64,000 nucleotides of DNA from Flavobacterium johnsoniae UW101. GTDB taxonomy: Bacteria > Bacteroidota > Bacteroidia > Flavobacteriales > Flavobacteriaceae. The translations under genes were made by a program, and so were the position numbers. Position 1 is the stretch's first letter, and each line of letters begins with the position of its first letter. Location: assembly GCF_000016645.1 (NCBI RefSeq), contig NC_009441.1:1860001-1924000 (forward strand), read 5' to 3'. Below the pieces are notes generated by a model. It was not told the DNA's origin. It did not search any database and saw only the letters and a list, made by a program, of their open reading frames with translations. Shown here in pieces: positions 1 to 64,000 of this stretch.

Positions 1-211
1 CGAATAAGATTTTTCTACCTGATGCAGCGATTTTTTTCAAAGCTTCGTTAGCTTCTTCAATTTTAGCTGCAGTTTTATATAGATTGATAATGTGAATACC
101 ATTACGCTCCATATAAATGTAAGGAGCCATGTTTGGATCCCATTTTCTAGTCATGTGTCCGAAGTGAACACCTGCTTCTAGTAATTCTTTTACTTCTATT
201 TTGTTTGCCAT
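1..211 (-). CDS. rpsB: 30S ribosomal protein S2 (partial, N-terminal 70 codons)
   Basis: Translation from the ATG at 211 (minus strand) begins [20 protein letters not shown] and continues [18 protein letters not shown], the highly conserved N-terminus of ribosomal protein S2, a structural protein of the small subunit. The gene runs off the left edge, so its 3' end is not visible. It follows rpsI with a 228-base gap in which I find no TAnnTTTG promoter, so it may be read from the rplM promoter. Identity is certain from the motif [17 protein letters not shown] block. Confidence 0.97.
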
Positions 212-294
212 TTTTGTACTAGTTTACGTTCTGTTGATTAGCAATGTGTTTTGGCTTTAGGCACTAAGCTTTAAGCTTTAGGCTTCAAACATTT

Positions 295-321
295 GACTTT
301 AAGACTTTCGACTTTAAGACT
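295..321. repeat. Short direct repeat in the rpsI-rpsB gap
   Basis: GACTTTAAGACT occurs twice (295-306 and 310-321), preceded at 268-284 by related CTTTAAG/CTTTAGG words. It is low-complexity spacer DNA between rpsI and rpsB. No function is evident. Confidence 0.5.
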
Positions 322-407
322 CAACCCATTTAGATGCTAAACTATATCCTACCTCGATAGGAGAGCAACAATAACTGTGTTTTTTAATTTCAATAAATAA
401 TTGATAA

Positions 408-432
408 TGTCTTGTCCCATTTGAACAAGACA
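408..432 (-). other. Intercistronic hairpin after rpsI
   Basis: Inverted repeat TGTCTTGT / ACAAGACA (8 bp, 9-base loop) lies 8 bases downstream of the rpsI stop codon. On the minus strand it is not followed by a U run, so it is more likely an mRNA-processing or stability element, or a weak attenuator, than a full terminator before rpsB. Confidence 0.45.
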
Positions 433-439
433 GGTAATA

Positions 440-826
440 TTAACGTTTAGAGAACTGGAATCTCTTACGAGCTTTCTTCTGACCGAATTTCTTACGTTCA
501 ACCATTCTAGGGTCTCTTGTTAATAAACCTTCTGGTTTAAGGATTCCTCTGTTTTCAGCGTTAACTTCACACATTACGCGTGCTAATGCCATTCTTACAG
601 CTTCTGCCTGACCAGTTGTACCACCTCCGTAAACGTTTACTTTTACGTCAAAGTTGTTTACATTTTCTGTCATAGACAATGGTTGTAAAACTTTGTACTG
701 TAAAGTTGCAGTTGGAAAGTAAGTTGCGAATTCTTTTTTGTTTACAGTGATGTTTCCAGTTCCTTCAGAAACGTATACACGTGCAACAGCGGTTTTTCTT
801 CTACCGATTTTGTGAATAACTCCCAT
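440..826 (-). CDS. rpsI: 30S ribosomal protein S9
   Basis: 128 residues, the normal length for S9, a small-subunit head protein whose basic C-terminal tail reaches the P-site tRNA. Visible signatures are HKIGRRKTAVARVYV near the N-terminus, the central YGGGTTGQAEAVRMALARV block, and the C-terminal tail ending KKARKRFQFSKR. The ATG overlaps the TAA of rplM by one base (TAATG), so the two are translationally coupled. rplM-rpsI order is conserved across bacteria. Confidence 0.98.
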   Translation of the reverse strand: MGVIHKIGRRKTAVARVYVSEGTGNITVNKKEFATYFPTATLQYKVLQPLSMTENVNNFDVKVNVYGGGTTGQAEAVRMALARVMCEVNAENRGILKPEGLLTRDPRMVERKKFGQKKARKRFQFSKR

Positions 827-1281
827 TACTTAAGATCATTTAGGTTAACAGTTCTAGGTTTTTGAGCTCCGTGAGTGTGCTCAGATCCTACAACAACATT
901 TAGATTTCTAAAAAGTTCAGCTCCTAATTTGTTTTTAGGTAACATACCTTTTACAGCTTTTTCTACTAATAATGCAGGGTTTTTAGATTGCAATACTTTA
1001 GCAGTTAAAGTTCTTTGTCCTCCTGGGTAACCTGTATGACGCATGTAAATTTTGTCATTCAATTTTGTACCTGTAAGGTTAATTTTTTCTGAGTTGATAA
1101 CAATTACGTTATCTCCACAGTCAACGTGCGGTGTGTAACTTGGTTTGTACTTACCTCTTAAGATCATTGCAACCTTTGAAGCAAGACGTCCTAAGTTATG
1201 ACCTTCAGCATCAACAACGATCCACTCTTTAGTTACAGTGGCTTTGCTTGCTGAAATTGTCTTGTAGCTTAATGCGTCCAT
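826..1281 (-). CDS. rplM: 50S ribosomal protein L13
   Basis: 151 residues, the usual length. L13 is an early-assembly large-subunit protein. Conserved blocks seen are WIVVDAEGHNLGRLASKVA near residues 20-38, GDNVIVINSEKINLTG in the middle, and VVVGSEHTHGAQKP at the C-terminal end. It is the first gene of the rplM-rpsI(-rpsB) operon on the minus strand, with a strong promoter and a palindrome immediately upstream (1305-1354). Confidence 0.98.
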   Translation of the reverse strand: MDALSYKTISASKATVTKEWIVVDAEGHNLGRLASKVAMILRGKYKPSYTPHVDCGDNVIVINSEKINLTGTKLNDKIYMRHTGYPGGQRTLTAKVLQSKNPALLVEKAVKGMLPKNKLGAELFRNLNVVVGSEHTHGAQKPRTVNLNDLK

Positions 1282-1304
1282 AATATTATTTTAATTAAAC
1301 ATTC

Positions 1305-1324
1305 CATCCCCAATAAAGGGGATG
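1305..1324 (-). promoter_or_regulatory. Palindrome at the rplM transcription start
   Basis: CATCCCC-AATAAA-GGGGATG, a perfect 7-bp inverted repeat with a 6-base loop, abuts the rplM -7 box and overlaps the expected start site, 24 bases before the rplM ATG. It could be an mRNA leader hairpin (ribosomal protein operons are often autoregulated through leaders) or a DNA operator; the sequence alone does not decide. Confidence 0.5.
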
Positions 1325-1354
1325 CAAAAGTACAATTAATTATTTTAAAACCAA
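1325..1354 (-). promoter_or_regulatory. Promoter of rplM-rpsI
   Basis: On the minus strand TTG (1354-1352), then 19 bases, then TACTTTTG (1332-1325), matching the Bacteroidota consensus TTG-N19-TAnnTTTG. The start codon of rplM is 44 bases downstream. Confidence 0.75.
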
Positions 1355-1416
1355 ATACCTGAAAAGAATATTTTATATCCTGAAAATCAGGGGTTCAGTT
1401 TTTTATTTAAATCCAT

Positions 1417-1452
1417 AAAAAAAGCACCTCTGCATTTTGCTGCAAAGGTGCT
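1417..1452 (-). terminator. Terminator of the ferritin-like gene pair
   Basis: AGCACCT (1423-1429) pairs with AGGTGCT (1446-1452), with a further TGCA/TGCA pairing inside. On the minus strand the stem is followed by a run of seven U. It lies 25 bases after the stop of the 1477-2289 gene. Confidence 0.8.
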
Positions 1453-1476
1453 CTATTATTTTGAATTATTTTTTAG

Positions 1477-2289
1477 TTACACTATAAATATATTAGCGAT
1501 ATCAACTACTTGTTGTGTTGTAAGCGGCTCATCATAAGCTTCTGATCCTGCGGCAGCACCAAATGCTGTCGAAGTATTGAACCCTGCCTGTATCGTAACG
1601 CCTTCGCCGTCGTATACTGCTTGTGTTGCTGCCGGCATTCCTGCACCTCTTTCAGCATTAGAAATCCAGCCTTTCAGTCCGCGCAGGCGTCTCACTTCTG
1701 AAGCGTGGCGTGCTTCTACAGAATGAATTTGTAATGCCGCTGTCAGTAAATCTGGAGTAGACATTAAATTTGCTGCCTGACCTTTATAAGCTCTAACACC
1801 TGTATCTTCAAAAGCTTGTGCTAATGCCAAAAAGGTTGGATAGTCTCCAAAAGGGTCAAATGCACCGCCAACAGTAAAGTCAAAAGTAGGTTTTGGAACA
1901 AAGTTAGCGCTCATAGAGCCGCCTAATCCTGCGATTAAAAAAGATACGTGGTCTGATTCGTGAGCTGCTATCTGCTGAAAAACTTTTAAATCGCGTCCGC
2001 CATTTTCAGAAGCAGGAATTACTCCAGAATCTAATGCCATTGCATAAAATTCATTTTCAAGGTATTCTAAAGTCAGCGCAAACTGCAAAGCGCCAATAGG
2101 TGTTGCAGGTGTTGCTGTGATATCTTTTGCAAATGCTTTGCCGGTTAAGGCTGATAAACCAAAAGGGATGGATGCCAAGGCCAGGTTTTTTCCAATATTT
2201 CCAAACTGAGTAAAACTGTCTCTTCTTGAACCAGTACTTTTCATTAAATTGTCATCAGTAAAGGTTTCTATAAATTTTAAAATATTCAT
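1477..2289 (-). CDS. Ferritin-like domain protein (exported, probable di-metal site)
   Basis: 270 residues. A four-helix ferritin-like domain (Ferritin_2 type) is indicated by the ligand pattern in helix order: LEYLENEFY (E75/E78), an ExxH pair E111-H114 in AAHESDHV, E161 in QAFEDTGV, and a second ExxH pair E192-H195 in SVEARHAS. This is the E/ExxH/E/ExxH arrangement of di-iron ferritin folds. The N-terminus carries SRRDSF at 21-26 and a hydrophobic stretch at about 33-50, which may be a Tat-like export signal, though it is weak. It is the second gene after a homologous lipoprotein (24-base gap), with a terminator after it. The substrate or storage role is unknown; these pairs are common in Bacteroidota. 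Confidence 0.82.
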   Translation of the reverse strand: MNILKFIETFTDDNLMKSTGSRRDSFTQFGNIGKNLALASIPFGLSALTGKAFAKDITATPATPIGALQFALTLEYLENEFYAMALDSGVIPASENGGRDLKVFQQIAAHESDHVSFLIAGLGGSMSANFVPKPTFDFTVGGAFDPFGDYPTFLALAQAFEDTGVRAYKGQAANLMSTPDLLTAALQIHSVEARHASEVRRLRGLKGWISNAERGAGMPAATQAVYDGEGVTIQAGFNTSTAFGAAAGSEAYDEPLTTQQVVDIANIFIV

Positions 2290-2313
2290 AATTTCTAATT
2301 TTTAGCTGGTTAA

Positions 2314-3060
2314 TTAAGGTAAATATTTGGCCGTGAATTTTGTTGTAATAAATCCTGCTGCAACTGGTAGAATTTTTGAAGGATCCTTCGCAGCATCTAA
2401 TCCGGTAGAGGCGCTTACAATATCATCGCCTGCAAAATCTTTTGAATTTGGATTAATTAAGCTTCGAATTGCAGCAGCATGTCTGGCTTCAACAGAAACA
2501 ATTTTTCCTGCTAATAATAAATAATCAGCGGTTTTAATAAGTCGGCCTGCTCCATTATAAGCCGCTACACCAGTATCTTCTAATGCTTTTGCAGTAGCTA
2601 AAACTTCGGTACGGCTGTTAAAATTTAAAGAACCATAACTAAAGGCTAAAGAAGGAAGTAATTGAGAACTTGGATCTGGAAGTGCCCCGGTTAAAGCCGC
2701 TTTAAAGAAATCTCTGTGAATTACTTCATGGTGATATAAATCAGTTAGAACTTGACGTTCAGTATCATTAAATACAGTATTAAAGTTTGAGGCGTTTACA
2801 ACTTTAGTGTAAAAATCTGCTTCTAACTGCTCTAAGGCGTAAGCATAAGTAAGAACACCAAAGTCTCCTGAGCCCAAGTCAAAAACACCATTTCTGACTC
2901 CCGGCAAGGAAGTATCCTCCATATTGTCTTCATTATCATTGTCGCTGCAACCAGCTAAAACCAAACCTGCGGTAACTAATGTTAGTCCACTGAGCTTAAG
3001 AAAGCTCCTTCTGCTATCCAGGGAAGGGTTGACCTCCTGAATTTTAACTTCGTTTTTCAT
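2314..3060 (-). CDS. Ferritin-like domain lipoprotein
   Basis: 248 residues, paralogous to its downstream neighbour. SRRSFLKLSG at 16-25 followed by a hydrophobic segment and lipobox LAGC (35-38) indicate Tat-dependent export with lipid attachment at C38. The ferritin-like ligands align with the neighbour: E77/E80 in ALEQLEADFY, E112-H115 in HHEVIH, E161 in KALEDTGV, and E191-H194 in SVEARHAA. The residues after C38 are rich in D, E and N, a signal that in Bacteroidota can send lipoproteins to the cell surface. First gene of a two-gene operon, with a double palindrome directly upstream and a LacI-type regulator divergent to it. Function beyond metal binding is inferred. Confidence 0.83.
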   Translation of the reverse strand: MKNEVKIQEVNPSLDSRRSFLKLSGLTLVTAGLVLAGCSDNDNEDNMEDTSLPGVRNGVFDLGSGDFGVLTYAYALEQLEADFYTKVVNASNFNTVFNDTERQVLTDLYHHEVIHRDFFKAALTGALPDPSSQLLPSLAFSYGSLNFNSRTEVLATAKALEDTGVAAYNGAGRLIKTADYLLLAGKIVSVEARHAAAIRSLINPNSKDFAGDDIVSASTGLDAAKDPSKILPVAAGFITTKFTAKYLP

Positions 3061-3080
3061 AATCTAGGTTTTTTATTAAG

Positions 3081-3109
3081 GTTAATAACATTGTATTAAG
3101 GTTATTAAC
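3081..3109. promoter_or_regulatory. Paired palindromic operator candidate before the ferritin-like operon
   Basis: GTTAATAAC (3081-3089) and GTTATTAAC (3101-3109) are each 9-bp palindromes of form GTTA-N-TAAC and are mutual reverse complements, centred 20 bp apart (two helical turns). They lie 21 to 49 bases upstream of the ferritin-like lipoprotein ATG. No TAnnTTTG box is present on that side, so either an alternative sigma factor reads this promoter or the sites are regulator-binding elements. Confidence 0.5.
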
Positions 3110-3200
3110 GAAATTTTAGGAGATACGGTTTCAGAAAAATCATTCTTTTTTAGAATTATTTCGAATAGGTGGCATAATTTCAAATACTGGTAGTTGTTTT

Positions 3201-3232
3201 TTGTTTTATTTTCGGTAATTCTACTATATTTG
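3201..3232 (+). promoter_or_regulatory. Promoter of the LacI-type regulator
   Basis: TTG (3201-3203), 21 bases, TATATTTG (3225-3232), followed by the ATG at 3258. The -7 box is a perfect TAnnTTTG match. Confidence 0.65.
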
Positions 3233-3257
3233 TATTAATTACATAAACTTTTATTAG

Positions 3258-4283
3258 ATGAAAGCTAAAGCAACTCTAAAACAAATTGCGAAGGAACTAG
3301 GTGTTTCTGTGTCAACGGTGTCTAAAGCACTAAATGACAGTCCGGAAATTAGTGAGCAGACGAAGGTGAAGATTAAGGAGTATGCCAAACTCAAAAATTA
3401 TAAGCCGAATGTTATTGGTCTGAATTTAAAGAATCGTAAAACCAAAACCATTGGTGTAATTATACCTAATATATTGAACTCTTTTTTCGCAAAAGTTTTT
3501 AGCGGAATCGAAAAAGTAGCCGATAAAAAAGGATATAATGTAATTACATGTATTTCTAATGAATCTTTGGAAAAAGAAATTCATACGCTTGAAATGCTGA
3601 GCAACGGAACTATCGACGGATTTATTCTTTCGGTTTCTGAAGAAGCTCAAAAACTGCAAGACTATAATCATTTCTCTGAAATAATTAACGATGGAACACC
3701 AATTGTAATGTTTGATCGAATTGCAGATGAAGTAGACTGCGATAAAGTTGTAGTAGATGATTTTGATTCTGCATTAAATTCAACACAACATTTAATTAAT
3801 TTAGGATGTAAAAACATTGCTTTAATTTCTTCTGTAGATAATTTAAGTGTTGGAAAACTTAGAGCCGATGGGTATTTAAAAGCTTTAAAAGACAATAATA
3901 TTTCAGTTAACGAAAAAATTATTCTTCGTACTGATTCTGAAGATGATATGAAAGCTAAAATTGATTCTATTTTTGATCATAAAATCGATGGAATTTTTGC
4001 TTTGGACGAAAATGATTCAGTTGCGGCTTTAAGAGTAAGTTTGAAAAAAGGATATAGAGTGCCGGAAGATATTTCTATAATTGGTTTTGCAGATGGAATT
4101 CTGGCTTCAAGACGTTTATCGCCAAGTTTAACAACTGTAAGCCAGCACGGAATTGAAATAGGAGAAGTTGCAGCGAAAAGACTAATCCAAAGACTGGAAG
4201 AACCGGAAGGCGAAACTTCTGATTACGAAACGATCGTTATCAAAACGAAGCTAAAAGAAAGAGAATCTACAAGAAAAGTATAA
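3258..4283 (+). CDS. LacI family transcriptional regulator
   Basis: 341 residues, standard for the family. The N-terminal helix-turn-helix and hinge are clear (TLKQIAKELGVSVSTVSKAL at 6-25, then YKPNVIGLNLKNRKTKTIGVIIP). The rest is a periplasmic-binding-protein-like sugar or effector domain ending in DISIIGFADGILASRRLSPSLTTVSQ, the typical C-terminal signature. It is transcribed divergently from the ferritin-like operon, so it may control that operon or itself, but no sugar-utilisation genes are nearby and its effector is unknown. A bidirectional terminator follows. Confidence 0.93.
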   Translation: MKAKATLKQIAKELGVSVSTVSKALNDSPEISEQTKVKIKEYAKLKNYKPNVIGLNLKNRKTKTIGVIIPNILNSFFAKVFSGIEKVADKKGYNVITCISNESLEKEIHTLEMLSNGTIDGFILSVSEEAQKLQDYNHFSEIINDGTPIVMFDRIADEVDCDKVVVDDFDSALNSTQHLINLGCKNIALISSVDNLSVGKLRADGYLKALKDNNISVNEKIILRTDSEDDMKAKIDSIFDHKIDGIFALDENDSVAALRVSLKKGYRVPEDISIIGFADGILASRRLSPSLTTVSQHGIEIGEVAAKRLIQRLEEPEGETSDYETIVIKTKLKERESTRKV

Positions 4284-4289
4284 ATAAAG

Positions 4290-4322
4290 AAAAACCCATC
4301 AGCAGAAACTGGTGGGTTTTTT
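4290..4322. terminator. Bidirectional terminator between convergent genes
   Basis: ACCCATCAG (4294-4302) pairs with CTGGTGGGT (4309-4317, one G-U), flanked by A-rich and T-rich runs. It serves the LacI-type gene (plus) and the 4326-5441 gene (minus). Confidence 0.85.
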
Positions 4323-4325
4323 ATT

Positions 4326-5441
4326 TTATAATGAATAAGGGAATTTAGGATTTTTATACTTTTTTAATTTTTCAAAAGGAACTAAGAAAGATTCTTCGCA
4401 GGCTCTCGCTGCTCTGTAAAAAGTAGGAGTGAATTCAATTCCTTTTTCGGTATAACTCCAGGAAGGAAAATTCCAATATTCTTCATTAGTATAATCACAT
4501 GGTTCGTCATCAACATTTTTTGGTTTTTCGAAATGCTCTTGAGAGTTAATTACAGCAAGTAACTTAGGGGCAAAATAATCAGTCCTGTATTTAGAAAAAG
4601 CGTCAAAATTATTCTCTTTGTCACCAGTTACACTTTTATCAAAAGCGAGAATATCATCAATTTCATATTGTTTTCCATTATTTAAATCAATCAGATAACC
4701 GCTTCCGCCAAAATCTGGATGAGCACCTCCGCAGTAATACGATGCGAATATTTCGAAACCTAATAAATTTGTGTTTAAAAAGTTTATTGTTGCAGTGCTT
4801 TCAATTCCCTGACCATTGCTGTATTCAAAGTTTGAAGAACAGTTAAGCTGGTTTAATGTATTTTGAATATGTATCTGCTCTAAAATAGGATTAATTACAG
4901 TTTTATTTTTCTCAGAAAAATCAGCTCCTAATCTAAAGAAATCAGAATCGCAGTGTTTTTCAGAATACCATACAATTTCTTTGTTGTTGTAAAGTGTGGT
5001 TTTCTGCTTTTTAAATTCAAGAAATTTATATTTCACCAGATTTAAACGTTCATCATCAAATCTAATTTTGATATTCGATGTGTAATTCTCAAAATTTACA
5101 GGTTCAAGGTGAACAGCTAATTGTTTTTCTTTGGCATCATACCAAAAGCCTTCGAAATTATTGCCTGATTTTTTTAGATAAAATTTTTCAGTTACAACAT
5201 CGCCGGGCTTAAAATAAAAAGTATAATTATTGTCTTTTAGTTTTGCTTCCAGTTTAATGTCTTTTAGTGAATTCTTGTAGAAATAAACTGCGGTTAGATT
5301 CGTTTCTTTGTCGGATTTATAAACCTGAATAGTCATAAAGATGGTACTTTTTCCTAAAGTTCCTTCCAGATAATAAATTTTATCCTGACAAAATGCAATT
5401 GTTGAATAGAGTATAAATAGGTAGAAAAAACATTTTTTCAT
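4326..5441 (-). CDS. Secreted protein with DUF3298-like C-terminal region
   Basis: 371 residues. A signal peptide is plain (MKKCFFYLFILYSTIAFC, cleavage near residue 18-19). The central and C-terminal part resembles the DUF3298 (RsiV-like) family: SYYCGGAHPDFGGSGYLIDL at about 234-253 matches the YYxxGGAHG...D...G motif of that family. The N-terminal half (20-130) is beta-rich with alternating lysines and is not recognised. No operon partners; it is flanked by terminators on both sides. The DUF3298 assignment rests on one motif, so the function stays unknown. Confidence 0.72.
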   Translation of the reverse strand: MKKCFFYLFILYSTIAFCQDKIYYLEGTLGKSTIFMTIQVYKSDKETNLTAVYFYKNSLKDIKLEAKLKDNNYTFYFKPGDVVTEKFYLKKSGNNFEGFWYDAKEKQLAVHLEPVNFENYTSNIKIRFDDERLNLVKYKFLEFKKQKTTLYNNKEIVWYSEKHCDSDFFRLGADFSEKNKTVINPILEQIHIQNTLNQLNCSSNFEYSNGQGIESTATINFLNTNLLGFEIFASYYCGGAHPDFGGSGYLIDLNNGKQYEIDDILAFDKSVTGDKENNFDAFSKYRTDYFAPKLLAVINSQEHFEKPKNVDDEPCDYTNEEYWNFPSWSYTEKGIEFTPTFYRAARACEESFLVPFEKLKKYKNPKFPYSL

Positions 5442-5545
5442 TTTACTATAATATTTAATTTTTTTAGAGCTTTTTAGTTTGAAGCAACAGATGCAAGAAA
5501 AGTAAAAATTCTTACACTTTAAAATGTTTTGACTTTTTTATTATT

Positions 5546-5576
5546 AAAAAAAGCCATTCGATAGGAATGGCTTTTA
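5546..5576 (-). terminator. Terminator of polA
   Basis: AAGCCATTC (5551-5559) pairs with GAATGGCTT (5565-5573) over a 5-base loop, followed on the minus strand by a U run. It sits about 20 bases after the polA stop codon. Confidence 0.88.
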
Positions 5577-5595
5577 GAATATGAGGAGTGTTTTT

Positions 5596-8445
5596 TTAGT
5601 GGGCTTCTAACCAGTCTTTACCTAATCCAAGTTCAACTTCTAAAGGAACAGACATTTTAAATGCATTTTCCATTTCGTGTTTAATCATTGGCTGGATTTT
5701 TTCGAGTTCATCATTGTGAACATCGAACACAAGCTCATCATGAACCTGAAGCAACATTTTAGATTTCCAATTTTCTTCGCGAAGTTTTTTGTGAATGTTG
5801 ATCATCGCAATTTTAATTACATCAGCAGCACTTCCCTGAATTGGAGCATTTACAGCATTTCTTTCGGCAGCGCTTCTTACGACAGCATTCGCAGAATTAA
5901 TATCTTTTAAGTAACGACGGCGGCCTAAAATGGTTTGTACGTAGCCTTTTTCACGAGCAAAATCAACTTGTTCTGAGATATAAGATTTAAGACGCGGATA
6001 TGTTTTGTAATAAGCATCGATCAAAGCAGCGCTTTCGCTTCTTGAAAGTGAAGTCTGATTACTTAATCCAAAAGCAGAAACTCCATAGATAATTCCAAAG
6101 TTTACGGTTTTAGCATTACTTCTTTGCTCGCGTGAAACTTCTTCTAAAGCTACATCAAAAACTTTTGCAGCAGTAGCTCGGTGAATATCTTCTCCATTTT
6201 GGAAAGCAGCGATCATATTTTCTTCACCGCTTAAGGCTGCAATAATTCGCAATTCAATTTGAGAGTAATCGGCAGAAATTAAAGTATAATTTTCATCGCG
6301 CGCTACAAAAGCTTTACGAATCTGACGTCCTCTTTCGGTACGAATTGGAATGTTTTGCAAGTTTGGATTATTAGAACTTAAACGTCCTGTTGCGGCAACC
6401 GTCTGCATATAATCAGTATGAACACGTAAAGTCTTTTTGTCAACCTGTTCTGGTAAAGCTAAAATATAAGTGCTTTGCAGTTTTACCATTTGACGCCAAT
6501 CAAGAATTTGTTTTACGATTGGATTATCGTTGGCTAAATAAGTCAAAACTTCTTCTCCGGTTGCATATTGACCTGTTTTGGTTTTCTTTTGTTTTGCGCC
6601 GCCAATTTTAAGTTTATCAAATAAAATGTCTCCTAATTGTTTTGGAGAAGCCAGATTGAATTTCTCGCCGGCAGTTTCGTATATCTGTTCTTCTAAAGAT
6701 TTGATTTCAACGTCCATCTCTTTAGACATTTGTTTTAAGAACTCAACATCCAGACGAATTCCTTCTGTTTCCATGTCGGCTAAAACGCTTACTAATGGAA
6801 TTTCAATTTCGTCAAACAGCTTTTTGGTCTCGGTTTTTTCTAATTCGGCTGTAAAGATTTCTTTTAATTGTAAAGTTACATCGGCATCTTCTGCGGCGTA
6901 TTCTTTAATATCTTCTAAAGGAACATCGCGCATAGAAAGCTGATTTTTTCCTTTTTTACCAATTAAAGTTTCAATAGATTTTGGAGAATATTTCAAATAC
7001 GTTTCGGCTAAAATATCCATATTATGACGCATATCCGGATTAATTAGATAGTGTGCGATCATCGTGTCAAAAAGTTTTCCTTTTACAGTAACACCGTAAT
7101 TAGAAAGGATTTTTAAATCGTATTTTAAATTTTGACCAATTTTCTCAATGTTTTCATTTTCAAAAAATGGAACAAACTTGTCAATCAAAACTTTTGCTTC
7201 TTCCTGACTTTCCGGAAACGGAACATAAAATGCTTTTCCTTTTTCGTAAGAAAAAGACATTCCTACAAGTTCTGCATGCAAAGCATCAATTCCTGTGGTT
7301 TCGGTATCAAAACAAACCGAAGTTTGTTTTTGTAAATTTTGTAAAAGCAATTTAATTCCTAAATCGCCCTGAACGGTCTGATAAGAATGTTCAGTATTTT
7401 CTAAAGTATTATAAAATGAATTTCTTGCAGCTTCGGCATTTTCATCAAGAGTGGTGCCGCCTCCGCCAAAAAGATCAAATTGGTCTTCATTCTTTGGCTG
7501 TGGTTTTTTGTATAATTTAGCATCCTGAGCCGGAGTTGATCCTGATTCACTTCCTGCGCCAACTTTAAACAAATTATCAAATTGTTCTGCCATTCTTCTA
7601 AATTCCAGTTCCTGAAAAATAGCATCGGTTTTTTCAATATCCGGACGAGAAAGTTCGTAATCATCTTCATTAAAAACGACATCGCAGTCACACATAATAG
7701 CCGCCAGTTTTTTAGATAAAATACCTTTGTCTTTATTGGCTTCGATGTTTTCTTTCATTTTGCCTTTCAGTTTATCAGTATTAGCCAAAAGATTTTCCAT
7801 TGAACCAAATTCTTTCAAGAATTTTTTAGCCGTTACTTCACCAACTCCAGGTAATCCCGGAATATTATCTACGGCGTCACCCATCATTCCAAGAAAATCG
7901 ATAACCTGTTCTGGTCTCTCGACTTCAAACTTTGCTAAAACCTCTGGAACTCCCCAAATTTCGATTCCATTACCCATTCGGGCAGGTTTGTACATAAATA
8001 TATTTTCAGAAACCAACTGCGCAAAATCCTTATCAGGTGTTACCATGTATACCTTGTAGTTTTGTTTCTCGGCTTGTTTGGCAATTGTACCAATTAAATC
8101 ATCAGCTTCACAGCCTGCAAGTTCAATAATAGGAATGTGCATTGCTTTTAATAATTCCTGAATATAAGGAACAGCAATTTTAATAGCTTCGGGAGTTTCG
8201 TCGCGGTTAGCTTTATATTCGGCAAACATTTCTGTTCTAGCGCGGCTTCCTTCTTTATCAAAAGCAACGGCTAAATGATCTGGTTTTTCTCTTTTAATAA
8301 CATCTAAAAGTGAGTTCATAAAACCCATAATTGCAGATGTATCCATTCCTTTTGAGTTGATTCTCGGGTTTTTTATAAAGGCATAATAACCGCGAAAAAT
8401 TAATGCATAAGCATCTAGAAGAAAAAGGCGTTTTTGAGTTGACAT
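5596..8445 (-). CDS. polA: DNA polymerase I
   Basis: 949 residues. Three domains are seen in order. The 5'-3' exonuclease (1-290) has LLDAYALIFRGYYAF, the metal-site blocks GCEADDLIG and VTPDKDF, and the helix-hairpin-helix GLPGVGEVTAKKFL. The 3'-5' proofreading exonuclease has an intact Exo I motif DTETTG at 380-385, so proofreading is probably retained. The family A polymerase domain has motif A SADYSQIELR, the fingers motif with RSNAKTVNFGIIYG, and motif C VHDELVF at 901-907. The enzyme fills gaps in repair and removes Okazaki primers. A low-complexity linker near 295-345 separates the nuclease domains. Monocistronic on the minus strand. Confidence 0.98.
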   Translation of the reverse strand: MSTQKRLFLLDAYALIFRGYYAFIKNPRINSKGMDTSAIMGFMNSLLDVIKREKPDHLAVAFDKEGSRARTEMFAEYKANRDETPEAIKIAVPYIQELLKAMHIPIIELAGCEADDLIGTIAKQAEKQNYKVYMVTPDKDFAQLVSENIFMYKPARMGNGIEIWGVPEVLAKFEVERPEQVIDFLGMMGDAVDNIPGLPGVGEVTAKKFLKEFGSMENLLANTDKLKGKMKENIEANKDKGILSKKLAAIMCDCDVVFNEDDYELSRPDIEKTDAIFQELEFRRMAEQFDNLFKVGAGSESGSTPAQDAKLYKKPQPKNEDQFDLFGGGGTTLDENAEAARNSFYNTLENTEHSYQTVQGDLGIKLLLQNLQKQTSVCFDTETTGIDALHAELVGMSFSYEKGKAFYVPFPESQEEAKVLIDKFVPFFENENIEKIGQNLKYDLKILSNYGVTVKGKLFDTMIAHYLINPDMRHNMDILAETYLKYSPKSIETLIGKKGKNQLSMRDVPLEDIKEYAAEDADVTLQLKEIFTAELEKTETKKLFDEIEIPLVSVLADMETEGIRLDVEFLKQMSKEMDVEIKSLEEQIYETAGEKFNLASPKQLGDILFDKLKIGGAKQKKTKTGQYATGEEVLTYLANDNPIVKQILDWRQMVKLQSTYILALPEQVDKKTLRVHTDYMQTVAATGRLSSNNPNLQNIPIRTERGRQIRKAFVARDENYTLISADYSQIELRIIAALSGEENMIAAFQNGEDIHRATAAKVFDVALEEVSREQRSNAKTVNFGIIYGVSAFGLSNQTSLSRSESAALIDAYYKTYPRLKSYISEQVDFAREKGYVQTILGRRRYLKDINSANAVVRSAAERNAVNAPIQGSAADVIKIAMINIHKKLREENWKSKMLLQVHDELVFDVHNDELEKIQPMIKHEMENAFKMSVPLEVELGLGKDWLEAH

Positions 8446-8623
8446 ATTAAAAATATTAGTCTGTAAAAATAAACAATTGGGGTTTAAAAAACGATTCGGT
8501 TTCTGAAAATAAATTTTTTAAGCGGTATAAGCTATACAGACTTATTTTAGTAGAAGTGCGTCCTGCAGCGATGAACCGCAAGCAAAGCGTTAATATCAAG
8601 TTAAAATTTTTTATTCAGGGATT

Positions 8624-8659
8624 TCTTCATTTTTTCTTCATGTTGCGAAGGTAATTTTG
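8624..8659 (+). promoter_or_regulatory. Promoter with TCTTCAT direct repeat (small Lys/Ala-rich gene 1)
   Basis: TCTTCAT at 8624-8630 and again at 8635-8641 (11-bp period), then -7 box TAATTTTG at 8652-8659, ATG at 8701. The second repeat overlaps the -33 region, as expected for an OmpR-type activator site. The same elements with the same spacings occur at 11370-11405. Confidence 0.75.
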
Positions 8660-8700
8660 AACTGTAAAATAAAAGGTATTTAATTTAAATCTTAGAAATC

Positions 8701-8898
8701 ATGAGAAATTTATTGATGGTATTAGTGGCAGTTTTAGGAACAAGTGCAATGGTTCATGCGTTTCCTGCAAAAGATGGTAAAACAGTTCCTGCAAAAGAAG
8801 TAAAAGCAACAAAACATCCAAAAAACAAATCTGATAAAAAAGTAAAATCAGAAAAAAGTGAAGCTCCAAAAGCTGAAACAGCAAAAGTAAAAAAATAA
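8701..8898 (+). CDS. Small exported Lys/Ala-rich protein 1
   Basis: 65 residues. A signal peptide (MRNLLMVLVAVLGTSAMVHA, cleavage near residue 20) precedes a mature chain of about 45 residues rich in Lys, Ala, Pro and Glu, with no predicted globular core and no Cys. The segment PAKEVKATKH is shared with the next gene and, less exactly, with the gene at 11447, so the three are paralogues. The start is supported by the signal peptide and by a promoter 42 bases upstream. In size, export signal and composition it resembles E. coli Asr, a periplasmic acid-shock protein, but this is analogy, not demonstrated homology. Confidence 0.8.
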   Translation: MRNLLMVLVAVLGTSAMVHAFPAKDGKTVPAKEVKATKHPKNKSDKKVKSEKSEAPKAETAKVKK

Positions 8899-8950
8899 AC
8901 AAACAAAAAATTTAGAATAAAAAGGTAATTAATTTAAAAATTAAAAAGTC

Positions 8951-9133
8951 ATGAAAAATTTATTTATTGTATTAGCAGCAGTTCTAGGAACAAGTGTAAT
9001 GGTTAGTGCTCAAACAACTCCAGCTCAGACAGCACCGGCAAAAGAAGTGAAAGCTACAAAACACCATCACAAAGGAAATAAAAAAGCAAAAGCTGAAACT
9101 CCAAAAGAAGAAACAGCAGCTGTGAAAAAATAA
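8951..9133 (+). CDS. Small exported Lys/Ala-rich protein 2
   Basis: 60 residues. Signal peptide MKNLFIVLAAVLGTSVMVSA followed by a mature chain starting QTTPAQTAPAKEVKATKHHH, rich in Lys and Ala with a three-His cluster. It is 52 bases after gene 1 with no separate TAnnTTTG promoter or TCTTCAT repeat in the gap, so the two are probably cotranscribed. Gene 1 and gene 2 share signal-peptide text (VLGTS-MV) and the PAKEVKATKH segment, pointing to a recent duplication. A terminator follows at 9212. Confidence 0.8.
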   Translation: MKNLFIVLAAVLGTSVMVSAQTTPAQTAPAKEVKATKHHHKGNKKAKAETPKEETAAVKK

Positions 9134-9211
9134 GAATTATTCTCGTTTTGTTTTCGAAACATTGTAACGAGGGCAAAACAGGAATAATGATTATGATGAA
9201 TGCGATTGAAG

Positions 9212-9244
9212 AAGCTGATAAAGAAATTTGTCAGCTTTTTTTAT
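9212..9244 (+). terminator. Terminator after small genes 1-2
   Basis: AAGCTGA (9212-9218) pairs with TCAGCTT (9231-9237), followed by a run of T. Upstream, at 9142-9165, CTCGTT/AACGAG and an inner TTTCGAAA form a second possible hairpin. Confidence 0.75.
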
Positions 9245-9320
9245 TCGTTAATTTTTTAATAATGTGCAGCCGGACTTTTGATAATTGATTAATTTTAGTT
9301 GCACATAAATGCCTTGTTTT

Positions 9321-9995
9321 ATGAATGTTTTAATTGTAGAAGATAATAAAGAGCTTGCCGTTGAAGTTTACGACTTTTTGAGCAAAGCAGGTTATATCTG
9401 TAAAATTGCGAATAATTGTGCCGATGCTCTCGAAGAATTTGGAAGTAATGATTATGATGCTATGCTGCTTGATCTTGGTTTGCCGGACGGAGATGGTTTT
9501 GAGGTTTTGCAGACCATTCGAAAAACAAAATCAAAAATTGCAGTAATTGTACTTACTGCCCGCGGTGAACTAGATGATAGAATTAATGGACTTCATTTGG
9601 GAGCTGATGATTATTTAACGAAACCTTTTGCTTTGACAGAATTGGCTGCCAGATTGTTTGCCGTAATCCGACGAATTCATGGTTTTACTTTAAATAACTT
9701 AAGTATTCACGGTTTTTTGCTGCAGCTTCAGGATTATAAAGTGAGTTTTAATGAGGTGCCTTTGAGTTTAACAAAAAAGGAATTTGATATTTTTCAATAT
9801 TTGGTTTTGAATAAAAACAGAGTAATTACAAGACTGCAATTAACAGAACATATTTGGGGCGATATTCTGGAAATAAATTCAGATTCTAATTTTATAGATG
9901 TGCATGTTCGAAACCTTCGAAAAAAATTAGACAAACACACTTCAATAGATTGGTTTGAAACGGTTCGAAATGTGGGGTATCGTATTAATGAATAA
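9321..9995 (+). CDS. OmpR-family response regulator
   Basis: The reading frame opens at 9309, but the family N-terminus is MNVLIVEDNKEL, so I place the start at 9321 (224 residues). The receiver domain shows the acidic pair ED near residues 7-8, phospho-acceptor D51 in MLLDLGLPDG, T79 in VLTARG and K101 in LTKPF. The C-terminal winged helix is OmpR/PhoB type, with LTKKEFDIFQYLVLNKNRV and FIDVHVRNLRKKLD. The kinase gene follows 10 bases later. The paired TCTTCAT repeats before the two flanking small-gene promoters have the spacing expected for tandem OmpR-type binding, so those genes are its likely targets. Confidence 0.93.
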   Translation: MNVLIVEDNKELAVEVYDFLSKAGYICKIANNCADALEEFGSNDYDAMLLDLGLPDGDGFEVLQTIRKTKSKIAVIVLTARGELDDRINGLHLGADDYLTKPFALTELAARLFAVIRRIHGFTLNNLSIHGFLLQLQDYKVSFNEVPLSLTKKEFDIFQYLVLNKNRVITRLQLTEHIWGDILEINSDSNFIDVHVRNLRKKLDKHTSIDWFETVRNVGYRINE

Positions 9996-10005
9996 ATAGA
10001 TTTTT

Positions 10006-11343
10006 GTGAAGATAAAACATCAATTAGCCATTTTTAATGCACTAACAAGATTGCTGGTGATTTTGATTTTGTGGCTCATGCTTCCTATTTTGGTCGAAAA
10101 TGTGGTTTACAGACATATCAATAATGGGTTAATTGAAAAAAAGAAGAAATTCATCGACCATTTAAATCAGCAGGAGATTAATGATTTTATTGAAAATGAA
10201 GATGATTCAACTGAAACCTATTCTCAGTTTTCTACACTTCATAACGAGTTTTTGGTTCTTTCGAGAGCGCCGTTTAAACCACATCAAAAAAGAACAAGTT
10301 TTAGCAACGAATACCGTATTATTGAAGGCGAAGAAAATGAATACCGAATTCTGCAGCATCATTTTAGTTACGAAAATCAAGATTATCAGCTGGAAATTGG
10401 AAGTAGTTTAAGTGAAGTAAAAGACTTAACTTTTATTATTAAGCTGTTTATAATTGTTGTTTTGGTTGTTATTCTTTTTGTGACATTTTTGGCAGATACT
10501 TTTTATATCGAATATTTGCTGAAACCGTTCTATAAAATCATTGACACCAAAATAAGGCGAGTCAATGAACCCGAAGTTTTTGACCATACGCCCATAAATG
10601 CAAAATCGAGGGATTTTAGAGAACTAGATTTGGTTTTAAATCAAATGATGGATCGTATTGCTGAGCTTTTCAAAAAAGAAAAACAATTTATTTCGAATGT
10701 TTCTCACGAACTTTTAACGCCAATTGCTTTATTGAAAAACAAGCTGGAAAATTTATTGCAAAATGACTCTTTAGATGACAATGCAGTTGATAAAATTGCG
10801 GGTTCGTTGAAGACGTTAGATATGCTGAAAAAAATCATCAATAATTTATTGCTGATTTCCAGAATCGAAAACAATCAATATGCAGCTAACGAACATGTCA
10901 GTTTTCAGGAAATAATAAATGATCTGCAGGAAGATCTTCAGGATCGTATTGATGATAAAGAAATTCAGTTTGTTAATAAAGCAGGACATGATTTTGCTTT
11001 TACGGGAAATAAAACCTTAATTCATATTCTAATTTATAATTTGGTTACAAATGCCATTAAGTATAATAAACCTAAGGGAAGCATTATTGTAACAGACGGA
11101 TTTTTGAACCATCACTATTTTATTTCAATAACAGATTCTGGAATTGGTTTAAATGAATCTCAAATCGAAAATATTTTTAACCGATTTGCAAGAGTAAGTT
11201 CTGATCAGGAAGGACAGGGCTTAGGACTTGCTATTGCTAAAAGCATTGCCGTTTTTCATCATATTGAAATAAAAGTTTCGTCTGTTTTAGGCGAAGGAAC
11301 AACTTTTACTCTATTGTTCCCGGAAGAACCAAAACACAATTAA
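10006..11343 (+). CDS. Sensor histidine kinase
   Basis: 445 residues starting at a GTG codon (10006), 10 bases after the response regulator. Transmembrane segments lie at about 12-31 and 143-166 and bracket a roughly 110-residue periplasmic sensor region (acidic, E/N/D-rich, unrecognised). A short HAMP-like linker precedes the H-box FISNVSHELLTPIALLKNKL, the N-box LVTNAIKYN, the G1 motif DSGIGL and the G2 motif GQGLGLAIAKSI. It should autophosphorylate the H-box His and pass phosphate to D51 of the adjacent regulator. The stimulus is unknown. The acidic sensor domain and the basic small exported proteins encoded on both sides could interact, but that is inference. Confidence 0.94.
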   Translation: MKIKHQLAIFNALTRLLVILILWLMLPILVENVVYRHINNGLIEKKKKFIDHLNQQEINDFIENEDDSTETYSQFSTLHNEFLVLSRAPFKPHQKRTSFSNEYRIIEGEENEYRILQHHFSYENQDYQLEIGSSLSEVKDLTFIIKLFIIVVLVVILFVTFLADTFYIEYLLKPFYKIIDTKIRRVNEPEVFDHTPINAKSRDFRELDLVLNQMMDRIAELFKKEKQFISNVSHELLTPIALLKNKLENLLQNDSLDDNAVDKIAGSLKTLDMLKKIINNLLLISRIENNQYAANEHVSFQEIINDLQEDLQDRIDDKEIQFVNKAGHDFAFTGNKTLIHILIYNLVTNAIKYNKPKGSIIVTDGFLNHHYFISITDSGIGLNESQIENIFNRFARVSSDQEGQGLGLAIAKSIAVFHHIEIKVSSVLGEGTTFTLLFPEEPKHN

Positions 11344-11369
11344 AAGTTAATTTTTTCAGATTGGTTCAA

Positions 11370-11405
11370 TCTTCATTTTGTCTTCATTTACTGGTTATAT
11401 CTTTG
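11370..11405 (+). promoter_or_regulatory. Promoter with TCTTCAT direct repeat (small Lys/Ala-rich gene 3)
   Basis: TCTTCAT at 11370-11376 and 11381-11387, then -7 box TATCTTTG at 11398-11405, ATG at 11447. Distances from first repeat to -7 box (28) and to ATG (77) are identical to those at 8624-8701, although the sequence between is not conserved. Confidence 0.78.
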
Positions 11406-11446
11406 AGGTATAAATAATGAAATAATAATCAAATAAATCTACAATC

Positions 11447-11629
11447 ATGAAAAAATTAATTTTATTAGCAGTAGCAGTTTTAGGAACAACAGCAATGGTA
11501 AACGCTCAAACAGCTCCAGTAAAAGAAACTCCGGCAAAAGAAGCAAAAGCTGCTAAGAAAGAGAAAAAAGCAGATAAAAAAGCTAAAAAAGCAGAAGCTA
11601 AGCCAGAAGCGGCAAAAGCTCAAAAATAA
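11447..11629 (+). CDS. Small exported Lys/Ala-rich protein 3
   Basis: 60 residues. Signal peptide MKKLILLAVAVLGTTAMVNA, then a mature chain beginning QTAPVKETPAKEAKAAKKE and continuing as almost pure K/A/E repeats, strongly basic and probably disordered. It is a paralogue of the genes at 8701 and 8951 (shared PAKE-KA core). It lies 103 bases after the kinase stop but has its own promoter, so it is a separate transcript. A palindrome at 11631-11647 and a strong terminator at 11675 follow. Confidence 0.8.
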   Translation: MKKLILLAVAVLGTTAMVNAQTAPVKETPAKEAKAAKKEKKADKKAKKAEAKPEAAKAQK

Positions 11630-11674
11630 TACAACAAGGCTTGTTGTAGAATAAAGGTTTTGAATAATTTGGTC

Positions 11675-11715
11675 GCAAAAGCTGATAGAGAGATCTATCG
11701 GCTTTTGCTATTATT
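11675..11715 (+). terminator. Terminator after small gene 3
   Basis: A 14-bp stem (11675-11688 with 11695-11708, one G-U pair) with a 6-base loop, then a T-rich tail. Confidence 0.85.
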
Positions 11716-11786
11716 TGAGTTAAATTTTTGATAATAAAAAGCAATAAAATTTTCATTCTTTGTTACTTTGCTTAAAACTGTAAATA

Positions 11787-13022
11787 ATGATCCTTCGTTT
11801 TGTAATTCTATGTGCTCTTTTTATATTTATTGAGTTCTATTCCTATCAAGCCTTTCGCACCTTAATAAAACTTAGATGGGTTTTAGTTAGTTATCAGGTT
11901 ATAAGCCTGCTTATTCTGCTGTTTATTATTTATTCATTTTCTCAGGTTGATCGTTCTGTAGGACAGACCAAACAATTTATGTTTACTACAGGATTAATGC
12001 TGTTGGTTTATGTGCCAAAAATTGTTCTTACATTAATAATGTTTGGAGAAGATATTATTAGAGTAGGAGCTAGTATTCTAAATTATTTTGTTTACAATAC
12101 GCCTAGAAAAGAAATGATGCCGGAAAGAAGAAAATTTGTGAGCCAAATAGCTTTAGGCTTGGCAGCGGTTCCTTTCTTGTCTTTAATTTACGGAATCTTT
12201 GAAGGAAAATATAATTTTAAAGTGTTTAAACAGACTATCTATTTTCCAGATCTTCCAGACGAATTTGACGGTTTTAAAATAACACAGATTTCAGATGTTC
12301 ACAGCGGCAGTTTTGATAATCCTGAAAAAATAAATTATGCAATTGATTTGATTAATGAGCAGGAAGCAGATATGATCCTGTTTACCGGAGATATTGTAAA
12401 TACACATGCAAAAGAAATGCATCCGTGGCTGGAAACTTTTAACAGGATCAAAGATTATAAATACGGAAAATTTGCTGTTTTAGGAAATCATGATTATGGT
12501 GAATATGTAACCTGGCCTTCTGAAAAAGAAAAGGATGAAAATTTTGCCGAAATTAAAAGCCTTTATGGTAAAATTGGTTTCGATTTAATGCTGAATGAAA
12601 ATAAATATATTCAAAAAGGAGCAGACAAAATAGCTTTGGTTGGAGTTGAAAATTGGGGAGCTAATTTTAAAAAAGCTGGTGATTTGAATAAGGCATCAGA
12701 GAATCTGCATAAAGATGATTTTAAGGTTTTAATGAGCCACGATCCAAGTCATTGGGAATATGAAATTAAAAAGCATCCTAAAAACTTTCATTTAACTCTG
12801 GCAGGGCATACACACGGAATGCAGTTTGGAATTGAAATTCCGGGATATTTTAAATGGAGCCTTGCGCAGTACATTTATAAACAATGGGCCGGATTATACG
12901 AAGAAGCCGGAAGATACGTTTATGTAAACCGGGGATTTGGTTTTCATGCCTATCCAGGACGAGTTGGAATTATGCCTGAAATCACAGTGATTGAACTAAA
13001 AAAAGGCGAGAATGTGGCTTAA
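11787..13022 (+). CDS. Membrane-anchored metallophosphoesterase (calcineurin-like)
   Basis: 411 residues. The N-terminal 140 residues hold about four hydrophobic segments (roughly 3-18, 32-52, 66-88, 118-137). The rest is a calcineurin-like phosphoesterase with all metal-binding blocks: QISDVHSG (D170, H172), FTGDIVN (D202), LGNHDYGE (N234, H235), MSHDPSHW and AGHTHGMQFG. This layout matches the YkuE/YaeI-like membrane phosphoesterases; the substrate cannot be told from sequence. Downstream, a thioredoxin-fold gene has its own promoter. Confidence 0.92.
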   Translation: MILRFVILCALFIFIEFYSYQAFRTLIKLRWVLVSYQVISLLILLFIIYSFSQVDRSVGQTKQFMFTTGLMLLVYVPKIVLTLIMFGEDIIRVGASILNYFVYNTPRKEMMPERRKFVSQIALGLAAVPFLSLIYGIFEGKYNFKVFKQTIYFPDLPDEFDGFKITQISDVHSGSFDNPEKINYAIDLINEQEADMILFTGDIVNTHAKEMHPWLETFNRIKDYKYGKFAVLGNHDYGEYVTWPSEKEKDENFAEIKSLYGKIGFDLMLNENKYIQKGADKIALVGVENWGANFKKAGDLNKASENLHKDDFKVLMSHDPSHWEYEIKKHPKNFHLTLAGHTHGMQFGIEIPGYFKWSLAQYIYKQWAGLYEEAGRYVYVNRGFGFHAYPGRVGIMPEITVIELKKGENVA

Positions 13023-13036
13023 TTCGTTAAAAATGC

Positions 13037-13044
13037 TACATTTG
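13037..13044 (+). promoter_or_regulatory. -7 box of the thioredoxin-fold gene
   Basis: TACATTTG, a perfect TAnnTTTG match, 50 bases before the ATG at 13094. The -33 TTG is not clear. Confidence 0.45.
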
Positions 13045-13093
13045 TATTAATTATCTCTTTTTAATAGATTAAAAGAATTAAATTTTTGGTTTT

Positions 13094-13396
13094 ATGTCAA
13101 AATTTGGAGAACTTATAAATGCTCAGGTTCCAGTGTTAATTGACTTCTACACAGATTGGAACGAATCATCAGTATTGATGCATCCGGTAATAAAGGATGT
13201 TGCGGCGGCACTAGGCGACAAAGCAAAAGTAATTAAGATTGATGTTGATAAAAATCAGGAACTAGCCGAAGCATTAAGAATTAAAGGACTTCCGACTTTA
13301 ATGATATACAAGGAAGGACAAATGATCTGGAGACAATCTGGAGAACTTGATGCAAATACACTTATCGGAATTGTTCAGGAGCAATTCAATGTATAA
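13094..13396 (+). CDS. Thioredoxin-fold protein lacking the CXXC active site
   Basis: 100 residues, a full-length thioredoxin fold without export signal. The active-site region reads FYTDWNESSVLMHP where thioredoxins have W-C-G-P-C, so both catalytic cysteines are replaced (N23 and S26). The rest of the fold is kept: VIKIDVDKNQELAEALRIKG, the cis-proline P67 in GLPTL, and the final beta-strand and helix. It cannot act as a dithiol reductase and may instead bind proteins or act as a chaperone. It is convergent with the deacetylase gene, 22 bases apart. Confidence 0.88.
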   Translation: MSKFGELINAQVPVLIDFYTDWNESSVLMHPVIKDVAAALGDKAKVIKIDVDKNQELAEALRIKGLPTLMIYKEGQMIWRQSGELDANTLIGIVQEQFNV

Positions 13397-13418
13397 TAAT
13401 TCTTTCTAAAAGATATTA

Positions 13419-14057
13419 TCAGTGTATAATATCAAATTTATATCCATTTTCTTTTAAAAAATGAAGCGTTTTTGGCAGAGCAAATTTTAAATTTGGCGAA
13501 GCTTTTATGCTGTCATGAAATACAATTACACTTCCGGATTTTACATTTTTAGTTACATTTTCAAGACACTTTTCAGGAGTAATAGACTGATCGAAATCAG
13601 CGCTCAAAACGTCCCACATTATGATCTTGTAACCTAGTTTTCTTAAAATTTTAGACTGCGCTTTTTTGATTTTTCCGTAAGGCGGGCGAAATATCAAATT
13701 GTTTGGTTTTATTTCTTCTTCTAAAATCTGGGCGCAATTTTTTACATTTTCGATATAATCATTAGTGTGTATTTTCCATCCATTTACGTGGTTCATGGTG
13801 TGATTTCCAATAGAATGTCCGTCTCTAATTAGTTTTTCGAATAAAGATAAATTGGCTTTGATATTTTTTCCGATACAGAAAAAAGTAGCTTTAGCATCGA
13901 ATTTTTTTAATTCAGATAAAACCCAGTCAGTAATTTCCGGGGTAGGGCCGTCATCAAATGTTAAGTATATTTTCTTTTCATTGTTTGGAATATCCCAGCA
14001 ATATTTAGAAAATATCTTTTTTATAAATGAATTAGTTTTTACCCAATAAAAGCTCAT
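13419..14057 (-). CDS. Polysaccharide deacetylase family protein (NodB domain)
   Basis: 212 residues. All five NodB motifs are present: TFDDGP (near 33-38), the metal-binding HxxxH in SIGNHTMNHVNG, RPPYG, the DVLSADFD segment, and VFHDS. These enzymes remove N-acetyl groups from peptidoglycan or other amino-sugar polymers using a divalent metal. No signal peptide is evident (N-terminus MSFYWVKTNSFIKKIFSKYC), so it may be anchored by another route or act inside the cell. Monocistronic. Confidence 0.9.
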   Translation of the reverse strand: MSFYWVKTNSFIKKIFSKYCWDIPNNEKKIYLTFDDGPTPEITDWVLSELKKFDAKATFFCIGKNIKANLSLFEKLIRDGHSIGNHTMNHVNGWKIHTNDYIENVKNCAQILEEEIKPNNLIFRPPYGKIKKAQSKILRKLGYKIIMWDVLSADFDQSITPEKCLENVTKNVKSGSVIVFHDSIKASPNLKFALPKTLHFLKENGYKFDIIH

Positions 14058-14086
14058 TTGGATTGATTTAGATACATGTAAAAATA

Positions 14087-14127
14087 AAAAATGCGGCGCT
14101 TTTTATCAAGAAGCGCCGCATTTTTTT
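14087..14127 (-). terminator. Terminator after the DUF2723 gene
   Basis: AATGCGGCGCTT pairs with AAGCGCCGCATT around a short loop, with T runs on both strands. On the minus strand it ends the 14149-17430 transcript; on the plus strand it would also stop read-through. Confidence 0.88.
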
Positions 14128-14148
14128 AATCAATATAATTTTCGTATA

Positions 14149-17100
14149 TTATTCTTTTTCGCGTCCAAAACGCTCAAAAATATTTACATACGTATTAAAA
14201 GTTGTTTTGTGTTTTTCGTAGAAAGCTTTATCATTGTTGTCTTTCATGACTTGTAATAAGCTTCTATAACGCTCAATATCTGTAATAATATCAATTGCTA
14301 AATCTGTCTGATCTGAACCGCTTAAAGTTTTGTAGTAATCCAGATTTTCTCTGTATTTATTAACCAATTTGTCTAATAAATCATGAGCTTTAGCCGTTTC
14401 ACCAACTTTATAATAACCGCCCGCAAAAGGTTCAACTAATGAGTAGTAGCCAAATTTATCTAAAGGCATTTTTGTCATGGCTAAATTGATAATGTTTTTA
14501 GCCTTGTCATTTTTACCTTCAGCAATAAGTTCGTTCATCAAACGAGACAAGTTTGTACGGTAGGTAATACTGTTTCTTCTTGTTTCTGGGTCATGATAGA
14601 TTTTGTTGCTTTCGCTGTTGCCCCAGTCCCATTTCATTACAATATCGTACATTTTATCAGCGTCGATTTGTCCCATATCCATAGGACCGCCGTCTTTAGA
14701 AGGTGTATTTTTAATTGGAACCAATTTGTAAACCATTCCGTCTAATTGCAGGTAATCTTTAAGCCATAAATAATCTTCATCATCAAAAGCACCTCCGCTG
14801 AAATAAATAGGGCGTTTCCAATCGTTATTCGCCAGGATATCCAGCATCATCAAACGATTTTTGTATAAAGCTCTTCCTTTGATATCAATATCCATATAAG
14901 GAACAATTGAATCATTGTATTTAGGGTTTACAACTTTGTTTTTGATGATAGTGTTTTTATCAACGTTAATTCTGATTTTATTTGTTGGATAAAAATGAAT
15001 AGTCTGTCCGTTTTGTAAACCTACAGTCGATTTTGGATTTTTAATAAAATCAATAAAGTCTTTGATGTTCCAGCGTGTATCAATTTTTTGAATATAAGCT
15101 ACATAATCCAGGTTATCACCCACATATTGACTATGTGTAAATGATATTGGCAGAGGGTCTGATTCATATGATTTCGCTTTCATTTGATCGATATACCAGT
15201 CCGTCATGAAAAGACTTGTGTTAACAATTTTCACGTCAGTTCTAAAATGTTCGATTTCCTGAGCATACCAGAGCGGGAAGGTGTCATTGTCTCCAATAGT
15301 ATAAAGAATAGCGTCTTTATCGCAGGAACTCAAATATGCTTTTGCCATTGCAACAGCAGTATATCTGTTTGATCTGTCATGATCGTCCCAGTTTTGAGAA
15401 GCCATTAAAATAGGCGCTGCTAATAAACTTCCGGCAATAATTACTGGTCCGGCAATTTTTGGAGCGACATATTTCTTGAAGCTTTCATATAAAGAATAAA
15501 CTCCAAAACCAATCCAGATTGCAAATACATAGAAAGATCCAACAAGAGCATAATCTCTTTCACGAGGCTCAAAAGGTCTTTCATTTAAATATATTTTTAA
15601 AGCAATTCCGGTAAATAAAAATAATGCTAAAAGAACATAAAAACTTTTTAGGTCTTTATTAGCATGGTACATTAATCCAATTAGACCTAAAATAAAAGGA
15701 AGGAAATAGTATACGTTTCTTCCTTTATTGTTTAAAACGTCAGAAGGTAAATTGTCTTGAGAACCTAAATGAAGAGAGTCAAGAGCTTTGATACCGCTGA
15801 TCCAGTTTCCATCTAAGTTGTCATATTTTCCCTGAACATCGCTTTGACGTCCAACAAAGTTCCACATTAAATATCTCCAGTACATGTATCCAAATTGGTA
15901 TTCGAACATAAAACTGAAATTGTCAACAGCAGTTGGTTTTTCGATTATTAAATAATCTCCATAACTCTTTAGGAATTTTACATATCCTTCATTGTCAATT
16001 TGTTTTTGAGCGTAAGCATGTCTGAATTCAGAAATTGTTTTTTCAACTTCATTGCGAAGCTGTGCTGTAGCTTTATTGTATTCTTCTTCAGTTAATTGGC
16101 TTGCGTCAATACCGTATTTTGCTAAATCCTCTTCATAATCATAATTTGGGTTGATTCTGAATTTAGGAGGATTTGTAAAACTGATGTAATTTTGAATGTG
16201 ACCTGTTTCTGTACTCCACATTCTTGGCAGAATAGTTTTTTGATTGTCATCAGAATTTTGTTCTGCATTTTTATAATTGTTGGTAATGATATATTTACCT
16301 GTTTTGTAATCTCTTTCGTAGTTTGGTTTTTTGTCTAAATATGGAGTTTTAGCATCAAGGCCGGCAAAAACTTCTGTGTATTGAGGACCGTAAAATAAAG
16401 GGTTTACTCCATATTGTTCACGATTGTAATAAGCCAGAACCTCTGCAGCATCTGATGGTTTATTTTCGTTAATTACCGGGTTGGCATTAGCACGTACCGG
16501 AAGCATCATCCAGGTAGAAAAACCAATTAAAATAAATAAGATGCAAAGAATGATTGTGTTATAAAAAATCAGTCCTTTTTGTTTTGTGAATTTTAATCCA
16601 AAATAGAAGAAAGCAATTAAAACTAAAACCACAAAAATAGTTCCTGAGTTAAAAGGAAGACCAAGATTGTTTACCATGAAAACTTCGGTTTTACCAAAAG
16701 AAGCCATAGTTAAAGGAAGAAGTAATTTAAAAATGAATAATAAAATTCCAATTACAACAACATTGGCGATAAGAAAGTTTTTTATGGTTACTTTTTCGTA
16801 GTGTTTAAAATAATATAAGAATCCAATTGACGGAATTGTCAATAAAGCCATAAAGTGGACCCCAAATGAAAGACCTACAACTAAAGAAATAATTAATAGC
16901 CATTTGTTTCCTTTTGGTTTGTCCATGTCTTGTTCCCAGCGTAATCCAAGCCAAAAAAGCAAAGCGATTAATAGTGATGCCATTGCATACACTTCGGCTT
17001 CGACAGCATTGAACCAAAAACTGTCAGAGAAAGTATAGGCTAAAGCTCCAACAAAAGAACTTCCTAAAATAACAATAGAATTGTTTTGATCAATTTCGGC

Positions 17101-17430
17101 AAAACGTGCTACAATTTTCTTTAAAATCATAGACGAAGACCAAAACATAAATAAAATTGTAAATGCACTTGAAAAAACAGACATCATATTTACCATTACC
17201 GCTACATGCTGCGCATCTATAGCAAACATTGCAAAGAAAGCTCCCATCATTTGAAATAGAGGCGCTCCAGGCGGGTGGCCGACTTCAAGTTTAGCCGCTG
17301 TAGCAATATATTCGCCACAATCCCAAAAGCTCATCGTAGGTTCAACAGTTAGTGTGTAAGTAATTAAAGCGATTGCAAATGCAAACCAACCAATAATTGT
17401 ATTCCATTTATTGAAATTGAATTGTGCCAT
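14149..17430 (-). CDS. DUF2723 (GT117) membrane glycosyltransferase, TMEM260-like
   Basis: 1093 residues with at least ten transmembrane segments in the first 650 residues and a large soluble C-terminal part with TPR-like helices. The N-terminal signature is that of DUF2723: EPTMSFWDCGEYIATAAKLE followed by GHPPGAPLF, with D37, E40 and H52 placed like the catalytic loop of GT-C enzymes. The human member, TMEM260, is an O-mannosyltransferase, and the family in Bacteroidota is thought to use lipid-linked sugar donors at the membrane. The gene probably glycosylates exported proteins, but donor and acceptor are not shown here. Monocistronic with its own terminator. Confidence 0.85.
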   Translation of the reverse strand: MAQFNFNKWNTIIGWFAFAIALITYTLTVEPTMSFWDCGEYIATAAKLEVGHPPGAPLFQMMGAFFAMFAIDAQHVAVMVNMMSVFSSAFTILFMFWSSSMILKKIVARFAEIDQNNSIVILGSSFVGALAYTFSDSFWFNAVEAEVYAMASLLIALLFWLGLRWEQDMDKPKGNKWLLIISLVVGLSFGVHFMALLTIPSIGFLYYFKHYEKVTIKNFLIANVVVIGILLFIFKLLLPLTMASFGKTEVFMVNNLGLPFNSGTIFVVLVLIAFFYFGLKFTKQKGLIFYNTIILCILFILIGFSTWMMLPVRANANPVINENKPSDAAEVLAYYNREQYGVNPLFYGPQYTEVFAGLDAKTPYLDKKPNYERDYKTGKYIITNNYKNAEQNSDDNQKTILPRMWSTETGHIQNYISFTNPPKFRINPNYDYEEDLAKYGIDASQLTEEEYNKATAQLRNEVEKTISEFRHAYAQKQIDNEGYVKFLKSYGDYLIIEKPTAVDNFSFMFEYQFGYMYWRYLMWNFVGRQSDVQGKYDNLDGNWISGIKALDSLHLGSQDNLPSDVLNNKGRNVYYFLPFILGLIGLMYHANKDLKSFYVLLALFLFTGIALKIYLNERPFEPRERDYALVGSFYVFAIWIGFGVYSLYESFKKYVAPKIAGPVIIAGSLLAAPILMASQNWDDHDRSNRYTAVAMAKAYLSSCDKDAILYTIGDNDTFPLWYAQEIEHFRTDVKIVNTSLFMTDWYIDQMKAKSYESDPLPISFTHSQYVGDNLDYVAYIQKIDTRWNIKDFIDFIKNPKSTVGLQNGQTIHFYPTNKIRINVDKNTIIKNKVVNPKYNDSIVPYMDIDIKGRALYKNRLMMLDILANNDWKRPIYFSGGAFDDEDYLWLKDYLQLDGMVYKLVPIKNTPSKDGGPMDMGQIDADKMYDIVMKWDWGNSESNKIYHDPETRRNSITYRTNLSRLMNELIAEGKNDKAKNIINLAMTKMPLDKFGYYSLVEPFAGGYYKVGETAKAHDLLDKLVNKYRENLDYYKTLSGSDQTDLAIDIITDIERYRSLLQVMKDNNDKAFYEKHKTTFNTYVNIFERFGREKE

Positions 17431-17625
17431 ATTTAGGTATTAAAATTTTGTATGTTTTCAATCCTACAAAGAAAATGTTTTTTTATGTAAAGAAACGAGC
17501 ATTAACAAAAAATTCTATAAAAGTATCTGTAAAGAGTAATGTGTTGTATATGAGATGTTTTTAAGAATACTTGTGGTTTTAAAGTGAAAAAAAACTAAAA
17601 AAATGATTTTTTTTGGTTAAAAAGT

Positions 17626-17655
17626 TTGTGCAAACTAAATAAAACTTTAAATTTG
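17626..17655 (+). promoter_or_regulatory. Promoter of tRNA-Gln copy 1
   Basis: TTG (17626-17628), 19 bases, TAAATTTG (17648-17655), 21 bases before the tRNA. Confidence 0.7.
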
Positions 17656-17675
17656 CACTCGCTTAACCGCACTGC

Positions 17676-17746
17676 TGGTCTATGGTGTAATGGTAACACT
17701 ACGGTTTTTGGTGCCGTCTTTCTAGGTTCGAGTCCTAGTAGACCAA
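17676..17746 (+). tRNA. tRNA-Gln (anticodon UUG), copy 1
   Basis: Full cloverleaf: acceptor TGGTCTA/TAGACCA, D stem GTGT/ACAC, anticodon stem ACGGT/GCCGT with loop TTTTGGT (anticodon TTG), T arm CTAGG-TTCGAGT-CCTAG, discriminator A. The CCA end is not encoded. Own promoter upstream and terminator 4 bases downstream. Confidence 0.95.
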
Positions 17747-17749
17747 CAG

Positions 17750-17780
17750 AAAAGCCTCTCAGAAATGAGAGGCTTTTTTT
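17750..17780 (+). terminator. Terminator of tRNA-Gln copy 1
   Basis: GCCTCTCA-GAAA-TGAGAGGC, perfect 8-bp stem with a tetraloop, preceded by A4 and followed by T7. Confidence 0.92.
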
Positions 17781-17805
17781 ATTTAAAAAAAGTTGCTTTA
17801 AAAAT

Positions 17806-17835
17806 TTGCATAAATTAAATAAAGTTTTAATTTTG
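17806..17835 (+). promoter_or_regulatory. Promoter of tRNA-Gln copy 2
   Basis: TTG (17806-17808), 19 bases, TAATTTTG (17828-17835). It is a diverged copy of the first tRNA promoter, exactly 180 bases later. Confidence 0.7.
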
Positions 17836-17855
17836 CACCCGCTTAACCGCACTGC

Positions 17856-17926
17856 TGGTCTATGGTGTAATGGTAACACTACGGTTTTTGGTGCCGTCTT
17901 TCTAGGTTCGAGTCCTAGTAGACCAA
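17856..17926 (+). tRNA. tRNA-Gln (anticodon UUG), copy 2
   Basis: Identical in all 71 bases to the tRNA at 17676, 180 bases downstream. The promoter region and terminator are also duplicated, with a few substitutions outside the tRNA. Confidence 0.95.
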
Positions 17927-17929
17927 CAG

Positions 17930-17960
17930 AAAAGCCTCTCATTCATGAGAGGCTTTTTTT
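17930..17960 (+). terminator. Terminator of tRNA-Gln copy 2
   Basis: GCCTCTCA-TTCA-TGAGAGGC with a T run; same stem as copy 1 but a different loop. Confidence 0.92.
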
Positions 17961-18227
17961 ATGCAATAAAATCAAATTTTGAATTTCTAAAATGCAAGCA
18001 GATTTAAAATCTGTGAGATTAAAAACGAAGCAAGAGCATTTGTGTTTTTAGATTCGTGTTTGTGATAAACAGAATTGAGTAATGTGTTTAAATTAAGATC
18101 TTTTCTTAATGCTTAGATTTGGTTTAAAAAAGCTTGTAATCTCTAAATTTAACTTTATAAAATGTTAGGTTTGTTTATAAAGTAAGAATTATTTTATCTG
18201 TTAATATCTGTTTATCAGTATTTTGCA
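17961..18227. other. Non-coding spacer before the double-glycine peptide gene
   Basis: About 340 bases separate the second tRNA terminator from the ATG at 18302. It holds a small inverted repeat CAGATT-TAA-AATCTG near 18009-18023 and a TATCTGTT direct repeat (18195-18202 and 18205-18212, 10-bp period) just before the promoter box at 18228. No ORF or RNA gene is seen. Confidence 0.5.
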
Positions 18228-18235
18228 TATATTTG
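18228..18235 (+). promoter_or_regulatory. -7 box of the double-glycine peptide gene
   Basis: TATATTTG, 66 bases before the ATG. There is no clear TTG at -33; instead the TATCTGTT tandem repeat (18195-18212) occupies that position, consistent with an activator-dependent promoter. Confidence 0.5.
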
Positions 18236-18301
18236 ATGTAACAAAAAATACTGCAGGATATTTTTGTTTTTAACTGAATAATAATTTAATAAATTACAAT
18301 T

Positions 18302-18484
18302 ATGGATAATTTAAAGAATTTGAATTTTACAGAGTTAAATCCTTCAGAAATGAAGTTAGTGAATGGTGGTAACTGGCTTGATACTCTACGACAACTTTTG
18401 GATGCTTTAGACGGTAATGTTGAGGCTTTGGCGGCGTATGTGGGTATGAGTGTGGAAGAGTTGCGTAGCTTGTTGGGGTTGTAA
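18302..18484 (+). CDS. Double-glycine leader peptide (bacteriocin- or pheromone-like)
   Basis: 60 residues. The first 23 match a double-glycine (ComC/class II bacteriocin-type) leader: NFTELNPSEMKLVNGG, with G22-G23 at the cleavage site, hydrophobic residues at -4 (V20), -7 (M17), -12 (L12) and -15 (F9), and E16 at -8. Such leaders are cut by the peptidase domain of a dedicated ABC exporter. The predicted 37-residue core, NWLDTLRQLLDALDG onward, is acidic, has no Cys and looks like two amphipathic helices. No exporter, immunity or modification gene lies in the window, so the peptide is an orphan here. The role (bacteriocin, signal or other) is unknown. Confidence 0.72.
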   Translation: MDNLKNLNFTELNPSEMKLVNGGNWLDTLRQLLDALDGNVEALAAYVGMSVEELRSLLGL

Positions 18485-18530
18485 TAAGAATTAAAGTGTG
18501 TTATGACTTTTTTTTTGTCTAATTTATAAA

Positions 18531-18560
18531 ATAAAAGCTTCTCATCTGGGAAGCTTTTAT
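18531..18560. terminator. Bidirectional terminator between convergent genes
   Basis: ATAAAAGCTTC (18531-18541) pairs with GAAGCTTTTAT (18550-18560), an 11-bp stem. T-rich tails are modest on both strands; it separates the peptide gene from the universal stress gene. Confidence 0.75.
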
Positions 18561-18581
18561 GTTTAAGAAGTTTTTTTGTTT

Positions 18582-19406
18582 TTAAATTTTAAAAGTAATA
18601 ACGGGTCTTACGGCATGATTTACTAGTCCTTCGCTGATACTTCCATTAAAAAAGTGAGAAAAACCAGTTCTTCCGTGAGTGCACATTCCAATAATATCTG
18701 CATTTATGCTGTTTGAGAAGTTGATAATTCCTTTCTCGATATTTGTGTCATTGTAGATGTGAGTTGAGTAATTAATAAGGTTAAACTCGCTTACAAAACT
18801 TTGAAGAGCTTTTTCAGTTACATGAGTTGGTTTAAAGCTGTTAGGGGTGCAAATAGAAACTAAGTGTATTTTTGCATCAAAAAAATTAGCGAAGTCTAAT
18901 AGTTTTTGAAAAGGTTTTTTGGTTTCGTCTGTAAAGTCAGAAGCAAAAACAATATTTGATACATTAAAATCTGTAGTGTCTTTTTTGATTACAAGAACAG
19001 GGACTTCAGAATTTCTAACAACTTTTTCAGTGTTTGATCCAATTAAAAGTTCTTCCATTCCAGATGATCCGTGTGATCCCATGATAATAAGGTCAATATC
19101 TTGTTCTTTGCTTATTTGTGTTATTCCATTAATTGGTTTGTCCATTTTTACCATTTCGGTTATAGAGATTCCTTCAAGAAATGGACTGTTAGAAACTTTG
19201 TCTAAGGTTTCGTTTGCTTTTTGCATGAAAAGCATGGTTTCGGGAATGCTGACGCCTCCAAATATTGCATCGTTAGTTTGATGCGGTAATTCCAGCATGT
19301 GTAAAATTGTAATTTCAGAATTGTTTTTTTTGGCGATTTGAGCCGCGACTTTTAAGGCGTGTTCTGCATGTTCTGAAAAATCAGTAGGTACTAAAATTCG
19401 TTTCAT
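18582..19406 (-). CDS. Universal stress protein, tandem UspA domains
   Basis: 274 residues made of two UspA domains. Domain 1 starts MKRILVPTDFSEHAEHALKV and has an intact ATP-binding motif GSHGSSGMEELLIGS (G-2x-G-9x-GS). Domain 2 starts near residue 150 (NIVFASDFTDETKKPFQ) and has CTHGRTGFSHFFNGS, where the first Gly of the motif is replaced by Cys, so nucleotide binding may be limited to domain 1. These proteins respond to stress or energy limitation; no partner gene is adjacent. Confidence 0.93.
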   Translation of the reverse strand: MKRILVPTDFSEHAEHALKVAAQIAKKNNSEITILHMLELPHQTNDAIFGGVSIPETMLFMQKANETLDKVSNSPFLEGISITEMVKMDKPINGITQISKEQDIDLIIMGSHGSSGMEELLIGSNTEKVVRNSEVPVLVIKKDTTDFNVSNIVFASDFTDETKKPFQKLLDFANFFDAKIHLVSICTPNSFKPTHVTEKALQSFVSEFNLINYSTHIYNDTNIEKGIINFSNSINADIIGMCTHGRTGFSHFFNGSISEGLVNHAVRPVITFKI

Positions 19407-19489
19407 GATTTTAGGATTAAGGGGTTTAAAAAACTTGTTAATATTTGGTATTATAAAGGTAACGATTATTTTTGCAGCAATCTATTTAT

Positions 19490-19517
19490 TTGATTTATAA
19501 AAAAATCACTATATTTG
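19490..19517 (+). promoter_or_regulatory. Promoter of rimP-nusA-infB
   Basis: TTG (19490-19492), 17 bases, TATATTTG (19510-19517). The expected transcript start is near 19523, giving a leader of about 57 bases before rimP. Confidence 0.72.
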
Positions 19518-19545
19518 CACCGTTATTTATTAAAATCTAAATAAT

Positions 19546-19571
19546 GAGGGGACTAAGTGTCCCCTCTTTTT
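19546..19571 (+). promoter_or_regulatory. Terminator-like hairpin (attenuator candidate) in the rimP leader
   Basis: GAGGGGAC-TAAGT-GTCCCCTC followed by TTTTT forms an 8-bp GC-rich stem with U tract, the structure of an intrinsic terminator, between the promoter and the rimP ATG (19580). Read-through must be controlled or partial for the operon to be expressed. In E. coli the rimP-nusA-infB operon is controlled by termination in its leader and by NusA, so attenuation is plausible here. Confidence 0.7.
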
Positions 19572-19579
19572 ATAAAATT

Positions 19580-20044
19580 ATGACATTTAAGGAAAAGGTA
19601 AACGAATTAATTACAGAAGCACTTCTGGAAAAGCCATCGATCTTTTTGATTGATCTTGCTGTTTCGGATTCTTTTAAAATTAGTGTTGGTTTAGACGGAG
19701 ATAATGGAGTTGCGCTTCAGGATTGTATTGATATTAGTCGTGCAATTGAGAATAATCTGGATCGTGAAGAGCAGGATTTTTCGCTTGAAGTAGCATCAGT
19801 TGGGGTAGGATCTCCTTTGAAATTGATAAGACAATACAAGAAAAATATTGGTAGAACGTTGATTGTTACTACAAATAATGAAAAAATCGAGGCAGAATTG
19901 ATAGAAGCTAACGATGTTTTTATAATTTTGTCTTGGAAGGCAAGAGAACCAAAAAAAGTAGGAAAAGGAAAAGAAACAGTTCAAAAAGAACAACAGATAC
20001 CTTATACAGAGATAAAAGAGGCAGTTGTTACAGTAACATTTTAA
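19580..20044 (+). CDS. rimP: Ribosome maturation factor RimP
   Basis: 154 residues from the ATG at 19580 ([20 protein letters not shown]). The upstream in-frame ATG at 19544 would translate through the leader hairpin and does not match the family, so it is rejected. RimP binds the 30S subunit during assembly. Seen are the [22 protein letters not shown] and [16 protein letters not shown] blocks of the N-terminal domain (compare the family DYxLEVSSPGxxRPL) and a C-terminal SH3-like barrel. First gene of rimP-nusA-infB, a conserved order. Confidence 0.94.
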
Positions 20045-20057
20045 TTAAAGAATTCGC

Positions 20058-21311
20058 ATGGAAAATTTAGCATTAATCGATTCATTCTCAGAGTTTAAAG
20101 ATAATAAACTTATTGATCGTGTAACGCTTATGGCAATTTTGGAGGACGTGTTTAGAAATGCACTAAAGAAAAAATACGGTTCTGATGATAATTTCGATAT
20201 CATTATAAATCCTGATAAAGGAGATATGGAGATTTGGAGAAGAAGAGTTATCGTTGCTGATGAAGATCTGGACTTTGAGAACGAAGAAATTACTTTGACT
20301 GAAGCAAGGATGATCGAGGCGGATTTTGAAATTGGTGAGGAAGTTTCTGAAGAGGTTAAATTAATTGACTTAGGAAGAAGAGCTATTTTGGCTTTGCGTC
20401 AAAACTTAATATCTAAAATTCACGAACACGATAATACAAATCTTTATAAACAATTTAAAGATATTATTGGTGATATTTATACTGCCGAAGTGCACCACGT
20501 TCGCCCAAGAGTTGTTATCTTAGTAGACGATGAAGGGAATGAGATTGTGCTTCCAAAAGAAAAACAAATTCCTTCTGACTTTTTCCGTAAAGGAGATAAT
20601 GTACGCGGAATTATTGAAAGCGTTGAATTAAAAGGGAACAAACCTCAAATTATTATGTCTAGAACTTCTGAGAAGTTTTTAGAAAAATTATTCGAGCAGG
20701 AAATTCCAGAAGTATTCGACGGCTTAATTACAGTTAAAAATGTAGTTCGTATTCCGGGAGAAAAAGCAAAAGTTGCTGTAGATTCGTATGATGACAGAAT
20801 TGATCCTGTTGGAGCCTGCGTAGGTATGAAGGGATCTCGTATTCATGGAATTGTACGTGAGTTAGGAAATGAAAATATTGATGTAATCAATTATACAAAC
20901 AATATTCAATTGTTCATTACAAGAGCATTAAGCCCTGCAAAAGTTTCTTCAATCAAAATAGATGAAGAAAGTAAAAGAGCTGAAGTTTTCTTGAAATTAG
21001 AAGAAGTTTCTAAAGCAATTGGTAGAGGCGGACATAATATTAAATTAGCGGGTCAATTAACAGGGTATGAGCTGGATGTTATTCGTGAAGGAGATGTTGC
21101 TGGTACAGTTGCAGATGAAGACGATGTTGAATTGACAGAGTTTTCAGATGAAATCGAAGAATGGGTAATTGAAGAGTTTGCTAAAATAGGTTTAGATACT
21201 GCAAAAAGTATCTTGAAACACGACGTAGAAGATTTAGTAAGAAGAACAGACTTAGAAGAGGAAACAATTCTAGATGTTATGAAAATACTAAAAGAAGAGT
21301 TTGATAGTTAA
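20058..21311 (+). CDS. nusA: Transcription termination/antitermination factor NusA
   Basis: 417 residues. Domains in order: N-terminal RNA-polymerase-binding domain (1-130), S1 domain (about 135-200), and two KH domains including PVGACVGMKGSRIHGIVREL and EVSKAIGRGGHNIKLAGQL. The C-terminal acidic repeats of E. coli NusA are reduced to one region, as usual outside the Proteobacteria. It modulates pausing and termination by RNA polymerase. It begins 13 bases after rimP and may act on the hairpin in its own operon leader. Confidence 0.97.
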   Translation: MENLALIDSFSEFKDNKLIDRVTLMAILEDVFRNALKKKYGSDDNFDIIINPDKGDMEIWRRRVIVADEDLDFENEEITLTEARMIEADFEIGEEVSEEVKLIDLGRRAILALRQNLISKIHEHDNTNLYKQFKDIIGDIYTAEVHHVRPRVVILVDDEGNEIVLPKEKQIPSDFFRKGDNVRGIIESVELKGNKPQIIMSRTSEKFLEKLFEQEIPEVFDGLITVKNVVRIPGEKAKVAVDSYDDRIDPVGACVGMKGSRIHGIVRELGNENIDVINYTNNIQLFITRALSPAKVSSIKIDEESKRAEVFLKLEEVSKAIGRGGHNIKLAGQLTGYELDVIREGDVAGTVADEDDVELTEFSDEIEEWVIEEFAKIGLDTAKSILKHDVEDLVRRTDLEEETILDVMKILKEEFDS

Positions 21312-21369
21312 GCAATAGCTTTATCTGCTCTAACAACACAACTAAAAAAGGTAATAATAAAAAGGTTAT

Positions 21370-24240
21370 ATGTCTGAAGAGAGAGTAATAAGAATAAATA
21401 AGGTTTTAAGGGAATTAAATATCTCGTTAGAAAGAGCTGTAGATTATCTAAAAGATAAAGGAATTGCTATTGATGCAAATCCAAATGCAAAAATTTCTGA
21501 CAGTGAATTTAATATCCTTCAAAGTCAATTTGCGGGCGATAAGGGGAATAAGGAAGCTTCTAAAGAGGTTGGAGAAGAAAAAAGAAAAGAAAAAGAAGCA
21601 TTACGTGTAGAGCGTGAGAAAGAAATTGAAGACAAACGCAGACAAGAAGAGGAGCGTCAAAAACAGCAGGAAATAATCAAAGCCAGAGCTGTTGTTTCAG
21701 GACCTGTACAGGTAGGTAAAATTGATTTAAATCCAAAGAAACCTGCGGCTGTTTCTCCAGAAGAGCCAGTAAAAGCTGAAGAACCTAAAACTGTTACTCC
21801 GACTCAAACAGAAAAACCTGTTCAAAAAGAAACTGTACAGTCTGAGCCTGTAGCTCCTGTTGTTTCTGAAGAGAAAAAGGTAGAAAAGCCTATTATTACT
21901 GAGAAAAAAGAAGTAAAAGCTGAAAGTTCTAAAACAGCTCAGGAACCAATTATTTCAACGGATCCAACAACTGCAGAGGAAACAATCACTACTCAATATC
22001 AAAAATTATCCGGAACAACTCTTACTGGGCAGACTATTGATTTATCTCAATTTAATAAGCCTAAGAAAAAGAAAGAGGATCCAAAAATTACTCCAAATAA
22101 ACCAGGAACTCCTGGAGTTGGGAATAATAATAACGCTAATAAAAATAAGCGTAAAAGGATTGCTCCTAAGCCTGGTACGCCGGGTGCGCCAAAACCTGCA
22201 ACGGGTAATGCGCCGGGAACACCAAATCCTAATAAAATTACACCAAATTCTGGTGGAGGTTTTAATGCTAACAGAAATGCAAGGCCTGGTTTTGTAAAAG
22301 GAAACCGTCCTGCAATTGTTGCAAAAGTAGAGCCTACAGAAGAAGAAGTAAAAAACCAAATTAGAGAAACTCTTGAAAAACTTCAAGGTAAGGGAGGTAA
22401 GTCTAAAGCGGCTAAATATAGAAGAGATAAAAGAGAAACACACCGTCAGAAATCTGATGATGAACAAAGAGCTCTTGACGAAGGAAGTAAAACAATTAAG
22501 GTTACAGAATTCGTTACAGTTGGTGAGATTGCAATCATGATGGATGTGCCGATTACTAAAGTAATTGGAACTTGTATGTCTCTTGGTATCATGGTAACCA
22601 TGAACCAGCGTCTGGATGCTGAAACATTAACAATTGTTGCTGATGAATTTGGTTATGATGTTGAATTTATAACTGTTGATATCGAAGAAGCAATTGAAGT
22701 TGTTGAAGATAGAGAAGAAGATTTAGTAACAAGAGCACCAATTGTTACAGTAATGGGTCACGTTGACCACGGTAAAACATCTTTACTGGATTATATTCGT
22801 AAAGAAAATGTTATCGCTGGTGAGTCTGGAGGTATTACACAGCACATTGGAGCATATGGAGTTACTCTTGATAATGGACAAAAAATTGCATTTTTAGATA
22901 CTCCGGGTCACGAGGCGTTTACTGCGATGCGTGCACGTGGAGCTCAGGTTACAGATATAGCTATTATCGTAATCGCTGCGGATGATGATATCATGCCGCA
23001 AACAAAAGAGGCAATCAGTCATGCTCAGGCAGCTGGAGTTCCAATTATATTTGCTATCAACAAAGTTGATAAGCCAAATGCTAACCCTGATAAAATTAAA
23101 GAAAGATTAGCAGGTATGAATTTACTTGTTGAAGATTGGGGTGGTAAAATTCAATCACATGATATTTCTGCAAAAACAGGATTGGGTGTGAAAGAATTAC
23201 TTGAAAAAGTATTATTAGAAGCAGAGATTTTAGATTTAAAATCTAATCCAAATAAGGCAGCTCAGGGAACTGTTGTTGAGGCTTACTTAGATAAAGGTAA
23301 AGGATATGTATCTACGATTTTAGTTCAGCATGGAACTCTAAAAATTGGAGATTATATGCTGGCAGGAAAACATCATGGAAAAGTGAAAGCTATGCATGAT
23401 GAAAGAGGCCATACAGTTTTAACTGCTGGTCCTTCAACTCCGGTATCTGTTTTAGGTCTTGACGGTGCTGCAACTGCAGGTGATAAGTTCAACGTATTTG
23501 AAGATGAAAAAGAAGCGAAACAAATTGCCTCTAAACGTTCTCAATTAATGCGTGAGCAGTCTGTACGTACTCAAAGACATATTACGCTTGATGAAATTGG
23601 ACGTCGTATTGCACTTGGTCAGTTTAAAGAATTAAACGTAATCCTTAAAGGAGACGTGGATGGATCTGTTGAAGCGTTATCAGATTCGTTCTCTAAACTT
23701 TCTACAGAAGAAGTTCAAATTAATATTATCCACAAAGGAGTTGGTGCGATTACAGAAACCGACGTTAACCTGGCTTCTGCATCTGATGCGATTATTATCG
23801 GATTTAACGTTCGTCCGGCTGGAAATGCAAGACAACTTGCTGATAAGGAAGAAATCGATATCCGTTACTACTCTATTATCTATGCAGCTATTGACGACTT
23901 GAAAGATGCGATGGAAGGAATGTTAGCTCCTGAAATGAAAGAAGAAGTTTTAGGAACTGCTGAAATCCGTGAGATTTTCAAAATCTCTAAAGTAGGTTCA
24001 ATCGCAGGTTGTATGGTAACTGATGGTAAAATCTTAAGAACTTCTAAAATTAGAGTTATTAGAGATGGAGTTGTAGTTCATACAGGTGAGTTAGTTGCTT
24101 TAAAACGATTCAAAGATGATGTTAAAGAAGTAACAAAAGGTTATGATTGTGGTATTCAAATTAAAGGATTTAATGACATTGAAATTAGCGATGTGATTGA
24201 AGCTTACCATGAAGTAGCTATCAAGAAGAAATTGAAATAA
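21370..24240 (+). CDS. infB: Translation initiation factor IF-2
   Basis: 956 residues. The N-terminal winged-helix-like IF2N ([20 protein letters not shown]) is followed by a long low-complexity linker (about 55-330) rich in K, E, P and N. The GTPase domain has G1 GHVDHGKT at 463-470, DTPGHE and NKVD, and domains II-IV follow to the C-terminus ending [11 protein letters not shown]-2 positions fMet-tRNA on the ribosome. Last gene of the rimP operon, closed by a strong terminator. Confidence 0.98.
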
Positions 24241-24257
24241 TATTCAATATTAATATT

Positions 24258-24289
24258 AAAAAGTCCCAATTAAAATTGGGACTTTTTTT
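24258..24289 (+). terminator. Terminator after infB
   Basis: AAAGTCCCAATT and AATTGGGACTTT form a stem of about 11 bp with A and T runs on both sides. Confidence 0.92.
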
Positions 24290-24469
24290 GTTTAAAAAGG
24301 TTTTGTGTGTAAGTGTAATTCTGGCAGATCTTTTTTGTAAAAAATGTGTTTCATTTTATAATATGAAACATAAATGAATAATTTAAACTAGGCGTGATTT
24401 TAGGATTGTTTGTTTCTTTGTCTTTAAAAATAGAATAGATAGTTTGAGTGAAAATTATTTGTGCTGGAT

Positions 24470-25231
24470 ATGAAGATAACGGTAATTCGTATTATTAATG
24501 CAATTTTAAGAAAACGTTTTAAGTCAGATAATAATGCTGTTGGTAATTTTACAAACGTTCAGCAGTTAAGACAGATAATGCCTGCATTGCTGGATGGATA
24601 TTTGTCTGAGGCAGAAATGCCTGATAGTCTTCTTTTATTGTCGCCGCCTCCGGAACATAACTCGAGCCTTTTTGATCTTGATTTAGAGCATGCAAAAAAG
24701 GCTGTTGAGTCTAAGGATAAAGAGCGTTTTTTACAGGCTGCAAGAGATGCAGATCTGTCCTTTCCTTTTGCTGTTAAATCATTTGAACCAATTTTAGGTA
24801 TAGAAATTAGTGAAACAAAAACACCTAAGTTTTATGTTCTTATGCGAAGAGTAATGACCGATGCGGGATTATCTACTTATGCGGCTAAAAATCATTATAA
24901 ACGAGAACGGCCGTTTATGGTTAATAATCAAAAAACCTGCACTCCGGATCAGGAAAATATATTATATAAAGTTGGGTCTTTTCCTTCAGGTCATGCGGCT
25001 GTAGGCTGGGCATGGTCTTTGGTTTTGATTAAACTTTTTCCGGATAAACAGGAAGAGATTTTAAAACGCGGACATGACTTTGGTGAAAGCCGTGTTATTT
25101 GTAATGCACATTGGTATAGTGATGTTGAAATGGGAAGAGTTATGGGGCGGGCTGCTGTTGAGTGTCTTTGTGTTAATTCTGCTTTTCTATCCGATTTGGA
25201 GGAGGTTAAAAAAGAAATGGCAGGAGCTTAG
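24470..25231 (+). CDS. Class A non-specific acid phosphatase (PAP2 superfamily)
   Basis: About 253 residues. The catalytic signature of class A acid phosphatases (PhoN/PhoC) is complete: Kx6RP in KNHYKRERPF, FPSGHAAVGWAW, and SRx5HxxD in GESRVICNAHWYSDVEMGR. The upstream MPDSLLLLSPPPEHNSSLF segment also matches that family. These enzymes remove phosphate from organic monophosphates, normally in the periplasm, but no typical signal peptide is visible here (MKITVIRIINAILRKRF), and an in-frame TGA at 24449 rules out a longer N-terminus. A GTG three codons upstream (24461) is an alternative start. Confidence 0.85.
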   Translation: MKITVIRIINAILRKRFKSDNNAVGNFTNVQQLRQIMPALLDGYLSEAEMPDSLLLLSPPPEHNSSLFDLDLEHAKKAVESKDKERFLQAARDADLSFPFAVKSFEPILGIEISETKTPKFYVLMRRVMTDAGLSTYAAKNHYKRERPFMVNNQKTCTPDQENILYKVGSFPSGHAAVGWAWSLVLIKLFPDKQEEILKRGHDFGESRVICNAHWYSDVEMGRVMGRAAVECLCVNSAFLSDLEEVKKEMAGA

Positions 25232-25262
25232 AAAAGGGTATTCTTATTTCAGATTTTAATAT

Positions 25263-25270
25263 TATTTTTG
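25263..25270 (+). promoter_or_regulatory. -7 box before the DUF4920 gene
   Basis: TATTTTTG, 16 bases before the ATG at 25287. The -33 element is not clear, so the gene may also be read from the phosphatase transcript. Confidence 0.35.
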
Positions 25271-25286
25271 ATAAAATTATATAAAT

Positions 25287-25799
25287 ATGAAACGATTGTC
25301 AATATATGCTTTTACGCTTTTTATAAGTTTTTCTACATTGTCATTTTCGCAGGAAAATGTTGAGAAGCCTGCACCGCCAGCAGGAAATGCTTTAATTGGG
25401 GATTATTATGGAACAGATGTTTCTGGTGATGTTGTAAACAAAGCAATTTCTGTTAAGAAGTTAGAAAGTGAATTGAAAAGCACAAAAAGGGCAGAGGGAG
25501 TTGCTGTAAAAGGAGAGGTAACAAATGTTTGTGAGAAAAGAGGGTGTTGGATAACTCTTAAAACAGAAGATGGGTCGTCTTTCTTTGTAAAGATGAAGGA
25601 TTATGCGTTTTTTGTTCCAACCGCCTTAAAAGGAAAAAATGTGGTTTTGGAAGGTAGTGTTGAGAAAAAAGTAACTTCAGTTGATGAGTTAAAACATTAT
25701 GCTAAAGATGCTAAAAAATCAAAAGCGGAAATAGATGCTATTAATTCACCAAAAGAAGAGATTCGATTTTTAGCAAATGGAATTAAAGTGGTAAATTGA
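25287..25799 (+). CDS. Exported DUF4920 family protein
   Basis: 170 residues. Signal peptide MKRLSIYAFTLFISFSTLSF with cleavage near SFSQ. The core matches DUF4920: GEVTNVCEKRGCWITLKTED, containing the conserved Cys pair of the VCxxxGCW motif, followed by FFVKMKDYAFFVP. An OB-like beta fold is likely. It lies 55 bases after the phosphatase gene and converges on a SPOR gene across a bidirectional terminator. Biochemical role unknown. Confidence 0.8.
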   Translation: MKRLSIYAFTLFISFSTLSFSQENVEKPAPPAGNALIGDYYGTDVSGDVVNKAISVKKLESELKSTKRAEGVAVKGEVTNVCEKRGCWITLKTEDGSSFFVKMKDYAFFVPTALKGKNVVLEGSVEKKVTSVDELKHYAKDAKKSKAEIDAINSPKEEIRFLANGIKVVN

Positions 25800-25833
25800 T
25801 TTGAAAGTTTTTACTTTGAAATGTATACATTAT

Positions 25834-25865
25834 AAAAAAAGCGAGATAATTATCTCGCTTTTTTT
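25834..25865. terminator. Bidirectional terminator, perfect palindrome
   Basis: A7-GCGAGATAATTATCTCGC-T7 is a perfect 32-bp palindrome between two convergent genes. Confidence 0.93.
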
Positions 25866-25883
25866 ATTCTATATGTCCTTTAA

Positions 25884-26273
25884 TTATTTTCCAGGCTTTA
25901 ATAAAAAGACACTTTTATATTTTTTTCGAATGTCAACCAGATTTCTTTCGGCTTCTATTCTGGATTTGAAATTTCCAACAATAACCTTGTAGTTAGGAGT
26001 GTTAAAAATTATAGTTCCGTCTATGTTCGAATATTCTCTTTTAAAGTCAGATAATGTCTTTTTAGCGTCTTCGCTTTTACCGCTGAAAATTTGAATTCTA
26101 TAAGAATCGTTTGTACTTATTGATGTGTTAAATTTACGTTTGTCGTTCATTAACTGTTCAAATTTAGGGTCTTGATTCAGTGTTAAATTTTGGCTTTGAG
26201 CATGAATATTGTATCCTAATGTCAACATTGTTAATGTTAAGAAAACGTTTTTTGAAGAGCTTAAAATTCTCAT
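25884..26273 (-). CDS. Exported SPOR-domain protein
   Basis: About 129 residues from the ATG at 26273 (MRILSSSKNVFLTLTMLTLG); a start seven codons earlier at 26294 is possible but gives a worse signal peptide. After the signal sequence (cleavage near HAQ) and a short linker comes a SPOR fold: SYRIQIFSGKSEDAKKTLSDF and YKVIVGNFKSRIEAERNLVDI are its two repeats. SPOR domains bind glycan strands lacking stem peptides, typically at division sites. Monocistronic. Confidence 0.85.
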   Translation of the reverse strand: MRILSSSKNVFLTLTMLTLGYNIHAQSQNLTLNQDPKFEQLMNDKRKFNTSISTNDSYRIQIFSGKSEDAKKTLSDFKREYSNIDGTIIFNTPNYKVIVGNFKSRIEAERNLVDIRKKYKSVFLLKPGK

Positions 26274-26376
26274 AATGTGATGGTTTTTATGCAAAAATAC
26301 TATTTAAAGTTTGTATGTAAAATTTTAATATTATTTAGAATTGATATAAATTGATATTTAAGACTATTTTAAGGTT

Positions 26377-26405
26377 TTGAGAATAGTTCATAAGTCGTAT
26401 TTTTG
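26377..26405 (+). promoter_or_regulatory. Promoter of the ACIII-cox operon
   Basis: TTG (26377-26379), 18 bases, TATTTTTG (26398-26405). The start codon of actA is 87 bases downstream, and no other clear promoter is seen before ruvB. Confidence 0.68.
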
Positions 26406-26492
26406 TGCAAGTTTTAAAAGAAGGTATTAATTTTAGTCTGATTTATTACAGAAAAAATCATACCAAAAATTAGTAGATAATTATTATACTAT

Positions 26493-27827
26493 ATGAAAAA
26501 GGTGGGTAACCATAATTCGATCTCAAGAAAATTATTACTTAGTTTATCGCTAACGTTGATTTTCTCCCTAACTTCATTTGCTCAAGATCCTGCTGCAGCT
26601 CCTGCGGCGACTGAAGCTGCTGCTCCGGCTGCTGCATCTGGTGGTGATCCGGTAAAAGGGAAAGAACTTTTTAATGCAAATTGTGCTGCATGTCACAAAT
26701 TAGATGCTAAATCAACAGGTCCGGCTTTAAGAGGCGTTGCTTCTAAGCACGATATGGCTTGGATTTACAAATGGGTACACAACAGTTCTGATATGATTAA
26801 ATCAGGAGATCCTGTTGCTGTTAAACTTTTCGAGGAAAACAACAAGGCAGTAATGACTTCTTTTCCTCAATTATCTACAGGTGATATTGATAATATTATC
26901 GCTTATACTTCTGAAGTAAAAGCTGAGCCGGCTGCAGCTGCAGGCGGTGCTGCTACTCCTCCTGGAACTAACGTAGAAGGCGGAGGAATTTCTAACAACA
27001 TTATTTTGGGAGCTCTTGCTCTTGTAATGGCTATTTTAGTTGTTATGTTGTTCATGGTGAACAAAGTATTGACTAAAGTTGCCAGCAATAACGGAATTGA
27101 AGTTGCTCCAAAAGAGGGCAGAACTCCAATTTGGAAAGCTTTTGCTAAAAATCAATTTTTGGTATTAGTTACTTCTATATTTCTGCTTTTAGCTAGTGGT
27201 TACTTTGTGTATGGATATTTGATGCAGGTTGGTGTTGATCAAAATTATGAGCCAATTCAGCCAATTCACTATTCTCACAAAATTCACGCTGGAGATAATG
27301 AGATCAATTGTAAATACTGCCACTCTGCTGCACGTGTAAGTAAAACTGCTGGTATTCCTTCTTTAAATGTTTGTATGAACTGTCATAAAAATATTTCTGA
27401 GGTTGCTGAAACTACTGCTACTGCTGAATACAGCAAAGCGTTTTACGATGCTCAAATTCAAAAATTATACGATGCTGTTGGGTGGGATAAGACTAAACAA
27501 GCTTATACTGGAAAAACACAGCCAGTTAAATGGGTTCGTATTCATAATCTTCCTGATTTCGTTTATTTCAACCACTCACAACACGTTTCTGTTGCAGGAG
27601 TTGAATGTCAAACTTGTCACGGTCCAGTACAAGAATTTGAAATCATGAAGCAATATTCTAAATTAACAATGGGATGGTGTGTTGATTGCCATAGAAAAAC
27701 TGATGTTAAGATGGAAGGAAACGCATACTATGAAAAAATTCATGCTGAACTTTCTAAAAAATACGGTGTAGAGAAATTAACTGCAGCGCAAATGGGAGGT
27801 TTAGAATGCGGTAAATGCCACTATTAA
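26493..27827 (+). CDS. actA: ACIII subunit ActA, multihaem cytochrome c
   Basis: 444 residues. Signal peptide to about residue 30, then an Ala-rich linker. Six CXXCH haem-binding motifs are visible at C64, C273, C294, C372, C396 and C439. The first lies in an N-terminal mono-haem cytochrome c domain (KGKELFNANCAACHKL); the other five form the pentahaem part that defines ActA. Two membrane spans (about 169-191 and 222-244) separate these parts. ActA carries electrons from the iron-sulfur subunit toward the oxidase in alternative complex III, a quinol:cytochrome c oxidoreductase replacing bc1. First gene of an eight-gene respiratory operon. Confidence 0.95.
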   Translation: MKKVGNHNSISRKLLLSLSLTLIFSLTSFAQDPAAAPAATEAAAPAAASGGDPVKGKELFNANCAACHKLDAKSTGPALRGVASKHDMAWIYKWVHNSSDMIKSGDPVAVKLFEENNKAVMTSFPQLSTGDIDNIIAYTSEVKAEPAAAAGGAATPPGTNVEGGGISNNIILGALALVMAILVVMLFMVNKVLTKVASNNGIEVAPKEGRTPIWKAFAKNQFLVLVTSIFLLLASGYFVYGYLMQVGVDQNYEPIQPIHYSHKIHAGDNEINCKYCHSAARVSKTAGIPSLNVCMNCHKNISEVAETTATAEYSKAFYDAQIQKLYDAVGWDKTKQAYTGKTQPVKWVRIHNLPDFVYFNHSQHVSVAGVECQTCHGPVQEFEIMKQYSKLTMGWCVDCHRKTDVKMEGNAYYEKIHAELSKKYGVEKLTAAQMGGLECGKCHY

Positions 27828-27859
27828 TCGAATTATTAAGATTTTAATATATATATACA

Positions 27860-30800
27860 ATGTCATCAAACAAAAAATACTGGAAAAGTGTTGAAGAGCT
27901 AGAAAATAGCTCTATTGTTGAGGCGCTTAGAAATAACGAATTTGTTGAAGAGATTCCTACAGAAGAATTTCTAGGGAATGCAGATGCTTTAGCTTCATCT
28001 GGAACTTCACGTCGTGACTTTTTAAAGTACGTAGGATTTAGTACTGCGGCAGTTACACTTGCTGCTTGTGAAGGTCCTGTGCACAAGTCTATCCCTTATG
28101 TATTACAACCAGAGCAAATCATTCCTGGTGTTGCAGATTATTATGCAACTACTGTTTTTGACGGTTTTGATTTTGCAAATCTTTTGGTAAAAACTCGTGA
28201 GGGTCGTCCAATTAAAATTGAAAACAACACCATTGCTGGTGCTAAGTTTTCTGCCAATGCAAGAATTCATGCTTCTATCTTAGGTTTATATGATAGTATG
28301 CGTTTGAAAGAACCTAAATTGGATGGGAAAAACAGCAGTTGGTCAGCAGTTGATTTAAAAATTAAATCAAGTTTAGCTGATGCAAAAGCTAAAGGAGGTC
28401 AAGTAGTATTATTGACTAACACATTAGCGAGCCCAACTACTGAAAAATTAATTGGTGAATTTATCGCTAAAAATCCAAATGCTAAGCATGTAGTTTATGA
28501 TGCGGTTTCTTCTTCTGATGCTTTAGATGCATTTGAAACTGTATACGGAGAAAGAGCTTTAGTTGATTACGATTTTTCAAAAGCGTCATTAATTGTATCT
28601 GTTGGTGCTGATTTCTTAGGAGACTGGCAAGGTGGTGGATATGATGCTGGATATGCAAAAGGACGTATTCCTCAAAACGGAAAGATGTCTCGTCATTTTC
28701 AGTTTGAATCAAATATGACATTATCTGGAGCAGCTGCTGATAAGCGTGTTCCAATGACTACAGCTGATCAAAAACAAGCCTTAGTTCAAATATATAATAT
28801 TGTTGTTGGTGCTTCAGTTCCTGTTTCTTTAGATGCGAAATTTAAAGCAGAAGTTGTAAAAGCGGCTCAGCAATTAAAAGCAGCGGGTACAAAAGGAATT
28901 TTAGTATCTGGAATCGAAGATAAAAATGCTCAGTTATTAGTTTTAGCTATTAACCAGGCATTAGCTAGTGAAGCTTTTAGTACTGCTGGTACAAGACAAA
29001 TTAGAAAAGGTTCTAATGCTGTTGTAGCTCAATTAATAAAAGATATGAATGCTGGAAGTGTTCACACTTTAATTATGAGCGGAGTTAATCCTGTTTACAC
29101 TTTAGCTGATTCTGCTTCATTTGTATCTGGATTGAAAAAAGTTAAAACATCTGTTGCATTCTCTTTAAAAGAAGATGAAACAGCTGCTGTATCTACAATC
29201 GCTGCTGCAGCGCCTCATTATTTAGAGTCTTGGGGAGATGTAGAGATTACAAAAGGAACTTATAGCTTAACTCAGCCAACTATTCGTCCGATCTTTGATA
29301 CAAAACAATTTCAAGATGTTTTACTATCAGTAAACGGTACACCAGGAAACTTCTATGATTATTTAAAAGCTAATTCTGGAGCAATCATTGCTGGTTCTTC
29401 TTGGAATAAAGTTTTACATGATGGAATTTTTGTAGTTGGTTCTGCTGCTTTAGCTGGTGGTTCTTATGATTTCGCCGGAGCTGCAAGTTTACTTTCTAAA
29501 GCAAAATCTTCTGGAGAACTTGAATTAGTATTATATACTAAAACTGGTATGGGAGATGGTCAGCATGCAAACAACCCTTGGTTGCAAGAGTTCCCAGATC
29601 CAATTACGAGAGTATCTTGGGATAACTATGTTACAGTTTCAAATGCTGATGCGAAGAAATTCAATTTATCAAATGAAATCGTTGCTAACGGAGGTTTAAA
29701 TGGTAGTTATGCTACAATTACAACTGCTGATGGAAACAAACTAGAAAATGTGCCAGTTATTGTTCAGCCAGGACAAGCTGTTGGTACAGTTGGTCTAGCT
29801 GTTGGATACGGTCGTAAAGCGGCTTTAAAAGAAGAAATGCAAGTAGGTATTAATGCTTACGCTTTATATAAAAATTTCAATAGTGTTCAGTCTATTACAC
29901 TTGCTAAGGCAAATGGAGAACATGAGTTTGCTTGTGTTCAAGGACAGAAAACTTTAATGGGTAGAGGAGATATTATTAAAGAAACTACTTTAGAGATCTT
30001 CAATACTCAAGATGCAAAACATTGGAACGAACAGCCAATGGTATCTTTAGATCATCAGGAAGTAGAGGCTACTACTGTAGATTTATGGGAATCATTTGAT
30101 CGTACTACTGGACATCACTTTAACTTATCAATCGACTTAAATGCTTGTACTGGATGTGGAGCCTGCGTTATCGCTTGTCACGCTGAAAACAACGTTCCAG
30201 TTGTAGGTAAAGCAGAAGTTAGAAGAAGCCGTGATATGCACTGGTTACGTATCGACAGATACTATTCTTCTGAAAGCACTTTTGAAGGTGATAACGAAAG
30301 AAAAGAAGGAATTGCTGGTTTATCTAGTTCATTATCTACATTTAATGAAATGGAAAAACCTGGAGATAATCCACAAGTAGCATTCCAGCCGGTAATGTGT
30401 CAACACTGTAACCACGCACCGTGTGAAACTGTTTGTCCAGTTGCGGCAACTTCTCACGGTCGTCAAGGTCAGAATCACATGGCATATAACAGATGTGTTG
30501 GTACTCGTTACTGTGCGAACAACTGTCCTTATAAAGTTCGTCGTTTCAACTGGTTCTTGTACAACAAAAACAGTGAATTCGATTATCATATGAATGACGA
30601 TTTAGGTCGTATGGTGTTAAACCCAGACGTAAACGTTCGTTCTCGTGGAGTTATGGAAAAATGTTCTTTCTGTATCCAAAGTACTCAAGCAGTTATCCTT
30701 GAAGCTAAACGTCAAGGTAGAGTTGTAGGTAAAGATGAGTTCAACAATGCTTGTGCTTGTTCTGCAGCTTGTTCTTCTGGTGCTATGGTATTCGGAGATG

Positions 30801-30919
30801 TAAATGATAAAGAAAGCGAAGTTGCTAAATTAGCAGAAAGCGAAAGAATGTATCATTTATTAGAGCATGTTGGTACAAAACCAAATGTTTTCTATCACGT
30901 AAAAGTTAGAAACACTTAG
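27860..30919 (+). CDS. actB: ACIII subunit ActB, molybdopterin-like and iron-sulfur protein
   Basis: 1019 residues. A Tat motif SRRDFLKYVG (50-59) with LAAC at 67-70 indicates export and possible lipidation at C70. Residues to about 740 form a molybdopterin-oxidoreductase-like domain (B1), which in known ACIII carries no molybdenum. The rest (B2) has four cysteine clusters beginning at C763: CTGCGACVIAC, CQHCNHAPCETVC, CVGTRYCANNC and CSFCIQ...CACSAAC, ligating iron-sulfur clusters that accept electrons from quinol. It follows actA by 32 bases. Confidence 0.95.
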   Translation: MSSNKKYWKSVEELENSSIVEALRNNEFVEEIPTEEFLGNADALASSGTSRRDFLKYVGFSTAAVTLAACEGPVHKSIPYVLQPEQIIPGVADYYATTVFDGFDFANLLVKTREGRPIKIENNTIAGAKFSANARIHASILGLYDSMRLKEPKLDGKNSSWSAVDLKIKSSLADAKAKGGQVVLLTNTLASPTTEKLIGEFIAKNPNAKHVVYDAVSSSDALDAFETVYGERALVDYDFSKASLIVSVGADFLGDWQGGGYDAGYAKGRIPQNGKMSRHFQFESNMTLSGAAADKRVPMTTADQKQALVQIYNIVVGASVPVSLDAKFKAEVVKAAQQLKAAGTKGILVSGIEDKNAQLLVLAINQALASEAFSTAGTRQIRKGSNAVVAQLIKDMNAGSVHTLIMSGVNPVYTLADSASFVSGLKKVKTSVAFSLKEDETAAVSTIAAAAPHYLESWGDVEITKGTYSLTQPTIRPIFDTKQFQDVLLSVNGTPGNFYDYLKANSGAIIAGSSWNKVLHDGIFVVGSAALAGGSYDFAGAASLLSKAKSSGELELVLYTKTGMGDGQHANNPWLQEFPDPITRVSWDNYVTVSNADAKKFNLSNEIVANGGLNGSYATITTADGNKLENVPVIVQPGQAVGTVGLAVGYGRKAALKEEMQVGINAYALYKNFNSVQSITLAKANGEHEFACVQGQKTLMGRGDIIKETTLEIFNTQDAKHWNEQPMVSLDHQEVEATTVDLWESFDRTTGHHFNLSIDLNACTGCGACVIACHAENNVPVVGKAEVRRSRDMHWLRIDRYYSSESTFEGDNERKEGIAGLSSSLSTFNEMEKPGDNPQVAFQPVMCQHCNHAPCETVCPVAATSHGRQGQNHMAYNRCVGTRYCANNCPYKVRRFNWFLYNKNSEFDYHMNDDLGRMVLNPDVNVRSRGVMEKCSFCIQSTQAVILEAKRQGRVVGKDEFNNACACSAACSSGAMVFGDVNDKESEVAKLAESERMYHLLEHVGTKPNVFYHVKVRNT

Positions 30920-30953
30920 TAAAATTATTAATTAAGAAACAATATAAAGGATT

Positions 30954-32354
30954 ATGTCGTCTCATTACGAAGCACCCATTAGAAAACCTTTAGTTATAGG
31001 TGATAAATCATATCACGATGTAACTGTAGATGTGGCAGCGCCTGTTGAAGGACCTGCAAATAAACAATGGTGGATTGTATTTACAATCGCATTAGTAGCC
31101 TTCCTTTGGGGGTTAGGTTGTATAATTTACACCGTATCTACCGGTATCGGAACATGGGGATTAAACAAAACAGTTGGTTGGGCTTGGGATATTACTAACT
31201 TCGTTTGGTGGGTTGGTATTGGTCACGCTGGAACTTTGATTTCTGCAGTACTTTTACTTTTCCGTCAGCGTTGGAGAATGGCTATTAACCGTTCTGCGGA
31301 AGCTATGACCATTTTCTCGGTAGTTCAGGCAGGTTTATTTCCAATCATTCACATGGGGCGTCCATGGTTAGCATACTGGGTTTTACCTATTCCAAATCAA
31401 TTTGGATCTTTATGGGTAAACTTTAACTCACCATTGCTTTGGGACGTATTCGCGATTTCAACTTATCTTTCAGTATCATTAGTATTCTGGTGGACTGGTT
31501 TATTGCCTGATTTCGCTATGCTTCGTGATAGAGCTATTACTCCATTTAACAAAAGAGTTTATTCTATCCTAAGTTTTGGATGGAGCGGTAGAGCTAAAGA
31601 TTGGCAGCGTTTTGAAGAAGTATCTTTAGTATTAGCTGGTTTAGCTACACCTCTTGTACTTTCTGTACACACAATTGTATCTATGGACTTTGCTACTTCT
31701 GTAATTCCTGGATGGCATACAACAATTTTCCCTCCATACTTCGTTGCTGGAGCGGTTTTCTCAGGATTTGCGATGGTAAATACATTGTTGATCGTTATGA
31801 GAAAAGTTTCTAACCTTGAAGCATACATTACATTACAGCATATCGAGTTAATGAACATCATTATTATGATTACTGGTTCTATCGTAGGTGTTGCTTATAT
31901 CACTGAGTTATTCGTAGCTTGGTATTCAGGAGTAGAATATGAGCAATATGCATTCTTAAACAGAGCTACTGGACCTTACTGGTGGGCATATTGGTCAATG
32001 ATGACATGTAACGTGTTCTCTCCTCAGTTCATGTGGTTCAAAAAATTAAGAACAAGTATCATGTTCTCATTCATCATCTCGATTGTAGTAAACATCGGTA
32101 TGTGGTTTGAAAGATTCGTAATTATTGTTACTTCTTTACATAGAGATTACCTTCCATCTTCTTGGACAATGTTCTCACCAACATTTGTTGATATTGGAAT
32201 TTTCATTGGAACAATTGGTTTCTTCTTTGTATTGTTTTTATTATACTCTAGAACATTCCCTGTAATCGCTCAGGCAGAGGTAAAAACAATTTTGAAAGGA
32301 ACAGGAGATAATTACATTAGAGAAAGAGCAAATAAAGATTCACATCATGAGTAA
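30954..32354 (+). CDS. actC: ACIII subunit ActC, NrfD-like membrane protein
   Basis: 466 residues with about ten transmembrane helices and typical NrfD/PsrC features (HAGTLISAVLLLFRQRWRM, FPIIHMGRPWLAYWVLPIP). In ACIII the NrfD-like subunits hold the quinol site and a possible proton path. Its last eight bases overlap the start of actD, which supports translational coupling. Confidence 0.95.
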   Translation: MSSHYEAPIRKPLVIGDKSYHDVTVDVAAPVEGPANKQWWIVFTIALVAFLWGLGCIIYTVSTGIGTWGLNKTVGWAWDITNFVWWVGIGHAGTLISAVLLLFRQRWRMAINRSAEAMTIFSVVQAGLFPIIHMGRPWLAYWVLPIPNQFGSLWVNFNSPLLWDVFAISTYLSVSLVFWWTGLLPDFAMLRDRAITPFNKRVYSILSFGWSGRAKDWQRFEEVSLVLAGLATPLVLSVHTIVSMDFATSVIPGWHTTIFPPYFVAGAVFSGFAMVNTLLIVMRKVSNLEAYITLQHIELMNIIIMITGSIVGVAYITELFVAWYSGVEYEQYAFLNRATGPYWWAYWSMMTCNVFSPQFMWFKKLRTSIMFSFIISIVVNIGMWFERFVIIVTSLHRDYLPSSWTMFSPTFVDIGIFIGTIGFFFVLFLLYSRTFPVIAQAEVKTILKGTGDNYIRERANKDSHHE

Positions 32355-32871
32355 TAAAGTTATATACGCCATTTATAATGACGATGACGTTTTGATGAAT
32401 GCAGTAAAGAAAACTAGAGCTGCTCATCATCATATTGAAGAGGTTTTTACTCCATTCCCAGTTCACGGATTGGATAAAGCTATGGGACTAGCACCAACAA
32501 GATTAGCAATATGCGCTTTTTTATACGGATGTGTTGGTATTTCTGTTGCAACAACAATGATGAGTTATATCATGATTCACGATTGGCCGCAGGATATTGG
32601 AGGTAAACCAAGTTTTAGTTTCATCCAAAATATGCCTTCTTTTGTGCCAATTATGTTTGAGATGACGGTGTTCTTTGCAGCTCACTTAATGGTAATCACT
32701 TTTTACATGAGAAGTAGATTATGGCCATTTAAACAAGCTGAGAATCCTGATGTAAGAACAACAGATGACCATTTCTTAATTGAAGTTGCTGTAAACGATA
32801 ACGAAGCAGAACTTGTTTCTTTTTTCGAAGGCACTGGAGCTGTTGAAGTTAAAGTAATTGAAAAGAATTAA
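32347..32871 (+). CDS. actD: ACIII subunit ActD (DUF3341)
   Basis: 174 residues with two transmembrane segments (about 54-79 and 102-121), including the DUF3341 core PFPVHGLDKAMGLAPTRLA and FVPIMFEMTVFFAAHLMV. A structural membrane subunit of ACIII. The start ATG lies in the last codons of actC, and actE follows 8 bases after the stop. Confidence 0.94.
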   Translation: MSNKVIYAIYNDDDVLMNAVKKTRAAHHHIEEVFTPFPVHGLDKAMGLAPTRLAICAFLYGCVGISVATTMMSYIMIHDWPQDIGGKPSFSFIQNMPSFVPIMFEMTVFFAAHLMVITFYMRSRLWPFKQAENPDVRTTDDHFLIEVAVNDNEAELVSFFEGTGAVEVKVIEKN

Positions 32872-32879
32872 TTGTAGCT

Positions 32880-33425
32880 ATGAAAAGGATATATAAAATA
32901 ACACTTTTAGTTGGTATAACTATTTTAGTTTCATCTTGCCACAATAATTCGGCGCCAAACTATCAGTATTTCCCAAATATGTATGAGTCTGTTGCTTACG
33001 AGCCATATACAGAAGCAAAAATATTTAAAGGAGGAAAAGAAGGACAGCTTCCTGTTGAAGGAACTATCAATAGAGGTTTTGAACCTTATGAATATGAAAA
33101 TTCTACAGCTGGTTATGAATTAGCAAAAGCTAATTTAAAATCACCTTTGACAGAAGAAGAGAAAAACTCTGGAAAAGGGAAAGAACTTTTCGAAATTTAC
33201 TGTATTAGCTGCCATGGAGCTGCTGGTAACGGTAAAGGTAAATTGGTTGAAAGAGAAAAATTTCTTGGAGTACCTAGCTATAAAGACAGAGAAATCACTG
33301 AAGGTAGTATCTTTCATGTTGAGACTTATGGTTTAAATGCAATGGGTTCACATGCAAATCAATTAAGTGCTCACGAACGTTGGTTAGTTGCTGACTATGT
33401 TCTGAAACTAAAAAGCCAATTATAA
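32880..33425 (+). CDS. actE: ACIII subunit ActE, mono-haem cytochrome c lipoprotein
   Basis: 181 residues. Lipoprotein signal with VSSC, lipidated at C20. One haem motif C108-I-S-C-H112 and a distal Met candidate, M155 in NAMGSH. It is the mono-haem cytochrome of ACIII and passes electrons to the oxidase or a soluble carrier. The actF frame begins directly after it. Confidence 0.94.
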   Translation: MKRIYKITLLVGITILVSSCHNNSAPNYQYFPNMYESVAYEPYTEAKIFKGGKEGQLPVEGTINRGFEPYEYENSTAGYELAKANLKSPLTEEEKNSGKGKELFEIYCISCHGAAGNGKGKLVEREKFLGVPSYKDREITEGSIFHVETYGLNAMGSHANQLSAHERWLVADYVLKLKSQL

Positions 33426-33452
33426 TTGTTGAACAAACTGATCGTAATAGAT

Positions 33453-34847
33453 ATGTATACATTTTCAAGTAAATTAAAAACTTTTTCTATCATCTTAATG
33501 GTTCTAGGACTATTAGGAATTGGGTATGGTTTTTTAAGTGCACCTAAAGATATTCAAGAAGTTGAAAAAATACTAGCAGCAGATGCTCACGGAGCTCACG
33601 GTACTGCACATGGGGAGTCTGCAGAGGCTTCACATAAAGAGGCAGGACATCATGAGGCTGCTGAAGCTTCACACGAAGAACACAAAGGAGGAGAACATGC
33701 AAAAGTTGGTGCAGCTGATGAGCACACTGAACACTTAAATCATGTATTGCACCAATTACAAAACAAACCTTGGTCTGCATTATATGTAGCTTGTATTTTC
33801 TTTTTACTACTTTCTATGGGGGTTTTAGCATTTTATGCTATTCAACAAGTTGCTCAGGCAGGTTGGTCTCCAGTTTTATTTAGAGTTATGCAGGGTATTA
33901 CAGCTTACTTACCTGCTGGTTCTATCATTTTCTTCATAATTTTAGTTTTATGCGGATTACATTTTAATCATATATTTGTTTGGTTAGGTGAAGGAGTAAC
34001 TGATCCTAAAAGCCCAAATTATGATGCAATCATTGCTGGAAAATCAGGTTATTTAAATTTCCCTTTCTGGATTGTAAGAGCTTTTATCTTTTTGCTAGGA
34101 TGGAATATATACCGTCATTTTTCTAGAAAAAACTGTTTAGCTCAAGATGAGGCAAACGATGATCTTTACTACAAAAAGAATTTCAAAATCTCTGCTGGAT
34201 TCTTAGTTTTCTTTATCGTATCTGAGTCTATTATGGCTTGGGATTGGATTATGTCATTTGATCCACACTGGTTCAGTACTTTGTTTGCATGGTATGTATT
34301 TGCTTCTTTCTTTGTAAGTGGTATTACTTCTATTGCTTTAATTACAATTTACTTAAAATCTAAAGGATATTTAGAATATGTAAATACTAGTCATATTCAC
34401 GATTTAGCTAAATTCATGTTTGGTATTAGTGTTTTCTGGACTTACTTATGGTTCTCTCAGTTCATGTTGATCTGGTATGCTAATATTCCAGAAGAGGTAA
34501 CTTATTTCGTAACAAGAATTCAATTATATAACCTTCCTTTCTTTGGTGCGGTTGTTATGAACTTTGTTTTCCCATTATTGATATTAATTAATACAGACTT
34601 CAAACGTCTTAACTGGGTTGTAGTTATGGCAGGTATTGTAATCTTATTAGGTCACTATGTTGATTTCTTTAATATGATTATGCCTGGTACAGTTGGAGAC
34701 AAATGGTTTATTGGAGTTCCTGAAATTGCATCTATTCTTTTCTTCTTAGGTTTATTTATATTTGTTGTATTTACTGCATTAACTAAATCTCCTTTGCTTG
34801 CAAAAAGAAATCCTTTCATCGAAGAAAGTAAACATTTTCATTATTAA
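33453..34847 (+). CDS. actF: ACIII subunit ActF, second NrfD-like membrane protein
   Basis: 464 residues from the ATG at 33453 (MYTFSSKLKTFSIILMVLG); a TTG start directly after actE would add nine unlikely residues. About ten transmembrane helices. Between the first and second helix (residues 46-100) lies a His- and Ala-rich loop with 13 histidines. The core blocks HFNHIFVWLGEGVTDPKSPN and ESIMAWDWIMSFDPHW are typical of ActF. It forms the second membrane quinol-complex half, paired with ActC. Confidence 0.94.
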   Translation: MYTFSSKLKTFSIILMVLGLLGIGYGFLSAPKDIQEVEKILAADAHGAHGTAHGESAEASHKEAGHHEAAEASHEEHKGGEHAKVGAADEHTEHLNHVLHQLQNKPWSALYVACIFFLLLSMGVLAFYAIQQVAQAGWSPVLFRVMQGITAYLPAGSIIFFIILVLCGLHFNHIFVWLGEGVTDPKSPNYDAIIAGKSGYLNFPFWIVRAFIFLLGWNIYRHFSRKNCLAQDEANDDLYYKKNFKISAGFLVFFIVSESIMAWDWIMSFDPHWFSTLFAWYVFASFFVSGITSIALITIYLKSKGYLEYVNTSHIHDLAKFMFGISVFWTYLWFSQFMLIWYANIPEEVTYFVTRIQLYNLPFFGAVVMNFVFPLLILINTDFKRLNWVVVMAGIVILLGHYVDFFNMIMPGTVGDKWFIGVPEIASILFFLGLFIFVVFTALTKSPLLAKRNPFIEESKHFHY

Positions 34848-34866
34848 TATTTAAAGAAGTAAACAG

Positions 34867-36057
34867 ATGACAAGTTTGTTGGTAATTATAGTTTTAGTTT
34901 TATTAGCAGTTGCACTATGGCAATTGACCAAGATTTTTGATCTTACTCAAGTAGGATCTTCTTCGGACGATTCTCAAGTTGCATCAGATAATGACAATAA
35001 CATTCAGGGATATATTTTGTTTGGCTTTTTGGCATTCATTTATATATTTACTATTTATGGTTTACTAAAATGGGGTAATTTGGCGCTTCATACTCCTGCT
35101 TCAGAGCACGGTGGTTTAGTAGATAGTTTAATGAATATTACTTGGGTTTTGATCTTTACAGTTCAAGTTATTACTCAAGGTTTATTATACTGGTTTTCTT
35201 TTAAATACAAAGGAAATAAAGATAAAAAAGCATTATTCTTTGCAGATAGTAACAAATTAGAAGCAATCTGGAGTATTATTCCATCTGTTGTTTTAGCTTG
35301 TTTAATTCTTTACGGATTATATGCTTGGAATAACATTATGTTTGTTGATAAAGACGAAGATGTAATTGAAATTGAATTATACGCTCAGCAATTTAAATGG
35401 ACAGCTAGATATGCTGGACAAGATAACGTTTTAGGAAAAGCTAACGTACGTTTAATTGAAGGTATCAACACATTAGGAGTTGATATGTCAGACCCTAACT
35501 CTCAGGATGATATTGTAGTTTCAGAACTGCATATTCCTAAAGGTAAAAAAGTACACTTCAAAATGCGTTCTCAAGACGTTTTACACTCAGCTTATATGCC
35601 TCACTTTAGAGCGCAGATGAACTGTGTTCCTGGAATGGTTACAGAATTTGCTTTCGTTCCAACTTATACTACTGCTGAATACAGAGAGCTTCCATTTATG
35701 GTTGAGAAAGTTGCGAATATTAATAAACTTAGAGCTGAAAAAAGTGCTGAGTTAGTTGCAAAAGGCGGTACAGCTTTAGATCCTTATACATTTGACTATT
35801 TATTATTATGTAATAAAATATGTGGAGCTTCACACTATAACATGCAAATGAAAGTTGTGGTTGACACTCCGGAAGATTATAAAAAATGGTTAAGTGAAAA
35901 AACTACTTTAGCTCAAGATATTAAAGCGGCAAAAGCTGCTGAAAAACCAGCTGAAGGAGCTGCTCCAACTACAGATACTACTGCAAAAGTAAAAGATACC
36001 GTAAAAGCGGTAGTTGATACTGTTAAAGCAGCTGTAGCTAAAGTTGCGATGAAATAA
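34867..36057 (+). CDS. coxB: Cytochrome c oxidase subunit II
   Basis: 396 residues. Three hydrophobic segments (about 2-16, 54-71, 91-118, with one more near 140-160) precede the cupredoxin domain. The CuA site is intact: H240 in LHSAYMPHF, then C315, C319, H323 and M326 in CNKICGASHYNMQM. There is no fused cytochrome c domain, so this is an aa3-type rather than caa3-type subunit. The C-terminal 45 residues are K/A/T-rich and probably disordered. It follows actF by 19 bases, consistent with the physical ACIII-oxidase supercomplex known in Flavobacterium. Confidence 0.95.
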   Translation: MTSLLVIIVLVLLAVALWQLTKIFDLTQVGSSSDDSQVASDNDNNIQGYILFGFLAFIYIFTIYGLLKWGNLALHTPASEHGGLVDSLMNITWVLIFTVQVITQGLLYWFSFKYKGNKDKKALFFADSNKLEAIWSIIPSVVLACLILYGLYAWNNIMFVDKDEDVIEIELYAQQFKWTARYAGQDNVLGKANVRLIEGINTLGVDMSDPNSQDDIVVSELHIPKGKKVHFKMRSQDVLHSAYMPHFRAQMNCVPGMVTEFAFVPTYTTAEYRELPFMVEKVANINKLRAEKSAELVAKGGTALDPYTFDYLLLCNKICGASHYNMQMKVVVDTPEDYKKWLSEKTTLAQDIKAAKAAEKPAEGAAPTTDTTAKVKDTVKAVVDTVKAAVAKVAMK

Positions 36058-36087
36058 TATTATTAAGAAAATTTAAAGTACACATAT

Positions 36088-37890
36088 ATGTCAGCAGAAG
36101 CGCACGGTCACGATCACGGACACGATCACGAGCACGAACATCATCATAAAGACACGTTCATTACTAAATATATTTTTAGTATTGATCACAAAATGATTGC
36201 TAAACAATACTTAATTACAGGTATTGTTATGGGAGTAATTGGGATTGCAATGTCCTTGCTTTTCAGAATGCAATTAGCGTGGCCAGAAGAGTCTTTTAAA
36301 ATATTCAATGTTTTATTAGGAGATAAATTTGCACCTGATGGTGTAATGGCTAATGATATTTATCTTGCTTTAGTTACAATTCATGGTACCATTATGGTAT
36401 TCTTTGTACTTACGGCAGGTTTAAGTGGAACTTTTAGTAACTTACTTATTCCACTTCAAATTGGAGCGCGAGATATGGCTTCTGGATTTATGAACATGAT
36501 TTCATACTGGTTGTTTTTCTTATCTGCTGTAGTAATGTTAAGTTCTTTATTTGTTGAAGCTGGACCAGCTTCTGCAGGTTGGACAATTTATCCTCCATTA
36601 AGTGCATTGCCTCAAGCAATTCCTGGATCTGGAACAGGTATGACTTTATGGTTAGTTTCAATGGCTATATTTATTGCATCTTCTTTAATGGGATCATTAA
36701 ACTACATTGTAACTGTTATTAACTTAAGAACAAAAGGAATGTCTATGACTAGACTTCCTCTTACAATCTGGACATTTTTCGTAACAGCTATTATTGGTGT
36801 TATTTCATTCCCAGTATTATTATCTGCAGCCTTATTATTGATTTTTGACAGAAGTTTTGGTACTTCATTCTTCTTATCAGATATCTATATTGCTGGAGAG
36901 GTTTTACACTACCAAGGAGGTTCTCCAGTATTGTTTGAGCACTTATTTTGGTTCTTAGGTCACCCTGAGGTTTACATTGTAATCTTACCGGCAATGGGAC
37001 TTGTTTCTGAAATTATGGCTACGAACTCTCGTAAACCAATCTTCGGATATAGAGCGATGATTATGTCTGTTCTTGCAATTGCATTCTTATCAACTATTGT
37101 ATGGGGTCACCACATGTTTATTTCTGGTATGAATCCTTTCTTAGGATCTGTATTTACTTTTACAACTTTATTGGTTGCAATTCCATCTGCTGTAAAAGCG
37201 TTCAACTGGATTACAACTTTATGGAAAGGTAACTTACAATTCAATCCTGCAATGTTATTCTCTATTGGAATGGTTTCTACTTTCATCACTGGAGGTTTAA
37301 CAGGAATCATTTTAGGAGATAGTACTTTAGATATTAACGTTCATGATACTTACTTTGTAATTGCTCACTTTCACTTAGTAATGGGTATCTCTGCACTTTA
37401 CGGAATGTTTGCTGGTATTTATCACTGGTTCCCTAAAATGTACGGAAGAATGTTAAACAAAAATTTAGGTTATATTCACTTCTGGATTACAGCAGTTTGT
37501 GCTTATGGAGTTTTCTTCCCAATGCACTTTATCGGATTAGCTGGTTTACCAAGACGTTACTATACAAATACTAACTTCCCATTATTTGATGATTTACAAA
37601 ATGTGAATGTTTTAATTACAACATTTGCTCTTGTAGGAGGTGCATTCCAGTTAGTATTCTTATACAACTTCTTTAGCAGTATTTTCTATGGTAAAAAAGC
37701 TGTTCAAAACCCATGGAAATCTACAACTTTAGAGTGGACTACTCCAGTTGAACATATCCACGGAAACTGGCCGGGAGAAATTCCTCACGTATATCGTTGG
37801 CCGTATGACTACAGTAACCCAAATCATGATGTAGATTTTGTTCCTCAAAATGTACCAATGAAAGAAGGTGAAGAAGTTTTACACCACTAA
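36088..37890 (+). CDS. coxA: Cytochrome c oxidase subunit I
   Basis: 600 residues, twelve-helix haem-copper oxidase. Haem and copper ligands are present: H99 (IHGTIMVF), H292 in GHPEVYIVILPAMG with the Tyr of the A-type crosslink, H341-H342 in WGHHMFISGM, and H427/H429 in HDTYFVIAHFHLVMG. The N-terminal 20 residues contain nine histidines (AHGHDHGHDHEHEHHH). It reduces O2 and pumps protons. Subunits III and IV are not in this window. A terminator closes the operon. Confidence 0.96.
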   Translation: MSAEAHGHDHGHDHEHEHHHKDTFITKYIFSIDHKMIAKQYLITGIVMGVIGIAMSLLFRMQLAWPEESFKIFNVLLGDKFAPDGVMANDIYLALVTIHGTIMVFFVLTAGLSGTFSNLLIPLQIGARDMASGFMNMISYWLFFLSAVVMLSSLFVEAGPASAGWTIYPPLSALPQAIPGSGTGMTLWLVSMAIFIASSLMGSLNYIVTVINLRTKGMSMTRLPLTIWTFFVTAIIGVISFPVLLSAALLLIFDRSFGTSFFLSDIYIAGEVLHYQGGSPVLFEHLFWFLGHPEVYIVILPAMGLVSEIMATNSRKPIFGYRAMIMSVLAIAFLSTIVWGHHMFISGMNPFLGSVFTFTTLLVAIPSAVKAFNWITTLWKGNLQFNPAMLFSIGMVSTFITGGLTGIILGDSTLDINVHDTYFVIAHFHLVMGISALYGMFAGIYHWFPKMYGRMLNKNLGYIHFWITAVCAYGVFFPMHFIGLAGLPRRYYTNTNFPLFDDLQNVNVLITTFALVGGAFQLVFLYNFFSSIFYGKKAVQNPWKSTTLEWTTPVEHIHGNWPGEIPHVYRWPYDYSNPNHDVDFVPQNVPMKEGEEVLHH

Positions 37891-37898
37891 AATATATC

Positions 37899-37928
37899 AA
37901 AGGCTGTCAGAAATGACAGCCTTTTTTG
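37899..37928 (+). terminator. Terminator of the ACIII-cox operon
   Basis: AAAGGCTGTCA-GAAA-TGACAGCCTTT, an 11-bp stem with a tetraloop followed by a T run. Confidence 0.93.
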
Positions 37929-37933
37929 TTTGG

Positions 37934-37979
37934 TTAAGGTTTAAACCTTAAGCTTACTGTTTTACAAACTAATTAGTTT
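37934..37979. promoter_or_regulatory. Two perfect palindromes at the ruvB promoter
   Basis: TTAAGGTTTAAACCTTAA (37934-37951, 18 bp, perfect) and AAACTAATTAGTTT (37966-37979, 14 bp, perfect) are centred 30 bp apart and lie just upstream of the -7 box at 37983. Both have the form of operator sites for dimeric regulators. Confidence 0.55.
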
Positions 37980-37982
37980 CTA

Positions 37983-37990
37983 TATCTTTG
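37983..37990 (+). promoter_or_regulatory. -7 box of ruvB
   Basis: TATCTTTG, 5 bases before the ruvB ATG, so the mRNA leader would be very short or absent. The 14-bp palindrome ends 3 bases upstream. Confidence 0.55.
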
Positions 37991-37994
37991 CAGG

Positions 37995-39017
37995 ATGAAT
38001 GAAAATCTAGATCCTACAACTAAAGGATATAACTCAGAAGAATTAGATCTTGAAAAAAGATTACGTCCGCTGTCATTTGACGATTTTGCCGGACAAGATC
38101 AAGTTTTGGAAAATTTAAAAGTCTTTGTTGCCGCTGCTAACCAACGTGGAGAGGCACTTGATCATGCTTTGTTTCATGGACCTCCCGGACTTGGGAAAAC
38201 GACTTTGGCAAATATTTTGGCAAATGAGCTGGAGGTTGGAATCAAAATTACTTCTGGACCTGTTTTAGATAAACCTGGAGATTTAGCCGGATTGTTAACC
38301 AATCTAGATGAAAGAGATGTTTTATTTATAGATGAAATTCATCGTTTGAGTCCAATTGTTGAAGAATACTTATACTCAGCAATGGAAGATTTTAAAATTG
38401 ATATTATGATTGAATCTGGTCCAAATGCCAGAACCGTTCAAATCAATTTAAATCCATTTACATTAATAGGAGCGACAACTCGTTCCGGATTATTAACAGC
38501 TCCAATGCGGGCTCGTTTTGGAATTTCATCACGTTTACAATATTATTCTACCGAACTTTTAACCACAATTGTAGAAAGAAGTGCTGGAATATTAAAAATG
38601 CCAATTGATCTTGAAGCTGCAATTGAAATTGCTGGCCGAAGCAGAGGAACTCCTCGTATTGCAAATGCATTGTTGCGAAGAGTTAGAGATTTTGCTCAAA
38701 TAAAAGGCAACGGTACGATTGATCTAGAGATTTCTAAATATGCATTGAAGGCATTGAATGTTGATGCTCATGGACTTGATGAAATGGATAATAAGATATT
38801 ATTGACCATTATTAATAAGTTTAAAGGCGGGCCAGTTGGTCTTTCTACCTTGGCGACAGCAGTTTCTGAAAGCAGTGAAACTATTGAAGAAGTTTATGAA
38901 CCTTTCTTGATTCAGGAAGGATTTATTATGCGTACACCCCGCGGGCGTGAAGTTACCGAGAAAGCATATAAACATTTAGGAAAGATAAACACAAATATAC
39001 AAGGAGGTTTATTTTAA
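37995..39017 (+). CDS. ruvB: Holliday junction branch migration helicase RuvB
   Basis: 340 residues. AAA+ motifs: Walker [10 protein letters not shown], Walker B FIDEIHRL, sensor 1 GATTRSG, arginine finger region MRARFGI, and the C-terminal winged helix ending GRxVTxxAY-type ([15 protein letters not shown]). RuvB is the motor that drives branch migration with RuvA, whose gene is in this window at 57094. It heads a cluster with a P450 and queG, with short gaps. Confidence 0.97.
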
Positions 39018-39023
39018 ATTTTT

Positions 39024-40370
39024 ATGTCTGAAAAACAAAAACATACTTATCCTGAAAAATTATCTATACTAAGATTTTTCAGAGATGCTGAAGGTGTTCG
39101 CAGAAATCCGATTCCTTTTCATAAAAAATATTTTGATAAATTGGGGGATTCTTTTTCTATTAGAATTGGTTTTTCAAAATATATAATCTTGTCGAGAGAT
39201 AATGAAATTGCACAGTATATCTTAGTTAAGAATCAAAAAAATTACCATAAATCTAAATTTCAATCCGTATATCTATCCAAGTATTTAGGTAAGGGACTTT
39301 TAACGAGTGATGGTGATTTTTGGCTAAAACAAAGACGTTTGATTCAGCCGGCATTTCATAAACAAAAAATGAATCAGCTGGTTGATAATATGAATGCCGT
39401 TATTGCTTTAGAATTAGAGAATTTAATTGAAGAAAAGCCAATAGACCTCTTTCCCGTAATGAGTAACCTGGCATTTAATGTCGTAGCAAAATCTTTATTT
39501 CAGCTTTCGACTGCTGAGAATAAATTTCAACGTATTAAGTTTATTATAGAAGAAGTTCAAAATTTCTTAATTAAAGAAATTAGACTTCCGCATAAAGCAT
39601 GGTGGTTTTCATTGAGTGGTCAAGTGAAGAAACATTTGAAGTTAGCTGAAGAAAACAACCATATTATTCAGGAAATCATAGAAGAAAGAAAAGCATCGGG
39701 AGAAGAAATAAATGATTTATTGAACATGCTTTTGGAGACCCGATATGAAGATACTGGAGAAAGCATGTCAGTTGAACAATTGATTGACGAAATTAAAGTT
39801 TTGTTTATTGCAGGGCATGAAACAACTGCTAATGCTTTGACTTTTACACTTCATCTTTTGGGTAGAAATCCTGAAGTTCAGCAAAAGATTTTTGAAGAAA
39901 TAATCGAAATTGAATCTCAAACGGATAATGTTATTGAGCAGCTTCAAAAAATGACCTATACAAATGCTGTTTTGAACGAATCTATGCGTTTGTATCCGCC
40001 AGCATGGATTACTGACAGACAAAATCTTGAAGATGATTCTCTTGCTCATTTTAAAATAAAGAAAAACACCTTAATAGGAGTTTCTTTTTACGAACTGCAT
40101 CGAAATCCTAAGTATTGGAAGAATCCGGATGAATTTATTCCGGAACGATTTCTTGGAGATCAAAAAAAGGAGTCAATGCAATATTTTTATCCATTTGGTG
40201 CTGGTCCAAGAATGTGTATTGGCACTGGATTTGCCATTTATGAAATGTGCTTGACTATAGCACAAGTTGTAAAAAAATATATCATTAAATCTAATAATGA
40301 TGTAATTCAATTTAATCCGCTGATTACTCTAAAACCTGTTAATGTAGAAGTTTCATTTTTTAAAAGATGA
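39024..40370 (+). CDS. Cytochrome P450
   Basis: 448 residues. All core P450 motifs are seen: I-helix [11 protein letters not shown]-helix ExxR in [11 protein letters not shown], and the haem loop [10 protein letters not shown] with C398 as thiolate ligand. It would hydroxylate or otherwise oxidise a small hydrophobic molecule; the redox partner and substrate are unknown, and neighbours (ruvB, queG) give no clue. Starts 6 bases after ruvB and overlaps queG by 4 bases (ATGA), so it is part of the same transcript. Confidence 0.95.
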
Positions 40371-41293
40371 GTATTAATTCAAAAGAGACATATTCAAAAT
40401 TTATAAAAGAAGAAGCCAAAAGATTGGGTTTTATTTCTTGCGGAATTTCCAAAGCAGGTTTTCTGGAACAAGAAGCGCCTCGGCTTGAAAAATGGTTAAA
40501 CAATAACCATAATGGTCAAATGGCTTATATGGAAAATCATTTTGATAAACGTTTAGACCCGACTTTATTAGTAGATGATGCTAAAAGTGTAGTTTCACTT
40601 TTGCTGAATTATTTTCCATCTGAATCTCAAAATGAAGAAAGTTTCAAAATATCGAAATATGCCTATGGTCAGGATTATCATTTTGTTATCAAAGAAAAAT
40701 TAAAAGAATTTTTACATTCGATACAAGAAAATATTGGTGATGTATCCGGTCGTGCCTTTGTCGACTCTGCACCAGTTTTAGATAAAGCATGGGCTGCCAA
40801 AAGCGGTTTAGGCTGGATTGGAAAAAACAGTAACCTAATAACCCAAAGGGTAGGTTCTTTTTACTTTATAGCAGAACTTATCCTTGATTTAGATTTAGAA
40901 TATGATCATGCTGTAACAGATCATTGCGGTTCCTGCACTGCATGTATTGATGCTTGTCCTACACAAGCAATCCTTGCTCCTTATATTGTAGACGGCAGTA
41001 AATGTATTTCTTATTATACAATAGAACTTAAGGAAAATCTTCCGAATGATATGAAAGGAAAATTTGATGAGTGGATGTTTGGCTGTGATACTTGCCAGGA
41101 TGTCTGCCCTTGGAATCGATTTTCTAAACCTCATTCAGAACCACTTTTTAACCCAAATCCGGATCTGCTGTCTTTCTCAAAAAAAGATTGGACAGAAATT
41201 ACCGAGGAAACTTTTCGGGTAGTTTTTAAAAATTCTCCTATCAAAAGAACCAAATTTGACGGGCTCAAAAGAAACATTAAATTTTTAGAATAA
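40367..41293 (+). CDS. queG: Epoxyqueuosine reductase QueG
   Basis: 308 residues. The C-terminal part has two 4Fe-4S cluster motifs, [12 protein letters not shown] and [11 protein letters not shown], and the N-terminal part is the cobalamin-binding domain with [26 protein letters not shown], the family signature. It carries out the last step of queuosine synthesis in tRNA wobble positions. The ATG overlaps the P450 stop (ATGA). No other queuosine genes are in the window. Confidence 0.96.
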
Positions 41294-41823
41294 TCTAAAT
41301 TAAAATCAAATTTGTTTCTTACAATTTTGTGTTTTTATATTATTGATTTTCAGTTGTTTGGTTTTTTTTTATCTCTTTTTTTGACGAGTATAAAATGTAA
41401 GATAATTTAGTTTTTTCTCCCTCTAAATCTTAATAAATTGACTTTTCTTTAAAAAATTAAGAAATTTCTGTTGTTTCATTGTTAAATTATCATCTTTATT
41501 GACTTGTTAAAGTTAATTTAAGTTTACTAAAAGTGTATTTCAACGTTTTTCCGAGTAGTTTATCGACTAATGTAGCTAGTATTGAGGTGTTTATATATTT
41601 TCGCCGCTCCAAAACTACTAATTTAACCGAGAGACATTTGTGTCTTGAACCGAGAACATTATGGTCAAAACGCTGCATAACTATTTTTTTGATTTTGAAA
41701 AGCTTATTTTCAATAATCTAAAATCTATCCCTTTATTTTTTTCGTATCTCGTTTATAACTTGAAAGCCCATTCTGGGATTTCAACAATAATTTCTATTAC
41801 TCAAATTAATACCGAGTCTGTCT
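41294..41823. other. 530-base non-coding region before the type IX substrate gene
   Basis: AT-rich spacer with no convincing gene. Four CCGAG words occur (41551, 41628, 41651 and 41812 areas), with small inverted repeats AGACA-TTTG-TGTCT (41632-41645) and TTGAAA-CCCA/TGGG-TTTCAA (41760-41784), the latter about 40 bases before the ATG. Two short ORFs (41496-41678 minus, 41533-41721 plus) overlap each other and look spurious. It is likely the promoter and a structured leader of the downstream gene; no TAnnTTTG box is convincing. Confidence 0.45.
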
Positions 41824-44800
41824 ATGCGTAACTCTACTTTTAATTGGTTTAAGTTTTTTAAATCAAATTGTATTATTTTATTCTTTCTTTTAATCAGCAC
41901 CAGTGCTTCTGCGCAGTTTTATACTACGCACTATATTGCACCTGCTCCTTGGCAGTATTTTAGTAAAGCGAATGAAATTGTTATTGCAACGAACTCTACA
42001 ACTACTGTAAAAATTACTGTATCAAAAAGTGATGGGACTTTAGTCACTAATCTTACAGCGGTAAAAGGTACTCCTGCTGTTTATAGATTTGCAGGTCTCC
42101 CAAAAGACGCACCTGCATTTACACTGAATACCGTTTTAAATGCTGCTGGTTTAATTGTTAAAGGAGATAAACCTATATCAATAAATTTAAGAAATATTGC
42201 TTCTGATGCGTTAGGAGCAGATGGCAGTGATAAAGATATTAAAGGAAATGCTGCATTAACAAGTTTTGGAGATGCTGGAATAGGGATTAGATTTAGAGTT
42301 GGATATTATAGAGATGGATCACTTGGTAATTTTAATAATTATGGTGATCAACGCCCAATATACAGCGTTATGGCTATTAATAATGGGACTTCAATAAAAA
42401 TAAATAATGTTGTTACAACAACTTTAAATGCCGGACAAAGCTATTTGTTTACAGCACCTATTGGAACGCTCGTAGAATCTTCAAACCCTGTAGTTATGAA
42501 TACCTCGGCAGCAATTGATACTCCAGGCGGATGTGGAGACGGGGCGTACAATCAAATTCCTCCTGAAGCAGTTTTAGGGACAGAATATTTTCTTGAAAGA
42601 GGAACAGGAAATAATACAGCAGAGCAGACTACTGTTGTGGCTACAAAAGACGACACAAAAGTAACCATAGAAAGCTATTCGACTACAGGAGCATTAGTAG
42701 GATCACCGGTTACTGTAACTTTAGAAAAAGCAGGATACTTTTATACTTTTATAAATGGTGTTAAAGATGTTAGTTTTACAGCTTCTCATATTAAAGCAGA
42801 TAAAAGAGTTGCCGTATATTCTGGAACAGCACAAAAATGCGAGGTTGATATTTCCACAATTGCGCCAGTATCTGAATGCGGTGGATCTAATTTCATAGAG
42901 ACCGCAAAATTTAGAAATTATGGTACAGGAACATTAGATTATTTTGGATATATTCTTTTAAGAAGCGGGACAGAAGTTGTAACTGTGAATGGAAATAATA
43001 TTGCCAATATATCTGGTGTTGGAGCTCGTTATCAGATAGGGAATACAGGCTGGTATTTAATAAACTTCAATAGTCAACAAATTGGAAGTCCAGATTTTCT
43101 TTCTATTGAAAGTAATGCTAAATTAACGGTTTCAATTGTACAGCAGGATGGAGGTTTCTCTATGGCGGGATTTTTCTCAAATTTTGCTGTCCAGCCAGAA
43201 GATCCAACCTTTACTTATATATCAGGCGGAGGATGTACTAATAATACAGCTACATTAAAAACACCAACAGGATTTGCTCCTTATCAATGGTATTTAAACG
43301 GAGTTGCTATTTCAGGAGCAAATTCAGATACTTATACAGCAACAAAAACAGGAGCCTATTCAGTTGCTTCAACTTTAACTTGTGGAGCTCAGACACAATC
43401 AAAACCTGTTTCAGTTACTTTATGTACTGATTTAGGTGTTACAAAAACTGTAGACAACGCAACTCCATGCGTAGGTTCAAATGTTGAATTTACAGTAAAA
43501 TTAAGCAATTTAGGCGTTAACAACGCAACAGGAGTTTCGATAAACGATTTACTTCCTACGGGTTATACATTTGTCAGCTCTACACAAACAATAGGAAATT
43601 ATAATGCCTCAACTGGTGTTTGGAGTATAGGAGATGTAAATGGTGGAATAACTGAAACATTAAAAATTACGGCAAAAGTTAATGCTTCGGGTGTTTATAA
43701 TAACACAGCAGCATTGCCGGCATCAACAGTAGATAGTAACACGGCTAATAACAGCGCCAGTGTTTCAACTACACCAAATCCGTTACCAACCGCTTCGATA
43801 ACAGGAGCACTAACGGCATGTTTAACGACTACTTTAAATGCAGTAACTAATGCAGCATCACCAACATATGTTTGGTATAAAAACAATGTTGTAATTTCTG
43901 GTCAAACATCATCTTCGTTAGCTGTAAATTCTGATGGAGATTATAAAGTTAAAGTTACAAATTCTTCAACTGGATGTGAAGCAACTTCTGCTGCTTCTAC
44001 AGTAAAAGTTAGTGATACAGAGAAACCAGCAAAACCAGTTTTGGCAGACATTACAGGGCAATGTTCAGCAACTGCAACCGCACCTATAACAACAGATAAT
44101 TGTAAAGGAACAGTAACCGGAACAACGACCGATCCTTTGACTTATTCAGTTCAAGGTACTTATACAATTAATTGGAGTTTTAATGATGGTAACGGAAACG
44201 TAGAAACTGCGACTCAAAAAGTAATTATTAAAGACACTCAAAAACCAACAATTACCTGCCCATCAGCAGTTGTGGTTTCTGCTAATGCAAACTCTTGCGT
44301 AGCAACAGGAGTTTCTTTAGGCACGCCAACAACATCAGATAATTGCAGCGGCACAGTAACCGTAACGAATAACGCGCCGTCAAGTTTCCCATTAGGAAAT
44401 ACAACAGTAACCTGGACAGCAACGGATGCAGCAGGAAATACACAAACCTGCACACAGACTGTAACAGTAAATGATACTCAAAAGCCAACAATTACCTGCC
44501 CATCAAATGTGGTAGTTTCTGCTAATGCCAATTCATGTGTAGCAACTGGCGTTAATTTAGGCACACCTACAACATCAGATAATTGCAGCGGAGCAGTAAC
44601 AGTAACAAATAATGCACCGTCAAGTTTCCCATTAGGAAATACGACTGTGACTTGGACAGCAACAGATGCAGCGGGAAATACACAAACCTGCACACAAACA
44701 GTAACAGTAAATGATACTCAGAAACCAACAATCACCTGTCCGTCAAATGTTATAGTTTCTGCGAATGCCAATTCATGTGTAGCAACAGGCGTTAATTTAG

Positions 44801-47800
44801 GCACACCTACAACATCAGACAATTGCAGCGGAGCAGTAACAGTAACAAATAACGCGCCGTCAAGTTTCCCATTAGGAAATACTACTGTGACTTGGACAGC
44901 TACAGATGCAGCAGGAAATACACAAACCTGTACTCAGACAGTAAAAGTTGTGGGTCCAATTGTACCAAATAAAGATACAGCTTCAATTAATGGATATGAA
45001 GGAGGAACTGCTGTTTCAAATGTTTTATCAAACGATTTGCTTAACTGTAATGCAGTTGTTAGAAATGAGGTTGAGTTAACTTTAGCTTCTACATTACCTT
45101 CAGTCTTAACTTTTGATACTACAAGTGGAGAAGTTACGGTTAAACCAAACACACCAACAGGAAAATATTCATTTGATTATAAAATCTGTGAAGTTGCGAA
45201 TACTTCAAATTGCAATACAGCAACTGTAGAAATTACAGTGACTGCACCAGCAATCCTTGCAGTAAAAGAAGATTTAGGTCCTATTAACGGAACAATCGGC
45301 GGAACAACAACATCGCTTATTGGACTGGATAAACTAAACGGAGTTCAGGCCGTTATCGGATCAAATCCGGGACAAGTTACTTTAACAGCAACGGCACCGA
45401 CAGGATTTACGATTAATGCAGACGGAACAATCACCGTAAGCGCAGGAGTTAAAAAAGGAAACTACGATATTGAATATACAATCTGCGACAATAATAATCC
45501 AGCGACAAACTGCTCAACAGCAACTTCAACAGTTGTGATAACTGCAGCAGATTTAGTTGCAAATTTAGATGCAGTTGGATCAGTAACGGGATCAAATACA
45601 TCTCAAACCCTTATCAATGTTTTTGATAACGATACTAAAAACGGATCAAAATTAGATCCGTCAGATGTTAAACTGACACCGGGAACAGACCCGAAAGGTT
45701 TCTTAACAATTGATGCAAATGGAAATGCAGTATTAGGAGCAAATGCTCCGGCAGGAAATTATGAGTTAACGTATGAAATCTGCGAACTTTTCAATCCATC
45801 AAACTGCAGTACAAACAAAGTTCAGGTAACGGTTACAGCGCCGGTAATCTTAGCAGTAAAAGAAGATTTAGGTCCTATTAACGGAACAATCGGCGGAACA
45901 ACAACCTCGCTTATTGGACTGGATAAACTAAACGGAGTTCAGGCAGTTATCGGATCAAATCCGGGACAAGTTACTTTAACCGCAGCAGCTCCGACAGGAT
46001 TTACGATTAATGCAGACGGAACAATCACTGTAAGCGCGGGAGTTAAAAAAGGAAACTACGATATTGAATATACAATCTGCGACAATAATAATCCAGCAAC
46101 AAACTGTTCAACAGCAACATCAACAGTTGTGGTAACTGCAGCAGATTTAGTTGCCAACCTAGATTCTATGGGATCAGTAACGGGAGGAAATACTTCTCAA
46201 ACGCTTATCAATGTTTTTGATAACGATACTAAAAACGGATCAAAATTAGATCCGTCAGATGTTAAACTGACACCGGGAACAGACCCGAAAGGTTTCTTAA
46301 CAATTGATGCTAATGGAAATGCAGTTTTAGGAGCAAATGCGCCGGCAGGAAATTATGAGATTACGTATGAAATCTGCGAGCTTTTTAATCCATCAAACTG
46401 CAGTACAAACAAAGTTCAGGTTACGGTTACAGCGCCTGTAATCTTAGCAGTAAAAGAAGATTTAGGTCCTATTAACGGAACAATCGGCGGAACAACAACA
46501 TCGCTTATTGGACTGGATAAACTAAACGGAGTTCAGGCCGTTATCGGATCAAATCCGGGACAAGTTACTTTAACAGCAACGGCACCGACAGGATTTACGA
46601 TTAATGCAGACGGAACAATCACCGTAAGCGCAGGAGTTAAAAAAGGAAACTACGATATTGAATATACAATATGCGACAATAATAATCCAGCGACAAACTG
46701 CTCAACAGCAACATCAACAGTAGTGGTAACTGCAGCAGATTTAGTTGCAAACTTAGATGCAGTTGGATCAGTAACGGGATCAAATACATCTCAAACGCTT
46801 ATCAATGTTTTTGATAACGATACTAAAAACGGATTAAAATTAGACCCGTCAGATGTTAAACTGACACCGGGAACAGACCCAAAAGGTTTCTTAACAATTG
46901 ATGCCAATGGAAATGCAGTTTTAGGAGCAAATGCTCAGGCAGGAAATTACGAGTTAACGTATGAAATCTGCGAGCTTTTTAATCCATCAAACTGCAGTAC
47001 AAACAAAGTTCAGGTTACAGTTACGGCACCGGTAATTGATGCTGTTGCAGAAAACATAGGCTCAGTAAACGGAAGCACAGGCGGTACAACAACTGTTTCA
47101 GTAATTATAAACGATAAATTAAACGGATCTCAGGCTGTTATTGGGTCAAATCATGGAGAAGTTATTTTATCTAAAGTAAATCTTCCAACAGGTTTTGTAT
47201 TAGAACCAGACGGACGTGTAACAGTTCCAGCCAAGACACCAATTGGAATTTACGAAATCGAATACAGTATTTGTGAAGTAACAAATACAGGAAACTGCGA
47301 TACGGCAAAAAGTACAGTAGAAGTTACAGGAGGAGTATTAGCAGCAAATCCAGACACTATTCTGTCAGTAGTTGGAATAAATCAGCCTCAGACAATTGTG
47401 AATGTTTTCGATAATGATACCAATAACACATTACCGCTTGTACCAAGTGACGTAAAACTTTCTGTAGAAGTTGCAGATCCAAAAGGATTCTTAACATTAA
47501 ATCCATACGGAACAGTAACATTGGGAGCAAATGCACCAAGAGGAACTTATGAATTAACGTATCAGATTTGTGAAGTATTAAATCAATCAAATTGCAGTTC
47601 TGGTAAGGTAGAAGTTACAGTAGAAGAGCCAACAATAACCGTTACGGCTGAAAGTTTTTGCTCAAACAACGTTCCTTACGTAACGTATAAAGTTGTGGCA
47701 GATAATTTCACACCAACAAATTTAGTAACAATTAAATGGATTGACAGCGCAAACAATGTTGTAGCAACACAAATAGAGCAGCCATTAAGCGGTACTATTT

Positions 47801-49287
47801 TATGGCCGGGAGCAGTTATCGACGGAAACGGAAATGGAGTAGACTGGCCGGGCTGGTTATTAGCAAATGGGCAATGGACAGAAGGTGCTGACGGATTCGA
47901 AAACACCAGAACTGGAGTTATAATGCAATTCTCTCTAAACCCAACAGCAGCTATTCCGGTAAGTTATCCTGCTGCAACACCGCAGTGTAATGCAAGACCA
48001 ACTTTTGTAATCATCGCAAATGATGACACAGCGGGTCCGGTAGATACAAGTAAAGGAACTAATACTGGCACTAATATTTTTGATAATGATAAACTAAACG
48101 GATTAACAGTTAATCCTGCTGATGTTATTTTAAGCACAACAGTTCCAAATGCTAATTTGACTTTAAACGCAAATGGTTCAGTAAGTGTAAAAGCTGGAAC
48201 ACCATCAGGAACGTACCAATTGACGTATCAAATATGCGATGCTTCAAACTCAAATAACTGCAGTCAGGCAGTTGTAAAAGTGGTAGTGTTAAATTCAGTT
48301 TCTCCTGTTAATCCGGTACAGCAGTTGGTTTTAACTGATGATGCTCTTGTAGCAGTTGATGGAATTAACGGTTCTCTTGAATTTGTAAATGTTTTAGATA
48401 ATGACTTATTAAACGGACAGCCAATTAATCCAGTTGATGTAATTATTAAAAACCAGTCAGGAAATTCAAATTTCGAATTTAATGCAGACGGAACAGTAAA
48501 CGTTAAACCAAATACCCCAGGAGGAACTTACGCAATTGTATATCAGGTCTGCGAAAAAGCAAACGATACAAATTGCAGTACAGCAACATTAAATGTATTT
48601 GTAGAAGTTCCGGCAATTGCATTAGTTAAAACAGCGGCATTCAATGACGAAAACAACAATACAATTGCAAATGCAGGAGAGACCATCAGCTATAGATTTA
48701 CAGTCACCAATACAGGAAACGTACCGTTAAGCGGAATCACGATTACAGATCTTCTGCCGGGAGTTGTAGTTTCAGGACAAGCTTTAGATTTAAATGTTGG
48801 CGAGTCAAACGATACTAATTTCTCAGCCCTGTACAAAATAACACAAACAGATATTAATTCTGGAAAAGTAAGCAATCAGGCAAGTGTACAAGGGAAAAGT
48901 GCAAGAGGAGTAGTTGTAGAAGACAATTCTGATTACGAAAATATCGACGGAGACAAACCTACAGTATTAGACTTAAACGGATGTAAAATTAAAGTTCTCA
49001 ATGCCTTTTCTCCAAACGGAGACCAGAAAAATGAACGATTCTACATTCAGGGATTAGAATGTTATCCTGAAAATACCGTAGAAATTTACAACCGTTGGGG
49101 AGTTCTGGTTTTTGATGTAGATCATTATAACAATGTCGACAGAGTGTTTAAAGGATATTCTTTTGGACGTACAACAATGAAACAGTCAGAAGGACTTCCG
49201 GTAGGAACTTATTTCTATATCCTGAAATACAAAGACAGCGACTCAAATCCTCACGAAACATCAGGTTATTTATACATTAATAAATAA
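41824..49287 (+). CDS. Giant cell-surface type IX secretion substrate with type-B C-terminal domain
   Basis: 2487 residues. Signal peptide to about residue 31 (STSASAQ). The next 450 residues are an adhesin-like module; a DUF11/Ig-like region follows (DLGVTKTVDNATPCVGSNVEF). Three tandem HYR domains (about 800-1040) repeat QKPTITCPS...TVTWTATDAAGNTQTC. Then come about eleven copies of a roughly 98-residue Ig/cadherin-like repeat with NVFDNDTKNG and YEICE cores, six of them in three near-identical 198-residue pairs. A DUF11 module precedes the C-terminal sorting domain (about 2385-2487, VLNAFSPNGDQKNERF to YLYINK), the gliding-motility-associated type-B signal that directs export and surface display through the type IX system. 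Adjacent SprF-like and PorE-like genes fit this. Confidence 0.92.
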   Translation: MRNSTFNWFKFFKSNCIILFFLLISTSASAQFYTTHYIAPAPWQYFSKANEIVIATNSTTTVKITVSKSDGTLVTNLTAVKGTPAVYRFAGLPKDAPAFTLNTVLNAAGLIVKGDKPISINLRNIASDALGADGSDKDIKGNAALTSFGDAGIGIRFRVGYYRDGSLGNFNNYGDQRPIYSVMAINNGTSIKINNVVTTTLNAGQSYLFTAPIGTLVESSNPVVMNTSAAIDTPGGCGDGAYNQIPPEAVLGTEYFLERGTGNNTAEQTTVVATKDDTKVTIESYSTTGALVGSPVTVTLEKAGYFYTFINGVKDVSFTASHIKADKRVAVYSGTAQKCEVDISTIAPVSECGGSNFIETAKFRNYGTGTLDYFGYILLRSGTEVVTVNGNNIANISGVGARYQIGNTGWYLINFNSQQIGSPDFLSIESNAKLTVSIVQQDGGFSMAGFFSNFAVQPEDPTFTYISGGGCTNNTATLKTPTGFAPYQWYLNGVAISGANSDTYTATKTGAYSVASTLTCGAQTQSKPVSVTLCTDLGVTKTVDNATPCVGSNVEFTVKLSNLGVNNATGVSINDLLPTGYTFVSSTQTIGNYNASTGVWSIGDVNGGITETLKITAKVNASGVYNNTAALPASTVDSNTANNSASVSTTPNPLPTASITGALTACLTTTLNAVTNAASPTYVWYKNNVVISGQTSSSLAVNSDGDYKVKVTNSSTGCEATSAASTVKVSDTEKPAKPVLADITGQCSATATAPITTDNCKGTVTGTTTDPLTYSVQGTYTINWSFNDGNGNVETATQKVIIKDTQKPTITCPSAVVVSANANSCVATGVSLGTPTTSDNCSGTVTVTNNAPSSFPLGNTTVTWTATDAAGNTQTCTQTVTVNDTQKPTITCPSNVVVSANANSCVATGVNLGTPTTSDNCSGAVTVTNNAPSSFPLGNTTVTWTATDAAGNTQTCTQTVTVNDTQKPTITCPSNVIVSANANSCVATGVNLGTPTTSDNCSGAVTVTNNAPSSFPLGNTTVTWTATDAAGNTQTCTQTVKVVGPIVPNKDTASINGYEGGTAVSNVLSNDLLNCNAVVRNEVELTLASTLPSVLTFDTTSGEVTVKPNTPTGKYSFDYKICEVANTSNCNTATVEITVTAPAILAVKEDLGPINGTIGGTTTSLIGLDKLNGVQAVIGSNPGQVTLTATAPTGFTINADGTITVSAGVKKGNYDIEYTICDNNNPATNCSTATSTVVITAADLVANLDAVGSVTGSNTSQTLINVFDNDTKNGSKLDPSDVKLTPGTDPKGFLTIDANGNAVLGANAPAGNYELTYEICELFNPSNCSTNKVQVTVTAPVILAVKEDLGPINGTIGGTTTSLIGLDKLNGVQAVIGSNPGQVTLTAAAPTGFTINADGTITVSAGVKKGNYDIEYTICDNNNPATNCSTATSTVVVTAADLVANLDSMGSVTGGNTSQTLINVFDNDTKNGSKLDPSDVKLTPGTDPKGFLTIDANGNAVLGANAPAGNYEITYEICELFNPSNCSTNKVQVTVTAPVILAVKEDLGPINGTIGGTTTSLIGLDKLNGVQAVIGSNPGQVTLTATAPTGFTINADGTITVSAGVKKGNYDIEYTICDNNNPATNCSTATSTVVVTAADLVANLDAVGSVTGSNTSQTLINVFDNDTKNGLKLDPSDVKLTPGTDPKGFLTIDANGNAVLGANAQAGNYELTYEICELFNPSNCSTNKVQVTVTAPVIDAVAENIGSVNGSTGGTTTVSVIINDKLNGSQAVIGSNHGEVILSKVNLPTGFVLEPDGRVTVPAKTPIGIYEIEYSICEVTNTGNCDTAKSTVEVTGGVLAANPDTILSVVGINQPQTIVNVFDNDTNNTLPLVPSDVKLSVEVADPKGFLTLNPYGTVTLGANAPRGTYELTYQICEVLNQSNCSSGKVEVTVEEPTITVTAESFCSNNVPYVTYKVVADNFTPTNLVTIKWIDSANNVVATQIEQPLSGTILWPGAVIDGNGNGVDWPGWLLANGQWTEGADGFENTRTGVIMQFSLNPTAAIPVSYPAATPQCNARPTFVIIANDDTAGPVDTSKGTNTGTNIFDNDKLNGLTVNPADVILSTTVPNANLTLNANGSVSVKAGTPSGTYQLTYQICDASNSNNCSQAVVKVVVLNSVSPVNPVQQLVLTDDALVAVDGINGSLEFVNVLDNDLLNGQPINPVDVIIKNQSGNSNFEFNADGTVNVKPNTPGGTYAIVYQVCEKANDTNCSTATLNVFVEVPAIALVKTAAFNDENNNTIANAGETISYRFTVTNTGNVPLSGITITDLLPGVVVSGQALDLNVGESNDTNFSALYKITQTDINSGKVSNQASVQGKSARGVVVEDNSDYENIDGDKPTVLDLNGCKIKVLNAFSPNGDQKNERFYIQGLECYPENTVEIYNRWGVLVFDVDHYNNVDRVFKGYSFGRTTMKQSEGLPVGTYFYILKYKDSDSNPHETSGYLYINK
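44221..44940 (+). repeat. Three tandem 240-bp repeats (HYR domains)
   Basis: Units begin at 44221, 44461 and 44701, each 240 bp, with high nucleotide identity (for example the CAAGTTTCCCATTAGGAAAT segment in all three). They encode the three HYR domains. Confidence 0.9.
45247..47028 (+). repeat. Three tandem 594-bp repeats in the surface protein gene
   Basis: GAAGATTTAGGTCCTATTAA recurs with a constant 594-bp period (its final bases at 45281, 45875 and 46469). Each unit encodes 198 residues and is nearly identical to the others at DNA level, with mostly silent changes. A diverged fourth unit follows to about 47630. Confidence 0.92.
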
Positions 49288-49294
49288 AAAATAC

Positions 49295-49326
49295 AAACGG
49301 CTTACGATAAGCTGAGCCGTTTTTTA
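49295..49326 (+). terminator. Terminator between the surface protein gene and the SprF-like gene
   Basis: AAACGGCT (49295-49302) pairs with AGCCGTTT (49315-49322), followed by a T run, only 12 bases before the next ATG. It would reduce expression of the downstream pair relative to the surface protein, or allow regulated read-through. Confidence 0.75.
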
Positions 49327-49337
49327 AAATCTTTAAG

Positions 49338-50249
49338 ATGAAAAAATTAGGTTTAATTTTTATGTTTTTTACCATTGTGTGTTCAGCGCAGCAAGATGCT
49401 CAGTTTACACAATACATGTACAACACTATCGGAATAAATCCGGCTTATGCAGGTTCGCGCGGCGTACTGAGTGTTTTTGGGTTATATCGTACACAATGGA
49501 TTGGTCTTGACGGAGCGCCGGAAACAAGTACTTTTTCTGTAAACACACCTTTAACCAACAGCAATTTAGGATTAGGAGTTTCTTTGGTAAACGATAAAAT
49601 CGGGCCAACGAACGAAAATACTTTATCTGCTGATTTGTCATACAGTATTCCAACATCAGAATCATTTAAACTTTCGTTTGGTATCAAGGCAACAGCCAAT
49701 CTTTTTAATCTTGATGCTAGTAAATTGAGTTATGAAGATCAAAACGACGAATTATTTCAGGACATCAAAAATAAGTTTACACCCAATATTGGAGCCGGAA
49801 TTTACTGGCATTCAGATCGTGCTTATTTAGGATTATCAGTTCCTAATTTTATCGAAACCAATCGCTATGACAATAATGATGTCGCTATTTTCAAAGAAAA
49901 AATAAACTATTACTTCATGGCAGGTTATGTATTTAATCTGGATCATTTAGAGTATATAAAATTCAAACCGGCATTGTTGACAAAAATGGTAGAAGGAGCA
50001 CCTTTGCAGGTAGATGTTTCTGGTAATTTCATGTTCAATGATAAGTTCGTTCTTGGGCTTGCTTATCGCTGGAGTGCTTCGGTAAGTGCTATGGCAGGTT
50101 TTCAGGTTACAAAAGGCATGTATATAGGATATGGTTACGATCACGAAACCACACAATTAAGAAAATACAATTCAGGATCGCATGAGATTTTCCTTCGTTT
50201 TGATTTCTTTAATAATTACAGCAAACTTACCTCACCAAGATTCTTTTAA
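49338..50249 (+). CDS. PorP/SprF family type IX secretion outer-membrane protein
   Basis: 303 residues. Signal peptide MKKLGLIFMFFTIVCSAQ followed by the PorP/SprF opening QDAQFTQYMYNTIGINPAYA and RTQWIGLDGAPETSTFSV, then alternating beta-strands of an outer-membrane barrel ending in an aromatic residue (RFF). In Flavobacterium johnsoniae, SprF is needed for secretion of SprB, a type-B substrate, and SprF-like genes usually sit next to their substrate gene as here. It is separated from the PorE-like gene by 10 bases. Confidence 0.93.
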   Translation: MKKLGLIFMFFTIVCSAQQDAQFTQYMYNTIGINPAYAGSRGVLSVFGLYRTQWIGLDGAPETSTFSVNTPLTNSNLGLGVSLVNDKIGPTNENTLSADLSYSIPTSESFKLSFGIKATANLFNLDASKLSYEDQNDELFQDIKNKFTPNIGAGIYWHSDRAYLGLSVPNFIETNRYDNNDVAIFKEKINYYFMAGYVFNLDHLEYIKFKPALLTKMVEGAPLQVDVSGNFMFNDKFVLGLAYRWSASVSAMAGFQVTKGMYIGYGYDHETTQLRKYNSGSHEIFLRFDFFNNYSKLTSPRFF

Positions 50250-50259
50250 TTGATAAATT

Positions 50260-52260
50260 ATGAAGCTTAAAAAAATACTTTTTCCCATTTTGTTGCTTTG
50301 CTTTTTTATGGCAGATGCCCAAACGGCCAGTATAAAAAATGCAGATAAAAAATACGACAGTTACGCTTACGCGGATGCTATAAAAGCCTATGAAAAATTA
50401 GTTGAAAAAGGAGTTAGAGAAGAAAGAATATTTCAAAGACTTGGAAATTCCTATTATTTCATTGGCGAATTAAAAGACGCCTTAAAATACTATCAGGAAT
50501 TATTCAGTATTAATGAAAATCAGGAAGCAGACTATTTGTATAAATATGCTCAATGCTTAAAATCAGAAGGGAATTATACTAAAGCCGATGAAATTTTAGA
50601 GAAATTCTCCCAAAAAGCACCTTCAGATAAAAGAGTCGTTTTATTCTTAAAAAACAGAAATTATTTAGAAGATATTAAATCAAATTCAGGACGTTTTGAT
50701 ATTGCAGATGCCGGAATCAACTCAAAAGATTCAGATTACGGAAGCACTATTTTAGACAATAAATTAGTCTTTACATCGGCAAGAGATACAGGTTCTATTA
50801 TCAAAAAGAATTTTAAATGGACAAATAAAGCCATTTCAACTTTATATGCTGTAGATTTAAATCCAGACGGGAGCATTGGAAAACCAATGTTGTTTCATAA
50901 ACAAAATCTGCAGGTTAACTTCAATCAGTCTACTCCCGTTTTTACAAAAGATGGTAAAACCATGTATTTTACCAGAAATAACTCAGTAGACGGAAAAAGA
51001 AAACAAAATGAAAACAAGGTCACATTTTTAAAACTATACAAAGCCGTTTTAATTAATAACGAATGGAAAGAAGTACAAGAACTTCCGTTTAACAGTGACG
51101 AATACAGCGTAGCGCATCCAGCTTTAAGTGTAGACGAAAAAACATTATATTTTGCATCAGATATGCCGGGAACGTTAGGACTTTCGGATATCTATAAAGT
51201 AAGCATACTTTCTAACGGAGGTTTTGGTGCACCAGAAAATTTAGGTCCAGAAATTAATACCGAAGGAAGAGAAACTTTTCCTTTTATTTCAGATGAAAAC
51301 GAACTTTATTTTGCCAGTGACGGAAGACCAGGTTTAGGCGGACTGGATATTTTTGTTTCTAAAATTACCAAAGAATGCACTTTTGATGAAGTACAAAATG
51401 TTGGTGAACCAATTAACAGTAAACAAGACGATTTTGCTTTTATCATTAACAGTAAAAACAGAAATGGTTTTTTCTCTTCAAACCGAGTAAACGGCCATGG
51501 ACTTGACGATGTATACCGATTTACAGAAAACAGAAGATTAATTTGCGAACAGCAGATATCCGGAACCATTACTGATCAGGAAACAAACGAAACACTTTCA
51601 AACGTTGCCTTGATTTTATTTGATGAAGCAGGTAAAACTGCTGTTGAAGCTAAATCAGATGCCAATGGAAATTATGTTTTTTCGAATGTAAAATGCGGTA
51701 AAAAGTACTATATCAAAACAGCTAAAGAAGATTATTTGTTTAAAGAAGTTTCGATAACACTGAAAAAGGCAACAGGATCTGCTTCTCTGCCAATAGCTTT
51801 AGAAAAGAAGCCAAAGCCAATTACAGCAATTCCGGTTGTAATAAAAACCAATAATTCGATTAAACCAGTTAAAGTTACCATTGCAGTTGGAACCGATTTA
51901 GGGAAATTATTAAAAATCCCGATGAACTTTTTTGATTTAGGAAAAGCCACAATCAAAAAATCGTCTGTACCTCAATTGCAAAAAATGGTCGATATGTTAA
52001 ACCAATATCCAACAATTAAAGTCGATATTCGTTCGCATACAGACAGCCGTTCATCTTCAGAAAGCAATCAGATTTTATCAGATAAAAGAGCACAGTCTAC
52101 CAAAGACTGGCTGGTAAGCAAAGGAATTAATGCAGACCGATTAACCGCAAAAGGATTTGGAGAAACACAATTAGTAAATAAATGTGCCGATGGTGTAAAA
52201 TGTACAGAACAACAACATCAGCAAAACCGACGAAGCGAGTTTATAATCGTAAGTTTGTAA
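50260..52260 (+). CDS. PorE-like OmpA family protein (TPR, PD40, carboxypeptidase-like, OmpA)
   Basis: 666 residues. Signal peptide to about residue 20. Domains in order: TPR-like helices (22-130), a WD40-like PD40 propeller (about 140-420; strands LVFTSARD, MYFTRNN, LYFASDMPG, LYFASDGRPG), a carboxypeptidase regulatory-like domain (430-500, ISGTITDQETNETLSNVALI), and a C-terminal OmpA domain (550-666) with VDIRSHTDSRSSSESNQ and the peptidoglycan-binding NRRSEFIIV. This is the order in P. gingivalis PorE (PG1058), which links the type IX machinery to peptidoglycan. Here it probably anchors the adjacent SprF-like protein or its substrate. Confidence 0.9.
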   Translation: MKLKKILFPILLLCFFMADAQTASIKNADKKYDSYAYADAIKAYEKLVEKGVREERIFQRLGNSYYFIGELKDALKYYQELFSINENQEADYLYKYAQCLKSEGNYTKADEILEKFSQKAPSDKRVVLFLKNRNYLEDIKSNSGRFDIADAGINSKDSDYGSTILDNKLVFTSARDTGSIIKKNFKWTNKAISTLYAVDLNPDGSIGKPMLFHKQNLQVNFNQSTPVFTKDGKTMYFTRNNSVDGKRKQNENKVTFLKLYKAVLINNEWKEVQELPFNSDEYSVAHPALSVDEKTLYFASDMPGTLGLSDIYKVSILSNGGFGAPENLGPEINTEGRETFPFISDENELYFASDGRPGLGGLDIFVSKITKECTFDEVQNVGEPINSKQDDFAFIINSKNRNGFFSSNRVNGHGLDDVYRFTENRRLICEQQISGTITDQETNETLSNVALILFDEAGKTAVEAKSDANGNYVFSNVKCGKKYYIKTAKEDYLFKEVSITLKKATGSASLPIALEKKPKPITAIPVVIKTNNSIKPVKVTIAVGTDLGKLLKIPMNFFDLGKATIKKSSVPQLQKMVDMLNQYPTIKVDIRSHTDSRSSSESNQILSDKRAQSTKDWLVSKGINADRLTAKGFGETQLVNKCADGVKCTEQQHQQNRRSEFIIVSL

Positions 52261-52272
52261 TTTGATTAAATG

Positions 52273-52312
52273 AAAAAGGCTTTCTAGGAATTTATTTCAG
52301 AAAGCCTTTTTT
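52273..52312 (+). terminator. Terminator after the PorE-like gene
   Basis: AAAAGGCTTTCT (52274-52285) pairs with AGAAAGCCTTTT (52299-52310), a 12-bp stem, then TT. Confidence 0.9.
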
Positions 52313-52339
52313 AATTTGGCATATTGAAAGAGATATGCC

Positions 52340-52786
52340 GCTCCGCTGGAGCTTTTAGAAATGGGATTTTGTTTGCTATAAATATTCTGCTCCTCTGGAG
52401 CATAATGTCTCATTTGCAAGAGCTCCTGCGGAGCGATATATTTATAGGCTTTTGTTTGGTATAAATATTCTGCTCCTCTGGAGCATAGTGTCTTATTTGT
52501 AAGAGCTCCAGCGGAGCGATATATTTATAGCGGGGTGAAATATTTATAGATACAGATTGATATTAAAGATAATAAAGCTCCTGCGGAGCGATATATCTGT
52601 AGGATTTTGTTTGGTATAAATATTCTGTTCCTCTGGAGCATAGTGTCTTATTGGTAAGAGCTCCAGCGGAGCGATATATTTATAGGCTTTTGTTTGGTAT
52701 AAATATTCTGCTCTCTGGAGCATAATGTCTCATTTGTAAGAGCTCCAGCGGAGCGATATATTTATAGCGGAGCGATATATTTATAG
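52340..52786. repeat. Array of ten GCTCC-NNN-GGAGC hairpins with an 83-bp period
   Basis: Ten 13-bp (one 12-bp) hairpins at 52340, 52389, 52422, 52472, 52505, 52577, 52627, 52660, 52710 and 52742. After the first, two flavours alternate: TTCTGCTCCTCTGGAGCATA and GAGCTCCAGCGGAGCGATAT. Spacings are alternately 33 and 50 bp (unit 83 bp), with one 22-bp insertion near 52530. Outer arms TATAAATAT and ATATTTATA make each unit a larger palindrome. No ORF is conserved across the units. It resembles REP/BIME-type intergenic DNA, not CRISPR. Confidence 0.85.
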
Positions 52787-52812
52787 AAAAAACATTAGGG
52801 GCGAGATATTTG

Positions 52813-53154
52813 TTATTCACCAATGACATCAGGGTTTGCAATAAACATTTGATAAATTTCGTCTAGTATTTCCATTTCATCCGTTGGAAACATTTCTAAG
52901 ACCATTTCTAAAATGAGAGCTACATTAATTGGTGAAGTTTTAATAGTATTCGAAGCTTTATGTGCATCGTAGTCCAGCGCAACAATACATAGTTTTAAGA
53001 TTTCGGCAATAACGCAGCCAAGCTCAGAATAATTTGAAAGTTTAATTTGAGCAACATTAGTATCTGATTTTGCATCTGTTGGCTTTAATGTGCTGAAATA
53101 AAGTGCGGATAATTTTTTTAGGCGTTCTAAATTTTTAATTTCATTGGTTTCCAT
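52813..53154 (-). CDS. Small helical protein of unknown function, divergent to an XRE regulator
   Basis: 113 residues, mostly helical, acidic (METNEIKNLERLKKLSALYF at the start; NVALILEMVLEMFPTDEMEI near the end), no signal peptide or transmembrane segment. I do not recognise the family. It lies between the intergenic repeat array and a divergent XRE-type regulator gene, and its promoter region contains the palindrome CGACATATATGTCG, so it is probably controlled by that regulator. A -7 box TACATTTG is present on its strand at 53168-53175. Confidence 0.68.
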   Translation of the reverse strand: METNEIKNLERLKKLSALYFSTLKPTDAKSDTNVAQIKLSNYSELGCVIAEILKLCIVALDYDAHKASNTIKTSPINVALILEMVLEMFPTDEMEILDEIYQMFIANPDVIGE

Positions 53155-53167
53155 AATATTTTTTTTA

Positions 53168-53175
53168 CAAATGTA
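53168..53175 (-). promoter_or_regulatory. -7 box of the 113-residue protein gene
   Basis: Minus-strand TACATTTG, 13 bases before the ATG at 53154. The palindrome at 53193-53206 lies just upstream, at the -33 position, which would suit repression. Confidence 0.6.
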
Positions 53176-53192
53176 AGACTATATTTTAAACA

Positions 53193-53206
53193 CGACATAT
53201 ATGTCG
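53193..53206. promoter_or_regulatory. XRE operator candidate CGACATATATGTCG
   Basis: A perfect 14-bp palindrome in the 86-base gap between the divergent genes at 53154 and 53241. It overlaps the expected -33 region of the minus-strand promoter. Position and symmetry suit binding by the adjacent XRE regulator. Confidence 0.65.
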
Positions 53207-53240
53207 GGTTGATTTTTTCCATAGTTTAATAGATTTGATT

Positions 53241-53483
53241 GTGGAAAATAATAAATATGAGTCAGAGATTATCAAGTTAGGTATACTCATTAAGGAACTC
53301 AGAGAAAAAGAAAATATTAATCAAGAACAATTGTCAACATTATGTAATGTTGATGTAAGAACTATTCAAAGAATTGAAAAAGGAAAACAGAATATTACAA
53401 TTAGTTTACTTTTTTCATTAGCTGATTCATTGAAAATAGAATCAAGTACCTTAATACATAAAATATTTTCTGAAAATCCATAA
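53241..53483 (+). CDS. XRE-family helix-turn-helix regulator
   Basis: 80 residues from GTG at 53241 (a TTG two codons earlier is possible; no in-frame ATG is suitable). The HTH is clear: IKLGILIKELREKENINQEQ, LSTLCNVDVRTIQRIEKGKQ, then NITISLLFSLADSLKIESST. No second domain is present, so it is a small Cro/C1-type regulator. It is divergent to the 113-residue protein gene and shares the palindromic operator with it. A toxin-antitoxin role is conceivable but not supported by the partner's sequence. Confidence 0.85.
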   Translation: MENNKYESEIIKLGILIKELREKENINQEQLSTLCNVDVRTIQRIEKGKQNITISLLFSLADSLKIESSTLIHKIFSENP

Positions 53484-53514
53484 TACTTCCAGATTTAAAA
53501 TAATCCTTTATATA

Positions 53515-53895
53515 ATCCCTACGGAATATATTTGGATGGGTGGATTTCCTTTTTCTACCAACTATTTAATTTCTACGAAATACTCCGCTAATAGTTAAAC
53601 ATTGGCAGCTCCCAAAAAAAATGCGTATTTTGTCCCGTAGGGACTATACAATTTAATATTGTTTCATATCTCCCTACGGGAAATTATTGAATTAAATAAT
53701 TTCATTTTGCACTACCAACCAGTTACTCCTAATGGAGTATTCCATATAAATTATAACATTTGATTTTACTGATATTTTATTTTTGACAGAGTTCTACTAT
53801 TGTATTTAATTTCTACAAAGTACTCCGTTAGGAGTAACTGGTTGGTAGCAAAAAAAATATCCGCGATGTATTTTGTCCCATAGGGACATTTGTTC
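53515..53895. repeat. Composite inverted/direct intergenic repeat
   Basis: Near-perfect inverted arms of 27 bp (53713-53739 and 53821-53847, 26 of 27 positions complementary) flank about 80 bp. A degenerate direct copy of the right arm and its flank lies 240 bp to the left (53561-53645 versus 53801-53885), each ending in TTTTGTCCC-TAGGGAC. Three small hairpins of the form TCCC-GTA-GGGA are included (53633, 53671, 53877 areas). No gene is seen between 53484 and 54139 apart from this. Confidence 0.8.
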
Positions 53896-54139
53896 GTAGA
53901 TAAAAACATGGATATATAATGAGATTTATATTTTATTAGGCTGACATCAAAAAGTTAAAAAATCTAATTTTCCACAAAAAACGCCTGTAATTTTTTTCTT
54001 CCTTTAAAGTATAATTTTGAAAATTCTAAAAACAATGTATTTTGTTTAAAATGAGTCAGTTGTGTTTTTAAAAAATCGATTTCGCTGCATATTGTATTTG
54101 TTTTTATTATAACTTTATGAAAACTAAAATTTTTCAGAT

Positions 54140-54565
54140 ATGACTGTAGATCAAATACTAAACGCAAAAGGGAAAAATGTTTTTTCGGTACGTTCAACCA
54201 CAACTGTTTATGAAGCTTTAAAAGTAATGGGCGATAAAAACATCGGCGCTATTCTAATCATAGACGGAACCGATTTAAAAGGAATTTTATCTGAAAGAGA
54301 TTATGCTCGAAAAATTGTTTTAAAAGATAAATCCTCCAAAGAAACATTTGTACATGAAATTATGGAAAGCAATGTTTTTACAGTCCAGCTTTCAAATAAT
54401 ATTGACGATTGTATGGAACTTATGAGTTCAAAAAGAATACGACATCTGCCTGTTTTAGAAAACGGAACCGTGGTAGGAATAATTTCTATAAGCGATGTTG
54501 TAAAAGCAATTATTGAAATTCAAAAAGATACCATTCATCATCTAAACTCTTACATCTCACAGTAA
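54140..54565 (+). CDS. Tandem CBS-domain protein
   Basis: 141 residues consisting of two CBS domains: VRSTTTVYEALKVMGDKNIG with GILSERDYARKIV, and VQLSNNIDDCMELMSSKRIR with HLPVLENGTVVGIISISDVV. CBS pairs bind adenine nucleotides and act as energy sensors; as a stand-alone protein its partner is unknown. Monocistronic, with a terminator after it. Confidence 0.93.
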   Translation: MTVDQILNAKGKNVFSVRSTTTVYEALKVMGDKNIGAILIIDGTDLKGILSERDYARKIVLKDKSSKETFVHEIMESNVFTVQLSNNIDDCMELMSSKRIRHLPVLENGTVVGIISISDVVKAIIEIQKDTIHHLNSYISQ

Positions 54566-54589
54566 AACTTCTATAAAATACTTTTTTGA

Positions 54590-54620
54590 AATAGTCCGGT
54601 TTAAATCGGGCTATTTTTTT
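54590..54620 (+). terminator. Terminator after the CBS protein gene
   Basis: AATAGTCCG pairs with CGGGCTATT (one G-U pair), followed by T8. Confidence 0.88.
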
Positions 54621-54688
54621 TGATTTTACCATTTTGATATTTTAACAAAAGAAAGCAGTAAAAGCGTCCCATTTTAAACTAAGACTTA

Positions 54689-54696
54689 TATCTTTG
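54689..54696 (+). promoter_or_regulatory. -7 box of maeB
   Basis: TATCTTTG, 25 bases before the ATG at 54721. No clear TTG at -33. Confidence 0.5.
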
Positions 54697-54720
54697 TAAG
54701 CTAGAATAAAAGCTAAAATA

Positions 54721-57012
54721 ATGAACAAAGAGAGTAAAAAAAGAGAGGCATTACAGTACCACGCTGAGCCAACTCCAGGAAAAATTCAGGTAGTTCCAAC
54801 AAAAAAATATGCAACCCAGAGAGACTTATCGCTTGCGTATTCGCCGGGAGTTGCTGAACCTTGTTTAGCAATTGCAGAAAACATTGAAGATGTTTATAAA
54901 TATACAGCAAAAGGAAATTTAGTTGCCGTAATTTCAAACGGTACAGCTGTTTTAGGACTTGGAGATATAGGCCCGGAAGCAGGAAAACCAGTAATGGAAG
55001 GTAAAGGTTTATTGTTTAAAATATTCTCTGATATTGATGTTTTTGATATCGAAGTTGATACAAAAAATGTTGAAGAATTTATTCAGACTGTAAAAAATAT
55101 TGCTCCAACTTTTGGAGGTATTAATCTTGAAGATATTAAAGCACCAGAATCTTTTGAAATCGAAAGAAGATTAATCGAAGAATTAGACATTCCGGTAATG
55201 CACGACGATCAGCACGGAACTGCAATTATTTCTTCTGCAGCTTTAATCAATGCACTTGAATTAGCAGGAAAAAAAGCAGAAGATGTAAAAGTAGTAGTTT
55301 CTGGAGCAGGATCTGCAGCAATCGCTTGTACTGACTTATATGTTTTATTAGGAGTAAAAGTTGAAAATGTTTTAATGTTTAATAGTAAAGGACTTTTAAC
55401 AAAAGACAATCCTGCACTTTCAGATTTACAATTAAAATATGCTGTTAATGGTCCTAAAATTGAGTTAGCAGAAGCGGTAAAAGGAGCAGATGTTTTCATC
55501 GGCTTATCATCTGGAGATATTTTATCGCCGGAAATGCTGTTAACAATGAAAGAAAATCCGATTGTTTTTGCAATGGCAAATCCAAATCCGGAAATCGATT
55601 ATAATTTAGCTGTACAAACACGTAAAGACGTGATTATGGCTACAGGCCGTTCAGATTTTCCTAATCAGGTAAATAACGTTCTTGGTTTCCCTTATATTTT
55701 TAGAGGAGCTTTAGACGTGCGTGCTACAAAAATTAACGAAGCTATGAAAATGGCTGCTGTAAAAGCATTGGCTATTTTAGCAAAAGAACCAGTTCCAGAA
55801 CAGGTTAACGTAGCTTACGGAGCAATGAAATTAGGTTTTGGGCAAGAATATATCATTCCTAAACCATTCGATCCTAGATTGATTACTGTTGTGGCACCAG
55901 CAGTTGCAAAAGCAGCAATGGAATCTGGAGTTGCAAAAAATCCTATTACAGACTGGGCAGCTTATGAAGATAAGCTTCGCGAGCGTATGGGTAACGATAA
56001 TAAAATGGTGCGTTTAATTACAAACCGAGCGAAATTAGATCCTAAAAAAGTAGTTTTTGCTGAGGCAGACCAATTAAATGTGTTAAAAGCGGCACAAATT
56101 GTACACGAAGACGGAATTGGTATTCCGGTTTTATTAGGAAACAGAGAAACTATTTTAGAATTAAAAGAGGAATTAGGTTTTGACGCCGAATTAGAAATCA
56201 TCGATCCTAAAACAAACGAAGAAGAAGAAAGACGTAACAAATTTGCAAATTCATACTGGGAATCAAGAGAACGCAGAGGAGTTTCATTGCTTGATGCTCA
56301 AAAATTCATGCGCGAAAGAAACTATTTCGCTGCCATGATGGTAAACGAAGGAGAAGCAGATGCACTTGTTACAGGATATTCAAGAAGTTACCCAAGTGTT
56401 GTAAAACCAATGCTGCAATTAATTGAAAAAGCACACGGCGCTTCACTTGTTGCAACAGCAAACATGATGCTTACATCACGCGGACCAATGTTCTTGTCAG
56501 ATACAGCAATCAATATCAATCCATCATCAGAAGATTTAGTAAATATTGCATTGATGACTGCTAAAACAGCAAAAATGTTCGGAATTGAACCCGTAATTGC
56601 AATGGTTTCTTATTCAAACTTTGGTTCATCAACGCATCAAAATGCTTCAAAAGTAAGAGATGCAGTGGCGTATTTACATAAAAATCACCCTGAGATGGTC
56701 GTAGATGGTGAGATTCAGGCAGACTTTGCTTTAAATTCTGAAATGCTTCAGGAAAAGTTCCCATTCTCTAAACTGGCAGGTAAAAAAGTAAACACGCTTG
56801 TGTTCCCTAACTTAGAGTCGGCTAATATCACTTATAAATTGATGAAAGAACTGAATAAATCAGCTTCTATCGGGCCTATTATGATGGGAATGGATAAACC
56901 AGTTCACATTTTCCAATTAGGGGCAAGCGTTGAAGAAATGGTTAATATGGCAGCAATTGCGGTTATTGACGCTCAGGAAAAAGAAAACAAAAAGAACAAA
57001 TTAGCAAAATAA
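54721..57012 (+). CDS. maeB: NADP-dependent malic enzyme with phosphotransacetylase-like domain
   Basis: 763 residues, the long MaeB form. Malic enzyme N-terminal domain ([40 protein letters not shown]), NAD(P)-binding domain with [12 protein letters not shown], and from about residue 430 a phosphotransacetylase-like domain ([40 protein letters not shown]), which in MaeB is regulatory and usually not catalytic. It decarboxylates malate to pyruvate and makes NADPH. A terminator separates it from ruvA. Confidence 0.96.
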
Positions 57013-57022
57013 TTCACTAAAA

Positions 57023-57053
57023 AATAGGACAAAATAATATTGTCCTATTTTTA
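57023..57053 (+). terminator. Terminator after maeB
   Basis: AATAGGACAA (57023-57032) pairs with TTGTCCTATT (57040-57049), followed by a T run. Confidence 0.9.
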
Positions 57054-57065
57054 TTGCATTTTTAC

Positions 57066-57073
57066 TATATTTG
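57066..57073 (+). promoter_or_regulatory. -7 box of ruvA-sprA
   Basis: TATATTTG, 21 bases before the ruvA ATG (57094). It follows the maeB terminator. Confidence 0.6.
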
Positions 57074-57093
57074 GATTCTTACTAAATTATATT

Positions 57094-57675
57094 ATGATAG
57101 CACATTTGCAGGGAAAATTAGTCGAAAAGAATCCCACAGAAGTTGTAATTGATTGCGGAGGAGTGGGATACCACGTAAATATTTCGTTACATACTTTTTC
57201 ATTAATTCCAAATGCTGATTTTATAAAATTGTATACGCATCTTCAAATCAAAGAAGATGCGCATACTTTATATGGTTTTGTAGAAAAGTCTGAACGTGAG
57301 ATATTTAGAATGCTGTTATCTGTTTCAGGAATTGGAGCCGGCATCGCACGAACAATGCTTTCGTCTATAGAACCCAGACAAATTATTAATGCCATTGCCT
57401 CAGGAGATGTTGGAGTTATCCAGTCTATAAAAGGTATTGGAAACAAAACAGCACAGCGAGTAATACTTGATTTAAAAGAAAAAGTGTTAAAGTTGTACGA
57501 TTTAGACGAAGTTTCTGTTGTCCAAAACAATACAAATCGAGATGAAGCGTTATCTGCTTTGGAAGTTTTAGGATTCGTTCGTAAAACATCTGAAAAAGTA
57601 GTGGAAAAAATCGTCAAAGAAGATCCGGAAGCTACTGTTGAAACGATCATCAAAAAGGCCTTAAAAAGCTTATAA
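57094..57675 (+). CDS. ruvA: Holliday junction DNA-binding protein RuvA
   Basis: 193 residues from the ATG at 57094 (MIAHLQGKLVEKNPTEVVID, the family N-terminus); an upstream in-frame start at 57040 lies inside the maeB terminator and promoter and is rejected. Domain I is an OB fold with GVGYHVNISLHT, the helix-hairpin-helix pair is in LSVSGIGAGIARTML and QSIKGIGNKTAQRVILDLKE, and the C-terminal domain III (DEALSALEVLGF) binds RuvB. sprA follows 24 bases after its stop. Confidence 0.96.
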   Translation: MIAHLQGKLVEKNPTEVVIDCGGVGYHVNISLHTFSLIPNADFIKLYTHLQIKEDAHTLYGFVEKSEREIFRMLLSVSGIGAGIARTMLSSIEPRQIINAIASGDVGVIQSIKGIGNKTAQRVILDLKEKVLKLYDLDEVSVVQNNTNRDEALSALEVLGFVRKTSEKVVEKIVKEDPEATVETIIKKALKSL

Positions 57676-57699
57676 AATCAATTTTATATAACCAATTGT

Positions 57700-60600
57700 A
57701 TGCGTAAAATTTGTATTTTTTTACTGGTTTTATTTTGTGGTAACGTTTTGCGGTCACAAGTAAAACCGGCGGTTCAAGATACAACAAAGACTCAATTTTC
57801 TGTTGGGAAAATGGAGTTAGAAAATCCTCCAAGCATACTCTCGGCCTATAAATATGATCCCATAACAGACCGATACATTTACACAACATCTGTTGATGGT
57901 TTCTCTATTGATTATCCTTTAGTTTTAACGCCAAAAGAATACGAAGATTTACTTTTGAAAGAATCCAGAAGAGATTATTTCAGAAAAAAAATGGACGCTA
58001 TTGATGGTAAAAAAACCGGAGCCGAAGCAGCCAAAAAAGATTTACTGCCAAGATATTACATTAATTCAAGTCTTTTTGAAAGCATATTTGGAAGTAATAC
58101 CATCGACGTAAAACCTACAGGTTCTGTCGAAATGGACTTAGGAGTTCGATACACCAAACAAGACAACCCAGCATTTTCACCCCGAAACAGATCAAGTCTA
58201 ACATTCGATTTTGATCAGCGAATCAGTATGAGTTTGATGGGGAAAATTGGAACCAGACTGGAAGTAAATGCCAATTATGATACTCAGTCTACTTTTGCCT
58301 TTCAGAATTTATTCAAACTTGCTTATACGCCATCAGAAGATGATATTATTCAAAAAGTAGAAGTTGGTAACGTAAGCATGCCTCTTAACAGCACGCTTAT
58401 TCGTGGTGCGCAGAGTTTATTTGGAGTAAAAACACAATTACAATTCGGGAGAACAACCATTACAGGTGTTTTCTCTGAACAAAAATCGCAGACCAAAAGC
58501 GTTGTAGCAGAAAACGGAGGAACAGTTCAAAACTTTGATTTGTATGCTCTTGATTATGATAATGATCGTCACTTTTTCCTTTCTCAGTATTTCAGAAACA
58601 AATACGACGTTTCATTAAAAAATTACCCATTTATAGACAGCCGTGTACAAATTACAAGATTAGAAGTCTGGGTAACTAACAAACAAAATCGTGTAACAAC
58701 AACTGGCGGCGGAAATAACTTAAGAAACATTATAGCGCTTCAGGATTTAGGAGAAGCGCAAGTAAGCGGTGTTCCGGATAATGAAGTTGTAGTTATCAGT
58801 TCTACAGCTGGATTTTTCAACAATCCAATTGACAGCCCTACGAGTAATACCAACAACAAATACGATCCGGCAACAATTGGTCAGGCAGGTTCATTTTTAA
58901 ACTCAAACATTAGAGAAATTGTAACGGCAAAATCCGGTTTCAATAATACAAATGTGAGCGAAGCTACAGATTATTCTGTATTAGAAAATGCAAGAAAACT
59001 AACAACAAACGAATATACTTTTAACCCGCAATTAGGTTACATCTCTTTACAGCAGCGTTTGGCAAATGACGAAATTCTTGCCGTTGCGTTTGAATATACC
59101 GTAGGTGGAAAAGTGTATCAGGTAGGGGAATTTGGAAGCGATGGTGTAGATGCTACTGTAGTTACAGGAAATAACAGCTCAAATCAGGCAATTATTACCC
59201 AGAGTTTAGTTTTAAAAATGCTGAAAAGTAATTTAACAAACGTTAAAAATCCGGTTTGGAACCTGATGATGAAAAACGTTTATCAAATTCCTCAGGCATA
59301 TCAAATTAAACAAGACGATTTCAGATTAAATATCCTTTACACAGATCCGTCTCCTATTAACTATATTACACCAGTTCAAGGATCATCATTCCCTCCAAAT
59401 CCAGCTCCTGATAGCAAAGTTGAGCAGACGCCTTTATTAAACGTTTTCAACTTAGACCGTTTAAATTACAATAACGATCCACAGGCAGGCGGAGATGGTT
59501 TCTTTGATTATATTCCGGGAGTAACGGTAGATGTACAAAACGGCCGTGTAATTTTTACAACAAAAGAGCCTTTTGGAGAGTTAATATTCAATAAACTGCA
59601 AACCGGTGCAGGAGAGAGCTATAACGACCCAACAACATACAACGCGAATCAGCAGAAATATGTATTTAGAAACATGTATCGAAATACACAAGCCGGTGCT
59701 TTGCAGGATAGTGATAAAAACAAATTCTTATTAAGAGGAAAATACAAATCATCTGGAAGCAACGGGATTCCAATTGGAGCTTTTAATGTACCGCAAGGTT
59801 CTGTAGTAGTTACAGCCGCAGGACGTGTTTTGGTAGAAGGAATAGATTACAGCGTAGATTATCAATTAGGAAGAGTTCAAATTCTAGATCCTTCGCTGCA
59901 GGCTTCAAACACGCCAATTGAAGTTTCGTTAGAAAACAACTCAATCTTTGGGCAGCAGACACGAAGATTTATGGGATTCAATATCGAACATAAAATCTCA
60001 GATAAATTTGTAATTGGCGGTACTTATTTAAAAATGACCGAAAGACCTTTTACACAAAAATCAACTTATGGTCAGGAATCTGTAAACAATACAATTTTTG
60101 GATTTAATGGAAATTATTCAACAGAAGTTCCATTTTTGACACGTTTGGCTAACAAGCTTCCAAACATTGATACAGATGTCCCTTCAAATCTTTCTATTCG
60201 TGGAGAAGTCGCCTTTTTAAGACCAGATGCTCCAAAAGCAAGTGATTTTCAAGGAGAAGCTACTATTTATGTAGACGATTTCGAAGGTTCGCAGTCAACA
60301 ATAGATATGCGCTCTGCTTATGCCTGGAGTTTAGCTTCAACACCATTTATTACTTCTATCAACGACAATACTTTTAACGCCAATTCTAATACTTTAGAAT
60401 ATGGTTTTAAAAGAGCAAAATTATCGTGGTATACAATTGACCCTGTATTTTATTCTTCAAAACCATCGGGTATTTCAAACGATGATCTATCATTAAACAC
60501 GACCAGAAGAATTTACAGCAGAGAGTTGTATCCAAACACAGATATTGCGCAGGGACAGATTCAGGTTGTTAATACACTCGATTTAACCTACTATCCGGGA

Positions 60601-63600
60601 GAGAGAGGACCATATAATAACAATCCAAGTTTTGGGGCAAGCAATCCTTCTGCGAACTTTGGAGGGATTATGCGAGCTTTAAATTCAACTAATTTTGAGC
60701 AGGGAAATGTTGAGTATATTCAATTTTGGGTACTTGACCCATATGTTGGGAATGGTGAATCTCCAGCTACAAATGCAGGTAAAATATATTTCAATTTAGG
60801 TGAAATCTCAGAAGACGTTTTAAAAGACGGAAGAAAGCAATATGAAAACGGATTAGGACCAGATCAGGTTATGGTAAATCCACAACCGCTTTGGGGAGAT
60901 GTTCCGGCATCACAATCTTTAATTTATGCTTTTGATACTAATCCAGATAATAGAAAAAATCAAGACGTTGGTTTAGATGGTCTGCCAAGTTCAAGAGAGG
61001 GTTCAATTTATACCAATTATGCGGGAGAAGCAGATCCTGCGGGAGACGACTATACGTATTATCTAAATGCTGATGGAGGCGTTTTAGAGCGTTATAAAAA
61101 CTACAATGGTACAGAAGGGAACTCAGCAGTAAGCATCAATGACCCTAATCGTGGTTCTACAACACTTCCTGATGTTGAGGATATTAACCGTGATAACACC
61201 ATGAGTACTATTAATGCCTACTATGAGTATAGCATTGATGTAAAACCTGGAATGCAGGTGGGTGAAAATTACATTACAGATATTAGAGAAGTTACAAATG
61301 TTGATCTTCCAAACGGAGGAACAACAAACGCAAGATGGATTCAGTTTAAAATTCCGGTTTCACAGCCTCAAAATACAATTGGAAACATTACAGACTTTAG
61401 ATCTATTCGTTTCATGCGTATGTTTATGACTGGATTTAATTCTCAGATGACAGTTCGTTTTGGAGCTTTAGATTTAGTAAGAGGAGAGTGGAGAAGATAC
61501 ACAGGAACATTAGATGCAAACGATCAAAATCCAGATGATGATGGAGTAGAATTTGATGTTGCTGCAGTAAATATTCAGGAAAACGGAACTAAATGTCCTG
61601 TAAACTATGTAATGCCTCCAGGCGTACAAAGAGAACAATTGTATAATAACAACACTGTTATTAACCAAAATGAACAGGCATTAGCGGTTAGAATTGGCGG
61701 TGCAGGTTTACAATATCAAGATTCCAGAGCAGTTTTCAAAAACGTAAGTGTCGATATGCGTCAGTACAAAAAACTGAAAATGTTTTTGCACGCAGAATCA
61801 CTGCCAAATCAACCAACATTGGAAGATGATGAAATGGTTGGTTTTATCCGTTTTGGAAATGACTTTACACAAAACTTTTATCAGGTAGAGATTCCTTTAA
61901 AAGTTACCAAAACCGGAGGGTCTTGTTCAATAAGCCCGGATTTGGTTTGGATGGACGATAATAGTATAGATTTAGCCCTTGATTTATTGACAAGAATGAA
62001 AATCAAAGCTATGAGTATTGATATTAACTCATCGAAAAGAGATGTCAATGGTATTTATTATCCAGATAATGATCCGGATTTAGAAGGAGGAGATGGCGAT
62101 GGTAAATTAACTTTAGGTATTAAAGGAAATCCTAACTTTGGTTTAGTCCGAAACTTAATGGTTGGGGTAAAAAGCCGTGCCGATCATAAAGACATAAAAG
62201 GAGAGGTTTGGTTTAATGAGCTTCGTTTAGCCGATTTAGAAAACAAAGGCGGTATGGCAGCAATATTAAATGTTGATACCAATATGGCCGATTTTGCTAC
62301 TGTTTCTGCAACTGGTAGAAAAAGCACCATTGGGTTTGGTTCTCTGGAACAAGGAGCAAATGAGCGTGATCGTGAAGATGTACAGCAATATAATATTGTT
62401 ACGAACCTGAATTTAGGAAAACTGCTTCCTAAAAAATGGGGAATAAACCTGCCGTTTAATTATGCAATTGGCGAAGAAGTAATTACACCAGAGTACGATC
62501 CGTTTAATCAGGATATTAAATTAGATCAATTAATTAGAGAAACTACAGATCAGGCAGAAAAAGATAATATCAGGACTCGTGCTATTGACTATACAAAACG
62601 AAAAAGCATCAATTTTATTGGTGTAAGAAAAGACAGAGCACCTGAGCAGAAACCTCATGTATACGATATTGAGAATTTTACCTTCTCGCAATCATACAAT
62701 CAGGTAGAACGTCATGATTATGAAGTTGCAGATTATGAAGATGAGCAGTCTAATTCGGCTGTAAATTATGCTTATACGTTCCAGCCAAAAGAAGTTGTTC
62801 CGTTTAAGAGTACTAAATTCATGAAGAAAAGTGAATATTGGAAATTGTTGAGCGATTTCAACTTTAATTACCTGCCGTCAAACATATCTTTTAATACCAA
62901 TATTTTAAGACAAAGCAACCGTCAGCAGTTTAGAGAAGTTGAGGTTGAAGGAATTGGTCTTGATCCGCTTTACAGAAGAAATTTTGCGTTTAATTACCAA
63001 TACGGATTTGGTTTTAACTTAACTAAATCTCTAAAGCTAAATTATTCAGCAACATCAAATAACATTGTTCGAAACTTCTTAAACGATGACAATTCTCCAA
63101 AAGAAGATTTTAATATCTGGGATGATTATTTAGACATTGGAACACCAAATCAGCATGCGCAGCAGTTGGTTTTAAATTATGATATTCCAATTAACAAAAT
63201 TCCAATTTTTGGTTTTGTAAAAGCGAGTTATTCATATACGGCAGATTATATGTGGCAGCGTTCTTCGACAGCATTTTCAGAATACGAAGATCCAAACGGT
63301 ACCGTTTATGATTTAGGAAATACAATTCAGAATTCAAATTCAAATACACTTACAACAACTTTGAATATGAATACGCTGTATAAATATCTTGGTTTAACAC
63401 CGGGTGCTAAAAAAACAGCTAAACCTAAAACGGCTGCACCGCCAAAACCAGGTGAAAAAATTGTTAATACAGCAAAACCAGTAGTAAGTTCAAGTCCGTT
63501 TTATGATGGTTTAATTGGGGTTTTGACAAGTATTAAAAACGTTCAGATTAATTATACCAAAAACAGCGGAACCGTTTTACCTGGTTATACGCCAAGTGTT

Positions 63601-64000
63601 GGGTTTTTAGGAACTTCTAAACCAAGTTTAGGATTCGTATTTGGAAGTCAGGATGATGTGCGTTATGAAGCTGCAAAAAGAGGATGGCTTACAACATATC
63701 AGGATTTTAACCAGAGTTTTACACAGGTTTCAAATAAACTTTTAAAAGTTACGGCAAACATTGATTTACTGCCGGATTTAAAAGTTGATTTATCAATGGA
63801 CCGTTCTTATTCTGAAAATACTTCAGAACAGTATAGTGTAGATCCATCAACAAATGAGTATAAGCCGTTATCGCCTTATACTTATGGAATGTTTTCTATC
63901 TCGACTGTAATGATTAAAACGGCATTTTCACCAAGTGATGAAACACAATCAGCGGCATTTGATGATTTTAGAAGCAATCGTTTAATAATTGCAAATCGTC
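57700..64000 (+). CDS. sprA: SprA, type IX secretion outer-membrane translocon (partial, first 2100 codons)
   Basis: Open from the ATG at 57700 to the window end; the codon register is kept at every position I checked (for example IDMRSAYAWSLASTPFITSI at 60301 and GKLTLGIKGN at 62101). The C-terminus is cut off. Signal peptide MRKICIFLLVLFCGNVLRSQ, followed by features of the SprA/Sov family: LTFDFDQRISMSLMGKIGTR, YVDDFEGSQSTIDMRSAYAW near residue 857-876, and late-barrel text PSLGFVFGSQDDVRYEAAKR. F. johnsoniae SprA is about 2400 residues and forms a very large outer-membrane barrel through which type IX substrates exit. It should export the surface protein at 41824. Probably cotranscribed with ruvA (24-base gap). 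Confidence 0.95.
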   Translation, partial: MRKICIFLLVLFCGNVLRSQVKPAVQDTTKTQFSVGKMELENPPSILSAYKYDPITDRYIYTTSVDGFSIDYPLVLTPKEYEDLLLKESRRDYFRKKMDAIDGKKTGAEAAKKDLLPRYYINSSLFESIFGSNTIDVKPTGSVEMDLGVRYTKQDNPAFSPRNRSSLTFDFDQRISMSLMGKIGTRLEVNANYDTQSTFAFQNLFKLAYTPSEDDIIQKVEVGNVSMPLNSTLIRGAQSLFGVKTQLQFGRTTITGVFSEQKSQTKSVVAENGGTVQNFDLYALDYDNDRHFFLSQYFRNKYDVSLKNYPFIDSRVQITRLEVWVTNKQNRVTTTGGGNNLRNIIALQDLGEAQVSGVPDNEVVVISSTAGFFNNPIDSPTSNTNNKYDPATIGQAGSFLNSNIREIVTAKSGFNNTNVSEATDYSVLENARKLTTNEYTFNPQLGYISLQQRLANDEILAVAFEYTVGGKVYQVGEFGSDGVDATVVTGNNSSNQAIITQSLVLKMLKSNLTNVKNPVWNLMMKNVYQIPQAYQIKQDDFRLNILYTDPSPINYITPVQGSSFPPNPAPDSKVEQTPLLNVFNLDRLNYNNDPQAGGDGFFDYIPGVTVDVQNGRVIFTTKEPFGELIFNKLQTGAGESYNDPTTYNANQQKYVFRNMYRNTQAGALQDSDKNKFLLRGKYKSSGSNGIPIGAFNVPQGSVVVTAAGRVLVEGIDYSVDYQLGRVQILDPSLQASNTPIEVSLENNSIFGQQTRRFMGFNIEHKISDKFVIGGTYLKMTERPFTQKSTYGQESVNNTIFGFNGNYSTEVPFLTRLANKLPNIDTDVPSNLSIRGEVAFLRPDAPKASDFQGEATIYVDDFEGSQSTIDMRSAYAWSLASTPFITSINDNTFNANSNTLEYGFKRAKLSWYTIDPVFYSSKPSGISNDDLSLNTTRRIYSRELYPNTDIAQGQIQVVNTLDLTYYPGERGPYNNNPSFGASNPSANFGGIMRALNSTNFEQGNVEYIQFWVLDPYVGNGESPATNAGKIYFNLGEISEDVLKDGRKQYENGLGPDQVMVNPQPLWGDVPASQSLIYAFDTNPDNRKNQDVGLDGLPSSREGSIYTNYAGEADPAGDDYTYYLNADGGVLERYKNYNGTEGNSAVSINDPNRGSTTLPDVEDINRDNTMSTINAYYEYSIDVKPGMQVGENYITDIREVTNVDLPNGGTTNARWIQFKIPVSQPQNTIGNITDFRSIRFMRMFMTGFNSQMTVRFGALDLVRGEWRRYTGTLDANDQNPDDDGVEFDVAAVNIQENGTKCPVNYVMPPGVQREQLYNNNTVINQNEQALAVRIGGAGLQYQDSRAVFKNVSVDMRQYKKLKMFLHAESLPNQPTLEDDEMVGFIRFGNDFTQNFYQVEIPLKVTKTGGSCSISPDLVWMDDNSIDLALDLLTRMKIKAMSIDINSSKRDVNGIYYPDNDPDLEGGDGDGKLTLGIKGNPNFGLVRNLMVGVKSRADHKDIKGEVWFNELRLADLENKGGMAAILNVDTNMADFATVSATGRKSTIGFGSLEQGANERDREDVQQYNIVTNLNLGKLLPKKWGINLPFNYAIGEEVITPEYDPFNQDIKLDQLIRETTDQAEKDNIRTRAIDYTKRKSINFIGVRKDRAPEQKPHVYDIENFTFSQSYNQVERHDYEVADYEDEQSNSAVNYAYTFQPKEVVPFKSTKFMKKSEYWKLLSDFNFNYLPSNISFNTNILRQSNRQQFREVEVEGIGLDPLYRRNFAFNYQYGFGFNLTKSLKLNYSATSNNIVRNFLNDDNSPKEDFNIWDDYLDIGTPNQHAQQLVLNYDIPINKIPIFGFVKASYSYTADYMWQRSSTAFSEYEDPNGTVYDLGNTIQNSNSNTLTTTLNMNTLYKYLGLTPGAKKTAKPKTAAPPKPGEKIVNTAKPVVSSSPFYDGLIGVLTSIKNVQINYTKNSGTVLPGYTPSVGFLGTSKPSLGFVFGSQDDVRYEAAKRGWLTTYQDFNQSFTQVSNKLLKVTANIDLLPDLKVDLSMDRSYSENTSEQYSVDPSTNEYKPLSPYTYGMFSISTVMIKTAFSPSDETQSAAFDDFRSNRLIIANR

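What the first reader, a model, noticed from the sequence alone, without database searches (positions are those of the whole stretch)
8624..11715. Two-component system flanked by three paralogous Lys/Ala-rich exported micro-proteins with matching promoters
Seen: small exported proteins of 65, 60 and 60 residues (8701, 8951, 11447) surround an OmpR-type regulator and its kinase. Both small-gene promoters have TCTTCAT twice at 11-bp period, 28 bp ahead of the TAnnTTTG box and 77 bp ahead of the ATG, at both sites. The repeats and spacings are conserved while the intervening bases are not. Known: OmpR-family regulators bind tandem direct repeats of about 10-11 bp, and E. coli Asr is a basic, Ala/Lys-rich periplasmic acid-shock protein under OmpR-type regulators. 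Inference: this is a self-contained envelope stress (perhaps acid or cation) regulon in which the regulator turns on the small basic proteins, which may buffer, chaperone, or feed back on the acidic sensor domain of the kinase.
Basis: partly seen in the sequence, partly recalled or inferred. Interest (0 to 1): 0.75.

Follow-up and report, generated by a model that had tools for sequence, protein, structure and literature searches.

The report
Kinase-regulator pair controlling lysine-rich exported microproteins
In about a quarter of the Flavobacterium genomes examined, a sensor kinase and its DNA-binding partner sit with a few tiny, very basic exported proteins that share one strictly conserved promoter signature, which points to a dedicated but still untested switch for an undescribed envelope protein family.

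Summary
TCTTCAT-N4-TCTTCAT occurs twice in the 6.10 Mb genome, both here, each 10 bp before TAnnTTTG and 77 bp before an ATG. After the kinase gene the box is kept with at most 1 mismatch in 35 of 35 loci read, down to 54% kinase identity, while spacers drift. Across 329 Flavobacterium genomes, 91 of 91 kinase-positive genomes have at least one box, against 1 of 238 negatives. In one genome the kinase-regulator operon is unlinked, yet three microprotein genes elsewhere keep perfect boxes. The microprotein family was strong in 3 of 3 kinase-positive genomes and in none of 27 negatives. The repeats flank the -33 position and share the geometry of a PmrA box. Best reading: the phosphorylated regulator binds the repeats and activates these secreted lysine/alanine-rich proteins. 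Regulation is well supported by comparison but untested at the bench; signal and protein function are inference. Asr, PmrA and PorY memberships fail curated cut-offs. A published table probably lists this kinase as PorY, which I think misleading.

The parts
8598..8604 (+). AAGTTAA element about 25 bp 5' of the first box (role unknown)
   Evidence: A similar stretch lies at this distance before both box promoters in most of the 35 loci
8624..8641 (+). TCTTCAT-N4-TCTTCAT direct repeat, proposed regulator operator 1; N4 (8631-8634) falls at the -33 position
   Evidence: upstream box at <=1 mismatch in 31 of 35 loci and in 77 of 80 named loci
8652..8659 (+). -7 element TAATTTTG
   Evidence: consensus from a passage of PMC6847099
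8701..8898 (+). microprotein S1, 65 aa: signal peptide plus Lys/Ala-rich tail (net +9 after predicted cut)
8951..9133 (+). microprotein S2, 60 aa, likely same transcript as S1; HHH run; net +6 after predicted cut
9208..9241 (+). terminator-like hairpin closing the S1-S2 unit
   Evidence: 15 pairs
9321..9995 (+). OmpR/PhoB-type response regulator (ORF caller starts at 9309)
   Evidence: recognition-helix stretch SDSNFIDVHVRNLR identical in the 35 sequences aligned
10006..11343 (+). sensor histidine kinase, 445 aa, two long helices flanking an acidic Cache/PAS-like periplasmic domain (GTG start)
11344..11350 (+). AAGTTAA element 5' of the second box (role unknown)
   Evidence: Identical 7-mer in 30 of 34 other loci
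11370..11387 (+). TCTTCAT-N4-TCTTCAT direct repeat, proposed regulator operator 2; N4 = TTTG at the -33 position (11377-11380)
   Evidence: 0 mismatches in 29 and 1 mismatch in 6 of 35 loci
11398..11405 (+). -7 element TATCTTTG
   Evidence: TAnnTTTG exact in 35 of 35 loci
11447..11629 (+). microprotein S3, 60 aa (net +8 after predicted cut); the most widely conserved target
11675..11708 (+). terminator-like hairpin closing the S3 unit
   Evidence: 15 pairs

Best explanation
This is a two-component system whose main and perhaps only job is to switch on a few small secreted, lysine/alanine-rich, nearly arginine-free proteins. The membrane kinase senses something in the periplasm through a small acidic Cache/PAS-like domain and phosphorylates the adjacent OmpR/PhoB-type regulator. 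A head-to-tail regulator dimer then sits on TCTTCAT-N4-TCTTCAT (half-sites CTTCAT, 11-bp period) at about -40 to -23, flanking the -33 position, and helps RNA polymerase to start from the TAnnTTTG promoter. The products are exported by Sec, trimmed to short polycations (40-45 residues here), and probably act as disordered cationic protectants or chaperones at the envelope. Shown by sequence: parts, spacing, conservation, co-occurrence, and trans-association in one genome. Inferred: binding, activation rather than repression, the signal, export, and effector function. The regulatory half is the better supported (about 0.85); the effector half about 0.4.
For: Two exact sites in 6.10 Mb, both here. 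In 35 loci aligned on the downstream box, bits per position are 1.92 and 1.97 for the two repeats and 1.67 for TAnnTTTG, against 1.31 for N4, 0.97 for N10, 1.02 for the 5' flank and 1.09 then 0.67 for the 3' stretches. TCTTCAT is found in 34 of 34 other loci, including 11 of 11 with <=71% kinase identity; the median over all 99 7-mers of that leader is 9 and 1. Named loci: downstream box at <=1 mismatch in 78 of 79 readable. Co-occurrence: kinase in 91 and box in 92 of 329 genomes; compared by hand, the lists differ only in G017, whose hit is repeat-like. G627: operon on contig C19 without a box at <=1 mismatch in the 13 kb read, three microprotein genes on C33 and C10 with 0-mismatch boxes, so linkage alone does not explain the pairing. 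In L241, L246 and L247 a box lies 153-276 bp before the regulator gene with no ORF of 40 aa or more between, as for autoregulation. Box-led first ORFs: of 234 in 127 partly redundant loci, 230 are Lys-rich small ORFs by composition and 1 more by eye; 3 are or precede PepSY-like genes. Microprotein family: strong in 3 of 3 kinase-positive genomes, in 0 of 27 negatives. PmrA-box geometry and -33/-7 numbering are from passages of PMC3973317 and PMC6847099.
Against: No expression, binding or mutant data in anything I read. The regulator gene in this genome has no TCTTCAT box before it. The upstream box is missing in 4 of 35 loci, and its -7 element is imperfect in 3 more. Most co-occurrence is expected from physical linkage; only G627 clearly breaks it, and its C19 stretch does hold a 2-mismatch look-alike, antisense inside a neighbouring ORF. 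Three of 27 kinase-negative genomes have weak profile hits, two of them Lys-rich exported ORFs that I cannot wholly exclude as distant kin. A 1-mismatch site before kdsA recurs in close relatives, so 'only these targets' may be too strict. Sign of regulation and effector function rest on analogy.
Confidence: 0.7

Rival explanations
1. The microproteins are mainly feedback ligands: exported polycations that bind the acidic sensor domain (or the anion it senses) and turn the kinase down or up, making a closed homeostat.
For: Sensor net charge -3 to -11 in 35 of 35 sequences; mature microproteins +7 to +14 in 230 of 230 scored, with a crude signal cut; their genes flank the kinase in most loci; no other target of the strict box is conserved across the genus as far as searched.
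Against: Opposite charges are cheap to come by; no interaction data. The acidic loop of the sensor varies between species.
Confidence: 0.2
2. The conserved repeats are an element for another factor or part of the core promoter, and the neighbouring regulator does not bind them.
For: The N4 spacer lies where the -33 element is expected, so part of the conservation could be promoter strength.
Against: The exact motif is otherwise absent from the genome, absent at <=1 mismatch with its -7 element from 237 of 238 kinase-negative genomes, and present with the kinase even where unlinked. General promoter elements would be common.
Confidence: 0.1
3. The kinase is the F. johnsoniae PorY and acts with the orphan regulator PorX on type IX secretion; the small genes are bystanders.
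For: Best NCBIfam model for the kinase is T9SS_HK_PorY, 261 bits. Table 1 of PMC5445135 lists Fjoh_1592 as the PorY homolog, which by position is very likely this gene.
Against: Score is under the 350-bit cut-off, while another kinase of the same genome scores 410. It has an adjacent DNA-binding regulator; no match at E<=1e-100 in 238 of 329 Flavobacterium genomes, whereas PorX homologs are said to be in all species with T9SS components (PMC10951265, passage).
Confidence: 0.06
4. The microproteins are precursors of a modified peptide or antimicrobial (RiPP-like).
For: S2 gives a weak match to chryseobasin precursor ChrA, E 0.0027.
Against: 18.3 bits against a cut-off of 50; Cys, Trp and Tyr each round to 0.0% of pooled mature residues; the neighbours polA and a phosphoesterase are in place in 32 of 35 loci. 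A maturation enzyme was not searched for by model.
Confidence: 0.04

Closest known systems
PmrA/PmrB (BasRS) and its PmrA box
   Same: OmpR/PhoB-type regulator (PmrA is its best NCBIfam hit, 182.5 bits), 6-bp half-sites with 5-bp gap, His and Asn of the recognition helix shared (VHVRNLR here, VHIHNLR in BasR)
   Different: Below the 330-bit cut-off; half-site CTTCAT rather than CTTAAT; Arg replaces the second proposed specificity His; targets are microproteins, not lipid A modification genes (the latter recalled)
E. coli Asr acid shock protein
   Same: Small exported basic Ala/Lys-rich protein (composition recalled); described as an intrinsically disordered chaperone of the periplasm (passage of PMC10746267).
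   Different: Far below the Asr model cut-off; no acid link tested; here the small genes lie with a dedicated kinase-regulator pair
PorY sensor kinase of type IX secretion
   Same: Second-best PorY-model kinase in this genome
   Different: Paired with its own DNA-binding regulator next door and its own likely targets; below cut-off
PepSY-like periplasmic proteins
   Same: In L061, L066 and L121 the upstream box precedes a PepSY-like gene in place of S1 (L061 judged by eye only)
   Different: None stands at the S1 place in this window; the two proteins scored are at 26.7 and 17.4 bits against a 28.3 cut-off

Membership tests
OmpR/PhoB response regulator | Receiver domain plus Trans_reg_C winged helix above Pfam gathering scores | tested here: met
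   93.9 bits (cut-off 30.2) and 78.6 bits (cut-off 26.2)
PmrA (NF007928) | Curated equivalog score of 330 bits | tested here: not met
   182.5 bits
PmrA (as a mode of action) | Binds two 6-bp half-sites 5 bp apart, head to tail | tested here: inconclusive
   Geometry present in the DNA; binding not testable with these tools
Asr acid shock protein (NF033636) | Curated equivalog score of 50 bits | tested here: not met
   17.9 bits for S2; no Asr hit listed for S1 or S3
Asr (as a mode of action) | Acid-induced periplasmic disordered chaperone | not testable with these tools
   Needs expression and chaperone assays
PorY sensor kinase (NF052314) | Curated subfamily score of 350 bits | tested here: not met
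   261 bits; another kinase in the genome scores 410
PorY sensor kinase | Orphan kinase without adjacent regulator, partner PorX | tested here: not met
   A regulator precedes the kinase in 35 of 35 loci; P. gingivalis porX and porY lie at separate loci (passage)
Chryseobasin-type RiPP precursor (NF050124) | Curated score of 50 bits | tested here: not met
   18.3 bits for S2
Chryseobasin-type RiPP precursor | MNIO maturation enzyme nearby | not tested
   No model of that enzyme was searched
PepSY_like (PF11396), for the replacement gene in L066 and L121 | Pfam gathering score of 28.3 bits | tested here: not met
   26.7 and 17.4 bits; resemblance only
Cache/PDC-type extracytoplasmic sensor | Structural match of the sensor domain to solved Cache/PDC domains | tested here: inconclusive

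The most novel reading that the evidence does not exclude
A genus-restricted, nearly closed signalling circuit whose sole conserved output is its own exported polycation, which in turn titrates the acidic sensor or the anion it watches: a periplasmic or surface charge homeostat built from one kinase, one regulator and an undescribed, nearly arginine-free microprotein family.
Probability: 0.18. Interest if true: 0.75.

Novelty: new variant of a known kind. Interest (0 to 1): 0.52.

Why it matters
It offers a compact, genetically tractable circuit in what is very likely a standard laboratory flavobacterium: a predicted operator of known position, two promoters and a secreted microprotein family that no Pfam or NCBIfam model covers at cut-off. 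It would show how an OmpR-family activator works on the unusual Bacteroidota -33/-7 promoter. It would also question the likely PorY label of this kinase, and asks why a whole two-component system is kept for such short proteins.

Tried and rejected
kdsA as a general third target. A 1-mismatch site precedes kdsA here, and similar sites show in 17 genomes in the printed, cut part of the list, all kinase-positive. In 15 kinase-positive and 15 negative genomes (20 positions scored), best matches were 1 mismatch in G000, 2 in G103 and G054, 3 in G008 and G073, and 6-10 in the other ten positives; negatives had 5-11. I reject it as a genus-wide target but leave it open for the F. johnsoniae clade. 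At <=3 mismatches this genome has 9 sites against 1 for the reversed control; one of them precedes a sulfatase-domain gene beside another kinase, and I did not pursue these loose sites across genomes.

A wider origin: the kinase at E<=1e-75 was found in 2 of 397 family genomes and the exact pattern in the same 2, both Flavobacterium. Looser relatives were not pursued.
Full report
Identity of the genome. The window is bases 1,860,001-1,924,000 of a single 6,096,872-base contig. That size is, from memory, the F. johnsoniae UW101 chromosome; no tool named it. Of the 80 named relatives kept (115 were confirmed, 80 is the cap), 76 are labelled Flavobacterium, 3 Flavobacteriaceae bacterium and 1 [Flexibacter] sp..

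Observation. Each measured claim holds: three small exported ORFs, an OmpR-type regulator, a kinase, and two TCTTCAT-N4-TCTTCAT boxes with identical spacings to TAnnTTTG (28 bp) and ATG (77 bp). The exact paired motif occurs nowhere else in the genome; about 0.18 pairs are expected by chance, 1.4e-4 with the -7 element (first-order model from window composition). The middle small gene has no box and most likely shares the first promoter; 15-pair terminator-like hairpins follow S2 and S3 (4 such sites found in the stretch, 1.4 expected). So there appear to be three units: S1-S2, regulator-kinase, S3.

Conservation. The kinase was searched in 121 Flavobacterium genomes, own included; 35 matched at E<=1e-60, and I read the locus in all 35. 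The box after the kinase gene has 0 mismatches in 29 and 1 in 6 of 35, with TAnnTTTG exact in 35. The upstream box is at 0 in 22 and 1 in 9 of 35, and missing in L059, L060, L064 and L065; its -7 element is imperfect or shifted in L043, L062 and L063. Repeats carry 1.83-1.97 bits per position against 0.93-0.97 in the 10-bp spacer. Among the 7-mers of the S3 leader, TCTTCAT is in 34 of 34 other loci while the median of 99 is 9; in the 11 most diverged loci the figures are 11 and 1. In the 80 named loci, partly the same species, the downstream box is at <=1 mismatch in 78, at 2 in 1, and 1 is unreadable at a contig end; the upstream box is at <=1 in 77, while L176, L186 and L202 gave none in the stretch scanned, L176 and L202 being short at a contig end. 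A Lys-rich small ORF follows the kinase in all 35 loci by eye; polA and the phosphoesterase flank the set in 32 of 35.

Co-occurrence. In 329 genomes the kinase is in 91 (E<=1e-100) and the box with -7 element at <=1 mismatch in 92. Comparing the printed lists by hand, they differ only in G017, whose hit lies in a repeat-like stretch. For most genomes I did not check that the box lies at the kinase locus. The 91 include two whose kinase reads in two frames (G677, G663) and one partial match (G558). The reversed-pattern control had one hit in the 329 genomes. Much of the coincidence is linkage. G627 is the useful exception: its regulator and kinase lie on contig C19 with no box at <=1 mismatch in the 13 kb read (one 2-mismatch look-alike is antisense inside a neighbouring ORF), while two microprotein genes remain between polA and the phosphoesterase on C33 and a third, diverged one sits by a transposase-like ORF on C10, each with a 0-mismatch box. 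In L241, L246 and L247 a box stands before the regulator itself. A profile of the microproteins found exactly three in this genome, all here, and strong hits in 3 of 3 kinase-positive genomes searched. The 27 kinase-negative genomes gave none strong and three weak ones (E 2.6e-4 to 3.7e-5): one is a different protein matched over its signal peptide, the other two are longer Lys-rich exported ORFs without a box, which I cannot wholly exclude as distant kin.

Mechanism. In F. johnsoniae the -7 element spans -12 to -5 and -33/-7 is TTTG/TANNTTTG (passages of PMC6847099; the authors find the -33 motif much weaker than the -7 one). The box therefore spans about -40 to -23 and its N4, often TTTG, sits at -33. 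That is where an activator touching polymerase would sit; I infer activation. The half-sites CTTCAT-N5-CTTCAT have the geometry of PmrA boxes (CTTAAG and XTTAAT, 5 bp apart; passages of PMC3973317 and PMC10927774). The regulator's recognition stretch SDSNFIDVHVRNLR is identical in the 35 sequences aligned. Of two PmrA residues proposed as specificity determinants, the first His is kept and the second is Arg (by alignment), which suits a one-base change in the half-site but does not prove it. The kinase sensor is acidic in 35 of 35; a model of residues 1-215 shows a long helix, a five-strand sheet and a second long helix, most like Cache/PDC sensors with middling scores. The pooled mature small proteins, partly redundant, are 27% Lys, 20% Ala and 0.2% Arg, with Cys, Trp and Tyr rounding to 0.0%, net charge +7 or more (crude signal cut; my cut for S2 here gives +6). 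I think disordered envelope protectants most likely; a feedback role is the main rival.

Evolution. In L061, L066 and L121 the upstream box precedes a PepSY-like gene instead of S1 (L061 by eye). These are diverged loci, so the upstream target seems to have changed while S3 stayed.

PorY. PMC5445135 Table 1 lists Fjoh_1592 as the PorY homolog. The kinase here is the only PorY-model hit (E<=1e-10) between 0.70 and 2.28 Mb, and gldL, Fjoh_1854 in that table, is at 2.14 Mb. I infer, without an annotated record, that Fjoh_1592 is this kinase. It scores 261 bits against a 350 cut-off, while a kinase at 3.61 Mb scores 410 and also has its own regulator, next to EptA-like and sulfatase-domain genes. 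I would not use the PorY name here.

What remains open: the signal, direct binding, the sign of control, export, and function. That this is not in print rests on searches of an open-licence library. I saw listings for most papers, and passages of PMC5445135, PMC10951265, PMC11320123, PMC6847099, PMC9723704, PMC3973317, PMC10927774, PMC10746267 and PMC10434189; none was read whole.

Noticed in passing
window 8598-8604 and 11344-11350: AAGTTAA followed by an A/T-rich run is conserved about 25 bp before both boxes, and a similar GTTAA(A/T) stretch recurs before the regulator gene in many orthologs; role unknown.
   Followed up: partly
G000:C1:4187120-4187155 (L069): One-mismatch box with exact -7 element before kdsA (named by recall of the sequence), shared with close kinase-positive relatives but degraded elsewhere.
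   Followed up: yes
L116 (G000:C1:3609000-3620000): The kinase scoring best on the PorY model lies in an 11-kb stretch of 50% GC with its own regulator, an EptA-like and a second sulfatase-domain gene; looks foreign in a genome that is AT-rich by recall.
   Followed up: partly
L061, L066, L121 (upstream box): A PepSY-like protein gene takes the place of S1 under the upstream box in diverged species.
   Followed up: partly
L239, L120, L153 (genome G627): Regulator-kinase operon separated from its three microprotein genes, one of which lies beside a transposase-like ORF.
   Followed up: yes
L240 (genome G677) and L241 (genome G663): The kinase reads in two overlapping frames while the boxes and the downstream microprotein gene are intact; pseudogenes or sequencing errors. 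Described only.
   Followed up: no
L245 (genome G722): Two boxes stand 150 bp apart before a single microprotein gene, one with 1 and one with 0 mismatches.
   Followed up: no
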